A stretch of DNA of 34,834 nucleotides from the NCBI GenBank assembly GCA_947624705.1, contig CANQLL010000008.1, forward strand, positions 1-34,834, given 5' to 3'. The position numbers and the translations under genes were made by a program. This stretch comes from an uncultured Bacilli bacterium. GTDB lineage: Bacteria; Bacillota_I; Bacilli_A; RF39; UBA660. How positions within the stretch are numbered: the first letter of the stretch is position 1; each line of letters starts with the position of its first letter. Under the pieces are notes generated by a model. That model was not told where the DNA came from. It saw only the letters and a list, made by a program, of their open reading frames with translations, and made no database searches. Below, piece after piece: positions 1 through 34,834 of this stretch.

Positions 1-360
1 AAAGAAAGAATAACTTCTTTGCTTTAAATGATTTTCTTCTATAATTTTCTTCATTTTTGGATTAAAAATAATATCTTCATGATAAATATCTTGAAATTGT
101 GATATACTAATTGACTGATATTGATTTTTAAAGTTCTTAATAAATTCTATTTCTTTGCTAGATGGAGAATTATTAGAAGGTTTATTAGTTAAACCATGAA
201 CTAAAATAGAATCAATATCTTTTTCATTTAATTGTTTAGAAAATCGAATAATTTGCATTTTTGTATAATTTGTTAATGAAGCAATTTTAGAATAAGAATA
301 ATTATTTAAACCATTAATCTTTTCTTGAACAAGCTTTAATGCATATTCTTTATTATGCAT
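1..360 (-). CDS. Partial N-terminus of an HTH-containing transposase-like protein (ISNCY/IS1202-like); runs off the window edge
   Basis: Minus-strand ATG at 360 opens a frame to position 1: MHNKEYALKLVQEKINGLNNYSYSKIASLTNYTKMQIIRFSKQL...KPSNNSPSSKEIEFIKNFKNQYQSISISQFQDIYHEDIIFNPKMKKIIEENHLKQRSYSFF. Strong SD (AAAGGAGGAA) upstream. Absent from the ORF track, probably because it is truncated by the edge. Confidence 0.55.
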   Translation of the reverse strand, partial: MHNKEYALKLVQEKINGLNNYSYSKIASLTNYTKMQIIRFSKQLNEKDIDSILVHGLTNKPSNNSPSSKEIEFIKNFKNQYQSISISQFQDIYHEDIIFNPKMKKIIEENHLKQRSYSFF

Positions 361-405
361 ATATTAAAATATTCCTCCTTTCAAAGTTATATTTTAATAT
401 ATTTT

Positions 406-448
406 GGTAACATTTTAACTAATGAATATTCGGTAACATTTTAACTAA
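406..448. repeat. Pair of 17-bp direct repeats GGTAACATTTTAACTAA upstream of the transposase-like gene
   Basis: Exact copies at 406-422 and 432-448. Confidence 0.85.
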
Positions 449-474
449 GGATTAACATCGACCAAATCGGCATA

Positions 475-503
475 TTGACAAGCTGTTATTATGGTGTTAA
501 GAT
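475..503 (+). promoter_or_regulatory. Promoter of ncRNA candidate copy 1
   Basis: TTGACA (475-480), 17-bp spacer, TAAGAT (498-503). Confidence 0.6.
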
Positions 504-632
504 GTATTTAGCAAGAAAACTTGCATAAAATAAAAAAGAGGAACATTTAAAGCAGATAAGTGAATGTCTCCTCCTAAAAAAGTGGTTTGACACTCTATCT
601 AAGCAAATGTGTAATGAGTGTCTATTTTTTTA
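504..632 (+). ncRNA. Structured small RNA candidate, copy 1
   Basis: Promoter followed by ATTTAGCAAGAAAACTTGCATAAAATA, a bulged stem (538-548 with 562-573, bulged C568) and terminator hairpin GACACTC (589-595)/GAGTGTC (616-622) with a T tract. Resembles 23384-23500. Confidence 0.55.
589..632 (+). terminator. Intrinsic terminator of ncRNA candidate copy 1
   Basis: GACACTC...GAGTGTC followed by TATTTTTTTATT. Confidence 0.65.
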
Positions 633-654
633 TTGCTAATATTTTAACAACATA

Positions 655-682
655 CGAAAAACACTTAATCAAAGATTAAGTG
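655..682 (-). terminator. Intrinsic terminator downstream of the 228-aa gene
   Basis: CACTTAATC-AAA-GATTAAGTG with a U tract on the minus strand. Confidence 0.75.
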
Positions 683-694
683 CTATGAAATATA

Positions 695-1381
695 CTAATT
701 ATAATTTCCCGTTTTATCTAATAAATTTGCTAAATCATATAAGGTTCCATCACTACTTTGAGCTAAATACGAAGTACTACCTCCAACTGGTCCTTTATAA
801 TCTTTTCTAACATTATAAATAGAAACTACATTTTTAACATTATTTATTGTTCCATATGATTTAATAGTATTATTTTTTACAGCATTAATAATTGGAGTAT
901 ATTCCAACGTACCATCTTCCATTAAGTAAATTAAAGTTTCATTTGCTGCATCAAGTCCATAACCAATAATATAAATATTTCTTATTTTTTTATCAAAGTT
1001 AATGGTATATTCATTTTGCTCACTTGTTTGAATTGAAGAATCAAATTTTGAAATATCTCTTAAATTAATATTTACAGTTTTATCATTAATTAGCTCAGCA
1101 GTTATAAAATCTCCAAAATCATTTATCACATATTCAAAGTCATCATCACAATTTTGACATTTAGTAATATCAAAAGATAAATCTACTTCTTCTTTTGGCT
1201 CTTCCTTTACTTCTTCATTTGCTTCTACTTTTTCTTCTACTACTTTCTCTTCTTTTACAATTTTTAAATAATCAGGAATAACCTTTTTTATTGTTAAAAT
1301 ATACCAACATTCTACAAGAGCAATTATTATAAATAATATTAAAGTAATAATTATTCCTTTATTTGTTTTTTTAGTTTCCAC
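695..1381 (-). CDS. Hypothetical membrane-anchored protein, 228 aa
   Basis: N-terminal hydrophobic segment then a Glu/Lys-rich linker and an extracellular-type domain. Confidence 0.7.
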   Translation of the reverse strand: METKKTNKGIIITLILFIIIALVECWYILTIKKVIPDYLKIVKEEKVVEEKVEANEEVKEEPKEEVDLSFDITKCQNCDDDFEYVINDFGDFITAELINDKTVNINLRDISKFDSSIQTSEQNEYTINFDKKIRNIYIIGYGLDAANETLIYLMEDGTLEYTPIINAVKNNTIKSYGTINNVKNVVSIYNVRKDYKGPVGGSTSYLAQSSDGTLYDLANLLDKTGNYN

Positions 1382-1473
1382 TTAACCATACCTCTTTTCT
1401 TATCTTTATAATATCATAATTATTTTTTATAAAAAATTATTTAAAATAATCTTTTTGTGTATTTGACATATCT

Positions 1474-3615
1474 TTACTCTTGATAAAATATTCCCATAAT
1501 AATAAATTGGATTAATTTAATTATTCCTTTAAATCTTTTAGGTTCTTTAATCATTCGATATAACCATTCTAATTTTAAAGTTTGAATTAACTTAGGAGCT
1601 CTTTTTAGATTACCACTTATAACATCAAAACTTCCGCCTACTGGCATTAACACTTTAACACTTTTTAATTTATCTTTATTTTTAATAATAAAATTTTCTT
1701 GTTTAGGGGAACCTAAAGCGACAAAAATAATTTCTGGTTTGGTTTTATTAATATCTTTAATAACCTCTTCTTCTTTACTAAAACCATTCATTGTTCCCAC
1801 AATTTTAATTTTAGGATATAAATTTTCTAATTGTTTTTTTGTTTCTTGAGCTACTCCCTCTTTAGCTCCATATAAATATATTTTTTGTTCACTTTTTTGA
1901 CATAAATCTAACATTAAATCAATACCAGCTATTCTTTTCCCAACATTTCCGCCCCGTAATTTAGATAACAAAACAATACCCTCACCATCCGGAATATTTA
2001 TTTCTTCTTGATTAAAAATTTCTTTTTTATCTTTATTATCTAAAACTATAAAAGGATTAATATTAACTATAAACATTTGGTTTTTAGTTTCCATAATTTT
2101 ATTAACTATTTCTTCTTGATTTAAAGTACTAACTTTAAAACCTAATACTTTCTCATAATTTTCTTTTTTTCTCTTAACTCTTACTTCATTAACTAAGATA
2201 GCTAAGATAAAACTTAAAGGAATAATTATACTTATAGCATTTAATAAATTACCACTAAAATAAGCAGAAATAAACAATACACTACTACCCATTAATAAAG
2301 CAATATTTTTTTCATTAAATTTATGTTTTAAATCAAATAATATTTTTATCCCAATATAAATAAATAAAATAAAATATAAACCTAAAAACAAAAGACAACC
2401 TATTATACCTAAAGTATAAAATTGCATTACAAAATCTTTTTCAATATTAAAAATATTCATTACTCTTGTATAAGTTAAGCCAAATAAATTATCTAATTTA
2501 TTGTTGTTTATTTCTTTAACTCTTTTAACCATTTGTAATTCAATATATCTAGCATTACCTGTTAAAGTTACATCTTGTTTTAAAATATTATCCCAAAATT
2601 TCTTATCATATTTATATGGATATGAGACAAAAGGAAATTGGGGATCAATTTCTTTAGCTTGAAATTTGGCTTCTAAAGTTTCTGGTTCATCATAATCATC
2701 ATAAACATTAATATTACTATTCATAAAATCTAAAGATTCATCACTATAAACTGATTCATAATAATACTCACGCATACAAAGGGGAGTATGAGGAATAATT
2801 AAAAATATTCCTAAAATAATTAAACTATTAAATAAATAATATTTATAATTAATTTTCTTTTTAAAATTAATTATAAAATAGATTACACTTAAACAAACTA
2901 TTTCTAAAATAGTTCCATAAATAGCTAACCTATTGCCAATTAATAACATACTTAAAACAATTAATAAAGTTAAAATATAATCAGTTGTTTTTTTATTTTT
3001 AAAAGTTTCAAATGATATAATAGGCAAATAAAGTAAAAATATTGCTACAACTTGATTAGTCATATGAAATAAACCTTTAGATGAACCTAAAATAAAATCA
3101 TATTTTTCTAAACTAAACCAATGATAAAAAGGTATAGTTGTTCTTTCAAAATTATAAGCTGTATAAGATAAAGATAAAATATCAGTTATAATAATACTTA
3201 ATGTTAAAAATAAGATAATAACTTTTAAATAATTTTTAAAATCTAAATATTTTATATTAAGTTTATATACAATATAAAAGATAAAGACATTAGATAACAT
3301 TTTAAAGAAATATAAACATTCATTTAAAAGATTATAATTAAAATTATTAGGAACTAAAGATTTAAAATTTAAAGCATTTAAATGATGAAATAAAAGATAA
3401 AATAAAATAATAATTCCATAGATAAATATATATTTTTTTTCTTTAAAATTACCTTTATTTATAATAATTAAGATAAAAAAGATACTAATAAATAAAGCTC
3501 TTATTAAAGTAGAAATTGAATTATAAAAAAGATGTAAATCTAAAAAAACTGAAATAGTATAAAATATTAAAAATATTTTAATAAGTATTTTTTCATTAAA
3601 TAATTTTAACTTCAT
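1474..3615 (-). CDS. Fusion: O-antigen ligase/polymerase-like multi-TM domain plus C-terminal WecG/TagA/CpsF-family glycosyltransferase
   Basis: N-terminal ~480 aa polytopic; C-terminus has VNINPFIVLDNKD, PDGEGIVLLSKLRGG, KRIAGIDLM, YLYGAKEGVA, FVALGSPKQE and MPVGGSFDVISGNLKRAPK. Confidence 0.85.
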   Translation of the reverse strand: MKLKLFNEKILIKIFLIFYTISVFLDLHLFYNSISTLIRALFISIFFILIIINKGNFKEKKYIFIYGIIILFYLLFHHLNALNFKSLVPNNFNYNLLNECLYFFKMLSNVFIFYIVYKLNIKYLDFKNYLKVIILFLTLSIIITDILSLSYTAYNFERTTIPFYHWFSLEKYDFILGSSKGLFHMTNQVVAIFLLYLPIISFETFKNKKTTDYILTLLIVLSMLLIGNRLAIYGTILEIVCLSVIYFIINFKKKINYKYYLFNSLIILGIFLIIPHTPLCMREYYYESVYSDESLDFMNSNINVYDDYDEPETLEAKFQAKEIDPQFPFVSYPYKYDKKFWDNILKQDVTLTGNARYIELQMVKRVKEINNNKLDNLFGLTYTRVMNIFNIEKDFVMQFYTLGIIGCLLFLGLYFILFIYIGIKILFDLKHKFNEKNIALLMGSSVLFISAYFSGNLLNAISIIIPLSFILAILVNEVRVKRKKENYEKVLGFKVSTLNQEEIVNKIMETKNQMFIVNINPFIVLDNKDKKEIFNQEEINIPDGEGIVLLSKLRGGNVGKRIAGIDLMLDLCQKSEQKIYLYGAKEGVAQETKKQLENLYPKIKIVGTMNGFSKEEEVIKDINKTKPEIIFVALGSPKQENFIIKNKDKLKSVKVLMPVGGSFDVISGNLKRAPKLIQTLKLEWLYRMIKEPKRFKGIIKLIQFIIMGIFYQE

Positions 3616-3713
3616 AATTCCTCACATTTATAGTATACCTTATTTTTTAAATTGAATCTATAAAATAGATACATTTAATAATTTTACAATTATAAAGTTT
3701 TTAATAAAAAACA

Positions 3714-3746
3714 TGACTAATTTGCATCGAGAGTGCAAATTAGTCA
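3714..3746 (-). terminator. Terminator hairpin after the SDR gene
   Basis: 13-bp stem TGACTAATTTGCA/TGCAAATTAGTCA, then a T-rich tract on the minus strand. Confidence 0.75.
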
Positions 3747-3749
3747 AAA

Positions 3750-4499
3750 TTAACTTTTTCGTTTTTGAATTTGATAGATAATTTTTAATTGTAATTTGTA
3801 AGGTATAAAACGCATTAAGAAAATAGAAAGTTTATTGGAAAAACCAGGAATAATTATTAATTTATGTTTAAATAAACCTTTAATAGCAATTTTAGCCACT
3901 TTTTCGCTAGACATTTCATTAATATTAAATTTTCCTTTGGCAACTTTAGTAAATTCAGTGGCAACTGGACCAGGACATAAAGCACTGATAACTACTTTAC
4001 TATTTTGATGCTTTAATTCTTCATAAATAGCCATAGTTAATTTTAAAACATAATTTTTAGTGGCATAATAAGTGTTTAAACGAGGACCAGCTAGAAAGCC
4101 GGCCGATGATGCAACATTTAAAATGTAACCTTTGTTTTTTTTGGTAAAATCTTGTAAAAATAATTTAGTTAAAATATGAACGCATTTAATATTAACATTA
4201 ATCATTTCTAATTCGCGATTTAAATCGGTTTTATTAAACATTCCAAATAAACCAAAGCCCGCATTATTAATTAAAATATCAATATTTTGATTCTTTACTT
4301 TCTCATAAAGTTTATAACAATTATCTTCAATCGCTAAATCTAAAGAAATAATTTCTACTTTAGTAGCTAATTCTGCTTGTAACTTTTTTAAACGCTCAGT
4401 TCGACGAGCAACAAGAATTAAATCATGACCTAAAAAAGAAAGATAACGAGCCATATCTTGACCTATTCCACTACTAGCTCCCGTAATTAATGCTTTCAT
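3750..4499 (-). CDS. SDR family NAD(P)-dependent oxidoreductase
   Basis: MKALITGASSGIGQ, NNAGFG, YxxxK (YYATK) and CPGPVATEF. Confidence 0.92.
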   Translation of the reverse strand: MKALITGASSGIGQDMARYLSFLGHDLILVARRTERLKKLQAELATKVEIISLDLAIEDNCYKLYEKVKNQNIDILINNAGFGLFGMFNKTDLNRELEMINVNIKCVHILTKLFLQDFTKKNKGYILNVASSAGFLAGPRLNTYYATKNYVLKLTMAIYEELKHQNSKVVISALCPGPVATEFTKVAKGKFNINEMSSEKVAKIAIKGLFKHKLIIIPGFSNKLSIFLMRFIPYKLQLKIIYQIQKRKS

Positions 4500-4586
4500 T
4501 TATATCAACCTCATTTATATTCTAACATAATTACTTGATTTTATTAATATATGTGCTAAAATAATATACCAAGGAGGCATTAGGTA

Positions 4587-5285
4587 ATGAAAAATAGAAA
4601 TTATAAAGTATGTAGAGATAATATTTATGTTGGAGAAGTTGTAAGGACTGACCAGGTAAATCAGTATAAAGGGGAAGTTAATTGTTTAACTGTTGAACCA
4701 GGTCAAATATATGTATCAGTTTATAATCCATATCGAAGTATGTTATTTATTCCAAACGAAGAAAATTTAGCCAATGATTTATTATATCAAAGTCCTAATT
4801 ATCCTATACTTAATGTTACTGATGATAAAACATGTTTAGGACTTGGAGAAAAAAGTATCGTAATAAAAGATGCTTGTAATTTAGCAGCTTTGCTAAAATA
4901 TTTTAAATATGAAGAAGAATTAACTTATCAAGACATTCTAAGTATCAGAAAAAAATTTTTTACTGGCAAATTTGCTAAAGATAATTGTGAATTGTTTGGT
5001 TATAAAGAAAGTAAACCAGAAGATTATACTTACTTAAACCACGGAGTTAAAATTACTAATCCTAAAGAATTAAAATTAAGAATTCTTCAAGAAAAAATTT
5101 CCCAAAAATTAGGGCATCGATCTTTTTCCGGGGTTAGCAAAGGAATATTACCAAGAGAATACTTTGATGTTTTAGATAAGTTAGGCGACAGCGGGATATT
5201 AGATGCCATTGAATGGAATGAAAAAATAAATGCTTTTAAACCTTCTAAACAAGAAGGACATATTAGAAAATTATCTAGATATTAA
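4587..5285 (+). CDS. Hypothetical protein, 232 aa
   Basis: Intact ORF with SD (AAGGAGGCA) and ATG; no family recognised. Confidence 0.7.
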   Translation: MKNRNYKVCRDNIYVGEVVRTDQVNQYKGEVNCLTVEPGQIYVSVYNPYRSMLFIPNEENLANDLLYQSPNYPILNVTDDKTCLGLGEKSIVIKDACNLAALLKYFKYEEELTYQDILSIRKKFFTGKFAKDNCELFGYKESKPEDYTYLNHGVKITNPKELKLRILQEKISQKLGHRSFSGVSKGILPREYFDVLDKLGDSGILDAIEWNEKINAFKPSKQEGHIRKLSRY

Positions 5286-5320
5286 AAAACAAGGACTTTT
5301 TATAGTTCTTATTTTTTATG
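5286..5320 (+). terminator. Intrinsic terminator of the 232-aa gene
   Basis: AAGGACT-TTTTAT-AGTTCTT followed by ATTTTTTAT. Confidence 0.6.
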
Positions 5321-5333
5321 AAAATATCGTATC

Positions 5334-5588
5334 CTAATCATTTTCTAATATTTTAGCTAATTCTTCTTGACTTATGTCTGAAGATTTACAAATTAACTCG
5401 TCTAAAACGCCATTATTATGTAAATTAATAGCATTTGTTTTAATAGTTTGAGCTATCCCTTTTTTTATTCCTTTTTTTATCCCTTTTTCCTCTGCATAAT
5501 ATAAATCGCCTTGTCTAATCATTTCAGCTTCTTCTTCTTTGTTATAGGACATATATTTCCATAACTCTTCTATTTCACTTGCATCCAT
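5334..5588 (-). CDS. Candidate internal (gene-within-gene) C-terminal Rpn product, 84 aa, same frame
   Basis: AGGAGG (5595-5600 minus), 6-nt spacer, then ATG at 5588: MDASEIEELWKYMSYNKEEEAEMIRQG...LEND. Confidence 0.5.
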   Translation of the reverse strand: MDASEIEELWKYMSYNKEEEAEMIRQGDLYYAEEKGIKKGIKKGIAQTIKTNAINLHNNGVLDELICKSSDISQEELAKILEND

Positions 5589-6263
5589 AGCTTTCCTCCT
5601 ATATTCATCCAATACATCATTTACTTTTATCATATTTTCTAATTTTTCCCCTTTTTCTCCATTTAATATTAGCAATATACGTTCTAAATCATTTAACTTT
5701 TCTTTATTATAATATTTTTCTCTTATTTTGGATAGAGATATATAAACATATTTTATTTTGTCAGTTAAAATATATTCATTATCTCTTATATAAAATGTTC
5801 TTATAACCTCACTATCTTCTTTAAATTGAAAATTATTGATATTTATTTGAATACTATAATCAAATAAATATTTTTTTCCTTTTTTTCTCTTGCTAGAATA
5901 TAGCTTATTAGCATAATCTATATTCCTCTCTAAAGCTGTTTTGGAAAAAATATTATTTATTTCAATATTATATATTTTATTCTTTATTTCCACTAATAAA
6001 TCAACAGTAGATATTGCATCGTAATAATTTTGATTATCAATAGTTGGTTTTATAAAAATAAGATTTTGGAATATTTCTTCATATGTTAAATCATCTAAGA
6101 TATACGATAGTAACATAGCTATAAAATTTTTATGATTTTCATTATAAAACATTTTTTTAAACATGCGATCATTGACGAGCGGAATATGAATAGGCCTTGG
6201 TAATTTGCTTTTTGGTTTATAAGCATATTCATTTGTTGTTTCTTCTTCAAGTAAAGTTTGCAA
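5334..6263 (-). CDS. Rpn family recombination-promoting nuclease / PD-(D/E)XK nuclease family putative transposase
   Basis: N-terminal IPLVNDRMFKKMFYNENHKNFIAMLLSYIL, DLLVEIKNKIYNIEIN core, C-terminal GIKKGIKKGIAQ repeat. TTG start with a GGAGG SD. Confidence 0.85.
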   Translation of the reverse strand: MQTLLEEETTNEYAYKPKSKLPRPIHIPLVNDRMFKKMFYNENHKNFIAMLLSYILDDLTYEEIFQNLIFIKPTIDNQNYYDAISTVDLLVEIKNKIYNIEINNIFSKTALERNIDYANKLYSSKRKKGKKYLFDYSIQININNFQFKEDSEVIRTFYIRDNEYILTDKIKYVYISLSKIREKYYNKEKLNDLERILLILNGEKGEKLENMIKVNDVLDEYRRKAMDASEIEELWKYMSYNKEEEAEMIRQGDLYYAEEKGIKKGIKKGIAQTIKTNAINLHNNGVLDELICKSSDISQEELAKILEND

Positions 6264-6362
6264 ATAAAATTTCCTCCTTCTAATTAATATATTATCTTTT
6301 TATTTGCAAATCCCTTTATTTTTTTTGGTTTTTTCAAAAAAGTCATCGACATTATTCGACAA

Positions 6363-7994
6363 CTATATTTTTCTTTCCATCGCATCCATTATATTAGGAA
6401 CTAATTGTTTTTTACGAGAAACTAAATCTTGTAAATATATTCCTTGATAAACATTATCTATATTATAACTTTCTTCAATAATTTCTTTAGCTGAATCATT
6501 AAATAATATATAAGAACCATTTTTAATAACATCGGTAATAAACATAACAGCTACTTTATAACCTTGTTGTTCTAAATTATTTAAAACCGCTATATAAGAA
6601 TCTAATTCTTTTTTAATATCTTCATAATCCATCGTAAATACTTGCGATATTGCTAAAGATTCTTCGCCGACTTTATAATTTTTAATATCTTGATTTAAAA
6701 CTTCTTCTGGAGTCATACCACTAATAGTTGAACCAGCTTTAAACATTTCATAACCAAATTGATCAATATCAATTCTCGTCATTTCACTTAATTTCGTAGC
6801 AACTTCTTTATCAACTTGCGTTGTTGTTGGTGATTTAAAAATCATTGTATCTGATAATATTGCTGCTAACATTAAGCCGGCTATATCATAAGGAATGGCA
6901 ATATTATTTTCTTCATAAAGTTTATAAATAATTGTACAAGTACAACCAACCGGCATCGAACGGAAACTTATGGGCGTTGATGTTCCTATAGTTCCTAAAT
7001 TATGATGATCAATTACTTCTAAAATATTAGCTTCATCTATCCCCTCAACACTTTGGGATTTTTGATTATGATCAACTAAAATAACATTTCTTTTTTCAAA
7101 ACTATAAGTATCTGTAACTTTAAGTAAGCCTAAACAAACTCCCTTTTTATCAATAATAGGATAATTAGTATGCCCTTGCTTATTAATTTCTTCTAAAACT
7201 TCACTTCGATAATCATTAGCATTAAAATAAACAACTGGTTCTTTAATTTTAATATTTTGGGCATAGTTTGCAAATCTAATTTTAGTTGCGGTTTTATATG
7301 TTTCTAAATCAGTATAAATTACATTTACTTTATTAGCTTTCGCTAGTTCTAACATATCACTCGTTAATTCATTTTGGCCTACTACAACTAATAATTTAAT
7401 TTTACTTTCTAGAGCTTTTTTAATAATATTAAAACGATCTCCAACTATTAATATAGCGTAATTATCTAAATTAATAGTTTTAATAAAAGATTCACTATTA
7501 AAAGCAGCAATCATTAAATGACCTTCTATTTCTTCATCAAAACATAAAACTTTTTGCCCCTTTAAAGTTTTAACGATATTTTGATAAGAAGTAGATAATT
7601 TATTAATATCTCCACTGATTAAATTTTTAGCTATTTCTTTTAAAGTAATTAAACCATTTAAAAGTTTCTTTTCATTTACTAAAGGTAAAGCTGTAACATT
7701 ATTTTTATTCATAAAATGAAAAGCCTCTTCAATTGATGATTTTTCATTTAAGATAATATCTTTTTTATAATTAATATTTCGAACTTGAACTTTAACATCA
7801 TTTAAATAAAGAGGTTCAGAAATTTTAAAATATTTTAAAACAAATCTTGTTTCATTATTAATTGTTCCAATTACTCTAGCTTCCGTATTTTCCCCTAATT
7901 TATTTTTTAAATAAGATAAAGCAATACTAGCACAAACAGAGTCAGTATCTGGTTTACGATGACCAAAGACATAAGTTTTTTTCATAAGTTTCAC
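6363..7994 (-). CDS. ppaC: Manganese-dependent inorganic pyrophosphatase with CBS and DRTGG-type insert
   Basis: FGHRKPDTDSVCASIALSYL, LVDHNQ, VIDHHNLG, SDTMIFKSPTTT; inserted CBS-like regions. Confidence 0.92.
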   Translation of the reverse strand: MKLMKKTYVFGHRKPDTDSVCASIALSYLKNKLGENTEARVIGTINNETRFVLKYFKISEPLYLNDVKVQVRNINYKKDIILNEKSSIEEAFHFMNKNNVTALPLVNEKKLLNGLITLKEIAKNLISGDINKLSTSYQNIVKTLKGQKVLCFDEEIEGHLMIAAFNSESFIKTINLDNYAILIVGDRFNIIKKALESKIKLLVVVGQNELTSDMLELAKANKVNVIYTDLETYKTATKIRFANYAQNIKIKEPVVYFNANDYRSEVLEEINKQGHTNYPIIDKKGVCLGLLKVTDTYSFEKRNVILVDHNQKSQSVEGIDEANILEVIDHHNLGTIGTSTPISFRSMPVGCTCTIIYKLYEENNIAIPYDIAGLMLAAILSDTMIFKSPTTTQVDKEVATKLSEMTRIDIDQFGYEMFKAGSTISGMTPEEVLNQDIKNYKVGEESLAISQVFTMDYEDIKKELDSYIAVLNNLEQQGYKVAVMFITDVIKNGSYILFNDSAKEIIEESYNIDNVYQGIYLQDLVSRKKQLVPNIMDAMERKI

Positions 7995-8049
7995 CCACTT
8001 CCTTTTATATTATAACAAATATTAACGAAAAATAAGACTTTTTATTGTC

Positions 8050-8817
8050 TTATTCGTCTTTCCAATATATTTTTACTTTTTCTTCTTCAGGTATTTTTGC
8101 ATTTTCTAAAACAATATTTACGATTTTTTTCATATTTTCAATTTCTAAATCTTCCCCATTATAAATTCTAATTAAATAATTATTTACTTCAGGTAATTTA
8201 TCTATTTGTTTTAAATCTTCTAAATTATAACTTTTACCAAATACGTTTTTCATATTGACATAAAAATGATTAGGAATAAATTCATTTTTTAATTTATGAA
8301 AATTATAGATAAAGTAATGATCATCTTCATTTATTTGCTCATATTGAACTACTTTTTTCTGACTAAAACCCACATAAATTGGTTCTTGAATTAAATAATA
8401 CCCTATTATAGTTTTGCTATCCTCAAAAAAGGGATGATTATAACCTACAGCCACAGTTTTATTATTTTTTAAATCATCATGAATGTAAGAAACGGTATTA
8501 TAACTAGTTTGCAAAGTTTCTCTTAAATTATTTTGTGTAACTTGAATTACATTTTTTTCAAAATAAATAGATTTTTGACCATCATAAAAACTTTGCAAAG
8601 TATTATTATTTAACCATAAAACTATTTTTTTAAATTTAATTTTTTCTTCTATTTCATCATAGTATAATTCATAAATATTTATTTGGTCATCAGCTTGAAA
8701 AACATATTTTTTAAAACTATTATCATTAATAATAAAACAATTATCAATATCTCGAGCAAATGATTCATATAAATCAGTCATTAATAGTTTTAAAACTTCT
8801 TCATATTCTAAATTCAT
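8050..8817 (-). CDS. Hypothetical protein, 255 aa
   Basis: Intact ORF, no recognised domain. Confidence 0.65.
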   Translation of the reverse strand: MNLEYEEVLKLLMTDLYESFARDIDNCFIINDNSFKKYVFQADDQINIYELYYDEIEEKIKFKKIVLWLNNNTLQSFYDGQKSIYFEKNVIQVTQNNLRETLQTSYNTVSYIHDDLKNNKTVAVGYNHPFFEDSKTIIGYYLIQEPIYVGFSQKKVVQYEQINEDDHYFIYNFHKLKNEFIPNHFYVNMKNVFGKSYNLEDLKQIDKLPEVNNYLIRIYNGEDLEIENMKKIVNIVLENAKIPEEEKVKIYWKDE

Positions 8818-8824
8818 AACCCAC

Positions 8825-9154
8825 CTATTTAATTAATTTTATTTTTATTCCTAATACTCCATATTTTTGTTCTTGTTCTTTTGAATAAATATTAAATATT
8901 TCTATTAATTGTTTAGTTAATTTTTCATCTTGATATCCTAAAGAAATTAATAATTCTTGAAAAGTTGGATATTGATATAAATCTTCAACAACTACATTTA
9001 TTGTTTGCTTTAAATCAGGTAATTTAGCAAATTCAATGATATCACCAACTTTAATATTTTGTCTTTTTTCATCATATAATCTAAATTCAATTTGTTTCGT
9101 ACCATTTAAAATATTATTAAATGGTCTTTCTAATAATTTCATTTTATGTTTCAT
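8825..9154 (-). CDS. ASCH domain-like protein
   Basis: MKLLERPFNNILNGTKQIEFRLYDEKRQNIKVGDIIEF is typical of the ASCH N-terminus. Confidence 0.75.
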   Translation of the reverse strand: MKHKMKLLERPFNNILNGTKQIEFRLYDEKRQNIKVGDIIEFAKLPDLKQTINVVVEDLYQYPTFQELLISLGYQDEKLTKQLIEIFNIYSKEQEQKYGVLGIKIKLIK

Positions 9155-9163
9155 ACTAACCTC

Positions 9164-10990
9164 TTATCTATTATCTCGGAAACGATCTTTTGGATCAAGA
9201 ATCTTTTTACGTAATCTTATTTCATCGGGAGTAATTTCCACTAATTCATCATCTTCAATAAATTCTAAAGCTTCTTCTAAAGTAAATTTCTTTGGTTTAA
9301 CTAAAGCAATAGCATCATCACTTCCACTAGCTCTAGTGTTAGTTAATTGTTTATTTTTACAAGGATTAACATTTAAATCATTATCTCGATTATTAATACC
9401 CACGATCATGCCTACATAAACATCGACAGCTGGTTCAACAATCATAGTTCCTCTTTCTTGTAAGTTATATAAAGAGAAACCTAAGGTTTTACCATTTTCC
9501 ATTGATACTAATACACCATTTTTTCGCCCACTAATTTCCCCAACATAAGGTTTATAAGAATCAAAACTGCGTAGCATGATACCCTCACCCTTAGTGTTGG
9601 TAATAAAGGCACTACGATAACCAATTAAACCACGGGTTGGAGCGGAGAATTCTAAATGCGTGTAATTATCTTCGGTATTCGAAATATTTTGTAAAATAGC
9701 TTTTCTTTCTTGTAAATCATTGATGATTGTTCCCGAATATTCATCTGGACAATTAATAATAACATTTTCAAAAGGTTCACATTTTACCCCATCAATTTCT
9801 TGATATAAAACTTCGGGTTTAGAGACAGATAGTTCATAACCCTCTCGTCGCATGTTTTCAAGAAGAATCGATAAATGTAACTCACCCCGGCCCGAAACTT
9901 TAAAACCATCAGCATTAGGAAGTTCTTCAACTTCTAAACCAACATTGGTTTCTAATTCTTTATCTAATCTTTCTTTAATATGCCGATTAGTTAAGAATTT
10001 ACCACTTTGCCCCGCAAATGGGGAATTGTTAACTAGGAAATTCATCGATAAAGTAGGTTTTTCAATTTCAATTGGCGGTAAAGGATTAATTACATCTTTT
10101 TCACATATCGTATCGCCAATGGAAATTGTCGCACAGCCCGCAATTGTCACAATATCACCAAAGTAAGCTTCATTTACTTCTTTTTTATTTATCCCTTCAG
10201 TGACAAATAATTTAGATATTCGAAAAGAAGAGATATTACCATTATTACTAATTAAACTAACTGTTTCCCCTGATTTAATTTTTCCTTTATTAACTCGGCC
10301 TATTCCTAAGCGACCTATATAATCATCATAACCAAGTTGGGAAATTTGCATTTGTAAAGGATCATCACTATTTCCTGCAAAAGGTTTAACATGATTAACA
10401 ATTGTTTCTAAAAGAGGCGAAATATCTTTACCTTCTTCCTCTAAAGAAAGTTTAGCAATTCCATCGCGAGCTGCTCCATAGATAATTGGAAAATCTAATT
10501 GTTCATCAGTTGCGCCAAGCTCCACAAATAAATCAAAAGTCATATTAACAACTTCCTCAGCTCGCGCGTCTTTTTTATCAATTTTATTGATAAATAAAAT
10601 TGGTCTTAAATTTTGTTCTAAAGCTTTTTTTAACACAAACCTCGTTTGAGGCATTGGACCTTCAGCTGAATCAACTAATAAAATAACAGTATCAACAGTT
10701 TTAATAATTCTTTCCACTTCGGAAGAAAAATCAGCATGACCAGGTGTATCGACTATATTAATTTTATAATCTTTATAACGAATAGCACAGTTTTTCGAAT
10801 AAATAGTAATTCCTCTTTCTCTTTCTAAGTCATTACTATCCATAACACAATCGGCTACTTCTTCATTTTCGCGAAATACACCATTTTGATTTAATAAAGC
10901 ATCAACTAAAGTGCTTTTACCAGCATCAACATGAGCTACAACAGCAATGTTTATAATTTTATCCATAACTAACACTTCCTTTTTACGCAC
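9164..10990 (-). CDS. typA: Translational GTPase TypA/BipA (start probably at 10966, MDKIINIAVVAHVDAGKST)
   Basis: AHVDAGKSTLVD, RERGITI, DTPGHADF, NKIDKKDAR; C-terminal TRGLIGYRSAFITNTKGEGIM. Confidence 0.96.
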   Translation of the reverse strand: MRKKEVLVMDKIINIAVVAHVDAGKSTLVDALLNQNGVFRENEEVADCVMDSNDLERERGITIYSKNCAIRYKDYKINIVDTPGHADFSSEVERIIKTVDTVILLVDSAEGPMPQTRFVLKKALEQNLRPILFINKIDKKDARAEEVVNMTFDLFVELGATDEQLDFPIIYGAARDGIAKLSLEEEGKDISPLLETIVNHVKPFAGNSDDPLQMQISQLGYDDYIGRLGIGRVNKGKIKSGETVSLISNNGNISSFRISKLFVTEGINKKEVNEAYFGDIVTIAGCATISIGDTICEKDVINPLPPIEIEKPTLSMNFLVNNSPFAGQSGKFLTNRHIKERLDKELETNVGLEVEELPNADGFKVSGRGELHLSILLENMRREGYELSVSKPEVLYQEIDGVKCEPFENVIINCPDEYSGTIINDLQERKAILQNISNTEDNYTHLEFSAPTRGLIGYRSAFITNTKGEGIMLRSFDSYKPYVGEISGRKNGVLVSMENGKTLGFSLYNLQERGTMIVEPAVDVYVGMIVGINNRDNDLNVNPCKNKQLTNTRASGSDDAIALVKPKKFTLEEALEFIEDDELVEITPDEIRLRKKILDPKDRFRDNR

Positions 10991-11038
10991 TTTAGATAAT
11001 ACAACAAAACCCTTATTTTGACAAGTGAAAACAACAAA

Positions 11039-11065
11039 AAAGATAATAAGTTTTTTATTATCTTT
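11039..11065 (-). terminator. Terminator hairpin downstream of the 788-aa surface protein
   Basis: AAAGATAATAA/TTATTATCTTT then a TTTTT tract on the minus strand. Confidence 0.7.
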
Positions 11066-11142
11066 AAAATGATGTAAATTTATTTTGACAAAGCAAAGTT
11101 AACACTTTCACTTAATTACTTTTATTTTTATGAGATTCCAAA

Positions 11143-13509
11143 TCATCGCACCTCATATGGATTATTTACACTTCCGTCTCCATTGGTAACCAATGTATCA
11201 GCTTTTAAATTAATAACAGGAAACAAAGAGTACATACTATCAACACTTTCATTTCCAAAACCGCCGTAGCCACTGATTAATATGTTAACACTACCACTGC
11301 TACTACTAAAATCAGTAGGTGTCAGACTCATCGAAAAATCATTTTTATATAAATAATTAGATCCAGCGCCTTCCCAAGACAATCCAGCATAATTCATTTC
11401 ATCGGCACTTAATAATCCAATTTTTAATTTGTACACGCCTCCATACGTATGATATCTCGTTTCTTTAACCACTGTTGTATCTTCTTCTAAATAATCTGGA
11501 CCTACAGTTGAATCTGGACATACTAAAGTTGGGTAACCGTAGTTTGAACCTGAATTATGAACTCTTTCGTAAGCTCCATAGTACATATCGTTTGTTCCAT
11601 TTTCACTTCCCCTTGCATAACTTGTATCATTACAATACGTTCCATAAGCAATATTATCGTCAAAATCTTTTAAGGTTGTTCTATACCAATCTTCTAAGCT
11701 TATTTTAATTCTACTATCCTTTCCATTATGGGTATTGCTAAATGTATTATCACTTGCACTATAGGTACTTTCACATGGGTCGTTTGTTGTACATGGTGTA
11801 TTATCATATGTATAACCAACATATTTCCGTGAGTTATTTGATAAATTAAATACAGACGGACGTACTGGAGTTTTTGAAATCAATCTTATTGTTTCATCTC
11901 CATTAATACGTACAATCTGCCAATCTTGTCCAGCAAATTTTACATAGTTGTTATTTACATTTCCTCTAAAATAATAACTTGTTCCTTTATCATCTATAGC
12001 ACTAAATAGTCCACTTCCAGTTGATGTCGAAGTACCATCTGATAGTGGCTCCCCTTGGGTGAAATTTGGTGTCTTTCCAACTTTATATGTATTAGTTCTT
12101 TGTGCATCAGCTATTACTTTGTCTTTTAATTTAGGTAATTCTTTAAAATTGACTGTACATTCGGTATCTTTACTTGGACTAGTTATTGTTAATGTGTTAT
12201 TTGCTTCATTATAACTTCCGCTTTGTCCATTGGTACAGGTTACTCCTTTACTTGTATCATATACATAGCCAGAATTTGGATATACTTTCATTGTTGTCGT
12301 TGTTTTATAGTCTGTTGTTTTTTCATTTGTCTTTATTTTATAAGCTTTACTTTCGCTTGTTCCATTTCCACTTTCTACTATAGCATCTGCTCTTAAATTA
12401 ATTACTGGTCTTATAGCTCCTCCGCCAAAAACAACTGTTGCTCCCGCAACTGACCATCCTGGTTCTGAATAATTCATTATTACACTATTTCCACTACTTG
12501 AATTTTCAAATGATTGAGGCGTCATTGTATACCATCCGCCTATCGCATCTGATAAACTATTATACAAGTAATAACTTTTGTTTCCATTTTGATAATATGC
12601 GCCAGCATATACTAGTTCATCGTATGTTAATAATCCAATTGGATATTTTAATCCGCCATTTCCTATTGTCGTATCATTTACTGTATATCGATCATTTTTC
12701 TGTTCGCATTTTAAACTTACTTGATTATTTATTCTTCTTCCATAGGCTCCATAATTTGTATAATTTGTTCCTATTCCATCTCCATTATATAAACTTCGAT
12801 CGTTACAATATATACTATCTGCCATTATATCTTCATACCCTGTTAAATAATCTTCATAAAATTTATCAATAGTTTGTTTTACTGTACTATCTGTACTGCT
12901 TTTATTGACAGTTTCATTTACATCATTACTTGAATCACTATATGTATAGCCGACATATTTATTAGCATTGTATGTTTCATTAAATCTTGGTTTTGATGCT
13001 ATATCAGTTTTTAAGCTTCCATTATAATATGTTCTATTTAATGCTCCATCTAATATTAATCTAACACTTCCATCCCCATTTATTCTTACAACTCGCCATG
13101 TAAATCCTGCTAAACTTACATAATTATCTGTTATAGCTCCGCGAAAGTAATAACTTGTTCCATAATCATCTTCAGCACTCGCTAAGACCGCTTCATCACT
13201 AGCACTTACACTTTGACCCGGTGTTGTTGTTGGTTTAGTTACTTGATGAGTTGTTAATATTTTTTCTACTAAACTTCCTTCTACATATCCACCATTTGCT
13301 TTAGTATTAATTTTTATTTTTTTACTAGTAGTTGTTTTAAAAGCGGAATATCTATCTGATGAAAACAAATACATAGCAAAACTAGTATATATAAATATAC
13401 TTAATATTGCTACTCCTAAAATACTATAATATTTAAATTTTTTACTATGTATACCTTTTCCTTGAATTTTTTTTAATTCTTTTTTATAGTTAAATTTTTT
13501 AAGACGCAT
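11143..13509 (-). CDS. Membrane-anchored surface protein with two copies of a ~270-aa module, 788 aa
   Basis: One N-terminal TM; repeated GTSYYFRG..NNYV..AG..W.[IV]VRINGD...RLI, KYVGYTY, YCND, IGLL..DE..YAG and PVINL[RK]AD. Confidence 0.8.
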   Translation of the reverse strand: MRLKKFNYKKELKKIQGKGIHSKKFKYYSILGVAILSIFIYTSFAMYLFSSDRYSAFKTTTSKKIKINTKANGGYVEGSLVEKILTTHQVTKPTTTPGQSVSASDEAVLASAEDDYGTSYYFRGAITDNYVSLAGFTWRVVRINGDGSVRLILDGALNRTYYNGSLKTDIASKPRFNETYNANKYVGYTYSDSSNDVNETVNKSSTDSTVKQTIDKFYEDYLTGYEDIMADSIYCNDRSLYNGDGIGTNYTNYGAYGRRINNQVSLKCEQKNDRYTVNDTTIGNGGLKYPIGLLTYDELVYAGAYYQNGNKSYYLYNSLSDAIGGWYTMTPQSFENSSSGNSVIMNYSEPGWSVAGATVVFGGGAIRPVINLRADAIVESGNGTSESKAYKIKTNEKTTDYKTTTTMKVYPNSGYVYDTSKGVTCTNGQSGSYNEANNTLTITSPSKDTECTVNFKELPKLKDKVIADAQRTNTYKVGKTPNFTQGEPLSDGTSTSTGSGLFSAIDDKGTSYYFRGNVNNNYVKFAGQDWQIVRINGDETIRLISKTPVRPSVFNLSNNSRKYVGYTYDNTPCTTNDPCESTYSASDNTFSNTHNGKDSRIKISLEDWYRTTLKDFDDNIAYGTYCNDTSYARGSENGTNDMYYGAYERVHNSGSNYGYPTLVCPDSTVGPDYLEEDTTVVKETRYHTYGGVYKLKIGLLSADEMNYAGLSWEGAGSNYLYKNDFSMSLTPTDFSSSSGSVNILISGYGGFGNESVDSMYSLFPVINLKADTLVTNGDGSVNNPYEVR

Positions 13510-13573
13510 TATATCACCTTCATATTATCCCTATTTTAACTTTAACACATTCGCCAATCCTTTGGCAATAGAT

Positions 13574-14122
13574 TTATTTTCGTTTTTTTAAGGTTGGCTT
13601 AATAATTATTTCAAATGCTTTGACAAATATAGTAATAGCAAATATTATATATAATATTTCTAAAATAAATCTAAAACAAAATATCAAAACAGTACTAAGC
13701 GGGGCAAATAAAATACTAAATATACCTGTTCCTAAATCTCTAATAAATAAGAATGGTAATTTGATTAAAGAAATTAAAATTAAAGTCAAAACTAATTTTA
13801 AAATCAAACTTATTACTTCTTTAACATCTTTACTAGCAATATATTTAACTATATCTTCTACTACTTTTAAAAATTCATTAAAAAAGTCATTAATTGTATT
13901 AGCAGATTCTTGAACTGGTGTATCTATACCATGTTCTTTTAAAATAGTATTAACTAAATCATTAAAATTACCAAATTCAGTTACTATTTCTTCCTCACTT
14001 TTACCGGTTTTTAATTTTCGAGTAAAAGTAGATTTATATTTACGTAAAACTTTTTTTAAATCATCATCTGGTAATTTTGTTAAACTTTCTTCTAGTTTCT
14101 TTAAAAATTCATCTTTTTTCAT
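13574..14122 (-). CDS. DUF1700 / HAAS domain-like membrane protein
   Basis: MKKDEFLKKLEESLTKLPDDDLKKVLRKYKSTF...EEEIVTEFGNFNDLVNTILKEHG followed by TM segments. Confidence 0.75.
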   Translation of the reverse strand: MKKDEFLKKLEESLTKLPDDDLKKVLRKYKSTFTRKLKTGKSEEEIVTEFGNFNDLVNTILKEHGIDTPVQESANTINDFFNEFLKVVEDIVKYIASKDVKEVISLILKLVLTLILISLIKLPFLFIRDLGTGIFSILFAPLSTVLIFCFRFILEILYIIFAITIFVKAFEIIIKPTLKKRK

Positions 14123-14201
14123 ATTCCACCTTTTTCTAATAAAAATTATATCAGCTTTTAATTATTTTTTAAATATGATAATATTGATTTGGTGATTATA
14201 T

Positions 14202-14516
14202 ATGGATGGAAGAATAGTTGAAACTATTTACAAAACTAGTAAAGGCCATTGTTTTGGTGAAAAAGGAAATATTAATGGAAAATTAATATTAACAAATATA
14301 AGAATTTATTTAGAAATAGATGAAGAAAGCAAAATGAATGAAATTATTCTTTCTGAAGTAGACAAAGTATCTATTGGAGGAATAAATGTTTTAAGATTTG
14401 ATTTGAAAAATGGAGAAAGATATAATTTTTTAGTTAATAATATTATTAGCTGGTATTTTGCTGTAAAAAAAGTAATAAAAAAAAGTAATAATTATATTGA
14501 TTACTACCCTTTTTAA
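14202..14516 (+). CDS. Small GRAM/PH-like protein, 104 aa
   Basis: ORF with GKLILTNIRIYLE..., similar in layout to GRAM/PH-like domains. Confidence 0.5.
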   Translation: MDGRIVETIYKTSKGHCFGEKGNINGKLILTNIRIYLEIDEESKMNEIILSEVDKVSIGGINVLRFDLKNGERYNFLVNNIISWYFAVKKVIKKSNNYIDYYPF

Positions 14517-15925
14517 TTATTAATTCTTTGATGAGCACCAGGAGAAGTTACATCTAATGGAGCAAAATGATAGCCATTAGTTAAACCATATTGAATAATG
14601 CTTTCAACCGCATCAACACTAAAACTTTTAACATCATGTTGCAAAACATTACTGTAACTACTTCTTAAATTAGAAGTAACATTTTTAATAACTTGAGCAG
14701 TTGAAGTAGTTTCTCCGGCATCACCACTAGATACATTCCAATCAAAATACTTATAACCACGCACTTCTAATTCGTTTGCTAAAGTTGTCATTATTCCTGG
14801 GGTATATTTTCTACTTACTGTATTAGAACTTCCTCCGGGAAAACGCACTAAACGGGTTTCTTTTCCCGTTAATCTTTTAATTTTATCTTGCATATTATTT
14901 AAATCAGCAAAATAATTATCAACACTAGCATAAATGTAAGAATAATTATGAGTATAAGTATGAATTGCAATCGAATGTCCTTCGTTTGCTGCTCTAGTAA
15001 TCATACTTTCATAAGCCGGATACTGATTGGTGACAAAAAATGTCGCTTTAACATCATATTTTTTTAAAACATCTAATAATCGAGCTGTATGAGGACCAGG
15101 TCCATCATCAAAAGTTAAATAAATTGTTTTTTCACTTGGTGTAACATCTACATTTTTATTATAAACTGTAACATTACGACTAACTTTAGCAACATTACCA
15201 GCTTCATCTGTAACTTCGTAATTTATTGTATATTTACCTGGTGAATTTGAATTAACAGATCCATTTACTCTAACTTTATCTTTTAAATCTTCGTCGCAAT
15301 TATCACTAGTTGTAACACCTTCATCACTAAAATTTTCGCCAACTAAGATATAAATATCACTATTGCCATTTAAATTAATAGTAGGATTTTCTTTATCTTC
15401 TTTTTTATAATCATAAGTTTTTTTAGTAATATTATTTGCGCTATCTTTTACTTCAAAAACTAATTTGTCATATTCAACTTTTATCTCAACTTTATCAGTT
15501 ATATCACCATCTAAGTTATCTAAAGCTTTATATTCATAATTTTTAATTTTTCCATTCGGACAAATAGTTAATTCATTTTCGTTACTAACTGTAAGGCTAG
15601 GTGATTTTTTATCAACTACTTTAATAGTTTGATTAATACTTTTAGTTTTATTTTTATATTTAACCTGGTATTTTATTTTATAAGTTCCTAACTTAGTATT
15701 ATCTACTTTTCCTTTTACATCATATTTAACATTTGAACAAGTAAAAATATTACCATAACAAGCTTTTTTTAATTTAGGTTCAAATTTGTCATTTACATTA
15801 ATAGATATATTAGAATTACCCTCTAATTCAATTTTAAAATCTTTTTTAAATAATAGTAGAGCAAAAATTAATAATAAAATAAATCCTAATAAACATACTA
15901 AAAAAAGTATTTTTTTCTTATTCAT
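14513..15925 (-). CDS. Polysaccharide deacetylase with N-terminal Ig-like/DUF5011-type repeats
   Basis: TIYLTFDDGPGPHTARLLDVLKKYDVKATFFVTN, HSIAIHTYTH, RFPGGSSN; EDLKDKVRVNGSVNSNSPGKYTINYEVTDEAGN repeats. Confidence 0.92.
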   Translation of the reverse strand: MNKKKILFLVCLLGFILLLIFALLLFKKDFKIELEGNSNISINVNDKFEPKLKKACYGNIFTCSNVKYDVKGKVDNTKLGTYKIKYQVKYKNKTKSINQTIKVVDKKSPSLTVSNENELTICPNGKIKNYEYKALDNLDGDITDKVEIKVEYDKLVFEVKDSANNITKKTYDYKKEDKENPTINLNGNSDIYILVGENFSDEGVTTSDNCDEDLKDKVRVNGSVNSNSPGKYTINYEVTDEAGNVAKVSRNVTVYNKNVDVTPSEKTIYLTFDDGPGPHTARLLDVLKKYDVKATFFVTNQYPAYESMITRAANEGHSIAIHTYTHNYSYIYASVDNYFADLNNMQDKIKRLTGKETRLVRFPGGSSNTVSRKYTPGIMTTLANELEVRGYKYFDWNVSSGDAGETTSTAQVIKNVTSNLRSSYSNVLQHDVKSFSVDAVESIIQYGLTNGYHFAPLDVTSPGAHQRINN

Positions 15926-16058
15926 ACTACCTTACACCATTACTAGTATAACACAACTTTTAAAAAAGTTGCACCATATTAATTTATATTGTGTGACTTA
16001 TAGTTAAAATGTCTAAATACGATTTTAAAAGAAAAAATATCCCCAAAACATTTTAAAA

Positions 16059-16442
16059 TTATAAATTTTTCCAATATTCTACAAATTTATAATCGCCATT
16101 TTCAATCTTTAGTTTTTCTTCAAAACCATATTTAAGAGCTAATTTTTTCCTATTTTTAAATTTTGTATTATCTAGAACAATTTTGGCTTTTTTATAACCT
16201 TTATCTTTTAAGAAAGAAAATATTTCTAGCATAGCATCTTCATGATCAAATAAACTATTTAGTGATCTTTCTTCTACACACATATCAGCTGTATCCTGAT
16301 TTTTATAAAAGAAAAATTCATGTTCTTCCCCATTGTAATCAATAATATAAAATTCAGCTGTATTGTTTTCTAAGCATTCTTCTAAATATGATCTTCCTTG
16401 TCGTTTTTGATATTCTCCTAAAGTTAATCTTTTTAAATTCAT
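16059..16442 (-). CDS. Hypothetical protein, 127 aa
   Basis: Intact ORF with SD. Confidence 0.6.
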   Translation of the reverse strand: MNLKRLTLGEYQKRQGRSYLEECLENNTAEFYIIDYNGEEHEFFFYKNQDTADMCVEERSLNSLFDHEDAMLEIFSFLKDKGYKKAKIVLDNTKFKNRKKLALKYGFEEKLKIENGDYKFVEYWKNL

Positions 16443-16516
16443 AATAATTTCTCCTTTAAATATACCAATATTGTATCAATAAAACCATTATTTATAAACA
16501 TGTTTTGTATTATAAA

Positions 16517-17371
16517 TTATCTTTTTTGTCTTTTAATTAATTTAGCCTGAATAACAATTCTTCCTCCTCGATTATTTTGACAAGTAGATAAAGTTAAGAA
16601 TTTATCATTAACATCTACTTCCGTTTTAATTGGAGCTATATTCCTTTTTTGCATAGTTTCAATCCATTTTTGTTTTTCTTCATTATTTGCAAAATTGGGT
16701 GTTATATAATAATTTTCACTTTTAATACTATAAATAGCAAAAATTTGAAAAATCATATTTTCTTTTAAAGTTGAAAGAAATATAACATAATTATCTTTAT
16801 TACTTTGCCAATAAGAAGTTAAAGTATTTCTTAAAGAACCAAACATAGTTCGATCTAATCTCGAATGGCCATAAATAATAGTATTATCACTTAATTTATT
16901 AACATCATTACGATAATCCATAAATAACCAACCCGCATTATTTTTGCTTTTATCAAAAGTATGATCTAAATAAAATGTATTATCCGTTGTTTGCACAACA
17001 GGTGAATTTATATTAGTATTATTTAAACGAATAAAAGCAACGGTATCTTCATTTTGTTTTTTTAAAGCAGAGAAGTCTACTTCATAAAAAGGAATCGCCG
17101 CATAGTAGTAATAATTACTTTTTTTATTTTGAGGAGGATTAACTAATTCTTTATTTTCATCATTATTATTAACCATAATGTTTTTTTGAATTTTTTGATT
17201 AATTTGTCGAATTTGGGAATTATCTTTTCCCCATTTAAATATAGTATATAGTGAGAAGAGAATAATACTAAGACACAATAAGCTTAAAATTATTTTTAAG
17301 GATTTCCTTTTATTATTCTTTTCTAAAGCTTGTGTCTTAAAAAACTCTTCGAAAGTCATATATTTTCGCAC
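16517..17371 (-). CDS. srtB: Class B sortase
   Basis: N-terminal TM, VVQTTDNTFYLDHTFDKSKNNAGWLFMDYRN, IIYGHSR, catalytic TLSTCQNNRGGRIVIQAKL. Confidence 0.9.
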   Translation of the reverse strand: MRKYMTFEEFFKTQALEKNNKRKSLKIILSLLCLSIILFSLYTIFKWGKDNSQIRQINQKIQKNIMVNNNDENKELVNPPQNKKSNYYYYAAIPFYEVDFSALKKQNEDTVAFIRLNNTNINSPVVQTTDNTFYLDHTFDKSKNNAGWLFMDYRNDVNKLSDNTIIYGHSRLDRTMFGSLRNTLTSYWQSNKDNYVIFLSTLKENMIFQIFAIYSIKSENYYITPNFANNEEKQKWIETMQKRNIAPIKTEVDVNDKFLTLSTCQNNRGGRIVIQAKLIKRQKR

Positions 17372-17433
17372 AAATAATCACCTCAAATATAAACTATGAC
17401 TAAAATATTTTATTATGAATAAAGGAGCTATTT

Positions 17434-18087
17434 ATGAAAAAAATAATATTTATCTCGTTTGCTTTTGTCATGATGCTCGTTTTAACTCCGGTTGTTTTAG
17501 CTGATAGTTATGGCAAAGTAACGGATATAACTAAAACTACCGGTGATTCCCTTACAACTGGTGAAGGTAGTATGGAGACCAAAGGTAATACGACAACTAT
17601 TAGATATTCAGCGGCGACTTTTAAAATGTTAGAGGAGGATAAAAGTGCTACAGATGGAGAAAGACCAGGACCTGCTGCTTGGATAGGGTTTGAAGTAACC
17701 GAACCAACCGATAAAAGTGATTCTAGTTTTAAAGTTACGACTCCCGATAATAAAACAACCCAAATAAAAAAGAACTCTTATAAAGATTATGTCGGAATAA
17801 CTCCTAACAATCTTAAAAAGGTTCTTCTTAATGGTACTGTACTAACTTATAAATATGCCTTTGATTGGGATGAAGATGATAGTGATGATCAATTTGTTAT
17901 CATTGAAATTGAACCAAAAGGCATAACCTTACTTCCAACTAGTGGCAATGACCCTGTTTGGTCACCAGCCATTGCCCAAGAAGTTTTAGATAATTTAAAT
18001 CCTGAAACTTCCGATATTAATATATTTTTACTCTTAGGTCTTATCGCGGCTGGAGGCATTGGCTTAGTTTATTTAAAAAAGGCATAA
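17434..18087 (+). CDS. Secreted protein with sortase B-type sorting signal (NPETSD)
   Basis: Signal peptide MKKIIFISFAFVMMLVLTPVVLA; C-terminus NPETSDINIFLLLGLIAAGGIGLVYLKKA. Confidence 0.85.
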   Translation: MKKIIFISFAFVMMLVLTPVVLADSYGKVTDITKTTGDSLTTGEGSMETKGNTTTIRYSAATFKMLEEDKSATDGERPGPAAWIGFEVTEPTDKSDSSFKVTTPDNKTTQIKKNSYKDYVGITPNNLKKVLLNGTVLTYKYAFDWDEDDSDDQFVIIEIEPKGITLLPTSGNDPVWSPAIAQEVLDNLNPETSDINIFLLLGLIAAGGIGLVYLKKA

Positions 18088-18096
18088 TTGTCTTTT

Positions 18097-18918
18097 TTAT
18101 TTATCATAATCTTCTAAAAAACTTTGATATTTCCCATCTTTTTTAGTTCCTAAAACACAATTTAAATTAATATTATCTAAAGCTTTAAAAATATTATAAT
18201 CAATATCACTATAAATTTCTCTTAATTGATTAATTAATTTTTTAATTTCATACCGTTTACTAGCATTTTCAACTTCTTGCTTTTCCGTTACTTTACAAGC
18301 ACAATTTAAAAAAGTTAAATTATTAGTATTTTGCCAAGCTTTAATAGCTTTTTCTTTGACTAAATATAATGGTCTAATTAACTCTAAACCCGCAAAATTA
18401 TCACTATGTAATTTCGGCAACATCGTTTTAACTTCAGCTCCATAAAACATAGATAACAAAGTAGTTTCAATAACATCATCAAAATGATGACCTAAAGCAA
18501 TTTTATTACAGCCCATTTCTTTGGCTTCATTATATAGATAACCTCTTCGCATCCGGGCACAAAGATAACATGGACTCTTTTGAGCAATTTTACCAACTAC
18601 TTTAAAAATATCACTTTTAAATATTTTAATTGGTATATTTAAATCTTTTGCATTTTGTTTAATTAAATCAAGATTTTCTTTTTTATAGCCAGGATCCATC
18701 ACGACAAAATAAACTTCAAAATTTATTTTGCCGTGTTTTTTTATTTCTTGCATACATTTAGCTAGCAAAAATGAATCTTTACCCCCGCTTAAACAAACCA
18801 TAATTTTATCATTTTGGCAAATTAATTCATAATCGTTAACAGCTTTAATGAATTTACTCCATATTTCTTTTCGATATTTTTTGATAATACTTCTTTCTAT
18901 TTCTTGATATTTTTCCAC
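18097..18918 (-). CDS. ttcA: TtcA/TilS-like PP-loop ATPase, tRNA thiolation type
   Basis: SGGKDSFLLAKCM, CYLCARMRRGYLYNEAKEMGCNKIALGHHFDDVIET, downstream CAC. Confidence 0.8.
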   Translation of the reverse strand: MEKYQEIERSIIKKYRKEIWSKFIKAVNDYELICQNDKIMVCLSGGKDSFLLAKCMQEIKKHGKINFEVYFVVMDPGYKKENLDLIKQNAKDLNIPIKIFKSDIFKVVGKIAQKSPCYLCARMRRGYLYNEAKEMGCNKIALGHHFDDVIETTLLSMFYGAEVKTMLPKLHSDNFAGLELIRPLYLVKEKAIKAWQNTNNLTFLNCACKVTEKQEVENASKRYEIKKLINQLREIYSDIDYNIFKALDNINLNCVLGTKKDGKYQSFLEDYDK

Positions 18919-18930
18919 TTTATATTACCT

Positions 18931-21105
18931 CTACTTTTTTAATCTTAAAGCATTAAATACAACGCATAAACTTGATAGCATCATAGCTCCACTGGCTATC
19001 ATTGGATTTAGATTTAAACCAAATTTTGTAAATAAACCCATAGCTAGAGGCAACATTAAAATGTTATAGAAAAAAGCCCAGAATAAATTTTGTTTAATAT
19101 TTCGTAAAGTTTTTTTACCGATTTTTAAAAAGGTTAAAATACTTTCAATGTTATCATTGGTTATGATAACATTTGATGAATTGGTGGCAATATCGGTACT
19201 ATTTTGAAAACTTAAACCAATATCAGCTGTCGTTAAAGAAGGCGCATCATTAATGCCATCACCGACCATTATTACTTTATGTCCTTTACTTTGTAATTCT
19301 TTAATAAATTTATTTTTATCTTTAGGCATAACTTCGGCTTTAATATTATCAATTCCGATTTCTTGTCCAATCATCTTCGCCGTTTGCTTATTATCACCGG
19401 TTAACATTATGACTTCTAAATTTAAGCTCTTTAATTGTGTGATTGTTTCCTTAACTTTTGGTTTAATATTATCTTTTACCCCAATTAAACCAATTACTTT
19501 TTTATTTTCAACAACATAAATAATACTATTACCTTTTGTCGTTAAAGTTTCTTCTTCTTTTAAATAATTATTTGCTATATTTTTTAATATTTTAGCATTA
19601 CCAATATTATATGTATTTTTATTAATCTTTGCTTTTAGACCAAGACCACTTATTTCTTGATAATCACTGACTTTTAATTTTTTATTTTGATATTTATAAA
19701 AAGCTTGAGCTATCGGATGAGCAGAGTTTTTTTCAATATTAGCTACAATATTTAATAATTCTTTATCTTGATATTGAGAAAAATTATAGACTTTACTCAC
19801 ACTTAATTTTCCATTAGTTAAAGTTCCAGTTTTATCAAAAACAATAGTGTCTATATCCGTTGCAATTTCTAATGTTTCACTCGTTTTTATAAAAATTCCC
19901 GCTTTAGCTGCCGAGCCGATAGAAATTACAACGGCTAAAGGTGTTGCTAACCCTAAAGCACAAGGACAAGCGACAACTAAAACAGTTACCATGTGAATTA
20001 AAGCTTGATTAAAGGAAAAACCAAAAACTAAATAACCAAGAAAAGTTAATAAAGCTAATAACATAATAATAGGAACAAAATATAAACTAACTTTATCAGC
20101 AATCTTAGAAATTGGCATTTTAGAATTACTGGCTTCTAAAACTAAATGGACCATTTCCGAAATTGTGGATTTAGGACCAATCCTTTCGGCTTTGTATTCA
20201 ACTACGCCATCATAATTTATCGACCCAGCCATTAATTTATCATTTTTAACTTTTTTAGCCGGTTTAGCCTCACCTGTAATAAATGATTCATCAAAATGAG
20301 CACTGCCCTTTAACACATAGCCATCCACAGCCACTTTCATACCTAGTTTTACTATTAAAGTATCACCTACTTTAACTTCATCAATCGTTATTTCTTTTTC
20401 TGTATTTTTTAATTTTAATAAAGCACTTTGGGGTGTAACTTGCACTAATTCTTGAATAGCTTCTTTAGTTTTCTCTTTACTATTTTTATCAATGTAACGA
20501 CCTAATTTTATAAATAGAATAATCATACAAACTGATTCAAAATATAAATTATGAACTAAATGATGATAACCTAAAAATATTAAAATTACATTTACTAAAC
20601 TATAAATAAAACTAACTAAAACACCTAAAGAAACCAATGTATCCATATTAGGGGCTTTATTGATTAAATTTTTAATACCTTTATGTAAGATATCTTTACC
20701 AAATATTAAATAAGGAATTGTCATAAGAAGTAAAAAACCAGCATAAATAATTGGATAACTTTGACTATCTAAATAAGATATAATTGGTAATTTTAACATA
20801 TGAGCCATACTTACATACATTATAGCAATTATTAAAATTCCGAAAATAATTAAATATTTTTTACTATTATCCTTTTTATTTTCTTCTTTTTCATCATATA
20901 TTCCCCCATATTGATAACCAGAATCATTTATATATTTTCTTAAAGTATCAATAGTAATATCATCTTCATAATGAATTAAAGCTTGGCCTAAAACTAAATT
21001 AACCGAGGCATCAATAACCCCTTTTTGTTTATTTAAATATTTTTCAACATGGCTAGAGCAACCCGCACAACTCATGCCATCTACTTTTAAAATAATTTTT
21101 TTCAT
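18931..21105 (-). CDS. copA: Copper-translocating P-type ATPase with heavy-metal-associated domain
   Basis: GMSCAGCSSHVEKYL, VACPCALGLATPLA, DKTGTLT, GDGINDAPSL. Confidence 0.95.
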   Translation of the reverse strand: MKKIILKVDGMSCAGCSSHVEKYLNKQKGVIDASVNLVLGQALIHYEDDITIDTLRKYINDSGYQYGGIYDEKEENKKDNSKKYLIIFGILIIAIMYVSMAHMLKLPIISYLDSQSYPIIYAGFLLLMTIPYLIFGKDILHKGIKNLINKAPNMDTLVSLGVLVSFIYSLVNVILIFLGYHHLVHNLYFESVCMIILFIKLGRYIDKNSKEKTKEAIQELVQVTPQSALLKLKNTEKEITIDEVKVGDTLIVKLGMKVAVDGYVLKGSAHFDESFITGEAKPAKKVKNDKLMAGSINYDGVVEYKAERIGPKSTISEMVHLVLEASNSKMPISKIADKVSLYFVPIIMLLALLTFLGYLVFGFSFNQALIHMVTVLVVACPCALGLATPLAVVISIGSAAKAGIFIKTSETLEIATDIDTIVFDKTGTLTNGKLSVSKVYNFSQYQDKELLNIVANIEKNSAHPIAQAFYKYQNKKLKVSDYQEISGLGLKAKINKNTYNIGNAKILKNIANNYLKEEETLTTKGNSIIYVVENKKVIGLIGVKDNIKPKVKETITQLKSLNLEVIMLTGDNKQTAKMIGQEIGIDNIKAEVMPKDKNKFIKELQSKGHKVIMVGDGINDAPSLTTADIGLSFQNSTDIATNSSNVIITNDNIESILTFLKIGKKTLRNIKQNLFWAFFYNILMLPLAMGLFTKFGLNLNPMIASGAMMLSSLCVVFNALRLKK

Positions 21106-21215
21106 GTCTCCTCCTAATCTACTTTATTATACAACTTTTCTAAATTTAGTAAATTAAATTATTTGACCTTTTATTAATTTAAATTCTTTTAAAATAGTAA
21201 GGAGAGTTAATAATT

Positions 21216-23291
21216 TTACCTATTATGTTTTCTTAACTTTAATCCTAAATCAATACCTTCTTCAATATCTTTAGTATCCATATTACATCTATTTTTACAA
21301 TTTATTATAATATTTTTATCTTTATCCTTTATATTTTTATAATATGTTATTTTACCTAATTCATTTGATAATAGATTTATATAATTTTTTAATGAAGTTA
21401 AATACATTTTTCTAGCGGCGATTAATTTTAAGTTATTTAATGTATTATAGATATTATGATCTATATTATCCCATTTCTTATTTAAGATAAAATCTCCACC
21501 ACCTAATTTACAATTACAAATACCTAATTCTTTTTCTTCATCATATAATTTTATTAAAGTTGCTATCATAGCTTGATTAACTAAAGATTTATCTTTGTCG
21601 TTAAACAATTCAAATCTATAAGTAGGTTCTGGTATATAGTAACCCCATCCATAGTTAGTTGTTGCAATACATCTTGCTTGTTTTAAATATGGCGTAAGAT
21701 ATGCTTCTCTTTCTTTACCTTTTAAATATGAAATGGGTTTAATTACTTCTATATGTTTATTTCCTAATTCTTTTAAATTATCATATTCTTCTTTTATTTC
21801 ATTTTTCTTTGTTATAGGTTGTCCAATAAGTAATGTGTATGTATTTATACCATCTGATATAACATAGACTAATTCTGTATCGCCATAATTTATAAAATTA
21901 ACTTTCATTTTATCATAATTAATATTTATATTATTATTTTTTAAAATAGGAATTAATTCCTTAACTATAAAATTATCTGTAATTCTAAATTCTGTTGCTT
22001 TATCTTGATAATCATTAACTATATGATATAAAAAACCATTATCTGGTATACCTAAATTATCTTCACTTTCTTCACCTAAACTATATCTATCTGTTCCCGC
22101 TAAAAATCTATATTCTAAAGGACATTTAGTCATTAATGATAATTCTTTTTGCATAATCCTATACATTTCTTCATTCACTTTATTTAATATATCTAAGATA
22201 GGATTATTAATTTTTTCTTGCTTTTTAGACTTGTTATTTTTTTGATTTATTAATGATTCTAAAATTTTAGGATTAATATTTTTGTTTAAATTTAAATCAT
22301 TATTTAATCCTAATATACCTTCATCATGTAATTGTTTTAAGTCATATGCAAAACTATCTTCATTTTTAAAAAGAATACTAGGTTGTAATTCATTATGATT
22401 AGCATATATAGGATGTGAGCATAAAGGAATTAGATCCTGTTTTTCAGGAGCTATTTTATATAAATTATCATGTAATAAATCATCTTCTTCTAATTGCATG
22501 ACTGTATTGTATAAATATCTTCCAGAAGATACTAAAGAATTAAATTCAATTACATCAATTTGTTTTTTGTCATCTTTTTTGTATTCACCTAAATCCAAAA
22601 CATAACTTTTAGCAAAATTTGTCTTACTTAATTTTTTTACTATTTCTAAAGCTTTATCATAAATTACTTTATCTATTTTATGTAACATAGAAATAGTAAA
22701 TCTAGAAATATTTATTATATTACCATTATAAACATATATACGATATTCTTTTTTTCCTAAATCATCTTCTAAAATATTAAGTTTTTCACTTATTATAAAA
22801 TCTTCATTTTTATGTAATACGATTGTATTATAAAAAACGGAATTTTTATTTTTTAAATACTTTATATTAATACATTCACTATAATTTTTTTCTAAAGTTT
22901 TAAAAAAGAATTCTTCCCCAAATAAATTTTCTATATTTTCTAAAAATTTGTTATCTAAAAGTTGATAACCTTTAATTTTTAAAATTTTTCTTTCCGGTTT
23001 ATAATAATCAAGCCAATTAGTTACAATATCTTGTTTATCTAAATCGGCAGGAATAATTCCACCTTTTTCTTTTATTTTATCGATAAATTTTTCATTAGGT
23101 AATATACCAGATACCGGAAATATAATTTTATCTTTTATATTTATTATTTCATCATATTCATTTTTAAATGTTTCATCTTCAGGATCAAAAACACAATAAT
23201 TTTTATTTATTTTAGCATATATTTTTTCTGCGTCATTATGTTGTGTAACTCCCGTTTTATAATTATAAAAACAATATAACATAAAAATCAC
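21216..23291 (-). CDS. Large protein with possible R2K-type ATP-grasp N-terminal half and an uncharacterised C-terminal half, 691 aa
   Basis: KEYRIYVYNGNIINISRF...KSYVLDLGEYKKDDKKQIDVIEFNSLVSSGRY resembles the ATP-grasp core; family call tentative. Confidence 0.5.
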   Translation of the reverse strand: MIFMLYCFYNYKTGVTQHNDAEKIYAKINKNYCVFDPEDETFKNEYDEIINIKDKIIFPVSGILPNEKFIDKIKEKGGIIPADLDKQDIVTNWLDYYKPERKILKIKGYQLLDNKFLENIENLFGEEFFFKTLEKNYSECINIKYLKNKNSVFYNTIVLHKNEDFIISEKLNILEDDLGKKEYRIYVYNGNIINISRFTISMLHKIDKVIYDKALEIVKKLSKTNFAKSYVLDLGEYKKDDKKQIDVIEFNSLVSSGRYLYNTVMQLEEDDLLHDNLYKIAPEKQDLIPLCSHPIYANHNELQPSILFKNEDSFAYDLKQLHDEGILGLNNDLNLNKNINPKILESLINQKNNKSKKQEKINNPILDILNKVNEEMYRIMQKELSLMTKCPLEYRFLAGTDRYSLGEESEDNLGIPDNGFLYHIVNDYQDKATEFRITDNFIVKELIPILKNNNININYDKMKVNFINYGDTELVYVISDGINTYTLLIGQPITKKNEIKEEYDNLKELGNKHIEVIKPISYLKGKEREAYLTPYLKQARCIATTNYGWGYYIPEPTYRFELFNDKDKSLVNQAMIATLIKLYDEEKELGICNCKLGGGDFILNKKWDNIDHNIYNTLNNLKLIAARKMYLTSLKNYINLLSNELGKITYYKNIKDKDKNIIINCKNRCNMDTKDIEEGIDLGLKLRKHNR

Positions 23292-23354
23292 CTCAAGTAG
23301 GCTTTATTATAACAAAAATAATAGATATTTACTAGTTTTTTGCCCGTAATAATG

Positions 23355-23383
23355 TTGTCAAAAACGAGATTTTATGCTATTGT
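23355..23383 (+). promoter_or_regulatory. Promoter of ncRNA candidate copy 2
   Basis: TTGTCA (23355-23360), 17-bp spacer, TATTGT (23378-23383). Confidence 0.5.
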
Positions 23384-23500
23384 GAATTTAGCCAAGAAAT
23401 TTGCATAAAATATTAAAGGAACATTCGATATTGCAAGTGTTGAGTGTTACCATAAATTTTGGTTCACCTAAATCATTGCTGAGTTAGGTGATTTTCTTTT
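23384..23500 (+). ncRNA. Structured small RNA candidate, copy 2
   Basis: AATTTAGCCAAGAAATTTGCATAAAATA block, stem 23418-23426 with 23442-23451 (bulged A23449), terminator hairpin TCACCTAA/TTAGGTGA with TTTTCTTTT. Confidence 0.55.
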
Positions 23501-23544
23501 ATATTAAAACTTTAAAAAAGATAAATTGTTAAATCTACCTTTTT

Positions 23545-24984
23545 TCATCTTAAAGCCTGAATAATAATTGTTACTATGGGACTAGCAAAAGAAGATGTTG
23601 TTGCTAATTTTTCTATTTCCGGTGCATCTAGATAAATGTCATTTTTACCAGTATTGATAATTTCAAATACATCACCATCTGTAACATTAAATATTCCTTG
23701 AATATTAACAGTAGAAATAGGTTCAGCAAAATTCCAAATACTAGTACCAGCATAAACAGTCTCTTCATCTACTTTTTTAAAACCAATTGAAATTATATCC
23801 GTACTTGGATTAAAGTTTGTTTGACTTTTAACATAAGCTTGAATCATTATATCAATTCGATAAGTTCCCTCTCGGTTGAAAGTTAAAGTATTATCATTTA
23901 AAGTTATATTATCTAACATATCGTTAACTTTAACTTCAATCGGAATTCTTTGTTTTGTGGAAATTTGTAACCCTTGTTCAGGGATTTCTTCGCTCATAAG
24001 AGTACAAAAGTAAGCGCAGGGAATTTCAAGAGGACCAGGAGGACCTTGGGGTCCCGGTTCACCTTTTAATCCTTGGGGTCCCGTATCACCTTTTGGTCCT
24101 TGCGGACCGGCTGGACCCACTGGTCCGGGATCTCCTTTTTCCCCATTGCTACCATTAAACCCTCTGGGAATTACAAAGTCAAAACGATGATTAAGTCCGT
24201 CTTGATGATCAACTATTTTGGCAAAAGTGCTTGCATCACCAGTAGCAACAACTCCTAAACTAATTGTTTCACCCTCACCTTTATCACCTTTTGGTCCAGG
24301 TGGACCGGCTGGACCAGCTGGACCAGGATCCCCCTTGTCTCCTTTCCAACCCGTAGGACCAGGAGCTCCAGTTTCGCCTTTCTCACCGCGCTCCCCTTTT
24401 TCACCCGGTGGGCCTTGTGGACCGGGTGGACCTTGAATACCCATTGGCCCAGGTATACCTTGTTCTCCTTGTTCACCCTTTGGTCCCATTGGTCCTATAT
24501 CCCCAGGCTCACCTTTGTCTCCTTGGGGACCGATTTCGCCTTGGATACCCGGAATTCCTTGTTCGCCCGGTGGACCTTGTTCTCCTCTTGGTCCCTGAAT
24601 GCCTTGTTCCCCTTTTGGGCCAGTTTTTCCTTGTCTTCCTTGGGGTCCCCGGATATGACCAACATTAGACCAACTGGAACTTTCTTCAGACCAGACATAT
24701 AAATCATCACCAACTAAATAAGAGGCTCCCACATTTCCCACGGCATGATGAGCAATCATTTCTTCATAAGTAGGAAATGAACCTAAAATAGTTACACTGG
24801 TACCCGGATTACCTTTTGGACCCGTCGGACCAACCGGTCCCATTTCTCCTTTTTCCCCTCTTGGTCCAGTAGGACCAATTTGAACAGTTTGATTAGAACA
24901 ATTATAGCAACAATAACTTTGAGGTTGCTTCGCATTATTAACTTTCTTTAAAGCTCTTTGATAACTATCACTCATATTAATCAC
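23545..24984 (-). CDS. Collagen-like Gly-X-Y repeat protein with BclA-like C-terminal domain
   Basis: Long GPxGPxG/GEKGE repeats in three blocks, non-collagen inserts and a predicted beta-rich C-terminus; no signal peptide. Confidence 0.9.
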
Positions 24985-25040
24985 CCTTATTATAAAATAT
25001 GAGACAATAGCCTTTTTGGTTATTAATTCTTTCTAAGTAA

Positions 25041-25075
25041 AAAAACTAATAATTTTTTCGCAATTATTAGTTTTT
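25041..25075 (-). terminator. Intrinsic terminator of metG
   Basis: 14-bp stem AAAAACTAATAATT/AATTATTAGTTTTT. Confidence 0.65.
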
Positions 25076-26699
25076 AATCAATATTTATTTCTTTATCATC
25101 ATATTTTTCATAAATGATTTCTAAGTTTTCTATTTTATAATCACCTTTAATAATTTCTTCTTCCCATTTATATTCTTCTAAATTTAACATCTTTTTTATC
25201 TTTTTAGAAGCATTAGGCAAAATAGGTTGAATCATATTAGCCATATTAGCCATCATGTATAAACAAGTATAAGTTGTATTATTGAATTCTTCCATATTTT
25301 CTTTAACTTGTAACCAAGGTTCTCTACTATCATAATATTTATTAGCTAAGTTTATATATTCAATAATACTATTTGTAGCATTTCTAATTTCGCCTTTTTC
25401 AAAATAATTACCAATAGTTTTATAACTTTCTTTTGTTTTATTTTGAATTTCTTCATCGATTTTAGCTTCTTTAATTAAACCGGCAAATTTTTTATTAATA
25501 AATGATAAATTTCGATTAACAAAATTTCCTAACATTCCTACTAAAAATTTATTATGCGTTGTAACAATATCTTCAATTGAACAATTTATATCATTTGTTT
25601 CTGGTCCTTTAAAAGCAAAGTAAAATCTTAATGTATCACTATCAAAATATTTAAGTAATTCATTAACGGTAATTAAATTACCTTTAGATTTACTCATTTT
25701 TTCTTGATTTAAATTTACATAAGCTGATGAAACAATATAATCAGGAAGACGATAATTATTTTTAATAGCTAAAATTAAAGCGGGAAAGATAGTGGTATGG
25801 AAAGGAATATTATCTTTACCATGAACATAATAAGTTTTTAAATTAGGATTATCATTACTCATAAATTGATCAAAATCAATTCCTCTTTGTTTAGCCACTT
25901 CATAACCAACTGACATATACCCTAAAACTGCTTCAATCCAGACATAAATTCTTTTATCATCATAACCGGGAACCGGAACTTTTATGCCCCATTCTAATTG
26001 TCGAGTCGCAGCGCGATCAACTAAGCCCATATCAATATATTTCTGTGCTTCGCCAAGAGCATTCTTACGCCAAGTTGTTTTATTATCATCGATTAATTTT
26101 TGTAGTTGGTCTTTAAAAACTAGTAATTTAAAATATAAATGTTTATTATTTTTCATGATTGTTTTTGAACCACATCTTTTACAATGTTTATCAATAACTT
26201 CGCTACTATCTAGAGAATCTCCACATTCTTCACATTGATCCCCGGCACTTTTACCACCACAATGCGGGCAGGTTCCTTCTATTTCTCTATCGGATAAAAA
26301 AGTTTGACATTTTTCACAGTAATCTTGTTCTTCTTCTTTTTCATATATATAACCATTATCATACATTCTCTTAAATTGTGCTTGTACATATTCATGATGT
26401 TCTTTATTCATTGTTGCGGAATATTTATCATATTCAAAACCTAAAGCATTAAATGTCTTTACAAATTCATTATGATAAAAGGTAGCTATACTTTCAGGCG
26501 TAACATTTTCTTTTCGAGCTCTTTCCGTAATCGGAGTACCATGACAATCTGACCCTGATACATACATGACATTATCTCCCATACCTCGAAAATATTTAGC
26601 TAAAATATCACCAGGTAACAAAGCCGCTAAATGGCCAACATGTAAAAAGTAATTTGCATAAGGCCAAGCTCCTCCAATTAAAATATCTCTTTTTGCCAC
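25074..26699 (-). CDS. metG: Methionyl-tRNA synthetase
   Basis: GGAWPYANYFLHVGHL, CxxC zinc motifs, KMSKSKGN. Confidence 0.95.
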   Translation of the reverse strand: MAKRDILIGGAWPYANYFLHVGHLAALLPGDILAKYFRGMGDNVMYVSGSDCHGTPITERARKENVTPESIATFYHNEFVKTFNALGFEYDKYSATMNKEHHEYVQAQFKRMYDNGYIYEKEEEQDYCEKCQTFLSDREIEGTCPHCGGKSAGDQCEECGDSLDSSEVIDKHCKRCGSKTIMKNNKHLYFKLLVFKDQLQKLIDDNKTTWRKNALGEAQKYIDMGLVDRAATRQLEWGIKVPVPGYDDKRIYVWIEAVLGYMSVGYEVAKQRGIDFDQFMSNDNPNLKTYYVHGKDNIPFHTTIFPALILAIKNNYRLPDYIVSSAYVNLNQEKMSKSKGNLITVNELLKYFDSDTLRFYFAFKGPETNDINCSIEDIVTTHNKFLVGMLGNFVNRNLSFINKKFAGLIKEAKIDEEIQNKTKESYKTIGNYFEKGEIRNATNSIIEYINLANKYYDSREPWLQVKENMEEFNNTTYTCLYMMANMANMIQPILPNASKKIKKMLNLEEYKWEEEIIKGDYKIENLEIIYEKYDDKEINID

Positions 26700-26904
26700 A
26701 AATATTCCTCCTTTTTGATTTACTATTATAGCATATGTTTTTTCTTTATTTCAAATCTATTATAATCTAATTTTTAAATCAGTTCAATAATGGAAAATTA
26801 TAACTTAAAAATTTGCTAAAATATAATTTTTTGTTTTTTTACAAGTTATCATGTATAATTATTTTAAGAGAAAGTAAAACAAAAGTTAGAAAGAGGTTGA
26901 TTTA

Positions 26905-27219
26905 ATGCAAGCAAATAAATTTTCAAAGCAAAAGAAAATCAATAAAATAATTTTAATCATAAGTTTATTTTGTTGGATAGCTTTTTTAGTTCTTAGTATA
27001 TTTCTCGGTTATTTAATGTATAGTGGTGGGTTATTCTGTTTGAATGTATGTGAAAAAAGCCAATATTCTTTATTTAAAAATATATTAATGGCTATAAATT
27101 TATTATACGAACTTTTGGGAATATTTTTAATTGTAATCCTTAGTGCAGCTACTATTGGAATAGTAGTATCTACAGCAACACTTGTCTATTTAAGATATAA
27201 AAAAACCAAAAGAAAATGA
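26905..27219 (+). CDS. Small membrane protein, 104 aa
   Basis: Two to three hydrophobic segments, SD AGAAAGAGG, basic C-terminus; TGA stop. Confidence 0.65.
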   Translation: MQANKFSKQKKINKIILIISLFCWIAFLVLSIFLGYLMYSGGLFCLNVCEKSQYSLFKNILMAINLLYELLGIFLIVILSAATIGIVVSTATLVYLRYKKTKRK

Positions 27220-27341
27220 ATTAAATAAAATTCAATTGAACAAACAAATATCTTAAAGGATTATAAAAATAAGGCTGAAAATTATTTAGTTAAGAAATAG
27301 TGATGCTAAATAATACATGTAATTTTTAAATCCAAAAATAC

Positions 27342-27370
27342 TTGTAAAAAACGCAAAAATTTCATAAAAT
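27342..27370 (+). promoter_or_regulatory. Promoter of antisense RNA of the type I TA-like locus
   Basis: TTGTAA, 17-bp spacer, TAAAAT; -10 ends 7 nt before the 13-bp inverted repeat. Confidence 0.6.
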
Positions 27371-27377
27371 AAAGATG

Positions 27378-27458
27378 TAAGTGCTACATATTAGCATCTA
27401 CAAGGATGTAGATACCAAGTTAAAAGATTGCTCTTTTAATACGGTATCTTTTTATTTT
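27378..27458 (+). ncRNA. Candidate antisense/antitoxin RNA (~80 nt)
   Basis: UAAGUGCUACAUA 5' end, hairpin AUCUACA-AGGA-UGUAGAU, then terminator GATACC..TTAAAAGA..TCTTTTAA..GGTATC with TTTTTATTTT. Confidence 0.55.
27411..27458 (+). terminator. Intrinsic terminator of the antisense RNA
   Basis: GATACC/GGTATC outer stem, TTAAAAGA/TCTTTTAA inner stem, TTTTTATTTT tail. Confidence 0.8.
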
Positions 27459-27520
27459 AAAAAATCTTTTAGAATTTTTAAAATTATTATATCTTGTAGT
27501 AAAATCATTATACTACTCAT
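27452..27520 (-). CDS. 22-aa hydrophobic peptide, candidate type I toxin
   Basis: MSSIMILLQDIIILKILKDFLK*; AAAGGAG SD 9 nt upstream of ATG; -10 TATAAT upstream (27615-27620). Confidence 0.55.
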   Translation of the reverse strand: MSSIMILLQDIIILKILKDFLK

Positions 27521-27614
27521 AACTATCAACTCCTTTGCAAACCAAAACCCCTTAGGAATTAAGATTTTCAAAAATGTTTAGAAGTAGACACCGCTATGTA
27601 GCACTTAATTTTTT

Positions 27615-27642
27615 ATTATAAAAGCAAGTAAAAAATAAACAA
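27615..27642 (-). promoter_or_regulatory. Promoter of the 22-aa peptide mRNA
   Basis: TTGTTT, 16-bp spacer, TATAAT; -10 ends 7 nt before the inverted repeat, mirroring the opposite promoter. Confidence 0.6.
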
Positions 27643-27680
27643 AAAGCGTTCGTCAAATTCCGACATATCAACTTATATAA

Positions 27681-27711
27681 AAAAATCACGAATATCTCGT
27701 GACTTTTTTAA
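27681..27711. terminator. Bidirectional terminator hairpin next to csaA
   Basis: AAAAAAATCACGA-ATA-TCTCGTGACTTTTTT. Confidence 0.7.
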
Positions 27712-28034
27712 CCTAACTTTTCCCCATTATTAGCTTTTTTATCAGGTGTAATAAGAATTACTCCCTCTTTATTATAAATTCCTAAAATTAATACTTCCGA
27801 CATAAAATTAGCAATTTGTTTAGGAGGAAAATTTACAACAGCTAAAATTTGTTTTCCTATTAAATCTTTTGGTTCATATAATTTACATATTTGGGCAGAA
27901 GTTTTTTTTATCCCTATTTCTCCTAAATCAACTTCCAATTTATAAGCCGGATTTTTTACTTCTTTAAAATAATCAACTTTAATAATTGTTCCGACTCTAA
28001 TATCTAATTTTTCAAAATCTTGAAATGTTGCCAT
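27708..28034 (-). CDS. csaA: CsaA-type tRNA-binding domain protein
   Basis: FQDFEKLDIRVGTIIKVDYFKEVKNPAYKLEVDLGEIGIKKTSAQI..LIGKQILAVVNFPPKQIANFMSEVLILG. Confidence 0.92.
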   Translation of the reverse strand: MATFQDFEKLDIRVGTIIKVDYFKEVKNPAYKLEVDLGEIGIKKTSAQICKLYEPKDLIGKQILAVVNFPPKQIANFMSEVLILGIYNKEGVILITPDKKANNGEKLG

Positions 28035-30011
28035 TTATTCACCTCGATTTTTAACATAATTGCAAATAATATCTACTACTTCTTCTTTGCCTAATGCAGC
28101 GTTAAGACATAAATCATAATTATTAATATCTCCCCATGATTTTCCTGAGATTAATTCATAATAACTTGCTCTATTTTTATCAGATTTCTCTACATTCTTC
28201 TTGGCTTTATTTAAAGAATCTTTATACATTTCTTGCACTTTTTTAATACGATAATCTTTAGGAGCATGAATAAATATTTTAATAACATTAGGATTATCTT
28301 TCAAAACATAATCTGCTGCTCTTCCGACTAAAACACATGACCCTTTTTCAGCAATCATTTTAATTACTTTTTCTTGTGCCGTAATCGCATATTTAACAGG
28401 AGCTGTTGTTAAATATAAATCATGTAAATAATCTTGACTTTGATTAATTTTCGAAACAAAATCTTGATCTAAACCACTTTCTTGTGCAGCTAAAGAAATC
28501 ATTTCTTTATAATAATAAGGAATATTAAGCTTTTGAGCTACTAATTTACCAATTTCTTTTCCTTGCGAACCATGTTGTCTTGAAATTGTAATAATAATAC
28601 CTTGTTTAGAATTTTTAAAACTTTCTTTACTCTTGACTACTTTTTCATTTTTATTTAATTGTTTAAAGAAATTATACACTAAAATAAAAGTAATAACAAT
28701 GCCAATTACATCAGCAATTGGGGCTGCAATTAAAACACCTTTTATTCCTAAAAAGTTTGGTAAAATAATAACTAAAGGAATAAAACAAACTATATCTCGA
28801 GCTAAAGAAACAATTGCCGATTTTAATGGTTCACCCACGGCTTGAAAGAATATTGAACATAATTTTATTAAACAAGTTAGAGTAACTAACATTAAAAATA
28901 AACGGAATGTTAAAGTAGCAAATTCTAAATATATTGCATCTGAAGAACCAAAAATTCTAATAATTGCGCCCGGGAATAACTCAAAACAAATGGTAGATAA
29001 AACCCCAACGATAGACGCCGCAATTACAACTTTTTTAAATGTTTCCTTAACCCGGTCAATGTTTTTAGCTCCATAATTATAACCAAGAATAGGTTGAGCT
29101 CCCAAAATAATACCGACGATAATATTAATAACAATCGAAAATACTTTCATAGCTATGCCAATAACAGCAATTGGTATATCGGCACCATACTTACTCTTCG
29201 CCCCATATTTAGCTAACATAATATTACAAACTAAAGAAATTATTACAATACTCATTTGCGTAATAAAAGTGGAAATGCCTAACTTTAAAACATTTTTAAA
29301 TAAGCGAAAATCCATTTTAAAACTTTCCCATTTTAATTTAAAAGTTTTAGTTCTTGTAAAATAGATAATTGAGATAATTAAACTAGCTATTTGCCCAATT
29401 ATCGTCGCATATGCCGCACCCTTTATTCCTAAATTTAAACCAAAAATAAATATGGGGTCTAAAATAATATTAATAATTGCTCCGGCTGAAGTTGCTAACA
29501 TGGAAAATCCAGGAGACCCATCTGCTCTTATAATTGCATTCATACTATTTCCTAACATATAAACGGGAATAGCTGAAAGAATAATAATAAAATAATCTCT
29601 AGCCAAGTCAATACTTGCCGAACTTGCACCGAATAAGAATAATAATTTATCTTGAAATAAAAAACCTAAAACTAAAAAGATAAGACTAATTATAAAAGTT
29701 ATTAACAAACTATTACCAATTGCTCGATGAGAATTTTTAGTATCTTTACGTCCTTGGCATAGAGATAAAAAGGCCGACGCGCCATCACCAAAACACCATG
29801 CAAAGGCTACAGCTATAATTGTTATAGGATAAACTATCCCCGTAGCGGCATTTCCTAAGTACCCAAGTTTGCTATTTCCTATAAATATTTGATCTACAAT
29901 ATTATATAAAGAACTTATTAATAAAGATAAAATACAAGGAATTGAAAATTTCAATAATAATTTTGAAATTTTTTCTTCTCCTAAAAATTTATTGTTTTCT
30001 TGTTCATTCAT
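28035..30011 (-). CDS. MATE efflux transporter fused to C-terminal cytidylate kinase-like domain
   Basis: GEEKISKLLLKFSIPCILSLLISSLYNIVDQIFIGN...; C-terminus GIIITISRQHGSQGKEIGKLVAQKLNIPYYYKEMI...GSCVLVGRAADYVL. Start reset to 30011 (SD GGGAGGAAGAGG); the ORF track begins at 30119. Confidence 0.88.
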   Translation of the reverse strand: MNEQENNKFLGEEKISKLLLKFSIPCILSLLISSLYNIVDQIFIGNSKLGYLGNAATGIVYPITIIAVAFAWCFGDGASAFLSLCQGRKDTKNSHRAIGNSLLITFIISLIFLVLGFLFQDKLLFLFGASSASIDLARDYFIIILSAIPVYMLGNSMNAIIRADGSPGFSMLATSAGAIINIILDPIFIFGLNLGIKGAAYATIIGQIASLIISIIYFTRTKTFKLKWESFKMDFRLFKNVLKLGISTFITQMSIVIISLVCNIMLAKYGAKSKYGADIPIAVIGIAMKVFSIVINIIVGIILGAQPILGYNYGAKNIDRVKETFKKVVIAASIVGVLSTICFELFPGAIIRIFGSSDAIYLEFATLTFRLFLMLVTLTCLIKLCSIFFQAVGEPLKSAIVSLARDIVCFIPLVIILPNFLGIKGVLIAAPIADVIGIVITFILVYNFFKQLNKNEKVVKSKESFKNSKQGIIITISRQHGSQGKEIGKLVAQKLNIPYYYKEMISLAAQESGLDQDFVSKINQSQDYLHDLYLTTAPVKYAITAQEKVIKMIAEKGSCVLVGRAADYVLKDNPNVIKIFIHAPKDYRIKKVQEMYKDSLNKAKKNVEKSDKNRASYYELISGKSWGDINNYDLCLNAALGKEEVVDIICNYVKNRGE

Positions 30012-30030
30012 TTTCCTCTTCCTCCCATAG

Positions 30031-30053
30031 AAAAAACAAGTTATAAAACTTGT
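30031..30053 (-). terminator. Leader terminator upstream of the MATE fusion gene
   Basis: ACAAGTT-ATAA-AACTTGT followed by six U on the minus strand. Confidence 0.65.
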
Positions 30054-30090
30054 CAGTTTATACGCTTTTCCAAGCTGGTTCGACTTATCC

Positions 30091-30119
30091 ATTTTATAAT
30101 TTTTTAAAAATTTTTGCAA
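30091..30119 (-). promoter_or_regulatory. Promoter of the MATE fusion gene
   Basis: TTGCAA, 17-bp spacer, TAAAAT. Confidence 0.5.
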
Positions 30120-30141
30120 GTAAAAATTTTTAAAAATTACA

Positions 30142-30735
30142 TCAATATTTACTACTACTTTCTAATTTACTTTCAATTACTAATTGCTTAATTTTACTTT
30201 GTTCACTGCATGTTGTTAAATAAAGTATTGCCTCTTCTTTTGTTATTTCTAAAGTTCCATCTTTAGCAATTTCATATTTGGCTATCACTTTAAATTCATA
30301 TTTCCAACCGGCATAATAAAAGTAAATAGAATCATATAAATTTAAATTATCTAAATTATGAAAAAAAGAAATTTTGCTAGAACCAGAATGAGCAGCTAGA
30401 ACGATTATATCTTTTCCCACATCATTAATTTTAGTGGGAGCTAAAAGCGTAATATTTTTATCAACATTATTTAACTTACTTTCATAGTTGTAAATACCTC
30501 TTTTTAAATTTAATTTAGGTATTTCTAAAATAGCATAATATTCTTCTTCATTTTCAAAATGTTTGTTACTTTCTGAATTATCTATTTGGGAAATACTAGA
30601 AGTATTATTTAAATAGGAACTTACATTGCTTTGAACTAACTTTCTATCTTGACTTTCCTTATCAATAATCATACATAAAACTAAAAAAATAATTAATCCT
30701 ATAGTTAAGCGATTAATTATTTTCATATTTAACAT
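30142..30735 (-). CDS. Sortase (class undetermined, D-like)
   Basis: AILEIPKLNLKRGIYN, IIVLAAHSG, YLTTCSEQSKIKQLVIESKL. Confidence 0.8.
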   Translation of the reverse strand: MLNMKIINRLTIGLIIFLVLCMIIDKESQDRKLVQSNVSSYLNNTSSISQIDNSESNKHFENEEEYYAILEIPKLNLKRGIYNYESKLNNVDKNITLLAPTKINDVGKDIIVLAAHSGSSKISFFHNLDNLNLYDSIYFYYAGWKYEFKVIAKYEIAKDGTLEITKEEAILYLTTCSEQSKIKQLVIESKLESSSKY

Positions 30736-32336
30736 TTTTTCGGTAGTATAATTTTGATAAGGATTAAAAGATAAGTCAAAATAGAAATATTTGGATAATC
30801 ATCTTTACTAGTATTAGGAAGATAAATAACTTTAGGTACTTCAATAATTTCTTTTTTTACAATTACTTCTTTTTCTTTAACTGGAACTTCTACTACTTTT
30901 TCAACAATTTTAGTTTCTGGTTCTTTTGGCTCCTCTGGTTCTTCGGGTTCATCCGGTTCATCAGTAGGATAATTTATAATATGTTGTTCTAATTTTTCGG
31001 GAGTATCAGCATCAATTGTAAGGGTAAAATCATCGCCAATTATATAACCAGAACGAGAGTTTCTTTGTCTAATTATATAAGTTCCATAAATTAGTTTAAT
31101 GCTTGCTTTACCCTCAGCATTAGTTTTAATTGAGGCAATTAATTGATTATTAGAAGCATCATATATGTCATAGTAGATATCCGGTTCAGGATGTGTTTTA
31201 TTAGTTACAGCATCTAAATATTCTTTAGATATCTCTAACTCTTTTCGGTCAATTTCTTCATAAACTGTTAAATCGCCAATCTGAGCCTCATCATTAATTG
31301 TTACATAATATTCTTCTTCATCAACTTTGTAACCATAACTAGCTTTAGTTTCCACAATTTTATAAGTTCCATAAGGTAAATTATCTAAAGAACCTTGACC
31401 ACTTGCATCAGTTGTAATTGTTCCAACTAATTGATTTTCTTCATCATAGACATTATAAACAGCTCCTTCAATAGTAAAACCTTTATTTTCAATAACTTCT
31501 TTGGCTTTTTTAGTTAAAGTTATTTTTCCCGATTTAAATTTTACCGTAAAACTAGTAACTAAATCATCAAAATTTCCTGTTGCTAAAACATCTTGATTAT
31601 AACTTATATATAATAAACAATAAGTATCATATTTATTTGTTGATTTAGTCATCGTAAAGGTTACATCATTTTTAGAGTTGCCATTTACAATAATTTGATT
31701 ACCATTAATTGATTTAATCATATTATCTTTATTTTCCACATGAAATAAATTTAAAACATTATTTTCATCAGTTAAAATTAAATCTTTATTAATGGAAGTA
31801 CTGAATGTTTGATTAGCAAAACTTGGTAAAACGCTATGCTCTGTAACTAATCTCTCTAATTCTGCTGTTTCATCAACAAACATGGAAATTTCATTGCCAT
31901 TTAAAGTATCAGTATAAACAAATCTTGAATCAGGATCAGCAGTTTGCCAAATCAACATTTGGGTAATAGTATACCATTTTTCGTCTTCATGACCTTCATA
32001 GCCATAACCATAGTAAGCTAATAATTTAATTCGGTCTAATTTTTCTTTAGTTAAAGAACCATAATTAATACCATCCGATAATTCGTATCCGCCCCCATCA
32101 TTAAGTTTTTCCCATGGTTCAACACAATAAACAAAATGATCATCGGGAGTTCGATATATCCATTGAGCCCTTAAATATTCCTTTTTGCCATCCAATTTTT
32201 CCTTTCGTAAATAAACCTTACCTACATAGCCTCCTGCTCTTGCCCCTTCGGCCTTAACATGAGTTACAAATATACTACATAAAAATGCAAATACTACTAT
32301 ACTACAAATCTTTACTGCTTTTGTACTTATTTTCAT
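30729..32336 (-). CDS. Thioester-domain/Cna-B surface protein with LPNTS sorting signal, 535 aa
   Basis: Signal peptide MKISTKAVKICSIVVFAFLCSIFVTHVKA; FVYCVEP and MLIWQ; Cna-B/SpaA repeats (YNVYDEENQLVGTITTDASGQGSLDNLPYGTYKIVETKA); LPNTSKDD...ILPKKC tail. Start reset from 32486 to 32336 (SD AAAGGAG). Confidence 0.85.
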   Translation of the reverse strand: MKISTKAVKICSIVVFAFLCSIFVTHVKAEGARAGGYVGKVYLRKEKLDGKKEYLRAQWIYRTPDDHFVYCVEPWEKLNDGGGYELSDGINYGSLTKEKLDRIKLLAYYGYGYEGHEDEKWYTITQMLIWQTADPDSRFVYTDTLNGNEISMFVDETAELERLVTEHSVLPSFANQTFSTSINKDLILTDENNVLNLFHVENKDNMIKSINGNQIIVNGNSKNDVTFTMTKSTNKYDTYCLLYISYNQDVLATGNFDDLVTSFTVKFKSGKITLTKKAKEVIENKGFTIEGAVYNVYDEENQLVGTITTDASGQGSLDNLPYGTYKIVETKASYGYKVDEEEYYVTINDEAQIGDLTVYEEIDRKELEISKEYLDAVTNKTHPEPDIYYDIYDASNNQLIASIKTNAEGKASIKLIYGTYIIRQRNSRSGYIIGDDFTLTIDADTPEKLEQHIINYPTDEPDEPEEPEEPKEPETKIVEKVVEVPVKEKEVIVKKEIIEVPKVIYLPNTSKDDYPNISILTYLLILIKIILPKKC

Positions 32337-32402
32337 ACAATTTCTCCTTTCGCCAAGTATTAAACCAAGGATTAAAAAATTAGTCAAAAACCTAAAATCC
32401 TT

Positions 32403-32490
32403 AAAAATGGCTCCAAAATCGGCAAAAATGGCTCCAAAAAGCTTTTTTGGCCTAGGCAAAATCGCAAAATTGGCTCCAAAATCCAATTTT
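32403..32490. repeat. Short tandem/interspersed TGGCTCCAAAA repeats in the intergenic region
   Basis: TGGCTCCAAAA at 32408, 32429 and 32471; the first two are part of a 21-bp tandem unit. Confidence 0.75.
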
Positions 32491-32510
32491 GGGAGAAATT
32501 TAAAAAACTA

Positions 32511-33608
32511 CTAACTTTCGCTAGCAGTTAATGTTACTTTGACATTATTTTCTTTATCATTTCGCGTGTAAGTAAGATTAATTGTATCTCCTACCTTATG
32601 TTTATATAAGCTATATCGTAACATAGCAATTGAAGTTATTTCATCATCATCAAGTTTAGTAATTATATCGCCTTTTTTGATTCCAGCTTTATCAGCGGCG
32701 GAACCATCTTGAACTGATGCCACTATTACTCCTTTAGTAGCATTATTAATATTAAATCCATTGGCATATAAAGAATAAATATCATTAGAATCAATCATGG
32801 TTATACCTAAAAGCGGACGGACAGTTTCTTCACCACTCATTATTTTATCAGCGCATTCAACCGCATCTTCAATCGGAATAGCAAAGCCCATACCCTCAAC
32901 TCCTGATGATACTAATTTTATCGAAGTAATACCTATTACTTCGCCATTAGAGTTAGCTAAAGGTCCGCCACTATTACCGGAATTAATAGCAGCATCAGTT
33001 TGCATAACTTTCATAATCCAATCACTAGAATTATTATTAGAAAGACTAACTTCTACCATTCGATCTTTACCAGAAAGTATTCCTCGAGTTACGGTCCAAG
33101 AATAGGCACTATCTAAGGGAGCTCCGACCGCAAAGACTGTATCTCCTAACTTCGTTTCTTCACTACTGCCAATTTCAGCTACGCTTATTATTTCTTTAGC
33201 ATCAACTTCTAACACGCCAATATCGGCATAAGCATCAGCTCCAACAATTTTAGTTTTAACTTGTTTATTATTGGTAAACACTACATAAATTTCATCACCC
33301 TCATCAATAACGTGATTATTAGTTAAAATATATGCTTTATTTCCTTCACTTTTATATACAAATCCTGTACCTGAGGCAATTTGTTGTTGATTGCGATAAG
33401 TTTCAACTACCACTACCGAATCATAAATTTTATCAACAGCATCGGAAATTCCATTTTCATTTACCGTAACTTCTTTTTCACTTTTATTAACATTAGTAAC
33501 AGTACTATTAGGAAAAAAGTGAAATACTAAATACATTCCTGCTGCTCCCACAAAAAGAGCAATAATACTACAAATAATTAAAACTAATTTTTCATTCTTT
33601 TCATTCAT
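32511..33608 (-). CDS. htrA: HtrA/DegP-like S1C serine protease with PDZ domain
   Basis: TGFVYK...ILTNNHVID, DIGVLEVD, NSGNSGGPLANSNGEVIGI; PDZ GSAADKAGIKKGDIITKLD. Confidence 0.95.
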   Translation of the reverse strand: MNEKNEKLVLIICSIIALFVGAAGMYLVFHFFPNSTVTNVNKSEKEVTVNENGISDAVDKIYDSVVVVETYRNQQQIASGTGFVYKSEGNKAYILTNNHVIDEGDEIYVVFTNNKQVKTKIVGADAYADIGVLEVDAKEIISVAEIGSSEETKLGDTVFAVGAPLDSAYSWTVTRGILSGKDRMVEVSLSNNNSSDWIMKVMQTDAAINSGNSGGPLANSNGEVIGITSIKLVSSGVEGMGFAIPIEDAVECADKIMSGEETVRPLLGITMIDSNDIYSLYANGFNINNATKGVIVASVQDGSAADKAGIKKGDIITKLDDDEITSIAMLRYSLYKHKVGDTINLTYTRNDKENNVKVTLTASES

Positions 33609-33610
33609 AA

Positions 33611-34549
33611 TTAAAACCTCACAATTTCTTTATAATTTTTGGGAAAGCCAATTACATCTAAGACTTTATCTATTTTAATCACATTTAACTTACCTTCCAG
33701 GATATCTATTTCATAAGATAATTCTTTTAACATTAAATTAAATTCATCTTCTCTTAATAATTGTTTTAAAATAATTATTAAAGCAAACAAATCATCCTTA
33801 CCATAAATATATTCACCATCCATTTTCGGAATGTTTAATAATTCATGATATTTACAATTATCAATTAATCTTTGCGTTTTATGATCATATAAAATATCTT
33901 CATGGGCACATAGATTTCGATAATTAGCTAAGATTGGTAAATAAACCAATAAACACTCAGCATCAACTTTAAATACTTTGGCAATATCAATTTGATCTTC
34001 TGCTTTTAAAATAGTATAAAGTTCACTAACTATTCCAAAGGATAAAACCTTAACTACAATCCATAGAGGAATATAACCATAATTAGAAATATAATGCATC
34101 GTTGCCGAATGTTGACCCCCATTAACTCTAATTTGTCTTTTCATTTTCTTTAATAAATCATTTACTTGTTTAGCTTTAGATGATATATTGGTAAAGTTTT
34201 TTGGATTTAAATAATTCTTTTCACGATAACCATATTTTTTAGAAAGTTGATAAGAGAAAATACTTTTTAAATTGTTTTCAATAATTAATAAATTTTTAAA
34301 TATAATATTTCGAATTTGGCGATCGAAATTAAACATCGCATAAAGTTCTCGAAAATTAGTATTTTCAATAAACATTCGATCGCGCGGAGTTTTTAGAAAT
34401 AAATGCCGATATCCACTTAAGAAAAAGTAATTTTCACGTAATAAAATATCTTTAGCATAGTCAATATCATCGATGACTAAACCTTTATTTTTAAGAATAT
34501 CAATTTGTTCATCTAAAGTTTTAAATGATTTAAGATTCATATTCCTCAC
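33611..34549 (-). CDS. Abi family (Abi_2 / AbiD-AbiF type) HEPN protein
   Basis: LDEQIDILKNKGLVIDDIDYAKDILLRENYFFLSGYRHLF, FDRQIRNIIFKNLLIIENNLKSIFSYQLS, RNLCAH. Confidence 0.88.
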   Translation of the reverse strand: MRNMNLKSFKTLDEQIDILKNKGLVIDDIDYAKDILLRENYFFLSGYRHLFLKTPRDRMFIENTNFRELYAMFNFDRQIRNIIFKNLLIIENNLKSIFSYQLSKKYGYREKNYLNPKNFTNISSKAKQVNDLLKKMKRQIRVNGGQHSATMHYISNYGYIPLWIVVKVLSFGIVSELYTILKAEDQIDIAKVFKVDAECLLVYLPILANYRNLCAHEDILYDHKTQRLIDNCKYHELLNIPKMDGEYIYGKDDLFALIIILKQLLREDEFNLMLKELSYEIDILEGKLNVIKIDKVLDVIGFPKNYKEIVRF

Positions 34550-34638
34550 CTATTTTATGATTATATCACAAAATACAGTTATATGATATAATTTTTAAGT
34601 GAATTACTTGTTAAAAAATTGTGAAAGGAAAGTGAATT

Positions 34639-34812
34639 ATGCCGGCTTTTTATACTCATCGTTATTTTGCGAAGCAAGTTTATCAAGATTTTAAACCTGC
34701 TTTAAAAAAGCAAATAAATTATGAATATTACTTGTTTTTTGCCCAAAGTTTTGACATCCCGAGTTTCGTACTTAAAAAAGCAAAAAATCACCATTTAGTC
34801 CAGCGTTTATAA
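34639..34812 (+). CDS. Short ORF resembling the N-terminus of a zinc-dependent phospholipase C-like family; possibly frameshifted
   Basis: MPAFYTHRYFAKQVYQDFKPALKKQINYEYYLFFAQSFDIPSFVLKKAKNHHLVQRL*; SD GAAAGGAAAG. Confidence 0.4.
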   Translation: MPAFYTHRYFAKQVYQDFKPALKKQINYEYYLFFAQSFDIPSFVLKKAKNHHLVQRL

Positions 34813-34834
34813 GACTTTGTGATGATTTTCGTTT

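What the first reader, a model, noticed from the sequence alone, without database searches (positions are those of the whole stretch)
27342..27642. Candidate undescribed type I toxin-antitoxin locus with mirror-image promoters
Seen directly: two convergent promoters whose -10 elements both end exactly 7 nt before the same 13-bp sequence, TAAGTGCTACATA, so both predicted RNAs begin with the same sequence. The minus transcript carries a 22-aa hydrophobic ORF (MSSIMILLQDIIILKILKDFLK) with an AAAGGAG SD at good spacing. The plus transcript (~80 nt) ends in a strong terminator and is complementary to the 3' part of the toxin message. Established knowledge: short hydrophobic peptides plus convergent antisense RNA are the hallmark of type I systems (Fst/par, TxpA/RatA, BsrG/SR4, AapA/IsoA). 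Inference: the locus is a type I TA of a family I do not recognise.
Basis: partly seen in the sequence, partly recalled or inferred. Interest (0 to 1): 0.88.

Follow-up and report, generated by a model that had tools for sequence, protein, structure and literature searches.

The report
Multicopy peptide-toxin/antisense-RNA gene pair
This small stretch of DNA is one copy of a previously unnamed, repeated gene pair in rabbit-gut bacteria that appears to make a tiny membrane peptide (a likely self-toxin) and, from the opposite strand, an RNA that silences it; the odd shared start sequence is explained by the toxin message's two ends pairing with each other.

Summary
The locus belongs to a dispersed family of about 40 copies and fragments in 7 of 9 genomes of one genus of uncultured rabbit-gut Bacilli. 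In 27 aligned copies both promoters, the SD, a 22-25 aa hydrophobic ORF (in-frame indels, conserved second codon positions), the antisense gene and its terminator are kept. At least five copies have lost the toxin start but keep the antisense gene; none shows the reverse. Pfam, NCBIfam and Rfam give no family, and there is no match in phages, plasmids or other genera tested. The 'mirror-image' 13-mer is a terminal inverted repeat. In the toxin mRNA its arms make a 5'-3' long-distance interaction, predicted at 0.87-0.99 in all 27 copies, with covariation (0 of 500 shuffles) and only G.U, never A.C, departures on the toxin strand. Best reading: a genus-restricted type I toxin-antitoxin family. 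The toxin mRNA is latched by the 5'-3' interaction plus an SD-sequestering leader hairpin. The antisense RNA covers the mRNA's 3' third, including the latch arm. It works like AapA/IsoA, hok and par/Fst but is a member of none by sequence. Transcription, toxicity and 3' processing are untested.

The parts
27647..27665 (-). conserved upstream box TGTCGGAATTTGACGAACG, about 7 nt above the toxin -35 region in typical copies; likely activator-binding site
   Evidence: conserved in nearly all copies; the TTTGWCGAACG core has 42 hits in the genus versus 5 for the reversed control and also lies upstream of other promoters
27615..27620 (-). toxin promoter -10 (TATAAT)
   Evidence: sequence; TATAAT in all 27 aligned copies
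27365..27607 (-). predicted full-length toxin mRNA, about 240 nt
   Evidence: promoter, start and 3' hairpin with T-run inferred from sequence and conservation
27595..27607 (-). 5' arm of the inverted repeat (TAAGTGCTACATA): toxin mRNA 5' end and 5' arm of the 5'-3' interaction
27521..27590 (-). leader hairpin region that sequesters the SD
   Evidence: predicted in nearly every copy; mean SD unpaired probability 0.24 versus 0.35 in leader-shuffled controls
27530..27536 (-). Shine-Dalgarno AAAGGAG
   Evidence: an SD precedes the ATG in every intact copy
27452..27520 (-). 22-aa hydrophobic ORF MSSIMILLQDIIILKILKDFLK (putative toxin), stop included
   Evidence: conserved family of 22-25 aa peptides
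27410..27449 (.). central hairpin; with the plus-strand T-run (27449-27458) the intrinsic terminator of the antisense RNA
   Evidence: inverted repeat I5; stem covaries GACGCC..GGCGTC / GACACC..GGTGTC
27342..27370 (+). antisense promoter: TTGTAA (-35), 17 nt, TAAAAT (-10)
   Evidence: TTG..-35 and TATAAT/TAAAAT in all 27 copies
27377..27456 (+). predicted antisense RNA (putative antitoxin), about 80 nt
   Evidence: promoter and terminator conserved; 5' hairpin TGTAaGTGCTA..TAGCATcTACA nearly invariant
27378..27390 (+). second arm of the inverted repeat: antisense 5' end on +; 3' arm of the toxin mRNA interaction on -
27364..27402 (-). 3' hairpin with T-run: candidate toxin mRNA terminator, overlapping the antisense 5' hairpin and -10
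   Evidence: hairpin folds at -5 to -9 kcal/mol in 15 representative copies, followed by a conserved T-rich tract

Best explanation
A chromosomal, multicopy type I toxin-antitoxin locus of a new sequence family. The minus strand makes a mRNA of about 240 nt encoding a 22-25 aa hydrophobic peptide, inferred to insert in the cell membrane. The full-length mRNA is latent: its first 10-14 nt (plus TCTAC further in) pair with its own 3' end, and a leader hairpin holds the SD. The plus strand makes an RNA of about 80 nt, complementary over its whole length to the 3' third of the toxin mRNA, including the 3' arm of that latch; duplex formation is inferred to block activation and/or trigger decay. The identical 5' starts are a consequence of the inverted repeat that builds the latch and gives both RNAs a 5' hairpin. 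Supported from sequence: conservation, coding constraint, both promoters, antisense terminator, predicted covarying latch, loss asymmetry. Inferred: expression, toxicity, 3' trimming as the activation step, duplex decay.
For: Conserved in 7 of 9 genus genomes at many unrelated sites. ORF kept in all 27 aligned copies; codon-position differences 484/161/469; column shuffles reach the observed dN/dS-like ratio 3 of 500 times. Both promoters kept. 5'-3' interaction predicted at 0.87-0.99 in 27/27 copies. Own arms pair better than swapped arms: 0 of 20000 permutations in the dereplicated set and 0 of 5000 by energy (-29.2 versus -25.7 kcal/mol; scrambled -8.6). Covariation score 0.318 versus 0.144, 0/500 shuffles, and it vanishes when the register is slid. 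Outside the first column there are 12 G.U and no A.C cells on the toxin strand, which points to RNA pairing rather than a DNA repeat. At least five copies keep the antisense gene but lack the toxin start (G000C2, G003C82b, G005C43, G006C39, G006C35), plus one promoterless toxin (G000C27); no reverse case.
Against: No transcript, toxicity or processing data. The SD stays in its leader hairpin in the truncated fold too, so trimming the 3' end alone does not explain activation in the model; the SD control is a modest effect (0.24 versus 0.35). Permutation controls do not remove relatedness between copies. The loss asymmetry rests on few copies, and contig ends hide some. The window peptide is the most divergent (3-codon deletion; weakest profile score among intact copies, E 3.8e-5).
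Confidence: 0.75

Rival explanations
1. A par/Fst-like arrangement in which the antisense 5' end (GCATCTAC) pairs directly with the toxin SD region (GTAGATGC), as DRa/DRb do in par_pAD1.
For: In the KKLL-type copies the SD region GGAGTAGATGC is an exact complement of the nearly invariant antisense GCATCTAC; convergent promoters, a central terminator and an SD-masking leader hairpin match par.
Against: Across the family the predicted pairing of antisense 5' part with leader is no better than shuffled antisense (ranks about 20-198 of 200; window 94 of 200), and it is absent in the SNIII-type copies and poor in the window.
Confidence: 0.2
2. A MITE-like mobile element whose inverted repeats are transposon ends; the peptide and antisense are incidental.
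For: Dispersed and multicopy with inverted repeats; the window's neighbour locus in three relatives lacks the element.
Against: The repeat lies inside both promoters, not at the ends of the conserved unit; one-sided changes preserve RNA pairing on the toxin strand only; the ORF is under coding constraint. Mobility of a toxin-antitoxin cassette is not excluded.
Confidence: 0.07
3. The peptide is not a toxin but a small membrane regulator or secreted signal or bacteriocin-like peptide controlled by antisense RNA.
For: The upstream box is shared with a C39-peptidase ABC transporter gene, cold-shock genes and others, so the gene may belong to a physiological regulon.
Against: No leader-peptide cleavage motif is evident in the 22-25 aa peptides; multicopy latched mRNA plus antisense and the one-way loss pattern fit addiction or toxicity better.
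Confidence: 0.15

Closest known systems
aapA/IsoA (Helicobacter, type I)
   Same: short toxic-peptide gene in several chromosomal copies, full-length mRNA of about 225 nt closed by a 5'-3' long-distance interaction, transient SD-masking hairpins, cis antisense RNA (PMC6733600)
   Different: unrelated peptide and host class; here the antisense lies at the mRNA's 3' end and its start is the same inverted repeat that forms the latch; 3' processing not shown
par_pAD1 / Fst family (Firmicutes, type I)
   Same: convergent promoters, central terminator, leader hairpin over the SD, 5' helix on the toxin RNA (PMC7472228)
   Different: peptide lacks the Fst signature tryptophan and the P/D/S/TXXXG motif and hits no Pfam or NCBIfam model; the central terminator has a T-run in the antisense direction only; no family-wide direct repeats for SD pairing
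yonT/SR6 and other Bacillus 3'-overlapping type I systems
   Same: [quoted passage not shown] other systems such as txpA/RatA and bsrG/SR4 from general knowledge)
   Different: much shorter peptide, no sequence relation found, terminal inverted repeat
hok/sok
   Same: latent full-length mRNA needing 3' processing to release a 5'-3' lock (PMC6733600)
   Different: Hok is longer, and Sok acts at the 5' leader (general knowledge); different phylum

Membership tests
Type I toxin-antitoxin systems (general) | short hydrophobic peptide ORF with SD, conserved as protein | tested here: met
Type I toxin-antitoxin systems (general) | overlapping antisense RNA with own promoter and terminator | tested here: met
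   sequence and conservation only:
Type I toxin-antitoxin systems (general) | peptide is toxic and antisense RNA relieves it | not testable with these tools
   needs expression experiments; indirect support only from the one-way loss pattern
Fst/par | Fst peptide signature (W between TM helix and charged tail; P/D/S/TXXXG motif) | tested here: not met
   no W and no such motif in the peptide alignment; no Pfam or NCBIfam match at E<=10
Fst/par | convergent promoters with an SD-sequestering leader hairpin and 5' helix | tested here: met
Fst/par | bidirectional central terminator | tested here: not met
   T-run on the antisense side only
Fst/par | direct repeats giving antisense pairing at the translation start | tested here: inconclusive
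   exact only in the KKLL-type copies; family-wide not above shuffles
aapA/IsoA | 5'-3' long-distance interaction in the full-length toxin mRNA | tested here: met
   predicted and covarying
aapA/IsoA | AapA peptide homology and antisense opposite the 5' part of the mRNA | tested here: not met
   no Pfam or NCBIfam match; antisense lies at the 3' end; no direct comparison with AapA sequences was made
known RNA families (Rfam 15) | match at gathering score | tested here: not met
   0 matches in the window; weak matches near the locus all below gathering score

The most novel reading that the evidence does not exclude
A type I system in which one inverted repeat does four jobs: it carries the starts of both RNAs, caps both with the same 5' hairpin, latches the toxin mRNA end to end, and provides the hairpin whose T-run (the antisense -10 region) terminates the toxin mRNA. 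Promoter, terminator and latch of the pair are thus one co-evolving element, and orphan antisense copies act as trans antitoxins.
Probability: 0.35. Interest if true: 0.72.

Novelty: new variant of a known kind. Interest (0 to 1): 0.62.

Why it matters
Type I systems are known from few phyla and are hard to find because the peptides are tiny (PMC12390103). Here conservation alone exposes a whole multicopy family in uncultured gut Bacilli with a covarying 5'-3' latch. That suggests latch-type control also exists outside Proteobacteria in a very compact design, and gives a sequence template (terminal inverted repeat plus convergent promoters plus short hydrophobic ORF) for finding more.

Tried and rejected
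(1) Direct pairing of the antisense 5' end with the SD as the general mechanism: not above shuffles except in one subgroup. (2) Known families: Pfam, NCBIfam and Rfam negative. (3) Phage or plasmid origin: no match by distant blastn in phages or plasmids, nor by exact pattern in viral contigs. (4) Wider taxonomic range: the peptide profile separates genus hits (E up to 3.8e-5) from everything else (E 0.011 and worse) in 98 genomes; blastn in 294 family genomes gave two weak hits outside the genus; the one read, in G013, is plain AT-rich sequence without the layout. (5) Covariance-model searches of the family failed on the server, and the local cmsearch with default filters missed its own positive control, the window, so those negatives were discarded. 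(6) Using a 13-bp repeat by itself as evidence: not significant in this AT-rich window. (7) An ortholog of the window's own copy next to the tRNA-binding gene: absent at that place in G003, G004 and G005. (8) Structure prediction was not possible: the peptide is shorter than the 30-aa minimum.

Full report
OBSERVATION. The 13-mer TAAGTGCTACATA occurs at 27378-27390 (+) and 27595-27607 (-), each 7 nt downstream of a -10. The 22-aa ORF 27452-27520 (-, stop included) has AAAGGAG 9 nt before its ATG. The plus transcript ends in a hairpin with a T-run. In the AT-rich window a 13-bp inverted repeat is not by itself surprising, so everything rests on comparison.

A DISPERSED FAMILY. A 301-bp query finds further copies in the window's own genome and strong matches in six of the eight other genomes of its genus, about ten or more in G006. 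A model of the full unit confirms matches in 7 of 9 genus genomes; the two others (G007, G008) have none. Records with an exact match to a motif of the unit are titled uncultured Bacilli from rabbit samples (names beginning 'Lapin'). Outside the genus a profile of the peptide gives only noise (E 0.011 or worse, against 3.8e-5 or better inside) in 98 genomes. No match in phages, plasmids or viral contigs.

WHAT IS CONSERVED. In 27 aligned copies the following are kept: an upstream box, the toxin -10, AAGTG/GAGTG starts, an SD and ATG, the ORF, the central hairpin, and the antisense -35/-10 and 5' hairpin. The peptides read like MKKLLVILKVIIIIKILNILKNI or MSNIIILLLELIIIKLLNIRNDNLK. Differences fall 484/161/469 on codon positions 1/2/3, and column shuffles reach the observed nonsynonymous/synonymous ratio 3 times in 500. 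The window copy differs by a clean 9-nt in-frame deletion. Pfam and NCBIfam give no hit even at E<=10; Rfam has none at gathering score.

THE MIRROR IMAGE EXPLAINED. The repeated 13-mer is the core of a terminal inverted repeat, so in the toxin mRNA the 5' and 3' ends are complementary. Folding predicts this 5'-3' interaction with probability 0.87-0.99 in all 27 copies. The bases beyond the GTGCTA core differ between copies but tend to stay complementary within a copy (CATA/TATG, CAAC/GTTG, GAGC/GCTT...). Own arms beat swapped arms in 20000 of 20000 permutations and by energy in 5000 of 5000. The covariation score exceeds every one of 500 shuffles and collapses when the register is slid. Apart from the first column, departures include 12 G.U but no A.C on the toxin strand. 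A DNA-level repeat or pairing on the other strand would not favour G.U here, so RNA pairing in the toxin message is the best reading. These controls do not fully remove relatedness among copies. A second inference: the complement of the antisense 5' hairpin is followed on the minus strand by T-rich sequence (the antisense -10 region), which looks like the toxin mRNA's terminator, because the central hairpin has a T-run only in the antisense direction.

LEADER. Nearly every leader folds into a long hairpin that covers the SD. The effect is modest against shuffled leaders (0.24 versus 0.35 unpaired), and it persists when the 3' end is removed, so how the message is opened is not explained by thermodynamics alone.

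LOSS PATTERN. Among partial copies not at contig ends, the toxin start is gone but the antisense gene intact in G000C2, G003C82b, G005C43, G006C39 and G006C35; G000C27 has a promoterless toxin with intact antisense; no intact toxin without antisense was found. Numbers are small, but the direction is what a toxin-antitoxin pair predicts. A few further remnants keep only the box and promoter (G006C7), the central hairpin (G003C6), or a degenerate unit (G002C16).

COMPARISON. It works like aapA/IsoA and hok in having an end-to-end latched message (PMC6733600), and like par/Fst in convergent layout and SD-masking leader (PMC7472228), but it fails the defining peptide tests of Fst and matches no curated peptide family. 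Direct SD pairing by the antisense RNA, the par mechanism, is plausible in one subgroup only. I therefore file it as a new sequence family of type I layout, with function inferred.

Noticed in passing
27647-27665 (-); also L154, L155, L158, L159, L161, L163, L167, L175, L184, L185, L187, L188: A box TGTCGRAATTTGWCGAACG (direct repeat TGTCGA-N4-TGWCGA) upstream of the toxin promoter recurs upstream of cold-shock protein genes, a ~52-aa small-protein gene, a C39-peptidase ABC transporter and a STAS-domain gene in the genus: a candidate regulon with an unknown activator.
   Followed up: partly
L040, L041, L043, L044, L049, L052, L057, L062, L142, L143, L144: Many copies or remnants in related genomes lie near poly-C/poly-G tracts of 7-10 bases, apparently in promoter regions of neighbouring genes; possible phase variation.
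   Followed up: no
L166, L169, L142: Decayed remnants of the unit: promoter and box only, central hairpin only, or a degenerate unit lacking the ORF.
   Followed up: partly
26905-27219 (+): Neighbouring 104-aa membrane-protein ORF without any Pfam match.
   Followed up: no
28035-30119 (-): One long ORF appears to join a MATE-type transporter and a cytidylate-kinase-like domain (from reading the translation); no family search was run.
   Followed up: no
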